From Melioribacteraceae bacterium (GTDB taxonomy: Bacteria > Bacteroidota > Ignavibacteria > Ignavibacteriales > Melioribacteraceae): a stretch of 46,654 nucleotides of DNA. The DNA is taken from contig WGCV01000036.1 in assembly GCA_015493615.1 (NCBI GenBank), forward strand, positions 1-46,654. Direction: 5' to 3'. Made by a program: the position numbers and the translations under genes. A model generated the notes under the pieces. The model searched no databases. It was given only the letters and a program-made list of their open reading frames with translations, and was not told the DNA's origin. Numbering within the stretch: the stretch's first letter is position 1; every line of letters begins with the position of its first letter. This document shows, one piece after another, positions 1 to 46,654 of this stretch.

Positions 1-7
1 ATAATGT

Positions 8-1360
8 TTACTTCATCAAAATCATCTTCTTTGTTGCGCTGAAATTTCCTACACGTAATGTGTAGAAGTAAACTCCGCTTGGTAATCCGCCGGAGACGGA
101 GCTTGCGTTGAATTGAACCGAATATTTTCCCGGTGATTGTATTTTGTTTACAAGCGTGGCAACCTTGCGTCCGAGTGCGTCGTAAACTATTAAACTTACA
201 TTGTCATTGCGAGGAGCTTGCGACGAAGCAATCTCATTATTTGCTAACGATTCTTGAGATTGCTTCGCTCCGCTCGCAATGACGTAAGAAATTGTCGTTG
301 TAGGGTTAAACGGATTGGGGTAATTCTGTTCAAGGACAAAATCTTCCGGTTTTGTATTATCTTCATTCTCTACTCCGGTAAGATACCAGTTAAGAAGCGG
401 GTCTAAATTATACGAATTTCCATCCTGACAGTTTGCAACAAGCTTCGGTCCGTATGTGTTTTCAACAGGCGTAGAGCTGAACTGAACGCTTCCGAAATAA
501 GCTCCGTTTTTAAGAAGTTCGCCCTGAGCGACCCAATTATAAACTTCTATTGCGGAGCTATAATAACCCGCATTTGCCGAATCGGCGAACTGCGTTGAGC
601 CGACATAAAAGCAATAGAGTTCTTGAAAACTGTAAGTCCCGAAACTTCCGCTTGCGGAGCTGTTGTTGTGAACATGGCGTTCGTGTACATAAAGTCCGTC
701 GTTGCTGCTGTATGCGTTATGAATTGTTTCTCTTTCGTTGATATTAAAATTTACCGTGGCGGAGGAAATAGTTCCGGTGTATTCATCATAAAAATCACCG
801 AAGGCGTAGCCGCTTCCTACTTCAAGATGCTTAAAACCGTAAGTTGTAATATTTGTTGTTACTGAATTTTCATTATATTCGGTATCGCCGGTAATTGTCC
901 GGTTCCATTCAGTCTTATCTCCATTGGGACCTGTCTGGCTTTGCACTCTTAAATTTAAGGAACCGTTTATTACGGAAACAAAATCCATTACATGATTATC
1001 AATGAAATCCTCGGCATCTCCTTCAGTATAACCGTTAATTGTTGTGAAAGTGAAACTGATTGAACTGCCGTTTGCAAAAATTACAACCAGCTTATCTGTT
1101 GGAGACGAGGAATAAGTCCAATAATTAGGATTTGAAACGCTTTGTGTTAATGTTCCTGTAATTGTCGGAGTGTTTGTTAATTCGCTTGCGAGCCAAACAG
1201 CCTGAACCGAAAGTGTTATCAAATCTTTCGATTGTTCGATAACATCTGCTCCCCCGTTATAAAGTTCGTCAATTATCTGAGATGTGGATTGTGAATAAGC
1301 AGATATAGAAAATAGAAAGAGAAATAAAAAAACTGATTTGAATTTATTAATACTTTTCAT
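8..1360 (-). CDS. Exported protein with type IX secretion C-terminal sorting domain
   Basis: A 450-residue protein. A hydrophobic N-terminal signal peptide (about residues 1-23, ending near AYSQ) would send it through Sec. The middle, about residues 25-335, is rich in Ser, Thr, Asn and Gly, as in a secreted beta-rich protein; I do not recognise a domain there. The last 100 residues are a Por/type IX sorting domain: NYPNPFNPTTTISY, then VYDALGRKVATLV, then a Lys-rich KKMILMK end. Such domains take proteins across the outer membrane, after which they are usually cleaved and anchored or released. The oddity is an insertion of about 27 residues (from ASGAKQS to APRND) between two sorting-domain strands, encoded by a palindromic repeat at 202-284. 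A GGGAAAAAG stretch lies just before the ATG at 1360. The exported role is well supported; the activity is unknown. Confidence 0.85.
   Translation of the reverse strand: MKSINKFKSVFLFLFLFSISAYSQSTSQIIDELYNGGADVIEQSKDLITLSVQAVWLASELTNTPTITGTLTQSVSNPNYWTYSSSPTDKLVVIFANGSSISFTFTTINGYTEGDAEDFIDNHVMDFVSVINGSLNLRVQSQTGPNGDKTEWNRTITGDTEYNENSVTTNITTYGFKHLEVGSGYAFGDFYDEYTGTISSATVNFNINERETIHNAYSSNDGLYVHERHVHNNSSASGSFGTYSFQELYCFYVGSTQFADSANAGYYSSAIEVYNWVAQGELLKNGAYFGSVQFSSTPVENTYGPKLVANCQDGNSYNLDPLLNWYLTGVENEDNTKPEDFVLEQNYPNPFNPTTTISYVIASGAKQSQESLANNEIASSQAPRNDNVSLIVYDALGRKVATLVNKIQSPGKYSVQFNASSVSGGLPSGVYFYTLRVGNFSATKKMILMK
202..284. repeat. Palindromic repeat inserted in frame in a coding region
   Basis: The ends are inverted repeats of about 35 bp: GTCATTGCGAGGAGCTTGCG at one side, and the complement of GTCATTGCGAGCGGAGCGAA at the other. 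The loop is a short AT-rich stretch. The same family reappears at about 33347-33500. Here it lies within the sorting domain of the first gene and keeps the frame, so it is translated. Confidence 0.85.
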
Positions 1361-1435
1361 CTTTTTCCCGCTATTGTTTATTATGTCAGAGCAGAGCAGA
1401 GCTACCCGGCTCCAAAAAACATTAATTTATAAAGA

Positions 1436-1595
1436 CCTTTGCAAAACCTAAAATTGTCATATTGAGTTCGCCTTGGCGAAGTCGGAAGCCATCCGAAATA
1501 TCTCTAAATTCAGTACTATTACCGGTTTTGAGATTCTTCTCCCGCTCCGCCGTGGCGGAGGATCAGAATGACAAATTTTGGGATTATGCAAAGCC
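1436..1595 (-). repeat. Dispersed terminal-inverted-repeat element, copy A
   Basis: About 160 bp between two sorting-domain genes. It begins CCTTTGCAAAACC and ends with the complement of GGCTTTGCATAATCC; the two ends pair over about 28 bp. The core carries the conserved stretches CCGAAATATCTCTAAA and ACCGGTTTTGAGATTCTTC. Two extra hairpins sit inside (1467-1480 and 1545-1560). Copies B (22456-22598) and C (33514-33656) have the opposite orientation; copy D (about 46152-46273) has the same orientation. There is no room for a transposase, so it is a non-autonomous MITE-like unit. Confidence 0.85.
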
Positions 1596-1616
1596 TTCTT
1601 ATAATGACTGATTTTT

Positions 1617-4469
1617 TTACTTCATCAAAATCATTTTTCGCGATGAAATAAAACTGCCGGATTGAAGAGTGTAGATATAAACGCCGCTCGGTAAATCTTT
1701 AGCGTTAAAACTTACTCTGTACTTACCCGGCATTTCTCTTTTATTAACAAGCACGGCAACCTGCCTTCCGAGAATATCATAAACTTTAAGACTAACGGGC
1801 TGTGCGCCAAAACCCGCCGAGCCTGAAACCGCCGGAATTGAATATTCAATTGTTGTTGAAGAAGAACCTTGCGAAACCCCTTTTGAAAACGGATTCGGAT
1901 AATTCTGAGAGAGTCGATACTTACTCGGTTTAATTTCTTCATCATCAACTCCTGTGGTTGAGCTTGTGATTTTTACATTATCGAACGCAACTAAATCTCC
2001 GTCATTCCCGACATACTGCCAAGTAAGCACAACATTGGAGGAATTAGCCCAGCCGCTTAAATCAAGATTTATTTCTCTCCAAATCCAGCCTTGTCCGTCA
2101 TTCTGCGCCTCCCAAATATTAGTCCAATTACTCCCGCCGTCATTAGAAATATATAGTTTAATTGTTGCAGCGTTAAGCCAATTCGTACTGTGACCAACCC
2201 AAAAGTCAAGAGTAATATCGCCTTGAGGAAATTGCATAACCGGTGTGATTAGCCACTCGTTTTGGTCCGCCGCAACCCAAGGACAAAGCGCAGAGGCAAC
2301 ATTTGTCGGATCAATAGTGGAAAAAGAATTATTCGAAGGATTTCCCTGCATCCAGGTATTTGAACTGTTAGTTACCGATTGGGTCCACCCTGAAGGAGGA
2401 AATTGGCTGCCGTCGAAGTTTTCAGATAGAAGAGTTTCCGTTCCGCCGCCCCCTCCGCCGCTTCCAACGGCTTGTACTGCAGCGTAAGCGTCAACTTTTC
2501 CGGCTCCGAAATTATTATTGGGAAGCGTTCCCGTATGGCTGTCGCTCCGTGCAGTAGCAGTTAATGCGGCTAACGCGGAAGCGTAATCGAGATTCGGATT
2601 TTTTTGAAGCATCAGCGCCACAACTCCCGTAATATGAGGCGTCGCCATAGAAGTTCCCTGCATTATCTGAAATTTATTTCCGGGCAAAATATTTGTTTCT
2701 TCCACTCCGACTCCGACAGTTAAAAATCCGGAGAGAGCCGCAGCAATTGCTTGCCCCGGAGCAGAAATATCAGGTTTAGTTCTACCGTCTCGGGAAGGAC
2801 CTCGTGAGGAAAAAGTTGAAATATCTCCGAGTTCGCCGCTGCCGTAACAATACTGGTTCCCGTCGGCGCTTGTCCAGCATTTCTTTGTCATGTAAGATCC
2901 GACACAAATAACTTTCTGCGCAGTTGAAGGCATCCCGACAGATTTATCATTATTTCCGGCGTGAAAACCGTTCGAAAGATCTTCATAATCGGAGAAATGA
3001 CCGCCGGTAACTACCCATGCGTCAAATGTTCCGCTTCCGTACATGTAAATTCCCCAGAAAACTCCGCTTAAATTATATTGCCCGTTGTGATTGTCGAGGG
3101 CATAAACAACTCTATGACCGCCGTTATTGGGATCATTTGTAGTTGTGGCGTCAATAGTATAATATCCGTACGTAGTTCCGTTAGCAGTAAACGGCTGATT
3201 AGAAACAGACTGACCGGGAGGAACGGCATCGGTATAGCCAATCATATTACCCTGCTGGTCGTAAGCAACCAATCCGAAAGAAATATTTCCCGTCTGATAC
3301 CATGTATCAACATATAAAACGGGAGTTCCCTGATCGGCAGCAATTAATGTTTGCTGTGCCTGAGTAATGTCGGAGCCCATAGCAGCATAACCGGCGTGAA
3401 TTAAATCGCCTCCTTCGTTACCCGCAGCCGCAACAATTATTTTTCCTGCGCCCGTCATATTACTGAGAGCCTGTTCGTAAAGACTTGTACCGTCATGCGC
3501 GCCGTAATGGCCGCCGAGACTTAAATTTATTGCACAAGGTTTTCCCATTGCCTGAGCTTTTGAAAATATATAATTACATCCGTCAACTACATCATTATCC
3601 GCAAAGCCGGGACCGCTCCTGAATCCTTTAACAAAAACAATATCAGCTCCGGGAGCGATTCCGTGATACTTATTTGAGTAGGAATCGTATCCCGCGACAG
3701 TCGAGGAAACATGCGAACCGTGTCCGTGTCCGTCGTTCCCGTCAACTTCGCTACAGTTTCCCGCGTCTATTTGGGATTTTGTGTATTCCGTTCCGTAGCC
3801 GTATCCTGTCGGATGTCCGCTGCTTCCTGATTGATCCCAAAGATATTGAATTCTCGTCCCCGAAGCATTGCTAAACACAGGATGAGTCCAATCGATTCCG
3901 CTGTCCAATATTCCCGCTACAACTCCGGTTCCGTCTATTCCCAAGTTGGATTCCACCAAATCAGCCCTAATTTCACCTTTGCTAACATCCAGTTTCATCT
4001 TACGCACAGATGAAATATCCATAAAATCAACCGATTCGTCCAAAGCGGATTTATAAACTCCGGAAAGAGGAATATCGGCAACAATAATATTTTTGATTAC
4101 CGTGCGGACAGTCCCGCTGTTTTCCTCAATTACATTTTCCGTTTCAACAACATCATTACTCTTTAAAAGTACAGAAAGATAAACTTCCGATTTCGAGACT
4201 TCGTGAAAATCAATTATATTCTTTAACTCGGAAATTTCATCATCAACATAATATCCTCCATTCTTTTGAAAAGTAACATTATTCATAAATATGTTTATGT
4301 AAGGAGAAATCTTCATCTCCAATTCAGTTGCGGATTGTAACGGTGTTGGAACGGTAACTCTGTTTTTTATGTTTTGAGATAACGATTGAAAATCGGGATA
4401 ATTGACATTCCCGTTTTGAGAGAAAATAGCGGTAGAAAATAAAAATAGTGTAAGTAGTAATTTTTTCAT
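1617..4469 (-). CDS. Secreted subtilisin-like serine protease (S8) with cleaved-adhesin and sorting domains
   Basis: A 950-residue exported protease. The order is: signal peptide 1-17; an inhibitor/propeptide-like region about 90-165; a peptidase S8 domain about 170-670; a Gly linker about 669-676; a jelly-roll cleaved-adhesin-like domain about 678-845; and a type IX sorting domain about 865-950. The catalytic triad is visible as Asp189 (ILDSGID), His250 (GHGSHV) and Ser607 (GTSMATPH), with oxyanion Asn351 (AAAGNEGG). A PA-like insert of about 170 residues lies between the Asn and Ser motifs. GGGGAG lies 6 nt before the ATG. A propeptide-like lipoprotein gene lies 12 nt upstream, so the two are probably co-transcribed. 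An active extracellular or surface-anchored protease is likely; its substrate is unknown. Confidence 0.93.
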   Translation of the reverse strand: MKKLLLTLFLFSTAIFSQNGNVNYPDFQSLSQNIKNRVTVPTPLQSATELEMKISPYINIFMNNVTFQKNGGYYVDDEISELKNIIDFHEVSKSEVYLSVLLKSNDVVETENVIEENSGTVRTVIKNIIVADIPLSGVYKSALDESVDFMDISSVRKMKLDVSKGEIRADLVESNLGIDGTGVVAGILDSGIDWTHPVFSNASGTRIQYLWDQSGSSGHPTGYGYGTEYTKSQIDAGNCSEVDGNDGHGHGSHVSSTVAGYDSYSNKYHGIAPGADIVFVKGFRSGPGFADNDVVDGCNYIFSKAQAMGKPCAINLSLGGHYGAHDGTSLYEQALSNMTGAGKIIVAAAGNEGGDLIHAGYAAMGSDITQAQQTLIAADQGTPVLYVDTWYQTGNISFGLVAYDQQGNMIGYTDAVPPGQSVSNQPFTANGTTYGYYTIDATTTNDPNNGGHRVVYALDNHNGQYNLSGVFWGIYMYGSGTFDAWVVTGGHFSDYEDLSNGFHAGNNDKSVGMPSTAQKVICVGSYMTKKCWTSADGNQYCYGSGELGDISTFSSRGPSRDGRTKPDISAPGQAIAAALSGFLTVGVGVEETNILPGNKFQIMQGTSMATPHITGVVALMLQKNPNLDYASALAALTATARSDSHTGTLPNNNFGAGKVDAYAAVQAVGSGGGGGGTETLLSENFDGSQFPPSGWTQSVTNSSNTWMQGNPSNNSFSTIDPTNVASALCPWVAADQNEWLITPVMQFPQGDITLDFWVGHSTNWLNAATIKLYISNDGGSNWTNIWEAQNDGQGWIWREINLDLSGWANSSNVVLTWQYVGNDGDLVAFDNVKITSSTTGVDDEEIKPSKYRLSQNYPNPFSKGVSQGSSSTTIEYSIPAVSGSAGFGAQPVSLKVYDILGRQVAVLVNKREMPGKYRVSFNAKDLPSGVYIYTLQSGSFISSRKMILMK

Positions 4470-4481
4470 AGCGCTCCCCTT

Positions 4482-4814
4482 TTATTTTAGATAATTTGTT
4501 TTCGCCAGCTGAATTTGTTTAATGAATTCCAGTTCGCCTGCTTTAATAATAGCGTCGGGCGTTCCGGTTGCCGTTATGATATTTCCCGTTTCGCTTCCGA
4601 TTTTAATTCCGGTATTCTCCAATTCTTTTCTTTTCGATGATTTTAATTTTTTGTCAGACATCATTATTACGCCTAGCGGACTTTCATCATTATCCTTAAT
4701 CATTTTCTTTAATTTGATATTTAATGCGGTTTCGAATTTAGGCGAGCCTACAAAATCTTTGGATGAACACCCGGCAAGAACTGAAGCAATTAAAAAAAAG
4801 AGTAATATTTTCAT
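4482..4814 (-). CDS. Small lipoprotein resembling a subtilase propeptide/I9 inhibitor
   Basis: A 110-residue protein with a type II signal peptide and a clear lipobox (VLAGC, Cys15). Residues about 45-105 have the pattern of the peptidase inhibitor I9 / subtilisin propeptide fold: a first strand LGVIMMS, a helix rich in Lys and Glu, then GIKIGSETGNIITATGTP, a second helix and a final strand FIKQIQLA. The subtilase encoded 12 nt downstream has its own region of similar layout before its catalytic domain. It may therefore be a periplasmic chaperone or inhibitor for that protease, or a relic of duplication. The lipobox is seen; the I9 likeness is my reading of the pattern and has not been tested by a profile search. 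The RBS is an AAGGGG stretch. Confidence 0.7.
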   Translation of the reverse strand: MKILLFFLIASVLAGCSSKDFVGSPKFETALNIKLKKMIKDNDESPLGVIMMSDKKLKSSKRKELENTGIKIGSETGNIITATGTPDAIIKAGELEFIKQIQLAKTNYLK

Positions 4815-5010
4815 ATACTATACCCCTTAAAATGTTGACAAATCAGTTAGAATAAAAATTTATTTACCAGAAAATTTTTTGAAAAGAGAAATGATGCCGT
4901 CGGAAGTTCAAAAAATCTTTTATGAAGATAACTTAATTATTTTCATTGACAAATACAATGTTTCGTACCACATTTTGATAGGTGAATTGCTAAAAACAAA
5001 AATTATGAGG

Positions 5011-5055
5011 AAAAGAAAAAGCTGCAAGCTATTTTTCATTAATAACTTACAGCTT
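5011..5055 (-). terminator. Rho-independent terminator after tmRNA
   Basis: Read on the minus strand, AAGCTGTAAG pairs with CTTGCAGCTT (one mismatch) around a 17-nt AT-rich loop, followed by a run of T. It lies just past the 3' end of the tmRNA gene at 5063. Confidence 0.7.
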
Positions 5056-5062
5056 TATTTTG

Positions 5063-5422
5063 TGGAGGTGGCGGGAGTTGAACCCGCGTCCGAGATTACC
5101 TATCAGTGAACCGCTACGTGCGTAGTTTGTTGATCAAGTTTCGCAATGATAACCTCAGCAAACAAAGGTCGGCATTGCTATTCCGATAAACCCGCTTACG
5201 CGGATTCGCCTTGCCTACTCGGAAGCTCGGTTCGGCTATCGCTCTTTACGGCGTTCTCTCTTATCTCAGAGCGAAGGGATAAGGAGAACGGCTGCGTATT
5301 ACTTACGCAGCTAAGGCGTAATTAGATTCGCCAGTTATTGTTTTTCCGCCGTTTAACGTGTCTGCGGAACACGGCACGCGTTTCAAAGACCCGATAATCC
5401 CGTCGAAGCCAATTTCACCCCC
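5063..5422 (-). ncRNA. ssrA: tmRNA (SsrA)
   Basis: About 360 nt. On the minus strand it starts GGGGGTGAAATTGGCTTCGA, the usual tmRNA 5' half of the tRNA-like domain. It ends in a T-arm (GCGGGTTCAACTCCCGC) and an acceptor stem CACCTCC that pairs with the 5' end. The tag reading frame is at 5303-5332 and reads GESNYALAA then TAA, close to the Bacteroidetes form. The terminal CCA is not encoded in full: the acceptor is followed by A-CA-AAA. With SmpB it rescues stalled ribosomes and marks the nascent chain for degradation, to which ClpXP contributes; clpX is at 37710 in this window. A 15-bp palindrome covers the 5' boundary. Confidence 0.96.
5303..5332 (-). other. tmRNA proteolysis tag reading frame
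   Basis: Nine codons plus TAA, giving GESNYALAA. The resume codon is inferred to be GGC by analogy with known tags ending YALAA. Confidence 0.85.
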
Positions 5423-5465
5423 AATAATATTGGGCGTTTTTTCGACTCGTGATTAATTTAACAAA

Positions 5466-6023
5466 CTATTTTTTGCGCGGTTCCCAAACAGGTTCGGAAA
5501 TATTTTCAAGATAATTTGCATAACGCGCAAGAACAAACAACAAGTCTGATAATCGATTAAGGTAAACTATAACTTTTTCGTTAATATCAAAATTTTCAGC
5601 CAGATAAACCGTTTCCCTTTCCGCCCGCCTGCAAATTGTACGCGCAACCTGCAAATGTCCGGCGGCAATTCCTCCCCCTGGTAAAATAAAGACTTTCAGC
5701 TCGGGAAGAATCTCCTGAAATTTATCGATTAACGATTCCAAATTTTTAATATAATCACTCTCTATTCTGGAAATATTTAACTTTTTGTTTTCCAGCGGAG
5801 TAGCCAAATCGCCGCCCAAATCGAACAGATCGTTTTGCAGAGTGTAGATAATTTCTTTAAGCCCATTATCCTTAATAAAAGCGGCGGCTAAACCGATTTG
5901 AGAATTTAACTCGTCAACGGTTCCGTAAGCATCCAACCGGGGATGATTTTTCGGAACTTTGTCGCCTCCGTAAAGTACCGTGTTTCCTTTATCTCCGGTT
6001 TTTGTATAAATTTTATAAGACAT
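5466..6023 (-). CDS. pduO: PduO-type cob(I)alamin adenosyltransferase
   Basis: A 185-residue enzyme of the usual length for the PduO/MMAB family. It moves the adenosyl group of ATP to reduced cobalamin to make adenosylcobalamin in the cytoplasm. Family marks visible are the N-terminal ATP loop KIYTKTGDKGNT (residues 4-15), LDAYGTVDELNS (31-42), the helix motif RTICRRAERETV (about 129-140) and NRLSDLLFVLARYAN (about 156-170). It stands alone between tmRNA and the toxin-antitoxin pair, with no B12-dependent enzyme or cobalamin riboswitch beside it. The 40-nt gap to the tmRNA 5' end is short. Confidence 0.93.
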   Translation of the reverse strand: MSYKIYTKTGDKGNTVLYGGDKVPKNHPRLDAYGTVDELNSQIGLAAAFIKDNGLKEIIYTLQNDLFDLGGDLATPLENKKLNISRIESDYIKNLESLIDKFQEILPELKVFILPGGGIAAGHLQVARTICRRAERETVYLAENFDINEKVIVYLNRLSDLLFVLARYANYLENISEPVWEPRKK

Positions 6024-6105
6024 TTTTTCCCTTATCTATTTTTTCTATATAAATTCATTTCGATAATCTTTATCAGTAGCGCATAGGTTTGCTTGTACTT
6101 CACTA

Positions 6106-6441
6106 CTAACTTTGATTCGCTAAATTTGAACCATTCTCATTTTCATGATTAGAAAGAGGAGTAAAATTTATATCTAAATTATATCCTATTGCTCTTGCAT
6201 ATTTTTCAATTGTAGAGATTGTAGGAGAAATTTTTGAATTAACATTTTCCAATCGGGAAATATTGCTTTTTTTCGTTTTTAATAATTTTGCCATTTCTTC
6301 TTGAGTTAAACCTGCTTGTTTTCTTAAACGAATCAACTTTTTTCTTAATTCATATGCAGGTTTTAATGCGTTATATTCATTTTTTACTTCCGGATCGGAA
6401 AGCGCTTCTTTCTTAAAATCATTAAACGATTCCTTTTTCAT
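6106..6441 (-). CDS. higA: HigA-type XRE antitoxin
   Basis: A 111-residue cytoplasmic protein. A helix-turn-helix of the XRE/Cro type spans about residues 34-90 (LRKQAGLTQEEMAKLL, then KKSNISRLE). It follows the toxin gene and overlaps it by 20 nt, the toxin-first order known for HigBA loci. It is expected to bind and neutralise the toxin and to repress the operon through the palindrome at 6768-6789. The C-terminal tail is Asn-rich. The family call is firm; toxin neutralisation is inferred from the arrangement. Confidence 0.88.
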   Translation of the reverse strand: MKKESFNDFKKEALSDPEVKNEYNALKPAYELRKKLIRLRKQAGLTQEEMAKLLKTKKSNISRLENVNSKISPTISTIEKYARAIGYNLDINFTPLSNHENENGSNLANQS

Positions 6442-6760
6442 TTTTATATTCCTTTAATCTTTTACGAGCAATTTTAATTTCCTTTTGTGGTATTTTTTGT
6501 GTTTTTTTAATATACGAGTGAAGTATTATAATCTCTTTAGTTTTAGAAGTACAGAAGAAAGACCTACCTATTCCCTCCACACCTTTCGCTCGTATTTCAA
6601 ATAATTCTTTTTCAACTTTGGAGATATATGGTTTACCGAGTGATAACCCAAATTCCTCTATCATTTCCGTTATATGGATAAAATTAGCTAATATCCCTTT
6701 GGGAAATTTAAGCGTATCGTTTTTAACTTTTCTATTTATAAAAAAGACTTTATATTGCAT
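6422..6760 (-). CDS. higB: HigB-type toxin (RelE superfamily, Gp49-like)
   Basis: A 112-residue protein with the phage-derived Gp49/HigB signature: KELFEIRAKGVEGIGRSFFC, then KEIIILHSYIKKTQKIP, and a C-terminal ARKRLKEY helix. Relatives cleave mRNA at the ribosome. I place the start at the ATG at 6760 rather than the GTG just before it. The gene opens the operon and overlaps the antitoxin gene by 20 nt. The coding region is AT-rich compared with its neighbours, which fits a mobile accessory module. Confidence 0.88.
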   Translation of the reverse strand: MQYKVFFINRKVKNDTLKFPKGILANFIHITEMIEEFGLSLGKPYISKVEKELFEIRAKGVEGIGRSFFCTSKTKEIIILHSYIKKTQKIPQKEIKIARKRLKEYKNEKGIV

Positions 6761-6767
6761 CACTTAA

Positions 6768-6789
6768 AAGTAATCATATGTGATAACTT
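6768..6789. promoter_or_regulatory. Likely HigA operator palindrome
   Basis: A 22-bp palindrome: AAGTAATCA, TATG, TGATAACTT, with 8 of 9 arm positions paired. It lies 8 nt upstream of the higB ATG. XRE antitoxins usually autoregulate through such sites. Confidence 0.65.
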
Positions 6790-6800
6790 ATGCAACAAAA

Positions 6801-6833
6801 AAGGCAAAGAATTAATCAAAATCTCTTTGCCTT
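6801..6833 (-). terminator. Terminator between the lipoprotein gene and higBA
   Basis: AAGGCAAAGA pairs with TCTTTGCCTT over 10 bp, with T-runs on both outer sides. It would end the transcript of the lipoprotein gene 6855-7709. Confidence 0.75.
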
Positions 6834-6854
6834 AAAAAGAATTTTTCAGAATCT

Positions 6855-7709
6855 CTAATATTTTCTGAACCAGCGCCTGTTTACCTTCGTTACATATAAG
6901 TGTTTCAGTGTATCCCAGTAAAAGGGAATAGAATCGTACTGACGAATGTATGTCGAATCAATATACAGGTATTCGTAATAGTCGGGAAATTTATCATGAT
7001 TTAAATCCGTCATCGTTCGTTTGTGCGCAAGTCCGACGTAGGTTTCAAGCAGATGAGGCGGTTTTGTCAATCCGTCAACCATAAAAAAGTTGTAGTTGCG
7101 GTGACCGGATATTATTCCATCCTCGTAGTTAAGCTCAACGTAAAGAATGTTTTTCGGTTTCCACCGTTTGAGCGTCATCCGGTTAAACCCGCCGTGAATC
7201 GGAACTTCCGCTTCCCAGATTTTGTGGAATGTATTATCGGCGCATTCGAAAAGAGTTAAAAAGAAAAACGCTGTACCGAGCTTTGTGCTATCGAGATTAA
7301 TGAAACTTGATTCATATCCCACGACATTTTTTGTCTCTATATTTCTTTCGCCCGGTTTCGATTTGGCAATCAATGCAAAAATATATAAATGTCCTTTATG
7401 GCGGTAATAAATAACGGCTTCCTTCGGAATTTTATACGAGTATGTTCTGTCCATTTGAACAAGAAGAGTTCCCGCCGGATAATTAGTAAGAATGTACTGC
7501 TTTAAAGAAAGCGTATCGCACGGATTTTTTGAACGCTTCAGTCTTTCAGCCTGTTCGATATTGTACTCGCGCAATCTTTTTTCTTTTGTTCCGGAATGTG
7601 CGGCGCTCTGTTTTCCGCCGATTCCTCCGCTTTCCTCCGATTTTGAACAAGCTACGGAAAGAAGCAACAAAACGCCGAAAGCAATTATTAATTTCTGAAA
7701 TCTTTGCAT
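6855..7709 (-). CDS. Lipoprotein of unknown function
   Basis: A 284-residue protein with a lipoprotein signal peptide (hydrophobic residues about 6-20, lipobox LSVAC) followed by a Ser/Gly/Lys-rich linker. The mature part is rich in Tyr and Trp and has mixed alpha/beta character. I recognise no domain or catalytic motif. I chose the ATG at 7709 because a GAGG lies 6 nt before it; an ATG at 7721 would add four residues and contain that GAGG. It lies downstream of the M20 dipeptidase gene in the same direction, with a hairpin between them at 7730-7757. Confidence 0.75.
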   Translation of the reverse strand: MQRFQKLIIAFGVLLLLSVACSKSEESGGIGGKQSAAHSGTKEKRLREYNIEQAERLKRSKNPCDTLSLKQYILTNYPAGTLLVQMDRTYSYKIPKEAVIYYRHKGHLYIFALIAKSKPGERNIETKNVVGYESSFINLDSTKLGTAFFFLTLFECADNTFHKIWEAEVPIHGGFNRMTLKRWKPKNILYVELNYEDGIISGHRNYNFFMVDGLTKPPHLLETYVGLAHKRTMTDLNHDKFPDYYEYLYIDSTYIRQYDSIPFYWDTLKHLYVTKVNRRWFRKY

Positions 7710-7729
7710 TTTTAACCTCATAAATTATT

Positions 7730-7757
7730 GAATTGCCTCTGAAAAAAGAGGCAATTC
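7730..7757 (-). terminator. Hairpin between dipeptidase and lipoprotein genes
   Basis: GAATTGCCTCT pairs with AGAGGCAATTC around a 6-nt loop. The T-run downstream on the minus strand is weak, so it could be an attenuator or a transcript-stabilising hairpin. Confidence 0.5.
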
Positions 7758-7763
7758 TTAAAT

Positions 7764-9137
7764 CTATTTTTTTAACTCCTTAATTTCATCAAAGAAATAT
7801 ATTGAACTGTAGATTCCTTTCTCGAAATTTTCCAACGGATAATGTTCGTTGGGAGAATGAATATCATCTGTGTCAAGACCGAATCCCATAAGAATAACGG
7901 GAGCTTTCAAGTTTTCCATAAAATCAATTACAATGGGAATCGAACCTCCTTCCCGCGTGTAAACGGTTTTTTTGCCGAAAGCTTTCGAAGTAGCTCTTGC
8001 AGCAGCCTGCAGATAAGGATCGTCCAAAGGTATAACAGCCGGTCTTCCGCCGTGCATATCGACAACTTCAACTTTGCAGCTTTTCGGAGTTAAGGATTTT
8101 ACATACTTGGTGAACTCTTTTGCAACCTTATCGGGATCTTGATTCGGCACCAAACGCATACTGATTTTTGCAGTCGCTTTTGAAGGAAGCACTGTTTTTG
8201 CTCCTTCTCCGGTATAGCCTCCGTAAATCCCGTTGCAATCCAAAGTGGGACGCGCCCACAGGCGTTCAAGAGTTGAGTAACCTTTTTCACCTTGAACTTC
8301 TCTAACACCGTATTCTTTGGCAAATTTTCTGTCGGAGAATTTAAGCGACGCAATATTTTCTTTCTCTTTTTTTGTGAGTTTTTTTACATCTTTATAAAAG
8401 TTCGGTATGGTGATTTTGTTGTTTTTGTCGTGAAGCTTTGCAATTATTTTTGCCAGCTCGTTAATCGGATTTGCAAGCGCGCCGCCAAAGCTGCCCGAGT
8501 GCAAATCTCTGTTCGGGCCCGTTAAGGTTACTTCAAGATACGCCAGTCCGCGAAGTCCGTAATTAATCGTAGGAACGCCGGGCGCGTACATACTTGTATC
8601 TGAAATTAACACGGCGTCGCAAGCAAGAAGTTTTTTATTTGTTTTAAGATATGTCGTTATACTTTCGCTGCCTACTTCCTCTTCGCCTTCGATTAAAAAC
8701 TTAACGTTAACCGGAAGTTTCCCTTCGTTTTTCAAATATGCTTCAACGCCTTTTATATGAACCAAGTTCTGCCCCTTGTTATCGTCGGAGCCGCGCGCAT
8801 AAATGTTGCCATCCTTTATTACCGGATCAAACGGATCGTTATCCCACAGCTCATAAGGATCGGGCGGCTGAACGTCATAATGCCCGTAGATAAGGATTGT
8901 GGGCTTACCTTTTGCTCCCATCCATTCGCCGTAAACCAGCGGATTGCCTTTGGTTTTTATTAATTTAACTTTTTTTAATCCGGCTGTTTTTAATTTACCG
9001 GCTACGAAATTTGCGCACTCAATCATTTTATCTTTATGTTCCTCGGATGCGCTAATACTGGGAATCCGCAAATAATCTTTAAGCTCTTCGAGATAAGCCG
9101 ATTGATTTTCTTTTGCGTAAGCAAGAGCTTTTTCCAT
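7764..9137 (-). CDS. M20 family metallo-dipeptidase
   Basis: A 457-residue cytoplasmic dinuclear zinc peptidase, the usual length for the CNDP-like dipeptidase branch of M20. Metal and catalytic residues are visible: His86 and Asp88 (GHYDVQPPDP), Asp118 (ARGSDDNKG), Glu153-Glu154 (EGEEEVGS), Asp180 (SDTSM) and His427 (DDIHSPNE). A lid/dimerisation domain with DLHSGSFGG lies in the middle. It releases amino acids from dipeptides and similar substrates. No signal peptide is seen. An AAGGGGT stretch precedes the ATG. Confidence 0.93.
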   Translation of the reverse strand: MEKALAYAKENQSAYLEELKDYLRIPSISASEEHKDKMIECANFVAGKLKTAGLKKVKLIKTKGNPLVYGEWMGAKGKPTILIYGHYDVQPPDPYELWDNDPFDPVIKDGNIYARGSDDNKGQNLVHIKGVEAYLKNEGKLPVNVKFLIEGEEEVGSESITTYLKTNKKLLACDAVLISDTSMYAPGVPTINYGLRGLAYLEVTLTGPNRDLHSGSFGGALANPINELAKIIAKLHDKNNKITIPNFYKDVKKLTKKEKENIASLKFSDRKFAKEYGVREVQGEKGYSTLERLWARPTLDCNGIYGGYTGEGAKTVLPSKATAKISMRLVPNQDPDKVAKEFTKYVKSLTPKSCKVEVVDMHGGRPAVIPLDDPYLQAAARATSKAFGKKTVYTREGGSIPIVIDFMENLKAPVILMGFGLDTDDIHSPNEHYPLENFEKGIYSSIYFFDEIKELKK

Positions 9138-9397
9138 AATAAATACCCCTTAAATTAATTTGAATAAAACAATGTTTTAATATAATAATATTTTTCCCTT
9201 TTAAGTCAATTCCGGAGAGTAAATGGAATGCATTCTCCCTTTTTTGAAGAATAATTCAAAAAAAGCGTGTTTTATTGAACTATCATTCATAATATCAATA
9301 GATAAAGCCAACCGAACCGCATACACACAGAATAAAACAAATTCAAAATTAATTTTTAAATGTCTTATTTTTAAGTTTATTAAAAATTCAAAATGGC

Positions 9398-10762
9398 GTG
9401 ATTTTATTTAAGTACATATTAAGAAACCATTTCTTTCCGTTCTTGTTCGGCGTAATTACATTAATGGGAATTTTCCTTCTGCAGTTTCTAATGAAATTCG
9501 CCGATCGCCTCGTAGGGAAAGGACTTCCGACGATCGTTATCGTTAAACTTGTTACCTACAATCTTGCATGGATGCTGGTGCTGGTCGTTCCAATGGCGGT
9601 GCTGATTTCCACCTTAATGGCATTCGGGAATATGGCGCAGAACAACGAAATCGCAATTATGAAATCCGCCGGAATGAGTTTGTTCAGAATGATGATTCCC
9701 CCTTTTCTAGGAGGGATTATTCTGGCGATATTTCTAATTTGGTTCAACAATAATGTTTATCCCAATGCCAACCATGCCGCGCGTATGATTATGTACGACA
9801 TCTCAAGAAAAAAACCTACCGTATCACTGGTTGAAGGAGTTATTTCAAACGAGATACCCGGTTACTCAATTTTAGCCGAAAAAATTGATCCGAAAACTAA
9901 CGTAATGAAAAATCTCAAAATTTTTGACAGACGCGATTACAACAAATCGGTTGTCATAACCGCCAAGAAGGGAAGAATATATTTTTCAAAAGATAAAACA
10001 AAAATGATTCTCGATTTATACAATGGCGAAATCCATGAAACTTCGTTCAACAAAAAAAACGTTTATCGTAAAGTCGAGTTTTCGAGACACAGAATTGCGC
10101 TTCCTTCCGATCAATTTACTTTTAAGCAGACATCCGATTTACAGCGAGGCGACAGAGAGCTTGGCGCTCCCGCAATGGTTAAAATTGTCGATAGTCTTAA
10201 ATTGAAAAAAGCCGGACAGATTAAAGCGCTGGATAAAAAAATTGCTTCAATAATAGGAGTTTCACTGAAGAACAAAACCGGAGTAAAAACAAGATATTCC
10301 TCATCCCACTCAAAAATGGATAGACGACGGATACTCTCCACCGTAACCGATAAACTTAACGTCGCTCGTTCCCGTTTGCGCTCCGACTTAACGCGTATTG
10401 AAGCAACAAGACGCAGCATCAATAAATACAAAGTTGAGATACATAAGAAATATGCGCTTCCTTTTGCGTGCATCGTGTTTGTGCTAATCGGCGTTCCTCT
10501 CGGAACAATGCTGAGAAAAGGAGGTTTCGGGGTAGCCGCCGGCGTAAGTCTCTTCTTTTTTCTTGTATATTGGGCTTTCCTGATAGGGGGCGAAAAATTA
10601 GCCGACCGTGATTTACTTTCGCCGTTTTGGGGAATTTGGAGCGCGAATATTGTACTCGGAATTCTTGGGCTTTACTTAACGCGAATCAGCGCGAAAGAAA
10701 GAATTGAAATAGACTTTTCCTTCGTTAAAAAATTTTTCAAAAAGGAAGACCCCGTTGTTTAA
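9398..10762 (+). CDS. lptF: LPS export permease LptF (YjgP/YjgQ family)
   Basis: A 454-residue inner-membrane protein. Three membrane helices lie in the first 125 residues and three in the last 110, separated by a large periplasmic beta-jellyroll region, the known LptF/LptG plan. With LptG and the ATPase LptB it drives LPS extraction from the inner membrane. A charged helical stretch of about 100 residues (about 265-350, rich in Lys, Arg and Ser) precedes the second helix bundle, which makes it longer than E. coli LptF. The start is a GTG; it overlaps a three-codon ATG-GCG-TGA frame. The next gene, lptG, overlaps its end by 8 nt. Confidence 0.9.
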   Translation: MILFKYILRNHFFPFLFGVITLMGIFLLQFLMKFADRLVGKGLPTIVIVKLVTYNLAWMLVLVVPMAVLISTLMAFGNMAQNNEIAIMKSAGMSLFRMMIPPFLGGIILAIFLIWFNNNVYPNANHAARMIMYDISRKKPTVSLVEGVISNEIPGYSILAEKIDPKTNVMKNLKIFDRRDYNKSVVITAKKGRIYFSKDKTKMILDLYNGEIHETSFNKKNVYRKVEFSRHRIALPSDQFTFKQTSDLQRGDRELGAPAMVKIVDSLKLKKAGQIKALDKKIASIIGVSLKNKTGVKTRYSSSHSKMDRRRILSTVTDKLNVARSRLRSDLTRIEATRRSINKYKVEIHKKYALPFACIVFVLIGVPLGTMLRKGGFGVAAGVSLFFFLVYWAFLIGGEKLADRDLLSPFWGIWSANIVLGILGLYLTRISAKERIEIDFSFVKKFFKKEDPVV

Positions 10763-11843
10763 GATTCTTGATAAATACTTGACAAAGCAGTTCATCCTGA
10801 CTCTCCTTTTCGGGCTGCTTGCGTTTATCTTTATTTTCATCATTATCGATTTAATGGAAAAGTTAGATGATTTTATAGATAACAGCGCCGGATTAAATAT
10901 AGTTTTACAATATTATTTTTATCTGATGCCCGAAATTATTCGCTTAATGCTGCCTGTTTCGGTTCTTCTTTCGGCGCTTTTTACTATGGGAAAACTGTCC
11001 GAAACAAACGAAGCGACAGCGATGAAATCAAGCGGAATGAGCTTTTTAAGAATTGCGCAGCCCTTTATTTTAACCACTGTTCTAATCAGTCTGTTTGCGG
11101 TTTATTTCGGCGGTTATCTTGTTCCGCAAGCAAACAAGGAACGAATTTACATCGAGCAGAAATTTTTACGTATCGGACTTGTAAGAAATCAAAACAATAT
11201 TATTTTTCAAGACTCGCCGACAAGAATAATAACGATAAGATATTTTGACCCGAAACAAAAAGTTGTTAACAGAGTCGGTATTGAAGAGTTCGACAAAAAC
11301 AACCCCACAAAACTTATCGAAAGAATTGACGCGAAAAGGATGAGATATGATTACAAAAGCAAAGCGTGGATTTTGCACGACGGCGTAAAAAGAATTTTCA
11401 ACGATAACAAAGAAGCTCTTAAAACGTTTACGACCTTAGCTGAAAACAACCTGAACTTTAAGCCTGAAGATATTTTGAAGAAACAGATTAAACCGACCGA
11501 AATGACTCTTTCCCAACTATCTTCGGAAATAAAGAATATTTTACGTTCGGGAAACGACCCGACCCGTTTGGAAATTGAATATCATTCGAGGATTGCCTTT
11601 GCTTTTGCGAGTATCATTACTTTACTTTTCGGTTTGCCTTTAACGTTAAACAAACGCCACACCGGAATCGCGCTGCAAATAGGAATTAATTTGCTTATTA
11701 CTTTTGTTTATCTTGCCTTTATGCAAATAAGCCAGGCTTTTGGAAAGAACGGAGCGTTAAATCCTTTTCTTACAGCCTGGCTTGCAAATATTATTTTTCT
11801 TGCCGGAGCAATAATAAATATTATCAGAGTACAGCGGAGTTAA
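10755..11843 (+). CDS. lptG: LPS export permease LptG (YjgP/YjgQ family)
   Basis: A 362-residue partner of LptF with the same layout: N-terminal helices (about 15-37, 55-80 and 98-120), a periplasmic domain, and three C-terminal helices from about 275 to 355. The motif NEATAMKSSGMSFLRI (about 90-105) matches the coupling-helix region that contacts LptB and parallels NEIAIMKSAGMSLFRM in LptF. It overlaps lptF by 8 nt, so the two are co-translated. Its TAA overlaps the stop codon of the convergent gene at 11840. Assignment of F versus G rests on order and length. Confidence 0.9.
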   Translation: MFKILDKYLTKQFILTLLFGLLAFIFIFIIIDLMEKLDDFIDNSAGLNIVLQYYFYLMPEIIRLMLPVSVLLSALFTMGKLSETNEATAMKSSGMSFLRIAQPFILTTVLISLFAVYFGGYLVPQANKERIYIEQKFLRIGLVRNQNNIIFQDSPTRIITIRYFDPKQKVVNRVGIEEFDKNNPTKLIERIDAKRMRYDYKSKAWILHDGVKRIFNDNKEALKTFTTLAENNLNFKPEDILKKQIKPTEMTLSQLSSEIKNILRSGNDPTRLEIEYHSRIAFAFASIITLLFGLPLTLNKRHTGIALQIGINLLITFVYLAFMQISQAFGKNGALNPFLTAWLANIIFLAGAIINIIRVQRS

Positions 11844-13270
11844 AATCTGAAACGCGAACCCATTGTAAAATTAATCTCTTTGGCGTCGTTTGCCTGAAGC
11901 ATCGAGCCGAAATTATTTGCGGCAATAATAAATTCAAAAGTTCCCAAATCAAGTCCTGTTCCGGCAGACCAAGCGATAGAAGCCCTTCCGTTGCCGAATC
12001 CTAATCCCGTCATAATCGGAAGGAAGAAAACGGGTCTCCATTCCATACCGAGAGCAAGTCCGAGTTCATCGGAGTTGGAAGCGACTTTGTTGAATCCTTT
12101 TACGATATCAACCGATAAATTAAGCGTACCCGGAATTTCCGGAACGACCTCATTCATTTTTGCCGTTGCGCCGAAACGAAGCGCTGTCGGCAATGAAGTG
12201 GTAATTTCGCCGTCATAAAAACTTCCGTTTGCCGTAACGAGATTTTTCAGCGAATCCAAAGCGTCTTTATCGGTAATATCTTTAACGGAAAGAGCAAAAT
12301 CAGATTGATACACGGCGATTTTTTTATTCCACGTAACAGAACCGATATTGTTTACCGCCAGCGCGACAGTTAAAAACTGCCACTCTCCCGTAACGCCAAA
12401 ATCAAAACCCATTCCGGTTCCGACCGGATCCAAAAAGGGAGAATAAACAGGATCTTTTTCAGTAGTATTGAGTGAATCAAAGTCATATTTTACAGCTAAA
12501 TCAGTAGATACAGCCGCATAAGCTTTGAAACGCCCCGTAACGTCAATTGTATTATCGGCATTGGTTTTAATGCTGCTGACCACTTCGTCGGTTTGAGCCA
12601 TTGCATACCCCTGAATATATTTTACGCTGAAACCGACCGAAAGAGATTTAAGCGGACTTTCAAACAAATCGCTTATGTCTCTTGCATAAGAAAAAGTGTA
12701 ATCACGCAGATGCTGTGCGTTTAAGCTGGCGTCATTAAAATCGTAATAACTGCCGACAGGGTTTCCGTTCATTGCCAAATCGACTACGCCCTGCGGGAAG
12801 TTAAACGTGGCGGAAATATTATCGCTTACGCTGAATCCGAATGCGCCTATTTCTCTGCCGGGATTAATTACAACATTAAGCCAGTTGATATTAAAATTGC
12901 CAAATATTAAACCGCCGCCCGAAAATAAATCCTTAAGATTTTGCTTATCAGTCGCGGTTAAATATCTTCCTTGTGTTTGTCCGTTAACGTCAACGCCGCC
13001 AAAGTAATAGTTATACTGATTCAAGGTCATAAAATCAGTCCCGAGATTCATGCTCATATTGGGAAGCGGGAAAAGAGTTGCAATTTCCACAGCCGAATTT
13101 GATAAAACCATATTTGCGGGATTTCTTTGAATTGCATAAACGCCTTCGGAATTGGAAACGGACGTATTTCCCAAAGCGGCGGAAACAGGATCGTTTGTTG
13201 ATAGCGCGCCGCCGACTTGAGCATAGTTAATTGAAAAGCTTATAAGTATTAAAATTATTATCTTTTTCAT
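11840..13270 (-). CDS. Outer-membrane beta-barrel protein (DUF5723/PorV-like)
   Basis: A 476-residue protein with a signal peptide (1-17, ending NYAQ) and alternating polar and hydrophobic strands up to a terminal Phe (GSRFRF), typical of an outer-membrane barrel. The N-terminal SAALGNTSVSNSEGVYAIQRNPA resembles the start of FadL/PorV-like Bacteroidota barrels. The 548-residue lipoprotein gene ends 12 nt upstream, so the two form an operon and may form a surface complex. The last four bases overlap the end of lptG. The barrel class is well supported; the exact family is less so, and the ligand is unknown. Confidence 0.8.
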   Translation of the reverse strand: MKKIIILILISFSINYAQVGGALSTNDPVSAALGNTSVSNSEGVYAIQRNPANMVLSNSAVEIATLFPLPNMSMNLGTDFMTLNQYNYYFGGVDVNGQTQGRYLTATDKQNLKDLFSGGGLIFGNFNINWLNVVINPGREIGAFGFSVSDNISATFNFPQGVVDLAMNGNPVGSYYDFNDASLNAQHLRDYTFSYARDISDLFESPLKSLSVGFSVKYIQGYAMAQTDEVVSSIKTNADNTIDVTGRFKAYAAVSTDLAVKYDFDSLNTTEKDPVYSPFLDPVGTGMGFDFGVTGEWQFLTVALAVNNIGSVTWNKKIAVYQSDFALSVKDITDKDALDSLKNLVTANGSFYDGEITTSLPTALRFGATAKMNEVVPEIPGTLNLSVDIVKGFNKVASNSDELGLALGMEWRPVFFLPIMTGLGFGNGRASIAWSAGTGLDLGTFEFIIAANNFGSMLQANDAKEINFTMGSRFRF

Positions 13271-13282
13271 CGTCTTTGTCCC

Positions 13283-14929
13283 TTAATTATTATTAACTTC
13301 AACATGATAAACGCCGCCCGCTTTGAGCTTGTAACGAAGGAAATCGTTTGCTCTGATGCGAACATAAGGGCCAAAATCCGTATCCGTAGAACCGGTTGTA
13401 TAAGCCGCAACAGATACTTTAACTCGGTATCCGTCCAATACTTGCTGCATTTCATCATTTGTTACCGGTATTTTTAATACGGTGTGAGCCGGAGTTACTG
13501 CAATTCCATTTGAATCGACTTCAGCAGCGGAAACCGTAATATTTTCATTTCCGTCAGCATCATGAACGGTAAAGAGCACATTGCCGGTTTGATCAATAAT
13601 GTCTGCATGAGCGACAACCTCTACCGGAATTCTGTTCTCAATGTCGGCAGTAATATATGCGGAAACAATTTTATTAAATTCATCTCTATTAGTGTTATCA
13701 ATATTCATCTCAACTGTTCCGTCATATGATGCGCGTTTTACCGAAACAATCAGAGGAGCGGAAAAACCGGCGGAAATCTTAATTGAGTCGGAAGTGGAAA
13801 GGACAATGTTCGAGTCGGGATAAGCAGAATCCAAAGCAAAACTGTTTGTAATTTTAACGGCTGCCGGCAGTCCTAAGATAAAATCATTTATGTTAGTATT
13901 ATTCTGATCGAAATTCCGTGAGTAAGGAATTCCCGCAATCATTGAATCTGAAAATGTTGGATTTCCGTTAAAGAGTAGAGGATTAGGATTCATGAGATTA
14001 CCGTTTTCATCTTTGTCATATCCAACCATAGACATATTTTCAAAAACTATTTTTAAGTTTCTCATTTCGCCGAAAGTTTCAATTCCGAGATGAAAGTCTC
14101 CGTCTTCCAACCTGAAAGCATCCGCTATATTGCTAATATCGCTTTTTAAGCCTGTATTTATCGTCTGACTTAAATCGGAAAGTTCCGTTCTTGCAATTTT
14201 TCCTTCCAATCGAGTAACAGTCATGGGCGTTGATGAAATATCCAAAGTCAGGTCAACCGGATTTTGTGCATCGGCATTAAGAACAATTAAGAATCCGGCG
14301 GCATTCTGATAGTTGTACGGGGGTACGAGCGGAAAACCTTCATAAACCGGAAGTTCGGTATAAGTGAATGTGGAAACGTCCGAGTTGTAAGTAACGGAAG
14401 TATTTCCGGCGATGTTGCCGCCAACCGTCAAAGATGAATCGGGATTATTTCTGTCTTTGAAACCGGGAACGATGATAGTAAAATCAACGGGATCCGATGT
14501 ATTGTTTGTCATAGTAAAAATAAAACTTCCGCTGTTAAACTTTGCGGAAATTAGGTGATAGTCTTCATTTGGATTGTAAACAATTCCCGTAGATTGTTCT
14601 CCGCCAGTTGCAGGAGCTTGCAAATGTGTGCTTGCCGGGAATGACGGGGCAGGAACTTTAATCGAATCCTTAAGACTAACAGTCTTTTCGATATCATTTA
14701 CAAACATAAAATATAAACTGTCGTTAATATCTGCTGTATTATAAAGTCCGATAAAATCGGTTGAATCCGGATCTAAAAGGTCAACCACCTTAATTTGATC
14801 ATCCATCAAAGGAACATTTACACTAACATTCCACGAAGGAGCCACAGGTTCTTTGGGAGGATCAAAGCAAGATGTAAGCATAACGGATAAAACCAGTAAA
14901 CTTGCCAAAGGTACAATTTTTTTTATCAT
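13283..14929 (-). CDS. Large lipoprotein of unknown function
   Basis: A 548-residue lipoprotein: signal peptide about 1-20 and lipobox LTSC followed by FDPPKEP. The body is predicted as repeated beta strands with many Asp, Asn and Thr, and short recurring phrases of the form VPV.VVAHADI and VPLMDD, suggesting tandem immunoglobulin-like or jelly-roll units. I recognise no named domain and no catalytic motif. It is the first gene of a pair with the barrel protein 12 nt downstream, so a surface-exposed partner of that barrel is the most economical reading. Confidence 0.72.
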   Translation of the reverse strand: MIKKIVPLASLLVLSVMLTSCFDPPKEPVAPSWNVSVNVPLMDDQIKVVDLLDPDSTDFIGLYNTADINDSLYFMFVNDIEKTVSLKDSIKVPAPSFPASTHLQAPATGGEQSTGIVYNPNEDYHLISAKFNSGSFIFTMTNNTSDPVDFTIIVPGFKDRNNPDSSLTVGGNIAGNTSVTYNSDVSTFTYTELPVYEGFPLVPPYNYQNAAGFLIVLNADAQNPVDLTLDISSTPMTVTRLEGKIARTELSDLSQTINTGLKSDISNIADAFRLEDGDFHLGIETFGEMRNLKIVFENMSMVGYDKDENGNLMNPNPLLFNGNPTFSDSMIAGIPYSRNFDQNNTNINDFILGLPAAVKITNSFALDSAYPDSNIVLSTSDSIKISAGFSAPLIVSVKRASYDGTVEMNIDNTNRDEFNKIVSAYITADIENRIPVEVVAHADIIDQTGNVLFTVHDADGNENITVSAAEVDSNGIAVTPAHTVLKIPVTNDEMQQVLDGYRVKVSVAAYTTGSTDTDFGPYVRIRANDFLRYKLKAGGVYHVEVNNN

Positions 14930-14952
14930 TTTACTGCTCTCTCTTTATTGTA

Positions 14953-14981
14953 GAAAAAGACCGTAGAAAAAAATCTACGGC
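14953..14981 (-). terminator. Terminator after the third sorting-domain gene
   Basis: On the minus strand, GGCCGTAGA pairs with TCTACGGTC (one mismatch), followed by TTTTT. It ends the gene 15020-15931 before the 548-residue lipoprotein gene begins. Confidence 0.75.
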
Positions 14982-15019
14982 CTTAATAATATTGAATCTA
15001 AAGATGAAATACAAGAATA

Positions 15020-15931
15020 TTATTTCATCAAAATCATCTTCTTGGTTATAACCTTATTGTTCTGTCTCAGTTCGTAGAAATAAATTCCCGACGAAAGTTT
15101 GCTTCCGTCAAAGTTAATTTCATGAATTCCGGCTGTCATGTTTCCGGAAACCAAAGTCTGAACTTCGGCGCCAAGGGCATTGTAAACTTTAAGAGTAACA
15201 AAACCGTCGTTCGGCAATGTATATCTGATGTGTGTAGTCGGGTTAAACGGATTCGGATAATTCTGCGAAAGTGAAAACTCGTTCGGCTTGTTGCCTTCAT
15301 TCTCAACGCTAACAAGCGAACCGCGTCCGCCGCCGAATTTTGAAAAGTGGGATAAATCAAGCTCTACATTATCGGCGGTAACTGAAAATGAAAGTCCGTT
15401 GCCGTAAAACAAGTCATCAATATAGTAACCGAAACCGATGTCGTTTAATCCGATATTCAAAAATTGCAGCAAGGAATTAAATGCCTGACTTTGCGGAATA
15501 ATTAAGCGAGCGTATTTACCCGGCTGGAAGTAATAAAAATCATCCAAGCCGTGCATACCGGAACTATCGCCGACAACAGTAACGCCTAGAAACATAAAGA
15601 CGTTAGGATCAAAATAATACCCCGGCTCCTGGCAACTGAAGTTGAACATATTGATACCGATTGTGATGTTTTCGTCCAGCGCTCCGGAGTCAATCCCGAA
15701 AGACGTTCCGACAAGCGCATCATAAAGCTGTTGCCAGCTGCTCATTGAGCTTGGTAAAGTGAATGCGGGTAATGTAAAACTTTGTCCGGTTTCAAAACTT
15801 CCGCCGGTAACCGTAACGTTGCTGCCGTCGCAAGGATTCCAAACAATAAGTTGATACGAAACCGTATGCTCTTGGGCAAATAACCCGGTACTAAATGCAA
15901 GAGCTATCAAGAATGTAAATATTTTTTTCAT
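15020..15931 (-). CDS. Exported protein with type IX secretion sorting domain
   Basis: A 303-residue protein: signal peptide 1-19 (LFAQ), a beta-rich region about 20-205 that I do not recognise, then a complete sorting domain from about 218 (NYPNPFNPTTHIRYTLPNDG, VYNALGAEVQTLV, ITKKMILMK). The uninterrupted spacing between the two sorting-domain strands here is the reference that shows the insertion in the first gene. AGGAGG lies 6 nt before the ATG, and a strong-looking promoter is at 15970-15997. It seems to be a single-gene unit, with a terminator at 14953-14981. Confidence 0.85.
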   Translation of the reverse strand: MKKIFTFLIALAFSTGLFAQEHTVSYQLIVWNPCDGSNVTVTGGSFETGQSFTLPAFTLPSSMSSWQQLYDALVGTSFGIDSGALDENITIGINMFNFSCQEPGYYFDPNVFMFLGVTVVGDSSGMHGLDDFYYFQPGKYARLIIPQSQAFNSLLQFLNIGLNDIGFGYYIDDLFYGNGLSFSVTADNVELDLSHFSKFGGGRGSLVSVENEGNKPNEFSLSQNYPNPFNPTTHIRYTLPNDGFVTLKVYNALGAEVQTLVSGNMTAGIHEINFDGSKLSSGIYFYELRQNNKVITKKMILMK

Positions 15932-15969
15932 TTCTTCCTCCTAATGATGAATTAATTATTTTCAATAAC

Positions 15970-15997
15970 AATATAATTGATAATATTCTATTGTCAA
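15970..15997 (-). promoter_or_regulatory. Sigma-70-like promoter for the sorting-domain gene
   Basis: On the minus strand: TTGACA (15992-15997), a 16-bp spacer, TATATT (15970-15975). The ATG at 15931 follows with AGGAGG in between. The -35 box is a perfect consensus match. Confidence 0.6.
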
Positions 15998-16041
15998 GTG
16001 GTAAGAAACACCCTGTAATTTAAATCACATTTTCGAAATCT

Positions 16042-19035
16042 TTAGGATTTTTTCTTTTCTCCGAGCACAAGATACATATCCATCTTCCCTTTGCCCTTAG
16101 CGTCTATGCGCCCTCTGTATTCGCATTCAAATTTATCTTTAATCAATTCGTAGGTTGCCGCGGAAATATTTACATATCCCGGAACGCCGGAACTTTCCAT
16201 TCGGCTTGCTATATTTACAGTATCTCCCCAAATATCATAAGTAAACTTTTTGCTTCCCACAACGCCGGCGACTACGTTTCCCGTATGAACGCCCGCGCGC
16301 ATAACCCAATTAATTTTCAATTCGGTTGTTCCGGTTTTTATAAATTCCTGCATCTTCAGAGCCGCTTTTACAACTCTTTCGGCATGGTCGTTAGTTTCCT
16401 GAGGCAGCCCGCTGGCAGCCATGTAGGAATCCCCGATTGTTTTTAATTTCTCCAAGCCGAATTCTTCCACTATCTGGTCAAACGCAAGGAATATTTTATT
16501 AAGTTCATCCACAAGTTCGTTAGGAGGAAGTTGCGCCGCTTGTTTTGTAAACTCCTTAAAATCGGTAAAAAGAATTGTAACGCTGTCAAAAAGTCTCGGT
16601 TTAACAAATCCTTTTTCCTTAAGTTCGGCAACCGCTGAAGCAGGAAGAATATTATGAATCAGTTCGTCGGTTTTATCTTTCTCCTTCTGCAACTGCTTTG
16701 TGCGTTCGCGAACCAATCGAGCAAGTTCAAGATTTTTCCTTTTAACCTGACGCGTTTTATAAGCAAAGAAAGCCCAAGCCAGAGCGAGCATAAAAATCAC
16801 AAACAACGTTTGGAACCACCATGTCTTCCAAAAAGGAGGATAAATAATAAATTGCGCGGTAGCAGGGGTTTTGCTCCAAATCCCATCCTGATTTCGACAC
16901 TTAACCTCGAACATGTAATCTCCCGGAGGAAGCGCGCGGTAGGTTATGGAGTTCTCTTTTGTTTCAGTCCAATTTTTATCGATTCCGACTAACTTGTATT
17001 TATAAATGGTTTTCTCAGGATCAGAAAGAATAATTCCCCTGTATTCGATTGAAATATTATTCATAAAGTATTTCAGCTCAATTTTACTTCGGGAAAGCGT
17101 ATCGATTTCGGAATCTTCCGTTATGATTTTAATATTTCTAATATACGTTGTAGAAGGAAATTTTCGGGGTTTATCTTCCGGATTAAACCTTGTAACGCCT
17201 TTATTACAACCGAAGTAGAGATTATTCTTTACGTCTTTAAACACGCTGAATTGATTCATCTCCGTTCCGGCCAAACCATCTTTCTTTGTGTAAATATTCA
17301 AAGCGTCTTTTTTAAGACGGGGAAAATCTTTGTAATTAATTCTCACAACGCCTTTGTTTGTTCCGAAATAAATATAATTGTTGCCTTCCTCGATTCCGTA
17401 ATAAACCGTATTGGAAGGAAGTCCGTCAAAAACCGTGTAAGTCGAAAAAGTATTTCCGTCGTATCGAGAAATTCCGGCATCGGTACAAAACCAATAAACG
17501 CCGGACTTATCCTGCAAGCCCCAGAAAACCGTATTGCTTGCCAAACCTTTTTCAACGGTTAAATGATTAACCAACGAATCATCCTTAAAAATAAAAACGC
17601 CTTCCGGATCCGAGCAAAAAACATTTTGCTTTTTATCGTCAATAAAAATATTGTTTACCCACGAATCGTTCATTCCGGAATAAATCTTTGAACAGTTCCC
17701 GAAAGAGTTTGTTGAAAGTGAATACGTCAAAAGTCCGTTGGTAGTTCCGAGAAAAAGAGTATCTCTGTTTTTATATGAAATCGAAATAACCGTGGATTTT
17801 TTCATTATACTGTCGGGGAAAATAAAAACCGAATCAATATTATTTTTATAATTATTGAATCTCGCAATTCCTCCTCTTACGCCTATCAGCACCTCTTTTC
17901 TGTTCGGCTGAATAAAAGCCACAGCGCCGTTTCCGACAATTCCTTTTCTTGCCGTAAATATTCGCGCTTTGTTTTTATAATAAAGCGTAACGCCTGCGTC
18001 AAGATGACCGAACCACATTCTACCGATTCTGTCGCGATAAATCCCGAATACATTGTTCGAGGCAAGTCCGTTTGATTTATTGTAAATTAGGAATTTCTCA
18101 ACCGGAAGTCTGTCTAATCCGGCGTCGCGGTAGCCGAACCACAAATCGCCGCGCCTATCTTCAAGTCCCGAAAGAACAATATTTCCGCTTAGTCCGTTTT
18201 CAAAAGTATAACCGGAAAACTCTCCGCCGTCAAATTCAAAAACTCCTTTTCCCTGAGTTCCAATCCAGATACGGTTATGCATATCTTCCAGAAAAAATGT
18301 AACCGGAATATCTTCAAACTGATAATTGGCGTCGTACTTTAAAACGTTTCCTTTGTTTATCAGATAAAATCCTTTGTCTGTCCCGGCATAAAGCGAGTTG
18401 TCCGAATCGACAAACAAGGAGAGAATCTGCTTGTCGCCGATTTCTTTAATTTTTATATATTTGGAAAAATCAGACAAATCAAAACTGTAAAGACCTTTAT
18501 TAATCGTTCCGACCCAAAGGCGATTTTCATTATCGACCGCGAGAGAGCGGAGAGAATCCGATACTCCGGACAAAGTAACTTTTACCAACGTATTTTTTGC
18601 AAATCTGTAAAGCCCCGAATTGCCCGTCGCAAAATAAACCGAGGAATCGGGAGCGACCACAATGCCGTAAACAAAATCTTTTGGAAAACCGTATTTGGCG
18701 TCGCAATTTATGATTTTCCCCGAGTCCGGATACAAAACTCCGACGCCTTCGTTGGTTCCGAACCAGATTCTGTTTTTCCCGTCTTCTCTTACAACGCGGA
18801 CGTGATTATATGGAAGTCCGTTTTCACGATTGTAGTTTTTGAACTCCGTTCCGTCAAATTTGCAAACGCCATCCTCGGTCGCTATCCACAAAAAACTGTT
18901 ATGATCCTGAAATATCGAGTAAACGGAATTTTGCGGAAGTCCGTTTTCGGTGGTAAAGTTATGAACGGAAAGAGACTGGGGAAAAACATTTACGAATGCC
19001 GCCCAAAAAAGTAGTATGGTAAAAAGTTTTTTCAA
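16042..19035 (-). CDS. Propeller sensor fused to a class III adenylate cyclase
   Basis: A 997-residue membrane receptor. A signal peptide (1-19) is followed by about 12-14 two-component-regulator propeller repeats (about 25-620; recurring units such as LWIATEDGV, IWFGTNEGV and NGLPQNSVY). Then come a Y_Y_Y beta domain (about 640-725), a membrane helix 739-759, a coiled coil about 765-790 and a nucleotide cyclase domain 818-990. Metal Asp825 (LFTDFKEF) and Asp869 (TIGDSY) are present, as are the adenine-selecting pair Lys865 and Asp934 and the Arg945 region (NIASRM). It should therefore make cAMP in response to an external ligand. The usual histidine kinase output is replaced by a cyclase. The start is TTG, 9 nt after the DUF3467 gene, so the two form an operon. 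Confidence 0.92.
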   Translation of the reverse strand: MKKLFTILLFWAAFVNVFPQSLSVHNFTTENGLPQNSVYSIFQDHNSFLWIATEDGVCKFDGTEFKNYNRENGLPYNHVRVVREDGKNRIWFGTNEGVGVLYPDSGKIINCDAKYGFPKDFVYGIVVAPDSSVYFATGNSGLYRFAKNTLVKVTLSGVSDSLRSLAVDNENRLWVGTINKGLYSFDLSDFSKYIKIKEIGDKQILSLFVDSDNSLYAGTDKGFYLINKGNVLKYDANYQFEDIPVTFFLEDMHNRIWIGTQGKGVFEFDGGEFSGYTFENGLSGNIVLSGLEDRRGDLWFGYRDAGLDRLPVEKFLIYNKSNGLASNNVFGIYRDRIGRMWFGHLDAGVTLYYKNKARIFTARKGIVGNGAVAFIQPNRKEVLIGVRGGIARFNNYKNNIDSVFIFPDSIMKKSTVISISYKNRDTLFLGTTNGLLTYSLSTNSFGNCSKIYSGMNDSWVNNIFIDDKKQNVFCSDPEGVFIFKDDSLVNHLTVEKGLASNTVFWGLQDKSGVYWFCTDAGISRYDGNTFSTYTVFDGLPSNTVYYGIEEGNNYIYFGTNKGVVRINYKDFPRLKKDALNIYTKKDGLAGTEMNQFSVFKDVKNNLYFGCNKGVTRFNPEDKPRKFPSTTYIRNIKIITEDSEIDTLSRSKIELKYFMNNISIEYRGIILSDPEKTIYKYKLVGIDKNWTETKENSITYRALPPGDYMFEVKCRNQDGIWSKTPATAQFIIYPPFWKTWWFQTLFVIFMLALAWAFFAYKTRQVKRKNLELARLVRERTKQLQKEKDKTDELIHNILPASAVAELKEKGFVKPRLFDSVTILFTDFKEFTKQAAQLPPNELVDELNKIFLAFDQIVEEFGLEKLKTIGDSYMAASGLPQETNDHAERVVKAALKMQEFIKTGTTELKINWVMRAGVHTGNVVAGVVGSKKFTYDIWGDTVNIASRMESSGVPGYVNISAATYELIKDKFECEYRGRIDAKGKGKMDMYLVLGEKKKS

Positions 19036-19044
19036 CGCTCTAAA

Positions 19045-19377
19045 CTAATTTACAGGTTCGTCGTTTTCGGTTTGATTCAAATTTGTAGTAAAACCAAACT
19101 GATGTTCGGGTGAATTTTCAATCCTGATTTCGCCGAAACGGGCTTCATATTTTTTAAGATTATCTTCCAAAGCTTTCATCAGCATTTTGGCGTGCTGCGG
19201 AGTAGTGATTATTCTTGACAAAACTTTTGCCTTCGGAACTCCCGGAACAATCCGCGTGAAGTCAATTATAAATTCCGCCGGAGAATGGGTGATAATTGCA
19301 AGATTTGAGTAAGTTCCCTGAGCTTCCTTTTCCCCAAGCTCAATATTGATTTTTTGATTTTGATTCTGGTTTTTCAT
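19045..19377 (-). CDS. DUF3467 family protein
   Basis: A 110-residue cytoplasmic protein with the DUF3467 core: YSNLAIITHSPAEFIIDF, then PKAKVLSRIITTPQHAKMLMKALEDNL. These are short, widespread bacterial proteins without a settled function. The N-terminus is Asn/Gln-rich (MKNQNQNQ). It opens an operon with the sensor adenylate cyclase, which starts 9 nt after it, so a link to that signalling protein is possible but not shown. Confidence 0.85.
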   Translation of the reverse strand: MKNQNQNQKINIELGEKEAQGTYSNLAIITHSPAEFIIDFTRIVPGVPKAKVLSRIITTPQHAKMLMKALEDNLKKYEARFGEIRIENSPEHQFGFTTNLNQTENDEPVN

Positions 19378-19390
19378 TACTGCTCCTTAA

Positions 19391-19427
19391 GAAAAAAAGG
19401 GGAAGCCGTAACTTCCCCCTTTTTTTC
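19391..19427. terminator. Bidirectional terminator after the TPR gene
   Basis: GGGGAAG, a CCGTAA loop and CTTCCCC are flanked by A7 on one side and T7 on the other. It ends the minus-strand TPR gene 19439-20605 ahead of the DUF3467 operon. Confidence 0.85.
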
Positions 19428-19438
19428 AAATTATATTT

Positions 19439-20605
19439 TTATTTTCTCATCTCGTCGGCTTTTTTATATGCCTCTTTCGATTTTTCCGTCTGTCCGAGAT
19501 TAGCGTAAACCTTTCCTAACAATTCCCATATTGTAACATCGTCGGGTTTTGCTTTCAAATACTCTTCAAGATAAGGAAGAGCTAATTTGAACTTTTCCTG
19601 GTAAGACATATCGTCTTCCTTACCATCTGCAATCGCTTTATCTCTAACTGCTGCTCCCCACTTGATGTATGCAACCCCGAGGTTGTATTTTGCGTTCAAA
19701 TAATCGGGGTCGAGTTTCAACGCTTCGTTAAATTCTTCTACTGCTTTTTCATATTGTTTGTCTCCCAGCAATAATACGCCGTAGTTGTAACGGTAAACTT
19801 TATTTTTCGGATCTTTTTTAACGCCTTCTTTAAATGCGTCCATTGCAACATCCAACATTTTTGCCGCTACATAAGCGTTTGCCAAATCGGAAAGAATTGC
19901 CGCATCATTAGGATATTTTTTCCTTCCTTCCTCCAAAACTTTTACCGCGTCTTTGTAGTAATTAATCGCCGAAACGCTGTCCGCTTTATTGTTTGATTTA
20001 TAAAACTTCGACATTTCATTTGAGCCTTCCTGAAGAATAATTTCGCCCAAACGAACATAAACCTCTTTCGAAGGAGCTAAATCCTTAACTTTTTTCAACG
20101 GTTTAATCGCATCTTTCAAGTCGCCCATATTAAAATAAGCGTACGCCATATATTCGTAACTTTTTGCGGAATCAGGCTGACAAACGATGGCGTCATTAAA
20201 TGCAGTTATCGCTTTGTTATAAAATGATTTCGCGCTGTCCGGAACGTTCTGCTTTGTAGCTCTGTTGTAGTATGCAGCGCCTTTGTTAAAATTATCCGCC
20301 CATTTTGATTTTTCGGATAACAAAATTTGTTTTTTGAATTTAGGACTGATTTCCAAAGACTTATTGTAGCTTTCCACCATTTTCTTGTAATTGCCTTTGA
20401 TTCCGTAAACATCTCCTTTTAACTTATATCCTTCATCGCTTTTAGGATTTTTGCTTATCTCTTCGTCAAGCGCATGCAAAGCTTTATCATATTTTTTCTG
20501 CTGTATATATAGCTTTGCGCTTGTAATTTCTTTAGAAGAACAGGAAAACGCCATAAGTCCGAAAACCATTCCCGTTAAAACAAGCATTGACAATAATTTT
20601 TTCAT
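19439..20605 (-). CDS. Exported TPR-repeat protein, probable lipoprotein
   Basis: A 388-residue protein with a hydrophobic leader (about 5-20) and a Cys at the end of AFSC that may be lipidated; the lipobox is not ideal. The rest is about nine tetratricopeptide repeats, for example KALHALDEEISKNPKSDEGY, KAVEEFNEALKLDPDYLNAKY and VTIWELLGKVYANLGQTEKS. TPR arrays bind proteins and scaffold complexes; no enzyme motif is present. It is probably periplasmic or attached to a membrane. It is a single-gene unit ending at the strong hairpin 19391-19427. Confidence 0.85.
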   Translation of the reverse strand: MKKLLSMLVLTGMVFGLMAFSCSSKEITSAKLYIQQKKYDKALHALDEEISKNPKSDEGYKLKGDVYGIKGNYKKMVESYNKSLEISPKFKKQILLSEKSKWADNFNKGAAYYNRATKQNVPDSAKSFYNKAITAFNDAIVCQPDSAKSYEYMAYAYFNMGDLKDAIKPLKKVKDLAPSKEVYVRLGEIILQEGSNEMSKFYKSNNKADSVSAINYYKDAVKVLEEGRKKYPNDAAILSDLANAYVAAKMLDVAMDAFKEGVKKDPKNKVYRYNYGVLLLGDKQYEKAVEEFNEALKLDPDYLNAKYNLGVAYIKWGAAVRDKAIADGKEDDMSYQEKFKLALPYLEEYLKAKPDDVTIWELLGKVYANLGQTEKSKEAYKKADEMRK

Positions 20606-20728
20606 TTTTTCTCCAACTGTTTATTTTATTTAAATACAATAATACAATTAATAAAGATAAGGAAAATGGATTCTGTTATCAAGCGCGAAGCGCGAGAGAA
20701 AAGCAAATTAACGGTTATTTAACTGAGA

Positions 20729-21511
20729 TTAAATCGTTAACAAATCGCTTATGGAATTGATAGTATAAGTAGGTTTGATTAGATAATTTCCGTTAATAAT
20801 TTTCGGTACTCCCGTTTGAACCAGAGCGGTATCCACGCCGAAATCATTTCCCATTTTAATGTCGGTTTCAAGTCTGTCTCCGATAATAATTGTCGAACCA
20901 TTCTTAATCTTCATTTTTTCGTTAATAAACTCAAACATATGATTAGAAGGCTTACCGAAATTTTCCGAAGGCAATTTATGCGTGGCTTTTTCCAGGGCTG
21001 AAATAATTGCTCCGGCGTCAAGGATTTCTCCCTCCTCAACCGGACATGTAGCGTCAATATTTACGGCGTAATATTCCGCGCCTTTGTTTATTGAATTTTT
21101 AGCGGTTTCCAACTTTACGTAATTCAGAGTTCTATCCAGCGTTACTAAAACCAAATCAATCTCGTCCGGTCTTTCCGAAAAATCGAATCCGGCGTTTTGA
21201 AGGTATTCAATAAAAGATTTTTCACCGATTGCAAAAAACTTTCCGGAAAATCCGGATTTATCGAGAAATCCTTTCGCCACCATTGCCGCGGTAATTATCC
21301 TCTCTTTCTCAATTCTAACTCCTTTTCCGGTTAAAAAAGAATAGTACTCGTCCGGCGTTCCAGTTGTTTTGTTCGAGACGAAACAGACGTTTTTTCCCAA
21401 GTCTTGAAGTTCGTTTATTGTGATGTCGGCTTTCGGAATCAGCTTGTCCTCTACATAAACAGTTCCGTCCAGATCAAAAATAAATGTGTCGTACCTATTA
21501 ATAAACTCCAA
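20729..21511 (-). CDS. HAD-IIA family phosphatase (NagD-like)
   Basis: A 260-residue cytoplasmic hydrolase. HAD motif I is FDLDGTVY with Asp13 (nucleophile) and Asp15; motif II is the SNKTTGTP region; motif IV is IIIGDRLETDIKMG. The cap insert lies between motifs II and III, as in subclass IIA (NagD, p-nitrophenylphosphatase, sugar phosphatases). It starts directly after the rfbD stop codon, so it is the last gene of the nucleotide-sugar operon. A sugar-phosphate substrate is a reasonable inference. Confidence 0.88.
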   Translation of the reverse strand: MEFINRYDTFIFDLDGTVYVEDKLIPKADITINELQDLGKNVCFVSNKTTGTPDEYYSFLTGKGVRIEKERIITAAMVAKGFLDKSGFSGKFFAIGEKSFIEYLQNAGFDFSERPDEIDLVLVTLDRTLNYVKLETAKNSINKGAEYYAVNIDATCPVEEGEILDAGAIISALEKATHKLPSENFGKPSNHMFEFINEKMKIKNGSTIIIGDRLETDIKMGNDFGVDTALVQTGVPKIINGNYLIKPTYTINSISDLLTI

Positions 21512-22420
21512 CTACAGCCCCAGTTCTTTTTCCATAATAGATAATGTTTCTACTATTGAGTGAGGATTATATTCCAGTTCGGCGACGGCTTTTTCAATCA
21601 GCAATCCCGATTTCAACGGGCGCGGCGCCGGCTGATGCAGCTCCTCGGTTAAAATCGGCGTGATTAAACTTTTATCAAGATTAAAATATTCGGCTATTAA
21701 ATTTGTAAATTCAAATCTTGTAACAAAATCCTTTCCTCCGATGTTATAAATTCCTTCCGCTGTCTTTTCTATAATCGCGTCAATCCCGAAAACCAAATCA
21801 TCAATAAAAGTTGGATTTCCAAATTGGTCGGTTACAATGCGGATGTTTTTTCCCTCTCTTAATGAATTCACAACCCACTTCACAAAATCGGGTCTGCCGT
21901 ATTTTGCCGGACCGTACAAAACATTGGTCCGGATAATACTGTTCCTCACTCCCGAAACCATTAACTCATTCTCTGAAGCGAGTTTTGTTCTGCCGTAATA
22001 GCTGATCGGATTGGGATTATCCGTCTCGTAATAAGGACCGTTTTTTCCATCAAAAATATAATCCGAGGAAATATGAACGACATGCGCGTCAATTGCCTGA
22101 GCAAATCTCGCAATATTCTTTACGCCGACAACATTGATTTTCCAAGCCAATTCCTTCTCTGCTTCGGCGCCATCTACATTCGTGTATGCAGCTGTGTTTA
22201 CAATAACGTCGGGGAAAAATTTCATAACTACGTTTTTTACTTCGGATTTTTCTCTAATATCTATTTTTCGATATTCCACGCCTTCGATAAACGACTCATC
22301 CTCAGCCGAACAAGCCAAAATTTCAACATCGCCGCTTCGTTTATAAAACTCGGTTAAGCGCTGCCCGAGCATTCCGTTTGAACCGATAATCAATATTCTT
22401 CTGTTAATTAAATTTTTCAT
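21512..22420 (-). CDS. rfbD: dTDP-4-dehydrorhamnose reductase-like SDR
   Basis: A 302-residue extended SDR. The Rossmann motif is GSNGMLGQRL (residues 13-22). The RmlD marks are PDVIVNTAAYTNVDGAE (about 70-86), HISSDYIFDG (116-125) and the catalytic pair Tyr142/Lys146 (YYGRTK). It reduces dTDP-4-keto-rhamnose to dTDP-rhamnose with NAD(P)H in the cytoplasm. rfbC is nearby; rfbA and rfbB are not in the window. The repeat element copy B separates it from the upstream PfkB gene. Confidence 0.88.
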   Translation of the reverse strand: MKNLINRRILIIGSNGMLGQRLTEFYKRSGDVEILACSAEDESFIEGVEYRKIDIREKSEVKNVVMKFFPDVIVNTAAYTNVDGAEAEKELAWKINVVGVKNIARFAQAIDAHVVHISSDYIFDGKNGPYYETDNPNPISYYGRTKLASENELMVSGVRNSIIRTNVLYGPAKYGRPDFVKWVVNSLREGKNIRIVTDQFGNPTFIDDLVFGIDAIIEKTAEGIYNIGGKDFVTRFEFTNLIAEYFNLDKSLITPILTEELHQPAPRPLKSGLLIEKAVAELEYNPHSIVETLSIMEKELGL

Positions 22421-22455
22421 TAAGCTCTTTATTTATTTCCTTGTAATTATTTGAA

Positions 22456-22598
22456 GGCTTTGCATAACCCCGAAATTTGTCATTCTGAATGAAGCGAAGC
22501 GGAATGAAGAATCTCAAAACCGGTAATAGTACCAAGTTTAGAGATATTTCGGACGGCTCTCACCGTCCTCAATATGACAATTTTAGGTTTTGCAAAGG
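22456..22598 (+). repeat. Dispersed terminal-inverted-repeat element, copy B
   Basis: 143 bp. It starts GGCTTTGCATAACCCCGAAA and ends TTTAGGTTTTGCAAAGG; the ends are inverted copies. An internal hairpin GGACGG..CCGTCC is present. It is nearly identical to copy C. Its right end covers the last codons and the stop codon of the PfkB gene (22583). Confidence 0.88.
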
Positions 22599-23443
22599 TC
22601 TCTATTTATATGTTTTATGAACAATCCGGCTCCGGTTACTCCTTTTTTAAGAGCCTTTTCAAAACTCTTTTCTTCAAGCCAAGTAGAGAAAAAAACCGCT
22701 CCGAAAAAATCCCCGCACCCGACGCAGGGAGTATTGCTTGTCAACGCGCTATCCGAAAAAGAAAAATTCTTTTTTTCTTCTTCATAATAATAAATAGCCG
22801 CGCCGTATTTCTCGTTTGTTACAATTACTCCCGTAACTCCAACGCTCAGGATGTTCTCTATTATTTCATCTTTCGATTCATCTTCCGTACCGAGAGTCAT
22901 AATTTCCGATTCGTTCGCCTGAATAAAATCAGCGTTTCCGTACCATACTTCGGGATGCGGAACCGGGCGAAAAAACCGCTGCTTATCTTCGCTTACTCCT
23001 CGGGAAAGAGTATGAATATCAATGTAAATAGGACCTTGGAACGACTGCCTTAGTTGATAAAGTTCGTTTATCCCTATTTCAAATCCGGAAACCATGTTGA
23101 TATAAATTCCGTCGTAAGTATCCAAATTCTCAACTGCTTCAATATTCAATTTCCCGGGAATATATTCATAAACTTCCTCCCGCTCCTCATTATCTTTAAT
23201 GTAAAGATGATTGACGGGCATCTGTTCCGTTTTCGGAGAAACAGGAAACTTTATAAGCCGGAAAACCTCTTCGAATAATGAATAATGTTCCTCGGCAAAT
23301 GATGTAACAAGATGAATTTCAGCGTCGGGCAAGTTCGCCATAAAACCGAGAATCGAAAAATAGATTCCTCCGGGATTTGTTTTTACTTCTCCCTTGTAGC
23401 GCACTTTATCTACAACCGAATGCCCGACAACCAAAATCTTCAT
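22583..23443 (-). CDS. PfkB family carbohydrate kinase
   Basis: A 286-residue sugar kinase of the ribokinase/PfkB class. The N-terminal GHSVVDKV, the substrate loop TNPGGIYFS and the C-terminal anion hole with catalytic base VGCGDFFGA (GxGD, Asp245) are visible. It transfers phosphate from ATP to a sugar or nucleoside. The start is the ATG at 23443; a TTG 21 nt upstream is less likely because AGGGAG lies between them. The last residues (about RDLCKT) and the TAA come from the inverted repeat of element copy B, so the native C-terminus was probably replaced. It lies 50 nt after ugd in the nucleotide-sugar operon. The substrate is not clear. Confidence 0.85.
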   Translation of the reverse strand: MKILVVGHSVVDKVRYKGEVKTNPGGIYFSILGFMANLPDAEIHLVTSFAEEHYSLFEEVFRLIKFPVSPKTEQMPVNHLYIKDNEEREEVYEYIPGKLNIEAVENLDTYDGIYINMVSGFEIGINELYQLRQSFQGPIYIDIHTLSRGVSEDKQRFFRPVPHPEVWYGNADFIQANESEIMTLGTEDESKDEIIENILSVGVTGVIVTNEKYGAAIYYYEEEKKNFSFSDSALTSNTPCVGCGDFFGAVFFSTWLEEKSFEKALKKGVTGAGLFIKHINRDLCKT

Positions 23444-23493
23444 TTTAACTGGTTCTCCCTGCAAGGAGAAGAATAAAACACATATTCTTTCCC

Positions 23494-24828
23494 TTACCGG
23501 TTTTGAAGAACGGGAGTGCGCCCGATGCTGTAGTAAGAAAATCCGAGCGCTTCCATTTGCGGATTAGAATAGACATTCCGTCCGTCAAAAACCAGTTTTT
23601 CCTTCAACTTCGAAGCTATTGTTTCAAACTCCGGATTTCTGAACTCGTTCCACTCGGTAAGCACGAGAAGCGCGTCGCCGTTATCAAGCGCTTGGTACTG
23701 TTCTTTAACATATTCAATCTTATCCCCGAAATGAAACTTTGCATTTTCCATTGCCGCCGGGTCGTATGCGGAAACTTTAGCGCCGCGTTCAAGAAGTCCG
23801 TTTATAATCGTGATAGAAGGAGCTTCCCGCATATCGTCCGTGTTCGGTTTGAACGCAAGTCCCCAAACTGCAAATTTCTTTCCTTCAACATCTCCGTTAA
23901 ATTGTTTTATAATTTTATTCAGCAGAACTGATTTTTGTTTCTTATTAACTTCATCAACTTTTTTAAGAAGCGTCATTTCGGAATTTTTCTCAATTGACGT
24001 TTTTATCAATGCGTTAACGTCTTTCGGGAAACAGGAACCGCCGTATCCGATGCCGGGGAACAAAAATCTTTTTCCGATTCTCGAATCCGTACCCATTCCT
24101 TTTCTAACCAAATCAACGTCGGCGCCAACGGCTTCGCAGAAATTTGCCAGCTCGTTCATAAATGTAATTTTAGTCGCTAAAAATGAGTTTGCCGCATATT
24201 TTGTAACTTCCGAGCTTTGCGGATCCATTACCAAAATAGGATTTCCCTGACGCACAAACGGTTCATAAAGCGCTTTCATCGTATCTCTTGCTTTTTCCGA
24301 TTTTGCGCCGATTACAACTCTTTCCGGTTTCATAAAATCTTCAACTGCAAATCCCTCGCGTAAAAACTCCGGATTGGAAACAACTTCAAAGTTCTCAACG
24401 CCATGTTGCGCAATTATTTCCGTTGTCTTTTCCGATGTGCCGACAGGCACCGTGCTTTTATTAACAATAATTTTAAAATCGGAATCGCCGTTTTCCTTCA
24501 AAATCTTCCCGATGTTATCCGCCACGCCGAAAACATATTTCAAGTCGGCAGAACCGTCTTCCCCTTGCGGAGTAGGAAGGCAAAGGAAAACAATATCGCT
24601 TTTTTCAACTGCATTTTTTAAGTCGTCGGTAAAAACAATTCTGTTCTTTTCAATATTTCTGTTAAACAGTCTTTCCAATCCGGGCTCGTAAATCGGCACA
24701 TGCCTGTTCTGCAGCATTTCTAATTTTTTCGGATCGTTATCAACGCAGATAACATCATTCCCCATATCCGCAAAACAAGTTCCCGTTACTAATCCTACGT
24801 ACCCCGTTCCAACAACAGCTAATTTCAT
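23494..24828 (-). CDS. ugd: UDP-glucose 6-dehydrogenase
   Basis: A 444-residue cytoplasmic enzyme of the usual UGD length. The NAD-binding motif is GTGYVGLVTGTCFADMG (residues 7-23). The catalytic Cys266 lies in GYGGSCFPKD, and the C-terminal UDP-binding domain has VWGLAFKPNTDDMREAPS. It oxidises UDP-glucose twice to UDP-glucuronate, a precursor for surface polysaccharides. It lies 18 nt downstream of rfbC and 50 nt upstream of the PfkB gene. Confidence 0.96.
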   Translation of the reverse strand: MKLAVVGTGYVGLVTGTCFADMGNDVICVDNDPKKLEMLQNRHVPIYEPGLERLFNRNIEKNRIVFTDDLKNAVEKSDIVFLCLPTPQGEDGSADLKYVFGVADNIGKILKENGDSDFKIIVNKSTVPVGTSEKTTEIIAQHGVENFEVVSNPEFLREGFAVEDFMKPERVVIGAKSEKARDTMKALYEPFVRQGNPILVMDPQSSEVTKYAANSFLATKITFMNELANFCEAVGADVDLVRKGMGTDSRIGKRFLFPGIGYGGSCFPKDVNALIKTSIEKNSEMTLLKKVDEVNKKQKSVLLNKIIKQFNGDVEGKKFAVWGLAFKPNTDDMREAPSITIINGLLERGAKVSAYDPAAMENAKFHFGDKIEYVKEQYQALDNGDALLVLTEWNEFRNPEFETIASKLKEKLVFDGRNVYSNPQMEALGFSYYSIGRTPVLQNR

Positions 24829-24846
24829 TTTTTTACCCTTTTTTAC

Positions 24847-25395
24847 TTAATAAATAAAATCTTTTTCAATCTCATCAAATTTCTTGGCTTTCAAATCCTT
24901 TTCCGATACAACGGGCGAATCCACACGCCAATCTATATTAAGCGTTTCATCATTAAATAAAATTGAACGCTCATCTTTTTTACTGTAATAATTTGTAACC
25001 TTGTAATGAAAAACCGCCTCTTCCGATAAAACGGAAAACCCGTGCGCAAAACCGGCAGGGAGCCAAAACTGCTTATGATTTTCATCGGAGAGTTCAACCG
25101 CAGCGTACTTGCCGAATGTTGGAGAACCGAATCTGATATCTACGGCAACATCAAGAACCTTTCCGTAAATCACCTCGCAAAGTTTTCCCTGCGCAAATTC
25201 CCCGACTTGGTAATGGAGTCCGCGAACGGTTCCTTTAACCGACTTTGAAATATTGTTCTGAACAAATTCCATATCTAAGCCGATTGTTTGATAACGCTTT
25301 TTATTGTAGTCTTCAAAAAAATATCCTCGCTCATCCGGAAAAACATCCGGTTCGATAATCAATAATCCTTCAATATCCGTTTTCGTTACTTTCAT
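24847..25395 (-). CDS. rfbC: dTDP-4-dehydrorhamnose 3,5-epimerase
   Basis: A 182-residue cupin-fold epimerase of standard length. Motifs are DERGYFFEDYN (about 21-31), the catalytic His in VRGLHYQ (about 57-63), DVAVDIRFGSPTFGKY (about 82-97) and the WLPAGFAHGFSVLS stretch (about 111-124). It converts dTDP-4-keto-6-deoxyglucose to the rhamno form. Its ATG overlaps the galE stop (TAATG), so the two are translationally coupled. Confidence 0.95.
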   Translation of the reverse strand: MKVTKTDIEGLLIIEPDVFPDERGYFFEDYNKKRYQTIGLDMEFVQNNISKSVKGTVRGLHYQVGEFAQGKLCEVIYGKVLDVAVDIRFGSPTFGKYAAVELSDENHKQFWLPAGFAHGFSVLSEEAVFHYKVTNYYSKKDERSILFNDETLNIDWRVDSPVVSEKDLKAKKFDEIEKDFIY

Positions 25396-26363
25396 TAGAA
25401 CCTTTTATTTTTATGCCAATTCCAAGCTGTTTCGATTATGTTTTCCAAATTGAACTTCGGCGTCCACCCGAGAACTTCCTTGGCTTTGCGATTATCCGCA
25501 ACCAACACTGCGGGATCTCCGGCTCTTCTTCCAGTAATTTCAAAATTTATTTTCTTTCCGGTAACCTTTTCCGAAGTCTTTATCATCTCCATAACGGAAT
25601 TACCATCGCCGGTTCCGAGATTAAAAATGTCCGATTCCCCTTTTTCGAGAAAGTTTAACGCTCTGAGATGCGCGTCCGCCAAATCATTTATGTGAATGTA
25701 ATCGCGAATGGCTGTCCCGTCCGCGGTAGGATAATCATCCCCGAAGACAAAAACCTTTTCCCTTAAACCGAGAGCTGTGTTCAAAATAATCGGAATAAGG
25801 TGAGGCTCGGGGTCGTGGCTTTCGCCGATAACTCCTTCGGGATCCGCGCCGGCTGCATTAAAATAACGAAGAGCCGCATACTTCAATTCGTAAGCGGCAT
25901 CGTAATCTCTCAAAATTTTTTCGATAGTTAATTTGGTTTCGGCGTAAGGATTAATCGGCTTAACCGATTCATCTTCCGAAATCGGAACCTTGTCGGGATT
26001 TCCGTAAAGAGAACAAGTCGATGAAAAAACAAACTTCTTAATTCCCGCTTTTGTTATTTCGTCAATCAGATTAAAACTTCCCACAACATTGTTTTCATAG
26101 TACATTCCGGGATTTTCAACCGATTCCCCGACATAAGCGAAAGCGGCAAAATGAACGACCGCGTCAATATCATATTTACTCAGAGATTTGCGAATTCCTT
26201 CTCTATCAAGAATGTCAACTTTTTCAAAAGGAACTTCCTCCGGAACAGCTTCTCTGTGTCCGCGCGAAAGATTATCGAAAACAACAACTTCTTTGCCCCT
26301 GTTCAACAAGTATTTTACAAAATGAGAGCCGATATAACCCGCCCCGCCGGTTACTAAAATCAT
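25395..26363 (-). CDS. galE: UDP-glucose 4-epimerase
   Basis: A 322-residue extended SDR with GGAGYIGSH (residues 6-14), SSTCSLYG and the catalytic Tyr140/Lys144 pair (YAETK). It interconverts UDP-glucose and UDP-galactose. The open frame runs 33 codons further upstream, but AGGAGA lies just before the ATG at 26363 and the Rossmann motif begins at residue 6, as in known GalE. It is the first gene of the nucleotide-sugar operon galE-rfbC-ugd-PfkB-rfbD-HAD. Confidence 0.95.
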   Translation of the reverse strand: MILVTGGAGYIGSHFVKYLLNRGKEVVVFDNLSRGHREAVPEEVPFEKVDILDREGIRKSLSKYDIDAVVHFAAFAYVGESVENPGMYYENNVVGSFNLIDEITKAGIKKFVFSSTCSLYGNPDKVPISEDESVKPINPYAETKLTIEKILRDYDAAYELKYAALRYFNAAGADPEGVIGESHDPEPHLIPIILNTALGLREKVFVFGDDYPTADGTAIRDYIHINDLADAHLRALNFLEKGESDIFNLGTGDGNSVMEMIKTSEKVTGKKINFEITGRRAGDPAVLVADNRKAKEVLGWTPKFNLENIIETAWNWHKNKRF

Positions 26364-26592
26364 AAAATCTCCTAAAATAAAAAATAAAGATAATGCAAAA
26401 ACTTTAAGTGAAAAACACTTTTGTAAAATCTCCGTCAAAATGTTAGCTGCCTCACAGCTCAATCTTAATTATAAAAAATTTTTACAAAAGATTTAAACTT
26501 CACGCTGTCTCTTTTTCCACTCATCCTTAGAATAATCACCCCCGCCGATCAATTTATAATTTATAATTTATAATTTGAAATTTGAAATTGTC
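26364..26592. other. Intergenic gap with period-7 repeat
   Basis: Between the DUF4175 stop and the galE start. It holds the heptad repeat at 26551-26589 and, next to galE, probably the promoter for the nucleotide-sugar operon. I could not identify convincing -35 and -10 boxes. Confidence 0.5.
26551..26589. repeat. Period-7 tandem repeat AATTTnn
   Basis: Three AATTTAT units, two AATTTGA units and a partial AATT follow one another without a gap, just past the DUF4175 stop codon. A second tract of the same kind is at 34081-34120. Confidence 0.9.
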
Positions 26593-29500
26593 TTACTTCT
26601 CTTTCAGACTCCGGTAATATTTTTTAATTAACTCTTTGTAATCTCGGCTGTAGCCTTCTTGCTCGGCTTTAAGCAATTCTTTTTCCAAGTTTGTTTTTTT
26701 CTCTTTATCGCTAAAGTCTATTTTCCCCGGCGACTTCCCGCTCCACATTTTTCCGGTTTCCGATTCCCGTTTTTTCTCATAATCCCTGTCGTTAACAGAA
26801 CGCTGCGCATCCAAAAGGCGCGAAAGGATATTCTGCTGCTTCTTCAGAAGTTCATCGTCCAAGTTCTGCGACTGCAAATCGGAAACAACTTCTTTCATCT
26901 GCTCAAGAACGCGCTCAAGGTTGGACGCGATTTTTTTAGATTTCCCCGATGCTTTTGCTTCGCGGTTCAGCTCCTCCAGAGATTTTCTTATCGCTTCCTG
27001 ACGCCCGGCGAGTCTTTTCATCATTGCGGCTTGCTTCATGCTCATTCCGCCGCCTTTCATCTGCTGCGTCATCTGATTTAGCTGCATCTGCTCGCCAGCC
27101 ATCTTTTTTAATTGCTGCGAAAGGGACATCATTCCGCCGCCGCCCTGTCCGTTTGCCATTTGGTTCATCATCGCCGACATCATATTCGCCGCATCGTTCA
27201 AAGCCGCCATCGCGCTTTGCTGATTACGCATAACATTTCTGCCGTTTTTATCGAGCGCGGATGAAATCGCCCGCCGCATATTGTTTTTGGCTTTTCCGAG
27301 AGCTTTCCCCATTTCGGGAGTAATTGCAAAAGTTTTTTTTGAAAGGGAATTCAACTGTTTCAGAATTACGTCCATGTCATTTAACAGATTATTTTGTTTC
27401 TCGGAAATTTCTTTCGAACGTTTATTGTCCGGCGAGTTTGAGCCGGCTTCTTGTTTCAGAGCTTCTTCCCGCTTTGATAATTTAATCAACTCCTGAATTA
27501 CTCTCGCCATTTCCGTCATCACTTTTTGCTGCATCTGTCCGCTCATCATACTCTGCATATTTTTCATCTTTTGGGACATCTGCTTCAAATTCTTCATCAG
27601 CTTCCGCTGATTCTGCATTGCCTGCTGAACTTTATCCTCCATCATTTTTTCGGCGGCTTTCTGCGATAATTCGGGATTTTTCTGATTCTGCAATTCTTCG
27701 GAAAGCTTTTTCATTTCCTCTTTCGGCATATCCTCCATTTTGGAAAGCATTTCCGAAAGCTCTTTCCCCTTTTTCTCCAATTCCCTTAACCGCTTGCTTA
27801 AATCAGCTTGTTTCTGCGTCAGTTCGTCCCGATTTTTACCGGAGGAATCCCGTTTAACCGCATCGCTGATTTTCTTTTGCGCTTTTTCAATTTCGGAGGT
27901 TCGTTTAACAAGCTCGTCCATTTTCTGCTCGGCAAGAATTCTCTTAAAGAGGGAAATTGTCCGCTCCAGACTTTTTCTGAACGCCTCTTCATTTTTCTTT
28001 AATTCTTCCATTGCCTTCTGAGCGTCGTCGCGCATCATATTTTCGAGTTTACTCTGCATCTTTTCAAGCGCTTTTTTCAGCGTCTCGCTGTTAATTTCGC
28101 TCATCAGCTTTTGGAGTTCGCTATATTTTTTGAGTGTTTTTTCCGAAAGAACATTTTTCTTCTGCAGTTTTTTTCTCTGTTCGGCAATCTCTTTCTTCAA
28201 CTCCTCCGACTTCTTTGCCAGCTTCTCCAATTTTTCAGCGGCTTTCTTCAGCTTCTCTTTTTCTTCCCAAGAGATTTTAGCTTTATTCTTTTTCAAATCC
28301 GAGCTTAACTTTTGGAATTCATCCTTTAATTTTTTTGCTTCCTTTAAAGTCTTTTCAAGTTTCTTAACACTCTGATTTTGCTCCTTTTCGCTTTTCGCAA
28401 GAAAATCCTCGAGAGGCGGAAGAAAAAGGGAAAATGTTTTGCTTTTAACCGATTTCGGACCTGAGACATAATCATTATCGAAAAGTTCAAAGTAAAAGAG
28501 ATATCTGTCGTTAACTTCAATTTTTAAAGGACGTAAATTCCACTCGTAAAAAATATCTTCCTCATTTTCCCTTTTATTGATAGGAATAGAGAGCGACGTA
28601 AATTTTTCGCTCGGCTTTTTAAATTCCGACGCGCTTAATCTGTAATTCAATGTCAGTTTTGAAAATCCGTAATCGTCGGAAATTTTTAAAATTACCGGAA
28701 CAGTATCCTCGTTGCCCAGTTCAATATCTTTTTCCGGCTCGATAACTTCCAATTTCGGATAAGCGTCGTCTGTAAGTTCGATTGAATATTCAATCGGGAA
28801 ACGGTTCATATTGCCGGCGGTGTCTTTAACCATAATTCGGTAACTTCCGTTTTTGTTCAGCTTTATACTGCCCAAAAATTTTTCTCCCTTAACTTTTAGA
28901 GGAACCGCTTTCTGAAATTTAAATTTAATCAGGCATGAATCCAACTTCTTATTTGTTCTTCCGGAAAAGAAAACGCGACTTCCTTTTAACGCTGTTAAAT
29001 TGCCGTTATCGTACTGTTTAAAAGATTTTTCGCGAGTATATTCCGGCGGAAAAACCTCGACCGTAAATCCGCTGACTGACGGCGGATTAATAACCTTAAC
29101 GCTAATTGTATCGCTGATTATCCCTTCCGCTTTTGCAAACATCTTAAATGAAAGGAAAATTTTTCGCTTCAGAAAAGCGGCTTTCCCGCTGTCGAACGGG
29201 AGAGATTTAACTTTTTCAAATTCGGTTTGATCTGCGTCTTTTTCAAAAAGGGAAACGCGACCGGGCGGCTTTCCCGAAGCGACAATATTAATCTTGAGCG
29301 AATCCCCCTTAATAACTACGGCGTTTTGCGGCATTAGAACAACGGAAAACTCAGGCGGCGAAACAAACTCAACGTCGTAGTTAATCAATCTGTTTGCGGC
29401 AGACCTCGCCGGCGGAATAAGCATTAAGAAAAGAATTCCGGCTAAAGCGATTAACGCCGAGTCTCTTAATCCGCTTAAATAGTTGCGCGGATTGAATTTC

Positions 29501-29937
29501 AAGTCATCGTCGGAGAGCAAATCAAGCGCGCGAATGAACGCCGCCTCAATTAAATCGGCGGAAAAATCATTGTACTCTCCCGAGACCAAATCGAGTACGT
29601 TTGCCAGCTCGTCCTTAACTTTCCGGTTATCCTTTCCGATTAATTCCGCCCTCGAGATTAAATCATTTAAACGGATTTTCTTGAAAAGCAGGAGAATCGT
29701 TCTGCCGGAAATAAACAGAAACGCGGCAAGAACAAAAAAAACGAAAAGTAAAATCAAAATTGTTCGTCCCGAAGAAGAAAACCGGAAAAGCGCTTCAATC
29801 AGCGAAAAGAAAAGAAACAAAACGACCGCCGCAGTAAACCATCTTATTCCGGAAAGAAAAAAATCCGCCGTTCTCTCTTTGAAAATTAGCGACCGGAGCC
29901 GCTTTTCAATGTCCGCGTAACTTTTATTCCGGTTCAT
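26593..29937 (-). CDS. DUF4175-like membrane protein with very long coiled coil
   Basis: A 1114-residue protein. N-terminal membrane helices lie at about 30-50, 58-82 and 160-180. A beta-rich periplasmic part (about 190-510, Ig-like strands) follows. After it, about 600 residues are extremely rich in Lys, Glu, Gln and Met (about 515-1114), forming a long helical or coiled-coil region with a Gly/Met-rich stretch near 930-960. This is the plan of DUF4175 proteins, which often sit near DUF4159, MoxR and DUF58 genes. I place the start at the ATG at 29937 because it forms an ATGA overlap with the DUF4159 stop; a GTG 15 nt upstream is possible. The role is unknown, probably in the cell envelope. 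Confidence 0.82.
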   Translation of the reverse strand: MNRNKSYADIEKRLRSLIFKERTADFFLSGIRWFTAAVVLFLFFSLIEALFRFSSSGRTILILLFVFFVLAAFLFISGRTILLLFKKIRLNDLISRAELIGKDNRKVKDELANVLDLVSGEYNDFSADLIEAAFIRALDLLSDDDLKFNPRNYLSGLRDSALIALAGILFLMLIPPARSAANRLINYDVEFVSPPEFSVVLMPQNAVVIKGDSLKINIVASGKPPGRVSLFEKDADQTEFEKVKSLPFDSGKAAFLKRKIFLSFKMFAKAEGIISDTISVKVINPPSVSGFTVEVFPPEYTREKSFKQYDNGNLTALKGSRVFFSGRTNKKLDSCLIKFKFQKAVPLKVKGEKFLGSIKLNKNGSYRIMVKDTAGNMNRFPIEYSIELTDDAYPKLEVIEPEKDIELGNEDTVPVILKISDDYGFSKLTLNYRLSASEFKKPSEKFTSLSIPINKRENEEDIFYEWNLRPLKIEVNDRYLFYFELFDNDYVSGPKSVKSKTFSLFLPPLEDFLAKSEKEQNQSVKKLEKTLKEAKKLKDEFQKLSSDLKKNKAKISWEEKEKLKKAAEKLEKLAKKSEELKKEIAEQRKKLQKKNVLSEKTLKKYSELQKLMSEINSETLKKALEKMQSKLENMMRDDAQKAMEELKKNEEAFRKSLERTISLFKRILAEQKMDELVKRTSEIEKAQKKISDAVKRDSSGKNRDELTQKQADLSKRLRELEKKGKELSEMLSKMEDMPKEEMKKLSEELQNQKNPELSQKAAEKMMEDKVQQAMQNQRKLMKNLKQMSQKMKNMQSMMSGQMQQKVMTEMARVIQELIKLSKREEALKQEAGSNSPDNKRSKEISEKQNNLLNDMDVILKQLNSLSKKTFAITPEMGKALGKAKNNMRRAISSALDKNGRNVMRNQQSAMAALNDAANMMSAMMNQMANGQGGGGMMSLSQQLKKMAGEQMQLNQMTQQMKGGGMSMKQAAMMKRLAGRQEAIRKSLEELNREAKASGKSKKIASNLERVLEQMKEVVSDLQSQNLDDELLKKQQNILSRLLDAQRSVNDRDYEKKRESETGKMWSGKSPGKIDFSDKEKKTNLEKELLKAEQEGYSRDYKELIKKYYRSLKEK

Positions 29938-30602
29938 TGCGTTAACGCCCACAAAACAAGGTTTACGCCGAACTTTAACGCTTCTTCCCGTTTTTCCGGC
30001 GGGTCTTTGTGAACTTCCGGATCAACCCAGCCGTCGGAAGGATTACTTTCGTAAGTGTAGTAAACCGCCAATCTCCCGTTAATAAAAATCCCGAAACCCT
30101 GCGGAGCTTTTCCGTTATGCTTATGAATTTTAGGAGGTCCGTATGGAAATTTATACGGTTTTTGGTAAAGTCCGTAATCAAAAGGAAGTTCGACAAGTTT
30201 TTTATCCGGAAAAATTCTTTTTATTTCGCGTCTGAAATATTTGTCCAAGCCGTAATCATCGTCAACATAAAGAAATCCCCCCTTTTTCAGATATTCCCGC
30301 AAGTTGGAAATTTCCTTTTCCGTTAACCTCATATTTCCGTGTCCGGTTGCAAAAAGGAAAGGATAATCGAAAATATCGGTCGAAGCGGCGTCAACAAATC
30401 TGTATTTGGCGTCGGTCTTTATTGTAGTGTGCTCGGCGACATAATTAAGCAGATTAACTTCCGCCGAAGGGTCGTTGTACCAATCGCTTCCGCCGCTGTA
30501 TTTTAATCTCGCAATCTTAAAAAGATCCCCATTCTGCGCGAACTCGGAAGAAGAAAAAATTAAAAAAATTATTATTGCCGCCCAAACAAGAAAATATTTC
30601 AC
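29934..30602 (-). CDS. DUF4159 domain protein
   Basis: A 222-residue exported protein with a signal peptide or membrane anchor (about 3-22). The DUF4159 core follows: FKIARLKYSGGSDWYNDPSA (about 28-47), FLFATGHGNMRLTEKEISNLREYLKKGGFLYVDDDYG (about 82-118) and FRREIKRIFP. The fold resembles a glutamine amidotransferase-like domain, but I see no catalytic triad. ATGA overlaps couple it to the RlpA-like gene upstream and the DUF4175 gene downstream. The family is clear; the function is unknown. Confidence 0.88.
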   Translation of the reverse strand: MKYFLVWAAIIIFLIFSSSEFAQNGDLFKIARLKYSGGSDWYNDPSAEVNLLNYVAEHTTIKTDAKYRFVDAASTDIFDYPFLFATGHGNMRLTEKEISNLREYLKKGGFLYVDDDYGLDKYFRREIKRIFPDKKLVELPFDYGLYQKPYKFPYGPPKIHKHNGKAPQGFGIFINGRLAVYYTYESNPSDGWVDPEVHKDPPEKREEALKFGVNLVLWALTQ

Positions 30603-31066
30603 TTTTTACCATCTCCCCATTTCAAAACTTCGATTTTAACCTTCTGCAAACCTTTAGTCTCCATTCCCAAAGCCCTTGCCGTTCCGAGCGATAAATCAAT
30701 TATTCTGTCCGGATGTTGCGGCATTCTGTCGTTAACTTTAATAACTACGCTTTTCATATTGCTTAAATTTGTTACCCTGATAATTGTTCCCATCGGGTAG
30801 CTCGGGTGAGCCGCCGAAAGTCCGTTCATATTGTAAATAGTTCCGCTGTAAGTCGGCTTGCCGTTAAAATCATCCGAGTAAAACGACGCTATCCCGGTCT
30901 CCGTTTCAAGAACTTCGGCGGAATCGGGCAAATCGGAATAACGAAGCGAAGACGCGCTTTTTATCTCCTCGGGCAAAACGCCTTTTTTACTGAAAAAGCG
31001 GGGCGCTGAGGAACATCCCGCAAGTAATAAAACAAAAATTATATATTTGGGAAACATTAGTTTCAT
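30599..31066 (-). CDS. rlpA: RlpA-like septal-ring lipoprotein (double-psi beta-barrel)
   Basis: A 155-residue lipoprotein: lipobox LLLAGC, then a single RlpA-like double-psi barrel (GIASFYSDDFNGKPTYSG, LSAAHPSYPMGTIIRVTN, VVIKVNDRMPQHPDRIIDLS). RlpA homologues cleave glycan strands lacking stem peptides, or bind peptidoglycan; the Asp in VNDRMP matches the family's catalytic position. It has no SPOR domain, unlike the Pseudomonas protein. I prefer the ATG at 31066; the frame extends to a TTG at 31087. It is the first gene of the coupled RlpA / DUF4159 / DUF4175 operon. Confidence 0.88.
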   Translation of the reverse strand: MKLMFPKYIIFVLLLAGCSSAPRFFSKKGVLPEEIKSASSLRYSDLPDSAEVLETETGIASFYSDDFNGKPTYSGTIYNMNGLSAAHPSYPMGTIIRVTNLSNMKSVVIKVNDRMPQHPDRIIDLSLGTARALGMETKGLQKVKIEVLKWGDGKK

Positions 31067-31276
31067 TTTTATCTTTATTAACACCAAACGAAAAAGAGCT
31101 GTATTTTTTACTTTCCCTTTTCCGGATTGATTTGAGGTTTAATACAAACTCCTTTCTTTGTCCGAATAATAATAAAAGAAATATAAATAATTTGATTCTC
31201 ATTAAAACGAATTTCTTTTTATCAAAAAAGTTAACGCTTTTTATTAAATTCATAAATTAAATATCATGGATTTGTT

Positions 31277-33109
31277 ATGAAAGAAAGAACCTCCTTTTTC
31301 TTCTTTTTGATTATATTTTTTATCGCTCGCACTTTAGCGGCGCAGAATTTTTCAGTAGCAAAAACCGAGCCTCCCAACTGGTGGGCGGGAATGAAATGGA
31401 GCACAATCGATTTAATGGTTTACGGGGAAAATCTTTCCGGCGTTACTGTAGAATCCGACGACGACGCTCTTGAAATACTTAAAGCCGAAAACACTCAAAG
31501 CGGTAAATATCTTTTCGTAACCGTCAGAATTTCACCGGATATTTCTCCCGATAATTACAAGTTAATTTTCAATAAAAATGATTTAACCGTAGAAAAATAT
31601 TTTCCCGTTCTTGCGAGAAACGAAAAACCGGAAAAACACAAAGGATTTAATTCGCACGATGTGATTTATTTAATTACTCCCGACCGCTTTGTCGATGGCG
31701 ACACAACAAACGACCGCTCGCCCGACGGCATGCCCGACCAATTCGACAGAAGCAGAGAGCTTTCACGACACGGAGGCGATATTTCAGGAATAATAAAGCG
31801 TCTCGATTATCTCGAATCTCTCGGCGTTACCGCGCTCTGGATTAATCCGCTCGTTACAAATAATACCGGTATAAGCTACCACGGTTACGCTTCAACCGAT
31901 TTTTATAACATCGACCCCCGCTTCGGGAACAATGACGATTACAAAAAACTCGTTTCAGAAGCGCATAAACGGGGACTGAAAGTTATTCTAGACCACGTTT
32001 CCAACCACATCGGATTAAACCATCCTTGGATGAAAAATCTTCCTTATCCCGATTGGATTCACGGAACAGTGAAAAATCACTTGAACGCGATGCACGAAAA
32101 GATGAGCTACTTCGATACGCACGGCGCAAACGAAGTAACCGTGCATCTTGAACAAGGCTGGTTTGTAAATGAAATGCCCGACCTGAATCAAAATAATCCG
32201 CACGTTGCAAACTACATCATTCAAAATACGATCTGGTGGATGGAATTTGCCGGCGTGGATGGAATTCGCGAAGATACTTATTCCTATGTTAATCCCTTTT
32301 TCCTTTCCAATTGGGCGGCGAATGTTCTGAACGAATATCCCGCCGCAAACATTGTGGGCGAGGTTTGGAGCGGCGTTCCGGCTTATCTCGCGGCTTATCA
32401 GGAAAAGAGCAAGGTCCGCGATTTCAACACTTATCTTCCCACGGTTACCGATTTTGCTCTGCGGGACGCATTTGCCGCTTTCCTTTCGGGAAAGGATAAC
32501 TTATCCCGCTTCTATACTGTTTTCTCAAAAGATTATCTCTACGAAAATCCGGATAATCTGTTAACTTTTATTGATAACCACGACCTCGTCCGCCCGATGC
32601 TTTTGGCTGACGGGAATGTTGAAAAAGTTAAGTTGGCGTACGCGCTTCTTTTTACATCACGCGGAATTCCGGAAATACTTTACGGCGACGAAATCGGTTT
32701 AAAGGGAGGAAAATCGGACGGTGAAATACGGGAGGATTTTCCGGGCGGCTGGGCTGCAGACAAAACAAATAAATTTAATTACGATAACCTAACCCCGAAA
32801 GAGAAAGATTTGTTCGACACGATTCGAAAATTAATTGAACTGCGAAAAAGATTTCCCGCTTTAAGTTCGGGGAAAATGACTCACTTTCCTCTACAAAATA
32901 ATGTTTATTATTACATAAAAAGTCTCGGAGCAAAGAAATACCTTGTTGTGCTCAACGGCAATAACAAAAGGGTTATCCCGAATTTTGATTTACTGAAAAA
33001 CCGTATGATTGAATACGCCGACCTCGTTGATTTGTTTACTATGAAAAAATTTAAATCAAGCGAGATTGTTCTGCAGCCGTACGGTTTTAAAATTCTGGAG
33101 ATTCGATAA
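31277..33109 (+). CDS. Exported GH13 alpha-amylase family enzyme (neopullulanase/cyclomaltodextrinase-like)
   Basis: A 610-residue enzyme. A signal peptide (1-22, TLAAQ) is followed by an N-terminal beta domain (about 25-115) and a GH13 barrel from about 125. Catalytic residues: Asp333 nucleophile (GIREDTY), Glu362 acid/base (VGEVWSG) and Asp436 (FIDNHD); region I is LDHVSNH (238-244). A C-terminal beta domain follows from about 525. The N-domain with GH13 fits the cyclomaltodextrinase, neopullulanase and SusA-like group, acting on alpha-glucans in the periplasm. The residue between Arg and the nucleophile is Glu, which is less common than a hydrophobic residue. There is no sorting domain and no strong RBS (GGATTTGTT before the ATG). 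It stands alone on the plus strand. Confidence 0.93.
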   Translation: MKERTSFFFFLIIFFIARTLAAQNFSVAKTEPPNWWAGMKWSTIDLMVYGENLSGVTVESDDDALEILKAENTQSGKYLFVTVRISPDISPDNYKLIFNKNDLTVEKYFPVLARNEKPEKHKGFNSHDVIYLITPDRFVDGDTTNDRSPDGMPDQFDRSRELSRHGGDISGIIKRLDYLESLGVTALWINPLVTNNTGISYHGYASTDFYNIDPRFGNNDDYKKLVSEAHKRGLKVILDHVSNHIGLNHPWMKNLPYPDWIHGTVKNHLNAMHEKMSYFDTHGANEVTVHLEQGWFVNEMPDLNQNNPHVANYIIQNTIWWMEFAGVDGIREDTYSYVNPFFLSNWAANVLNEYPAANIVGEVWSGVPAYLAAYQEKSKVRDFNTYLPTVTDFALRDAFAAFLSGKDNLSRFYTVFSKDYLYENPDNLLTFIDNHDLVRPMLLADGNVEKVKLAYALLFTSRGIPEILYGDEIGLKGGKSDGEIREDFPGGWAADKTNKFNYDNLTPKEKDLFDTIRKLIELRKRFPALSSGKMTHFPLQNNVYYYIKSLGAKKYLVVLNGNNKRVIPNFDLLKNRMIEYADLVDLFTMKKFKSSEIVLQPYGFKILEIR

Positions 33110-33150
33110 AACAGCGCATAGCATTACGGGTTAACTTTTACTTTTTTAAA

Positions 33151-33185
33151 TAGAACGTAGAAGATAGAATGTCGAATATAGAATA
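33151..33185. repeat. Period-7 tandem repeat TAGAAnn
   Basis: Five units in register: TAGAACG, TAGAAGA, TAGAATG, TCGAATA, TAGAATA. It lies 41 bp past the GH13 stop codon. Confidence 0.85.
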
Positions 33186-33204
33186 GCTTGCCCGCTTCCG
33201 TAAT

Positions 33205-33227
33205 AATTCCCCATCCTACGGAATCCG
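33205..33227. repeat. 23-bp direct repeat, copy 1
   Basis: A 23-bp stretch beginning AATTCCCCATCC, repeated exactly at 33699-33721. The pair brackets the palindromic repeat copy 2 and element copy C. Confidence 0.9.
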
Positions 33228-33346
33228 CCTCGGCGGAGTGGCAACGTGCAAGCGAAGACGGGGTAGGAGCTTTGCCTGAAAATTAAGCAAAATGTGTAAA
33301 AACCGGCATCTATCCACACCCCGTCTGTCCAGAGGGGAATTTTTCT

Positions 33347-33500
33347 GTCATTGCAAGCGACCAACGGGAGCGCGGCTCCGCCTTAGGCGGACTCACCGGC
33401 ATTCAACCTAAGCCATTAAACCGCTTTTGAATATTCAACAACAGCGCGTTTTCCGGTGAGATTACTTCGTCAGTCGCAAGCTCCTTCCTCGCAATGACGT
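33347..33500. repeat. Palindromic repeat family of 202-284, copy 2
   Basis: The left end reads TGTCATTGCAAGCGACC. The right end, read in reverse, is GTCATTGCGAGGAAGGAGCT followed by TGCGAC and a TAATCTCA block, matching the copy in the first gene. A GC hairpin (33377-33391) and other sequence lie in the middle, so this copy is longer and looks nested. Confidence 0.75.
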
Positions 33501-33513
33501 TTAAATTTAATAA

Positions 33514-33656
33514 GGCTTTGCATAACCCCGAAATTTGTCATTCTGAATGAAGCGAAGCGGAATGAAGAATCTCAAAACTGGTAATAGTACCGAATTTAGA
33601 GATATTTCGGACGGCTTACACCGTCCTCAATATGACAAATTTAGGTTATGCAAAGG
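33514..33656 (+). repeat. Dispersed terminal-inverted-repeat element, copy C
   Basis: 143 bp, with the same length, orientation and hairpins as copy B and only a few substitutions. The ends GGCTTTGCATAACC and GGTTATGCAAAGG are inverted copies. Confidence 0.9.
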
Positions 33657-33698
33657 TTTCTTTAATTAACAAACCGTATGATTTAGGCTGGGTGTAAG

Positions 33699-33721
33699 AA
33701 TTCCCCATCCTACGGAATCCG
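33699..33721. repeat. 23-bp direct repeat, copy 2
   Basis: Identical to 33205-33227, 494 bp away, and followed by a TTCGCCTTGGCGAA hairpin. Copy 1 is followed by a similar hairpin, TCCGCC..GGCGGA. Confidence 0.9.
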
Positions 33722-34080
33722 TCCTTCGCCTTGGCGAATCAAGAAGAGGAGTTTTTTAGCAATAGCAGAAGCGTTTCCGTAGCGTAGATTGCTGAATTCT
33801 TCCGCGGGAAGCGGGAGAATGGGCAATCTGCGTTGGTTGTTTTTCTTACACTTACACTCGCAGATTGAACGCTCATCCCTCATGCTTCGGGAATCGCTAA
33901 TCAATCCGCGCCACAAAACATACCCAAATTTGTTATTCAGAACGGAGCGGAGCGAATCCGCCTTGGCGGAAAGAATCTCCTTCCCCGCATCGGCGCAAAT
34001 GCCAATTTTGAGATTCTTCGCTTCGGCTTAGTCGGGAACGGAAAAACTTATAAGTTGGAATTAATTATTCGGAATTTACT

Positions 34081-34120
34081 AATTTGGAATTTGGAATTTG
34101 GAATTTATAATTTATAATTA
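34081..34120. repeat. Period-7 tandem repeat AATTTnn
   Basis: Three AATTTGG units, two AATTTAT units and a partial unit run up to the AGGAAAG ribosome-binding site of the gene at 34129. Confidence 0.9.
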
Positions 34121-34128
34121 GGAAAGAA

Positions 34129-34341
34129 ATGATTAGTAAAGATTTATTGGAAATTATCTGCTGCCCGCTGACAAAAGCCGATCTTGTTTTGGAAAATGAC
34201 GCGCTTGTTTCCACGGACGAAAAAACCCGTCTTCGTTATAAGATTGTCGATGACATTCCCGTTCTTCTCGTTGAGGAGGCCGAAGAAGTTCCACTTGAAG
34301 AATGGCGGGAAATTATGAAAAAACATGACCGCTTGAAATGA
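34129..34341 (+). CDS. Trm112-like small protein
   Basis: A 70-residue protein with the bacterial Trm112/YcaR layout: LLEIICCPLTKADL at the start and YKIVDDIPVLLVEEAEEV in the middle. Trm112 proteins bind and activate methyltransferases and often carry a zinc site. Here only the first motif Cys (CP) remains; the CPxC second Cys is Thr15 and the later Cys positions are absent, so zinc is probably not bound. AGGAAAG precedes the ATG. The stop overlaps the next start in ATGA, coupling it to the GlcD-like gene. Confidence 0.85.
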   Translation: MISKDLLEIICCPLTKADLVLENDALVSTDEKTRLRYKIVDDIPVLLVEEAEEVPLEEWREIMKKHDRLK

Positions 34342-35822
34342 TAGTTAAAAAAGAGAAGGATGAAATAATTTCTTATCTCTCTGATGCGGCGAATTTCCGG
34401 GGGAACTGTTCCGAGGTGATTTTTCCGGAGAATGAAAGCGATGTAATTAACGCCGTAAAATCAGCCAACGCAAAAAAAGAACAAATTACCGTTTCGGGAA
34501 ACGGAACCGGATTAACCGGCGGGCGCGTACCGGAAAAAGGAAGCGTGCTGGCTACGGATAAGCTGAACAAAATTATCTCAATTGACGCCGACAAAATGAG
34601 AGCCGTTGTGCAACCCGGAGTTCTCCTTGCCGATTTTAAGTCGGAAACCGGAAGGCTCGGATGTTATTATCCTCCCGATCCGACGGAGCAGAATTGTTTT
34701 ATCGGAGGAACAATTGCTACAAACGCTTCCGGCGCGAAGTCCTTTAAGTACGGCTCTACAAGGAACTTTGTCGAACGGCTTGAAGTTGTTCTTCCCGATG
34801 GAGATACAATCACTCTTAATCGCGGAGAAGTTTTTGCGGATAATTTCACTCTTGAGCTTACCACAAACTCCGCGCGGAAAATCACGCTTAATATTCCCGA
34901 AATCGAAATGCCGAAAGTTAAACACGCCGCCGGCTATTTTATTAAAAAAGGAATGGACGCAATCGACTTATTTATCGGCGCGGAAGGGACTCTCGGCGTA
35001 ATAACAGAAGCGGAATTAAAGCTGCTTCCGACGCCCGAAAATTTTCTCTCCGCCGTAATATTTTTCCCCGATGAACAGCAAGCGCTTGATTTTATTGACG
35101 ATGCGAGAGCCAAAAGTTACGAAAGCAGAAAAAACGGCGCGGATGGCGAAATTGACGCGCTGAGTCTGGAGTTTTTCGATTCAAACGCTCTCGACTTTTT
35201 ACGCGAGGATTATCCCAACATCACCGCCTCGCACGCGGCTGCGGTTTGGTTCGAGCAGGAAACCGCGTCGGGAAATGAAAACTTAATTACGGAAAAATGG
35301 ATTGAATTAATAGAAAAGCGCGGAGGCGATTTGGAAAACTCGTGGATTGCAACCGACGTAAAAGAAAGAAGGGAATTCCAAGATTTTCGCCACGCAGTCT
35401 CGTGGAAAATAAGCGAAAGTTTAACGCGAAATAATTTAAGAAAAGTCGGGACAGACACCGCCGTTCCGCACGACAAATTCCGCGAGTTTTATTATTACTC
35501 TAAAAAATTAGTCGCCGACGCCGGATTGGCGTTCGTAAATTACGGACATTTCGGAGATTCCCACATGCACTTAAACATGCTTCCGAAAAACGAGGATGAG
35601 CTTATTCTCGCCAAAAAACTTTACGGAGTAATTTGCGCAAAATCAGTTGCTCTCGGGGGAACCGTTTCTGCGGAACATGGAATCGGGAAATTCAAAAGGG
35701 AATATTTTGAGCTGATGTTTTCGGAAGAAAAGATAAGGGAGATGGCGGGAATAAAAAAGAAGCTCGACCCGAATTTAATCATGAATATCGGGAACATCTT
35801 TTCCGAAAAATTTTATCACTGA
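34338..35822 (+). CDS. FAD-linked oxidase of the GlcD / D-lactate dehydrogenase family
   Basis: A 494-residue flavoenzyme. The FAD-binding PCMH domain lies at about 25-235, with ITVSGNGTGLTGGRVP (about 49-64), YYPPDPTEQNCFIGGTIATNASGAKSFKYG and LFIGAEGTLGVITEAEL. The C-terminal domain (about 240-490) carries the family motif VNYGHFGDSHMHLN and ends with TVSAEHGIGKFKREYF and LDPNLIMNIG. It oxidises a 2-hydroxy acid such as glycolate or D-lactate; the acceptor and exact substrate cannot be read from sequence. No Fe-S partner gene (GlcF) is adjacent. It is coupled to the Trm112-like gene by an ATGA overlap. Confidence 0.92.
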   Translation: MIVKKEKDEIISYLSDAANFRGNCSEVIFPENESDVINAVKSANAKKEQITVSGNGTGLTGGRVPEKGSVLATDKLNKIISIDADKMRAVVQPGVLLADFKSETGRLGCYYPPDPTEQNCFIGGTIATNASGAKSFKYGSTRNFVERLEVVLPDGDTITLNRGEVFADNFTLELTTNSARKITLNIPEIEMPKVKHAAGYFIKKGMDAIDLFIGAEGTLGVITEAELKLLPTPENFLSAVIFFPDEQQALDFIDDARAKSYESRKNGADGEIDALSLEFFDSNALDFLREDYPNITASHAAAVWFEQETASGNENLITEKWIELIEKRGGDLENSWIATDVKERREFQDFRHAVSWKISESLTRNNLRKVGTDTAVPHDKFREFYYYSKKLVADAGLAFVNYGHFGDSHMHLNMLPKNEDELILAKKLYGVICAKSVALGGTVSAEHGIGKFKREYFELMFSEEKIREMAGIKKKLDPNLIMNIGNIFSEKFYH

Positions 35823-35860
35823 AAACGGGAATTTTCTCCGGCGTTTAATAATCAAAAGTT

Positions 35861-37732
35861 ATGATAAAAAAACTTACAAGCATATTGCTCTTTCTAATCG
35901 CGGTTTCGCCCGCTTTTTCGCAGGTTATTCGCGATAATCCTAACCGGCTGTTTCAACTCGCACGAAGTTTTGAAACGGAAGGAGAAATGGCAAAAGCTCA
36001 TGATATTTATCTCGAACTCTACAACAAAAATCCCGAAAATTTCAACTATTTCAATTCGCTTGTCCGCTCCTCTATTTCACTAAAAAAATATAACGAAGTT
36101 GAAAAAATTTGCCGCGCAAAACTTAAGAAAAACCCTTACGACGCTAACGCTTACGGAATCCTCGGAACGGCTTACTACATGCAGAATAAACGGGACAGCG
36201 CATACGCCGTTTGGGATAAGGCGGTAAATCTAAAGAAAAACAACGAAGTAAATTACAGAATAATCGCGAACTACGCCCTTCAGAACAGAGCGTTTGAAAA
36301 AGCTCTCGCCTATCTGAAAAAGGCGAAAGAAATATCCCGCGATCCGGCGGGCGCTTCATTTGATATTGCGAATATTTATTCTATGACGATGGACTACAAA
36401 TCCGCATCCGCAGAATATTGCGGAATTCTTTTGAAAAAACCGAATATGTTCCCGATTGTCGAGAGGACAATCGACAAGCTGCTTAGTTCTCAAAATGCCG
36501 CGAAGGAAATAACGGAAACTTTTGAAAATTGCGCCGCCGAACATGACGAAAATCCCGTGATACAAAAACTCCTTGTAAATATTTACAAAATAACGGGAGA
36601 AAAAGAAAAAGCGTTCGAACTGATAAAGAAAATCGATTCTGCCGAAGATGATAACGGACGCGCGGTTCTGGATTTCGCCGTGCGTTCATTGCAGTCGGGG
36701 GATTTAGAAATCGCCGAAAAAGCTTACCGGTATTTGCTGGAAAACAATGAAAACTCGTCCTATCTCGAAAAGGCAAAGTTCGGATTGGCGAAATCTCTTA
36801 TTGAAAAAAATCGGGAAAGGAGCGGAGGCGAGTTTCAGGAAGATTTGCCTCTATTCCCGAAAAAGGAAATTCCCTCCGAAGTGAAAGAAGCTATAGATCT
36901 TCTCGGGCAAATATCGGGCAACGCGCAAAACGGAAAACTTGCGCTGAGCGCGAAAATGTTAACGGCGGAAGTCTGCGCGGAATATCCCGAAAAATATCCG
37001 CAGGCTGTTTCAATATCGGAAGAAATATTGCATTCGGCAAAAAACTCCAAATATTCTGTAAACGCGCTTCTTCTACTTGGAAAAACAGCATTGCGCGAAG
37101 GCAAATTAAAAAAAGCCGAGAAATATTTTTCCGCCGTTGCCCGCAACCGTTCGGTTAAGCCGGAAAAGAAAAACGAAGCGAATTATTACCTCGGTAAAAT
37201 AAAGTACTACAACGCAAAGTTTACCGAGGCGTTAAAGCGGCTGGCTCTTTCGTCTAATTATCTGAAAGGTGATTTTACAAACGACGCTATCAAACTTAAA
37301 AGCTTCATTTCGATATTCAAAAACGATTCGCTCAACTTAGCCGAATTTGCAAAAGGAGAATTTTTAATAGAACAAAATCTTCCCGACAGCGCGGTTAAAG
37401 TTTTTAACAAAATTGCCGAAAATAAGCGTGCGATGATATTAAATAATATCGCCGGGCTGAAATCGGCTGAAATTTACATTGCCCTGAAACGGTACAACGA
37501 CGCGGAACCGATACTAAGGGAATTGGCAAAAAAGGAAAAACCCGAGATTTATCCCGACAAGCCGATGTTCTTGCTCGGCAGATTGCTGCAAAAAGAAGAA
37601 AAACATAAGGAATCGCTGAAGGTATATAATAATTTCCTTGAAAAATATCCCAATTCCTTATATCTTTCCGTAATTAGAGAAAATATTAATTTAATAAAAG
37701 AAGAGATAAATGGACGAAATAAAAAGCGGTAA
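35861..37732 (+). CDS. Exported TPR-repeat protein
   Basis: A 623-residue protein with a signal peptide (1-21, AFSQ). Tetratricopeptide-like repeats cover nearly all of it, for example [20 protein letters not shown] and [20 protein letters not shown]-type units, [13 protein letters not shown] and [18 protein letters not shown]. This resembles the large periplasmic TPR proteins of Bacteroidota that scaffold envelope complexes. I see no catalytic motif. It starts 38 nt after the GlcD-like gene, and its last 23 nt overlap clpX, so its translation may be linked to ClpX expression. Confidence 0.85.
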
Positions 37733-38993
37733 AGGAAAAGGCAAAAGCAAAGGTAAAGATACCGGAATAAAATGCTCTTTCTGCGGAAGGGACGCAAGCG
37801 AAGTAACAAGTATGGTTGCCGGTCCCGACGTTTATATTTGCGATATTTGTATTAAAACAAGCGTGGATATTTTAAAAAACAATATAGCGGCTTATAATTC
37901 ACCGAAAGCCGCTAAAGGAATTTTAACTCCCGAAGAAATCAAAGCCCAGTTGGACGAACACATTATCGGACAAGAAAGCGCGAAAAAAGCTCTCTCCGTT
38001 GCGGTTTACAATCACTACAAACGAATTAGCGCAAAAGAAAGCTACTTTGAGCTGGACGATGTTGAAATCGAGAAAAGCAACATTATGCTTATCGGTCCGA
38101 CCGGCGTCGGGAAAACATTGATTGCACAAACTTTGGCAAAAATACTCGATGTTCCGTTCGCAATTGCCGACGCTACAACTTTAACCGAAGCCGGTTATGT
38201 GGGCGACGATGTGGAATCGGTTCTTGTGCGTTTGCTGCAAGCCGCCGATTACAATCTTGAGCGCGCCCAGCGGGGAATAATCTACATTGACGAGCTTGAC
38301 AAAATCGCCCGCAAAAGCGAAAGCGTTTCGATTACGCGCGACGTTTCGGGAGAAGGCGTTCAGCAGGCGCTCCTTAAAATTTTGGAAGGCACCGTCGCCG
38401 GAGTTCCGCCGAAAGGAGGAAGAAAACATCCCGAGCAGAGTTTGATTAACGTTAACACTAAAAACATTCTCTTTATCGTAGGCGGAGCGTTTGAAGGAAT
38501 CGAAAGAATAATTGCCTCGCGCATCAACAAAAATTCAATGGGATTCGGGGCGGAAGTCGAGACGGCAAACGAATTGGAAAAGGATGACTTAATCGCGATG
38601 ACAGAACCGGACGATTTAATTAAATTCGGATTAATTCCCGAATTGGTCGGGCGTATTCCCGTAATTTCGCCGTTGCACTCGCTAAGCAAAGAAGCGATGA
38701 TTACAATTTTAACAAAACCCAAGAACGCAATAATCAAGCAATTCCAGAAGCTCTTCAGAATGGAAGGCGTCGAGCTTGAGTTTGACCCGCTGGCTCTTGA
38801 ATCTATTGTGGAAAAAGCGTTGGAAAGAAAAACCGGCGCGCGCGCGCTGCGTTCGATTGTAGAAACAACCCTTATGAATATTATGTACGAGCTTCCCTCG
38901 GTTGACGGAGTGGAGAAGTGCCTTATCACTCAGCAGGTTGTCGAAGAAAACGCCGACCCGATTTACATTAAATCAGATAGAAAAACAGCATAA
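37710..38993 (+). CDS. clpX: ATP-dependent protease ATPase subunit ClpX
   Basis: A 427-residue AAA+ unfoldase of standard length. The N-terminal zinc domain has Cys22, Cys25, Cys44 and Cys47, preceded by an unusual Lys/Gly-rich stretch (about 5-17). Walker A is GPTGVGKT (129-136), the pore loop is GYVG (162-165) and Walker B is IIYIDELD (190-197). [14 protein letters not shown] and other family stretches are intact. It delivers proteins, including SsrA-tagged ones, to ClpP; the tmRNA is in this window, clpP is not. It lacks its usual clpP neighbour, and its start lies 23 nt inside the TPR gene. A strong terminator follows at 39010-39040. Confidence 0.97.
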
Positions 38994-39009
38994 AATTCTT
39001 TAGAAATTT

Positions 39010-39040
39010 GGAGAACGATTAGTTTCGTTCTCCGGTTTTT
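39010..39040 (+). terminator. Rho-independent terminator of the clpX operon
   Basis: GGAGAACGA pairs with TCGTTCTCC over 9 bp, followed by GGTTTTT, 17 nt after the clpX stop. Confidence 0.9.
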
Positions 39041-39150
39041 AACGGTTTGAATGCTATACTTGCCACTGAGAATTAAATTTTTATCCGGTACGTTTTCTCC
39101 CATGAGAAAGGAATCTCATCAAAGGTTTTATGTTTTTTTAACCCCATATT

Positions 39151-39177
39151 GTCATTAGATTAAAAATTTCTAATGAC
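39151..39177. repeat. Inverted repeat in the clpX downstream gap
   Basis: GTCATTAGA and TCTAATGAC form perfect 9-bp arms around a 9-nt AT spacer. The right arm is repeated at 39437-39445, next to the accessory genes. Confidence 0.75.
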
Positions 39178-39459
39178 CGCCATTAGGAAAAAGTTGATTT
39201 AAATTATTAAAGTAGAATAAGTTAACTAACCACCAAACTGTTAATTTTAGAAAAAAACACGTAAGAAAATCTTACTTGTTCTATGTGTAGCACAGATTGA
39301 TTAGCGAGCTTGCAAACGGTCTCCGCCGCGACGGACTGTGGCTGAAATAATTTAGCATTATGCTGTTTTTTCGCAGATTGCAAGCAATCTACATTAAAAA
39401 AATAGTTTTTTTAAAATATTTTAGATTAGAAAAAACTCTAATGACAATTCCGGGATAAA

Positions 39460-39828
39460 TTATTTTTTAGGATTTGGTAATACCATAGGTATTCTAAATT
39501 TTACGCGAGATGCAGAACTGTTTTTTTCTTGTGTTTTACCTTGTGCTCCCAGTCCAAACCCTCCAACCATTACCCCAACTCCACTTTTATTATCTTTCCC
39601 TTGTGAAGCTACTAATGCAACATCAAACTCTATTTGTTCTATTACTCTTAAGTATTTAGATTGTTCTTGTTCCTCTAAATAGCCATATACTTTAGAGTCA
39701 TTTTGAGGCACTGGCTTTATATTTCTTGGACTAATTTATGCGCTTGAATTTTCTAAATTATTTGAAGCTTTTTCAATCCCTTTTACAATTTGAGTAAGAG
39801 TTACTGAAATAAACTCCTCTAAATTCAT
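39460..39828 (-). pseudogene. Conserved small protein gene interrupted by an in-frame stop
   Basis: Read from an ATG at 39828, the frame gives 30 residues (MNLEEFISVTLTQIVKGIEK, then ASNNLENSSA), a TAA at 39736-39738, and then continues in the same frame to 39460. The continuation reads ISPRNIKPVPQ, then IEQIEFDVALVAS, SGVGVMVGGFGLGAQGKT and NSSASRVKFRIPMVLP. Both halves fit one protein of about 122 residues of a conserved hypothetical type that I recall from other bacteria (LxQIVxG near the start, IEFDVAL in the middle, SRIKFxIPMxLP at the end). The single stop separates them, so it is a recent pseudogene, a read-through case or an assembly error. The function is unknown; the downstream half alone could start at a GTG at 39711. 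Confidence 0.72.
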
Positions 39829-40002
39829 AAATACATCCAGTTAATTTGTACTGCTAACAGCGTAAAAAACTATCCATCGATGAGAAGAAAATGACAAGCC
39901 AATAACAAATCTGCCATGCTTAACTTATATTATTCTTTTCCAACTGAAATTTTTTATTATTCAGTTTTTCTATTGTTTCTCCAAAAAATTTAACATTAAT
40001 TG

Positions 40003-40335
40003 CTATTCTATTAATGTCTTTGCTACTTTCTTCTTCAAAGCTGAAACTTTTTTCTTCAACTTAGTTAAATCTGCTTCGGCTTCATGTAATTCATTTAATG
40101 CTTTTTCAACATCAGAGTCTTTTAACCAGGCTTTGACTATTTCAACATCTTGAACATTATCACTAACGATACCTTCGTCCGAACCAGCAAGAATTCTAAA
40201 TCTATGTTTACAATACATTCCATTTTGGCCTGCCAGACAATTGCATAAAGCAATCAGATTATTTCCACTTTTCCGAAAAATTACTAAATATGGCTCTGGA
40301 GCAGAACCTTGCACTAAAAATTTAATTTCATTCAT
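40003..40335 (-). CDS. Small protein with SWIM-like CxC-CxH motif
   Basis: A 110-residue protein. An N-terminal beta part (LVQGSAPEPYLVIFRKSGNN) leads into Cys31, Cys33, Cys42 and His44 (CNCLAGQNGMYCKHR), which fits the SWIM zinc finger CxCxnCxH. A helical, charged C-terminus (about 75-107, Lys-rich heptads) looks like a coiled coil. SWIM fingers bind DNA or proteins, but the function here is unknown. It stands alone in an AT-rich accessory stretch next to the interrupted gene 39460-39828. No SD is clear before the ATG. Confidence 0.72.
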   Translation of the reverse strand: MNEIKFLVQGSAPEPYLVIFRKSGNNLIALCNCLAGQNGMYCKHRFRILAGSDEGIVSDNVQDVEIVKAWLKDSDVEKALNELHEAEADLTKLKKKVSALKKKVAKTLIE

Positions 40336-40807
40336 ACTAAACCTTTAAGCTATTACTAATATAAACCCGACGAAAATCAATTGATAAAAGTAAAATAAAC
40401 CGGGAAAAGTAGTGAGAAGAAAGGAATCTTTTTTCACCCTCATCAGTGAATTTTGTGTTTCAAAATATTTTAGTAAGGTGTACCCCAATAATTGCCTCTG
40501 TTTAATGGGATTAATTTATCGATTTTTTTATTGATTTGCAAATAAAAAGGGGTAATATTTTGGGATGAAGATTGGATTAGATAATAGAATATAGATTTTA
40601 GAATTTAGAACTATTTTACACCGGTCATTTTGGACCCGCCTTTTGTGAAAGGATTATGCAATCTACGTTACAAAACTTTTGCATTGTTATGTCGTCACGA
40701 CCTCGCTGAAGGCGGAACCGCACCGCTTTATTGATGGCAAAACTCTATTTTTTCATCTTAGTCCGAGGCAATGTGGACTTCATAAAAATTCTGTTTTGTT
40801 TTCTTTT
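40336..40807. other. Gene-free stretch upstream of the SWIM-like gene
   Basis: It holds a heptad tract at 40585-40612 and, at about 40650-40725, a degenerate piece (TCGTCACGACC..CTGAAGGCGG) that resembles a decayed palindromic repeat. I see no gene or clear terminator for the dehydratase operon. Confidence 0.5.
40585..40612. repeat. Period-7 tandem repeat TAGAAnn
   Basis: Four units in register: TAGAATA, TAGATTT, TAGAATT, TAGAACT. It is related to the tract at 33151-33185. Confidence 0.8.
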
Positions 40808-41590
40808 TTACCCAACAGCAATTTTCTGAGCAATCAAAGCCGCCCCGTATGCGCCCATCAACTGCGGTTGTTCCGGCAAGATAACCGGTTCGCCCGATTC
40901 TTCTTCAATCATTTTACGAATAGCCGGATTTTTAACCACACCGCCCGACAGCATCAGAGGCGGAATTAAACCGATGCTGCGCACCATTGCCACTACGCGT
41001 ATAATCAGCGAGCGGTGCAGGCCTTTTAAAATCGGCTCCACCTTAACGCCATGCGCAATAAGCGAAATAATTTCCGATTCGGCAAACACCGTACAAGTAC
41101 TTGAAATTGCCACTTCGTCTCGGGCGGCGATTGCAACCTCGCCCATTTGGTCCAAAGGCACGCGCAAACGTCCGGCAGTGTTTTCCAAAAAACGTCCGGT
41201 TCCCGCAGCGCATTTGTCGTTCATTGCAAAATCAACTACTTGACCTTCCTCACCGATAATTATCACCTTACTGTCCTGCCCGCCGATGTCAATCAATGTC
41301 CCGCCATGTCCCAGCTGTTTAAAAACACCTTTTGCATGGCAGGTAATTTCGGTAACAATTTTCTCTGCCTGCCCCACCAATTTTCGTCCGTATCCGGTCG
41401 CCACCAGGGGGACACTGTCAGTCATTCCCGTTTCAGTCCGAAAACGCTGTAAAAAACTGTCCACTTGGTCTTCCACTCTGGGGTCCGAACCTTCAAGGTA
41501 ATTCCACTCAAAATCCCCGGAAGCATTTACCCCAACCATTTTAACCGTAGTTGAACCGACATCTATTCCCAAAGCAACAATTTTATCCAT
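40808..41590 (-). CDS. 2-hydroxyacyl-CoA dehydratase activase (HgdC/BadF-type ATPase)
   Basis: A 260-residue ASKHA-fold ATPase: GIDVGSTTVK near the N-terminus, the second phosphate motif DIGGQDSKVI, and Cys127 (NDKCAAGTG) and Cys166 (SSTCTVF). Two such Cys from each subunit hold one [4Fe-4S] cluster between the monomers of the known homodimer. It uses ATP hydrolysis to push one electron into the dehydratase at very low potential. I place the start at the ATG at 41590 (GAGGAT in front, 2 nt after the previous stop) rather than the TTG at 41596. It is the last gene of the ligase-dehydratase operon. This protein class is strongly oxygen-sensitive. Confidence 0.94.
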   Translation of the reverse strand: MDKIVALGIDVGSTTVKMVGVNASGDFEWNYLEGSDPRVEDQVDSFLQRFRTETGMTDSVPLVATGYGRKLVGQAEKIVTEITCHAKGVFKQLGHGGTLIDIGGQDSKVIIIGEEGQVVDFAMNDKCAAGTGRFLENTAGRLRVPLDQMGEVAIAARDEVAISSTCTVFAESEIISLIAHGVKVEPILKGLHRSLIIRVVAMVRSIGLIPPLMLSGGVVKNPAIRKMIEEESGEPVILPEQPQLMGAYGAALIAQKIAVG

Positions 41591-41592
41591 AA

Positions 41593-42918
41593 TCAATCCT
41601 CTAACATTTCCACAAAAGCCGCCAAGCGCGCGGCAACCTGTTCTTCTGCAAAGGCGCGCGGGTCGTCATGATCCGCTTCCAGCAAGAGCGCCTGCACGCC
41701 ATATTCCTTAATTAATCTGTTTCGTTGATCCACCTGCCCAATCGAGTAAGGTTTGCACGAACGATCCGAGTGCAAAATAGCTCCATCAAGATGAAATTCA
41801 TCAATCATCCTCCGCATTGTGTCCAATTTATATTGTGTGCCGCGATTCAAAATCGGATAAATGTATGTTTTCGCCATCGATTCCAGCGGCTTGTTCACAT
41901 CAATCAAAGGCGCTAATTCGCCCCAAGCATTTGTGTAAGTAGAAGCTACAACGGAAATACCCCGTTCGCCGAGATATTCCGCAAAATAGCGCAGCCGATA
42001 CCAAATCGGCAAATTATCCCATAATAAACGCTTCCGCTCGTTTTTAACCGCGCCTATACCTTTTTCAATTCGCTCATCCAATTCCTTAAGCATGCGAGCA
42101 TAAAAATCTACCGTAACACGCTCCCCGCGCATTTCAACAATGGGCGCCATGTGAATAAATTGATCAAAAACGGAAATAGGAGATGGACGATGTTTGCCCC
42201 GCCCCATTATTTCCAGCCATAGTTCCGTTGCATCCTTACTCAGTTGTAGAGTTTGTTGCAGTTTTTTATATTCAAGCTTCTTGCCTGCAACTTTTTCAGA
42301 TGTAGGAATTGAATCTTCCAATTGTTTCTGTACATAATCGAGCGCATGCTGAGGAGCTTCTTTGTAAACAAAGGGAGTGTCGATTAATATCAAAGGAACA
42401 TTAAAATGTTTGGCAAGCACCCGATACCAAGAGAGCACGGTCTGGCAAATATTTGTACAAGCCAAAAGCAAATCGGGTTTAGGTAATTTACCGACCGGGG
42501 TTTTCCCTGATAGCATGGATCCGATGTCCGTTCTTGCGTAAGAGCAAATATCCCTCGAATAACCCGCATTTTCCGCTTCGGTAGAAATATCGACTACTGC
42601 GCGGCGGGTTCCGCAAAGCGCTCCGTGATTTTCCGGGTAAAGCACATAGTAGCCCAGCGCTTGGAGAATCTCAACCGGTCCGCCGGAAGTAACCCACGCA
42701 ACGGGACGATGCCCGTTGGCATATCTTCCTTCCAAATAATGTAAGCCGATTAATTCTTTGGTACGCGCGCCGATTCGTAGCGGTTCGGCTAAAATGTCAG
42801 TCCGCCACTTTGACGATTTAAAAGGGCGCCGCTCGGCTTGCCATCTTTGAAAAGCCAGTACATTTTTGCCCAAGATATCTACATTCCATAAACTTTCAGC
42901 TTTTGCTCGAATACTCAT
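41593..42918 (-). CDS. 2-hydroxyacyl-CoA dehydratase D-family subunit (large)
   Basis: A 441-residue member of the HgdB/BcrB-like dehydratase D family. Cys-containing segments that can hold a [4Fe-4S] cluster and close the active site are LCGTRR (about 100), [13 protein letters not shown] and [13 protein letters not shown], and the C-terminal [17 protein letters not shown] motif is typical. With the 361-residue subunit it should form the heterodimer that removes water from a 2-hydroxyacyl-CoA by a ketyl-radical mechanism. ATGA couples it to the subunit gene upstream. Benzoyl-CoA reductases share this fold, but their four-subunit gene set is not present. Confidence 0.92.
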
Positions 42919-44000
42919 TCCAGAATCTCCAAAAAAGCGCCGATGCGTGTTATCACTTGATTTGACAAAGGATCTTTAATATCTACTTCGATGTGCACGG
43001 AATTCAATCCGGCTTGTTTTAAACTGTTTCTTAAATTCGGAAGGTCAAATAATTCCGGTTCGCAAAATTTGAGTTCGTAAAAAATTACGCCCTTCGCTCC
43101 GTACGTTTGCGCCAAGTTTATCAAAAATTCCGCCCGTTCATCAATCGAATTTCCACGTGTCGGATCGGGCGGCGCGTTTATTATTCTTTCCGCCATTCGT
43201 AAAAAAGGATCCCGTTCGTTTCCTTTGGGATAAAGCCGCCTTCCGCAACAGGCGAAATCATCCGCCACGACGAAACCGCCCAATTCCTCAATTGCTTTCA
43301 AAACCTCCATCCGTTCGGGGACAATCCCGGAAAGGAGAATCGGAATGCCGTTCGGATTTCTTGCAGAATGTTTTTCCAAAGCGGTCTGAGCCAATTCAGT
43401 GAATTGTTCAGCCGGCAGATATTCCCTCGAACGGATTAAACGATAAAATGATAAATTATCCAAACCCAATCCGGTACGGTTGCGGTACAAATCCGCCAAT
43501 AACAAATCGGCTTGCTCTTCCCGCTCTATACACTCAAGCAACTTGTCGTCTCCCGGCTCTTTTCCCGTAAGATTTGAAAGTTGACGAGCGAGTGCGCGGA
43601 ATTCATCGGCAAGGAATTGTTTGTCTTCCGTTCGTTTACCGCGCGGTAAATATAAAGGCGCTACGGTTTGAGTCGGTTTAACAAAATCGAGTAAAATACT
43701 GCCCAATCCTTGCAAACTGTCGCATGCATGCGGCACAAGGATAAAATCCGCTATTTCCAATCCTCCTTTTTTTAAGAATGAGAGCGCATTGTGCACAATG
43801 GAGCAAACATAGGCTTGCAGATGAACGCCTCCGTAACTTGCTTCTACTTCGGGCGGGCCCCAAACTTCCACGGGAAGAATATCAAAAGCGCGAAAAAGCG
43901 CTCGCGAATAATGAATAGGCAGAACAGCCGCTACTTTACCGCCTTGCGCTTTAAATGAATTTATTGTTTCAATACGTTTGGGAATTTCAATACTATCCAT
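42915..44000 (-). CDS. 2-hydroxyacyl-CoA dehydratase D-family subunit (small)
   Basis: A 361-residue partner of the large subunit. Motifs are [15 protein letters not shown] (about 107-121), [13 protein letters not shown] (about 246-258) and [18 protein letters not shown] (about 308-325), each with a Cys that can ligate the cluster, and a C-terminal [10 protein letters not shown] stretch. It is shorter than the other subunit, as in HgdB-type pairs. It starts 20 nt after the acyl-CoA ligase gene and overlaps the next gene by ATGA. The specific substrate is not visible in the sequence. Confidence 0.9.
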
Positions 44001-44020
44001 AATTTTTATTCCGGGATTCT

Positions 44021-45703
44021 TTAATCCACTTTTTCTCCGTTTTTCTTTTTGGCAAGTTCTTCTTCCTTTAACTTCCGGGGTAAAATTTTTCCTATTGCGC
44101 TTTTGGGCAATTCATTACGAAATTCAATTTCCGAAGGAACTTTGTAAGGCGTTAAATTTTCACGAAAATATTTTTTAAATTCATCCACCGTTGCTGTAAC
44201 TCCTTCTTTTAGCACAATAAAAACTTTGATGGTTTCCCCTTTGTATTCATGCGGCATGCCTACGGCAATTCCTTCTTTCACCTTCGGATGACGATAAATA
44301 ACCTCGTCAAGCTCCCGCGGAAAAACATTAAAACCTCCTACTATAATCAATTCCTTTTTTCGGTCGGTTATGTAAAAATATCCATCTTCATCCATGTAAC
44401 CGACATCCCCCGTATGAAGCCAACCGTTGACAATTGTTTTTGCTGTTTCTTCAGGCTTGTTGTAATACCCCAGCATCAAGGTCGGGGTACGCAAAGCTAT
44501 TTCGCCGATTTCTCCCGGGGGCAAATCCGTTTGATCTTCTAAACTAACAATCTTAGCTTCCACATCCGGGAAAGGTAAACCTATGCTTCCGACCTTATGC
44601 TTCCCTTTATATGGGTTCGCCATTATCGCCGTTACGGCTTCGGTCAATCCGTATCCTTCAATTGCTCTGCCGCCGGTTTTCTTTTCAAAATTATCTTTAA
44701 TCGCAGATGACAACGGAGCCGCTCCTACCCAAACAGCTTTGAGACTGCTAAAATCGTATTCATTCAAATTTTTAAGATTGGAGATTGCGACCAAAATTGT
44801 TGGCACAACGGCTGTTATCGTGGGCTTATGTTTGTGAATGGTTTTCGCCATTTCATCAGCGTTAAATTTGGGCAATAAAATTATCTCCATTCCCGATAAA
44901 ATCGAGGAGTTCATGCAGACGCTCATTCCGTAACCGTGAAAAAGAGGCAGAACGGCAAGCATGCGCTCTTCATGCGAAAGAGCGCCCCATGTTTTTACCT
45001 GATGAGCATTTACCACAACATTATAATGTGAAAGCATGATTCCCTTTGCTGTTCCGGTAGTGCCGCCGGAATAAATGAGAACCGCCATATCAGTAGGATT
45101 AATAGACTGCGGTTTAAAATCTGACCGAGTAGCTTTCTTTATTAAATTTTTAAAATCCAGCGATTCAATTTTAACATTTCTGAGATTTTTCTTAATCGTT
45201 CGATTCTCGCGTGTCGTCTGAATAATGTTTAACGGAAAAGGAAGGAAATCTCCAATTCTGCTGTAAATAATTCGTTTAAGATTCGTTTTTGGAGCTAACT
45301 CCATTACTTTGTTCAAAAACATCGGCAAAACAACAACTGTTTCCGACCCCGAATCCGTGAAGTGATATTCCAGTTCTTTCGCGGTATATAAAGGATTCAA
45401 AGGAACAACTACCGCGCCTGCTTTAAGAGCGCCAAAATAGGCAATGAGATAGCCGGGGAAGTTCGGCAGCAGAAACGCAATTTTGTCACCCGGAGTTATA
45501 CCGGCTTCGAGCAAAGAGTTGGCAAATCTGTCGCTTAATTCATTAAGCTCGGCATATTTAATCTGCTTGCCGAAAAAACGCGTTACGGGACGATCCGGAA
45601 ACTTAGCGGCGGTGTCGGTTAAAATTTGATAAACGGGAATTTCGGGATAGTCAATATGGCGGGGTACTTCTTCGTCGTAAAATTTGTAATAGGATTTTTC
45701 CAT
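44021..45703 (-). CDS. AMP-forming acyl-CoA ligase (fatty-acid/aryl type)
   Basis: A 560-residue ANL-superfamily enzyme. Motifs are YSGGTTGTAKG (about 211-221), EGYGLTEA, WLHTGDVGYMDEDGYFYITD (about 430-449), KELIIVGGFNVFPRELDE and the catalytic Lys539 in SAIGKILPRK. It activates a carboxylic acid with ATP and CoA to acyl-CoA. It leads the operon with the dehydratase subunits and activase, so its product is likely their substrate. It resembles long-chain fatty acid ligases, but the acid cannot be read. A weak AGAAGAA lies before the ATG, and T9SS or export signals are absent. Confidence 0.92.
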   Translation of the reverse strand: MEKSYYKFYDEEVPRHIDYPEIPVYQILTDTAAKFPDRPVTRFFGKQIKYAELNELSDRFANSLLEAGITPGDKIAFLLPNFPGYLIAYFGALKAGAVVVPLNPLYTAKELEYHFTDSGSETVVVLPMFLNKVMELAPKTNLKRIIYSRIGDFLPFPLNIIQTTRENRTIKKNLRNVKIESLDFKNLIKKATRSDFKPQSINPTDMAVLIYSGGTTGTAKGIMLSHYNVVVNAHQVKTWGALSHEERMLAVLPLFHGYGMSVCMNSSILSGMEIILLPKFNADEMAKTIHKHKPTITAVVPTILVAISNLKNLNEYDFSSLKAVWVGAAPLSSAIKDNFEKKTGGRAIEGYGLTEAVTAIMANPYKGKHKVGSIGLPFPDVEAKIVSLEDQTDLPPGEIGEIALRTPTLMLGYYNKPEETAKTIVNGWLHTGDVGYMDEDGYFYITDRKKELIIVGGFNVFPRELDEVIYRHPKVKEGIAVGMPHEYKGETIKVFIVLKEGVTATVDEFKKYFRENLTPYKVPSEIEFRNELPKSAIGKILPRKLKEEELAKKKNGEKVD

Positions 45704-46151
45704 TGCTAATTCTTCTTAAAATTTGTTGACAAAATATTTATTGAAACATAGAACAAATCGGCAGTAAAAAAAAATTAAAAAATACTGCTTAAATGTTCCC
45801 TATTCCATTCTTGAATACTAATTTTATTTCAATTTTGCAGTTTTTATTTACAATACATGAAGAAATATAAAATCAATAAATTTCCCCCGCCTAACAAAAA
45901 ATTTACTTTAAAGTTGATTTTGCTTCATCCGGATTAACACAAAAGAACGCTTGAATAAAATTAAAAAAATAAGCAAAGAAAAACAAACCGGATAAAGAAA
46001 TCAGATATATTGACGAGATCCCACTTTGTAACAAAGGAGAAAATCCAAGTAAGAAAAGGCAATTGCGAAACACTCCGCGATAGTCCCGATTCATCGGGAA
46101 CGCGGCAATCTGCGCCACTTAATTTTTAACAGCTCCTTACGATTTTTGTTG

Positions 46152-46273
46152 GAGGCGGAGTGTAAGCCGTCCGAAATATCTCTAATCATGTATTATTACC
46201 GGTTTTGAGATTCTTCTCCCGCTCCGCCTTGGCGAAGGATCAGAACGACAAATAAATTGGGTTATGTAAAGCC
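46152..46273 (-). repeat. Dispersed terminal-inverted-repeat element, copy D (partial)
   Basis: It carries GCCGTCCGAAATATCTCTAA and ACCGGTTTTGAGATTCTTCT and the right end GGGTTATGTAAAGCC, in the orientation of copy A. The first 25 bp or so (left inverted repeat) are missing or too diverged. It shares the CTCCGCC..GGCGAAGG hairpin with copy A. Confidence 0.8.
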
Positions 46274-46457
46274 TGCTAATACCTTATCAGTAAAATTCGT
46301 GTAATTTTTGGCAGAACATTTTTAAACGTCCCCTATAGTCCTTTATTGATAAGGGTTTTAGAGATTATTTTTTGTTCAACTTTTTTTCATGTTGTTTCCG
46401 ACTTGTCCATGTTAGGTTTTGTAAAGTTTGCTAATATTTGTTAATAAAAATTAAATT

Positions 46458-46636
46458 GAACTGCATTCGCAGTTCGTGTTGTTTGGGAAGACATCCTCTC
46501 TATGGGTTTCCCCCATAGTTATTATAAATTTAAGCGCTTCGCGCTTTTGAAGTGAAATATTGAATTGTTGAATCTTACGGTTGACATAAACCGAATCCGG
46601 AATTTTTTTAAACAAACTAACTGCGAAGCAGTTAAA
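46458..46636. repeat. Series of small palindromes
   Basis: Three short hairpins: GAACTGC-ATTC-GCAGTTC (about 46458-46475), AAGCG-CTTCG-CGCTT (about 46532-46546) and AACTGC-GAA-GCAGTT (about 46620-46634). The first and third share the same arms. Confidence 0.65.
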
Positions 46637-46654
46637 TTCACAATAGCCCCGAAT

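Follow-up and report, generated by a model that had tools for sequence, protein, structure and literature searches.

REPs with a CGTC tag are widespread without a dedicated transposase, a matter left as a question by Di Nocera et al. (2013; PMC3733652), and passages of a REP survey (PMC12306157) contain nothing on CGTC movers. In the sections of PMC3733652 that describe them, CGTC/TGTC REPs resemble the hairpin arms reported below in their TGTC or CGTC tag, their A-T-first stem and their arrangement as inverted dimers; heterodimers prevail in two families, and Chlorobi and Bacteroidetes are among the five phyla concerned. The arms reported here differ in having a GA/GA step, a long and changing inner hairpin and a CTC rather than a CCA tail, and in being enclosed by terminal inverted repeats (TIRs) and target-site duplications (TSDs). 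REPs enclosed by TIRs or by larger palindromes have been described before. In H. neapolitanus, CGTC-1 dimers lie regularly within 41-bp palindromes, a larger enclosure as here, and section 7 of PMC3733652 describes no transposase, TSD or mobility for these palindromes. QMITE2 of Coxiella burnetii is, in the part of PMC5896051 devoted to it, a TIR-bounded MITE of 150-190 bp that encloses a REP, has smaller REP-only copies and overlaps gene ends; it differs from the present family in its GTAG-type REP and its direct repeats, which are 7-11 nt long and vary in sequence.

For the ends, the closest described elements belong to the IS5 family. The end of ISNme1 from Neisseria, GAGACCTTTGCAAAA, is identical to one of our copies (copy B) over the initial 15 nt of its right end, read inwards (PMC4596501, Table 2). 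According to the element descriptions in the same paper, two copies of BrickBuilt, a Porphyromonas MITE (ISPg1/ISPg9), carry an IS5-family repeat, GAGACCTTTGCA; both BrickBuilt and ATR, the MITE of ISNme1, are without coding capacity, as here, and have 19 copies each, several times fewer than the present family. By description the contents of BrickBuilt, a 23-bp minisatellite, are unrelated, and its TSDs are irregular, in contrast to the regular 5 bp found here. Our literature searches found nothing on MITEs in Ignavibacteria or Melioribacter, and searches with the motif letters gave none that was relevant among the matches listed. Here we describe a repeat family of a Melioribacteraceae bacterium that is, with a probability of roughly 0.8, an IS5-type MITE moved in trans by a putative partner transposase and enclosing a REP-like dimer.

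Copies in the window

The window, the whole stretch of 46,654 nucleotides that was analysed, is contig C36 of a 3.15-Mb genome in 67 contigs. A sequence-only reading of it had proposed a single repeat family at four places, and alignment of the four copies bears this out with corrected bounds:

Copy A: 1432-1598, minus strand; 167 bp, intact, with two terminal repeats and long variable hairpins in both arms
Target duplication of copy A: TTATA, exact 5 bp at 1427-1431 and 1599-1603
Copy B: 22453-22602, plus strand; 150 bp, intact, with two terminal repeats
Target duplication of copy B: TATTT, exact 5 bp at 22448-22452 and 22603-22607
Copy C: 33511-33660, plus strand; 150 bp, intact, 95% identical to copy B
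Target duplication of copy C: TTTAA, exact 5 bp at 33506-33510 and 33661-33665
Copy D: 46152-46276, minus strand; truncated, left bound approximate, with the core and the right terminal repeat retained

The proposed subgroups also hold: identity is 95% between B and C (150 nt) and 94% between A and D (a stretch of 64 nt), and A and D are oriented opposite to B and C. Copy D lacks the left terminal repeat, so that its TSD cannot be scored; its right end is at 46276, and it matches copies of a sister species from about 46154 on. The family ends are of the GAAGGCTTTGCATAACC type. By eye, the strict terminal repeat spans about 17 bp (GARRSCTTTGCAWAACC) and pairing runs on into the hairpin tags, which accounts for the 28-bp inverted ends of the sequence-only reading.

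Several other repeats lie nearby. Window 46277-46440, which adjoins copy D, and three loci elsewhere (L036, L037 and L039) have similar CTTTGCA ends around unrelated contents (GGACAAGCCGGAA..TTATCAATAAGGG type). At window 203-283 and 33480-33500 there are additional REP-like palindromes, of the GTCATTGCGA type, which elsewhere in the genome have GCAATC tails; palindromes of this type are also carried between family ends in seven elements. A 28-bp direct repeat (96%), GTAAKAATTCCCCATCCTACGGAATCCG, at 33200-33227 and 33694-33721 flanks the region of copy C. The window also contains a tmRNA gene (5060-5422, minus strand; Rfam RF00023, 175 bits), which was the only Rfam match in the window at gathering threshold, with nothing for the elements.

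Copy number in the genome

The genome holds about a hundred or more copies. A 14-mer of the family, GGCTTTGCATAACC, occurs with at most one mismatch at 174 genome sites (83+91; reversed control, 0), so that the terminal repeat greatly exceeds chance expectation, and BLAST of the genome with copy B gave at least 42 matches (the best 40 of 318 candidates scored). Around the places listed for the terminal motif and the hairpin arm (about 100 each) we chose segments that, with other analysed loci included, number 115 and total 352 kb without conflicts, a sample of about 11% of the genome that is biased towards copies. Pairing of ends with an end-to-end limit of 70-420 bp yielded 112 two-ended candidate elements in these 352 kb of 3.15 Mb, including some composite or spurious pairings; 97 contain a core with an ATTCT-type arm, seven a related ATTGC-type core and eight neither. 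Most elements with the ATTCT-type core (88/97) are only 149-192 bp long and have no room for a gene, just as the window copies had been said to have none for a transposase.

Evidence for mobility

An exact 5-bp duplication flanks 64 of the 108 scorable elements, against 6.1 per set when ends are paired by shuffling, and is absent from the other 44. The duplicated target follows TWNWA, with T first in 59/64 and A last in 61/64, and the commonest targets among the 64 are TATTA (11) and TAATA (9). A duplication of 3 or 4 bp had been considered and was replaced by 5 bp after the paired elements were scored.

Insertion sites were compared with the sister species (G004; a neighbouring protein is 96% identical), whose genome we take as the Melioribacteraceae MAG JALWEC01, the match places agreeing. 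When 103 elements were set against 25 loci of the sister species, a test was possible at four sites. Copy B is absent there: its site (gap -5) consists of a single TATTT (L179:2434-2438) between flanks that are 92% and 87% identical. A second empty site, C48:80162 (gap -7), is less clean, one flank being just 80% identical over 103 nt. The two remaining sites, C62:40456 and C52:33106, are filled in both species. With two empty and two filled, some insertions are new (or were lost in the sister species) and some predate the split; the expectation of empty sites in relatives thus held for copy B and one other element and not for the two shared ones.

A 43-bp deletion derivative lies inside a CRISPR repeat with the TSD TTCTA (L036:7969-8011, which is C2:169468-169510; with TSDs, L036:7964-8016 and C2:169463-169515), and the other intact repeats of the array provide the unfilled sequence. 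The array repeat is GTTTCAATTCTAATATAGTTCGATTAAAAT, and by eye two adjoining ORFs resemble Cas2 and Cas1.

The distribution of the ends is patchy. The terminal 14-mer GGCTTTGCANAACC has 99 occurrences in the genome of the window, 37 in the sister species and none in the remaining three congeners, which are 100, 77 and 100% complete. It is present in 21 of 116 genomes, the window's own included, 16 of which have one or two occurrences, compared with 9 in total for a control pattern; further genomes with several are G063 (23), G030 (6) and G110 (4). Several of the elements examined in relatives with these ends carry other cores. We conclude that the copies are TIR-bounded elements that are patchy among congeners and have no coding room, and the mobility suggested by the sequence-only reading is supported by most of the checks it had proposed.

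Putative partner transposase

Twenty-six stretches of named genomes contain the exact pattern of end plus core: 21 belong to the Melioribacteraceae MAG JALWEC01, two to Fodinibius halophilus, two to Balneolaceae MAGs and one to a Nitrospinota MAG. Both short elements of Fodinibius halophilus are two-ended with 5-bp duplications (ATTAA and GCGTT), and no convincing second end was seen at the Balneolaceae and Nitrospinota MAG loci (L056, L075 and L074). Fodinibius halophilus also has a 1278-bp IS in two copies (L189 and L195; 83.7% identical) with the ends GGGAGCTTTGCAGAACCCC and GGGGGCTTTGAATTACTTG and the 5-bp duplications TATTA and TTAAA:

IS5-type transposase of Fodinibius: L189:1444-2433, minus strand

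The IS protein matches PF05598 and PF01609, and scores 240 bits against NF033581 (IS5 family; cut-off 140). By eye, the match between the ends of the IS and of the MITE is incomplete, with 12-15 of 17 positions the same. The similar ends of this IS, its 5-bp TSDs and the end identity with ISNme1 suggest that the partner of the family is an IS5-type transposase.

The sequence-only reading had proposed to look for a transposase flanked by the same ends; one with similar ends exists in Fodinibius, and none was found in the genome of the window. The Fodinibius transposase has a relative of 51% in G030 and no match at E 0.01 in the window's own genome (G000), G004, G063, G110, G031, G044 or G056. 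A profile search of the window's genome found no PF13359; it found four matches to PF01609 and one to PF13586, none with family ends of its own, the PF13586 match being the same C5 fragment, cut by the contig end, as one of the four. The end motif (up to two mismatches) is present at only one of the four PF01609 loci, L031, whose gene (PF14294+PF01609) was rejected as partner since it adjoins a copy and has, by eye, other ends. L032, presumably IS1380-like, has CCCAAAATTGTCAATAG-type ends and was set aside; L033, an IS5-like fragment, is cut off by the end of its contig, and its visible end is, by eye, of another type; and L034 is an IS701-family gene within an array and has different ends (AGTTCTCTTGAGTTTGG type). 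Also rejected were a two-ended 1.9-kb stretch of C2, which proved to combine the 43-bp copy in the CRISPR array with an unrelated end fragment, and a candidate on C3, the ORFs of which are unlike a transposase. Several contigs terminate inside or beside copies, so an IS may have been lost from the assembly. Because the Fodinibius-type transposase was not found, the elements look orphaned in this genome.

The same observations bear on the alternative that the family is a MITE as proposed and that its mover is a transposase of another family with similar ends. In its favour are the fruitless search of the window's genome with the Fodinibius IS5-type transposase and the IS701-family gene situated in an array with the same hairpin dimer. 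That gene is bounded by ends of a different type, however, and the only IS found to combine 5-bp TSDs with a CTTTGCA-type sequence at each end belongs to the IS5 family. We consider a mover from another family unlikely.

Hairpin contents

The core consists of two hairpins with their tags outward. The left arm reads GTC-ATTCT-GA-[variable hairpin]-GA-AGAAT-CTC, and the right arm has the compensated stem ATATT/AATAT. In the intact window copies the arms are as follows:

Left REP-like arm of copy B: 22479-22515, plus strand; GTC tag, ATTCT/AGAAT stem, GA/GA step, variable hairpin and CTC tail; exact pattern match
Right REP-like arm of copy B: 22541-22578, minus strand; stem ATATT/AATAT around a GGACGG..CCGTCC hairpin; bounds by eye
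ATTCT-type REP-like arm of copy A: 1530-1572, minus strand; exact pattern match
ATTCT-type REP-like arm of copy C: 33537-33573, plus strand; exact pattern match

A pattern with GTCA, GA, GA and TCTC fixed and the stem letters free, applied inside elements, found 167 arms, of which 94 are of the ATTCT type, 72 of the ATATT type and one is imperfect; the inner 4 bp of the stem are fully complementary in 166/167, and the reversed pattern gave 0 over all segments. Two stem types that are both complementary indicate a compensated change at two pairs. The exact ATTCT-type arm occurs 99+99 times in the genome (control, 0). Two-ended elements contain 94 of the 140 exact arms in the chosen segments. 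Of the 46 outside, five have one end motif nearby, and others belong to tandem arrays or to pairs of arms that lack these ends. With a third of the exact arms examined lying outside two-ended elements, the MITE is not their sole carrier.

A conserved core with variable internal hairpins had been proposed from the window alone, and the 140 arms contain 62 distinct inner hairpins. These fold better than their own mononucleotide shuffles, with a mean z of -2.32 with RNA and -1.73 with DNA parameters; 38/62 and 24/62, respectively, reach p up to 0.05. Among inserts of 17 nt, 12 of 19 distinct ones in the window's genome fit XX-GNA-YY-GNA-Y'Y'-GNA-X'X' (0.001 expected by shuffling) and 0/2 in viral contigs do, and among 7-nt inserts of viral contigs 10 of 16 distinct ones fit YY-GNA-Y'Y' (0.31 expected), with G-T pairs allowed, related inserts that are not independent, and coverage of these two lengths only. 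The GCGAAGC hairpin is exceptionally stable. As a single-stranded DNA hairpin it has a solved structure, as reported in the part of PMC5430850 concerned with it.

Among 296 genomes of the phylum, the window's own included, 50 have the exact arm (control, 0), which also occurs in at least 120 viral-contig stretches; TIR plus core has no match in viral contigs. Among plasmids 21 records match, none over most of the query, the best being short core matches in Calothrix, Microchaete and Tolypothrix (E 8e-5 to 1e-3); phages gave a single match (E 0.2).

Two arrays carry such hairpins. L086 (C3:33900-34750) has tandem units of about 130-136 bp with one GTCATTCTGA arm each, in which the inner hairpin varies from unit to unit between nearly constant flanks. 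L034 (C52:20451-24050) has its IS701-family transposase gene in a tandem array of about 196-bp units with the same hairpin dimer; the unit boundaries resemble IS ends (AGTTCT..AGAACT) with spacers of about 10 bp, TATTTTATAT. This repeated spacer may simply belong to the tandem unit, and the copy in the sister species (L191) is flanked differently. An IS701-type element is perhaps a second vehicle for the dimer.

We compared the arms with the published description of CGTC-tagged REPs. The published tag is unpaired, adjoins the stem and reads CGTC, TGTC or CCTC, and the tag of the arms agrees: TGTC precedes the ATTCT stem in 30 aligned copies, and CGTC or TGTC precedes the stem of the rarer ATTGC-type arm. 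The published stem has 8-9 bp with A-T as first and second pairs and a loop of 4-5 nt; the arms have the A-T first pairs, yet a 5-bp lower stem, a GA/GA step and a long variable hairpin. The published tail is short, unpaired and mostly CCA, and is CTC in the 30 aligned ATTCT-type copies, on which alone it was judged, the later arm patterns requiring CTC. Because the arms depart from the published stem, loop and tail, we use the term REP-like for them and do not count them among the CGTC-tagged REPs. The sequence-only description as 'MITE-like or REP-like' was right in both halves, the ends being those of a MITE and the contents REP-like.

These contents raise the alternative of REPINs, in which a RAYT (Y1 tyrosine transposase) would move REP pairs as single-stranded DNA and the outer repeats would be incidental. 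The core is indeed a tag-outward pair of REP-like hairpins, the genome has five Y1_Tnp matches (L047, L048, L049, L050 and L051), and by eye decayed element copies flank L048 on either side at no more than a few hundred bases, and one lies about 1.1 kb downstream of L050. However, the conserved unit stops at the terminal inverted repeats with 5-bp duplications outside, and RAYT/IS200-type movement is not known to produce target duplications. The five Y1_Tnp genes, by our reading, adjoin other palindromes, of the CTCCGTAGGAGC, TTAACTGCTTCGCAGTT, CCTTCAAGG, GTAG...CTAC and CCACGG..CCGTGG types. Movement by a RAYT is quite improbable in our estimate, and given the decayed copies some association of these genes with the family is a slight possibility. 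By eye, each of the five RAYT-type genes has short palindromes of its own beside it (CCACGG, CTCCGTAGGAGC, AACTGCTTCGCAGTT, CCTTCAAGG and GTAG-tagged), and several other REP-type systems seem to coexist in this genome.

Gene context

The sequence-only reading had placed the copies next to gene ends. Of the 56 elements whose flanks reach 700 bp or more, judged with mechanical ORF calls, one lies in an ORF, 34 between tandem neighbours, 13 between divergent and seven between convergent ones, and one is at an edge. Neighbouring 3' ends (48) are a median of 74 bp away and 5' ends (60) a median of 209 bp, gaps that stand without a matched background. Nearly all examined insertions are thus intergenic, and a preference for gene ends is suggested. 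An ORF stop lies inside or at the element in 3 of the 56. For copy B:

ORF ending in copy B: 22583-23464, minus strand; last codons and stop within copy B

The product ends in ...GLFIKHINRDLCKT in the window and in ...GLFIKYRNNYKKINKELNERFD in the sister species, where the same ORF continues and, by our reading, overlaps the start of the next gene. Copy B swaps the last residues for RDLCKT and a stop, and insertions can therefore supply a new C-terminus and stop codon. That each copy is instead a fixed functional intergenic element, an RNA hairpin or terminator under selection at its site, is very improbable: whole copies have strong predicted folding, they are intergenic at the gaps given above and two sites are common to both species, but the TSDs, the empty sites, the insertion in a CRISPR repeat and the absence of the end motif from 3/4 congeners speak against it, and the empty site with a single 5-bp target largely refutes it.

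Discussion

We favour an IS5-type MITE that encloses a REP-like dimer. In our working model, the elements are gene-less transposon copies moved in trans, the ends of which would be bound by an IS5-family transposase (NCBIfam NF033581 type) and joined to a target cut with a 5-bp stagger. Present-day movement would need a transposase that was lost from the assembly or that arrives by transfer. The MITE would serve as the vehicle for the tag-outward REP-like heterodimer.

More tentatively, we speculate that TGTC/CGTC-type REP dimers spread as cargo captured between the ends of unrelated transposons and persist because their hairpin grammar is favoured as single-stranded DNA, which is possible and, to our minds, rather less likely to be true than not. 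Vehicles would be the IS5-type MITE here, perhaps a second one around an IS701-type element, and tandem arrays; the favoured grammar would comprise the GA/GA step and GNA-closed mini-hairpins such as GCGAAGC.

With their differing inner hairpins, the numerous copies form a natural series for the study of constraint on the hairpin. A TGTC-type REP-like dimer enclosed in an element with TIRs and TSDs and a likely transposase family makes a hitch-hiking answer to the question of the mover testable, and the family suggests one possible route by which REP-like hairpins, long without a known mover, may spread.
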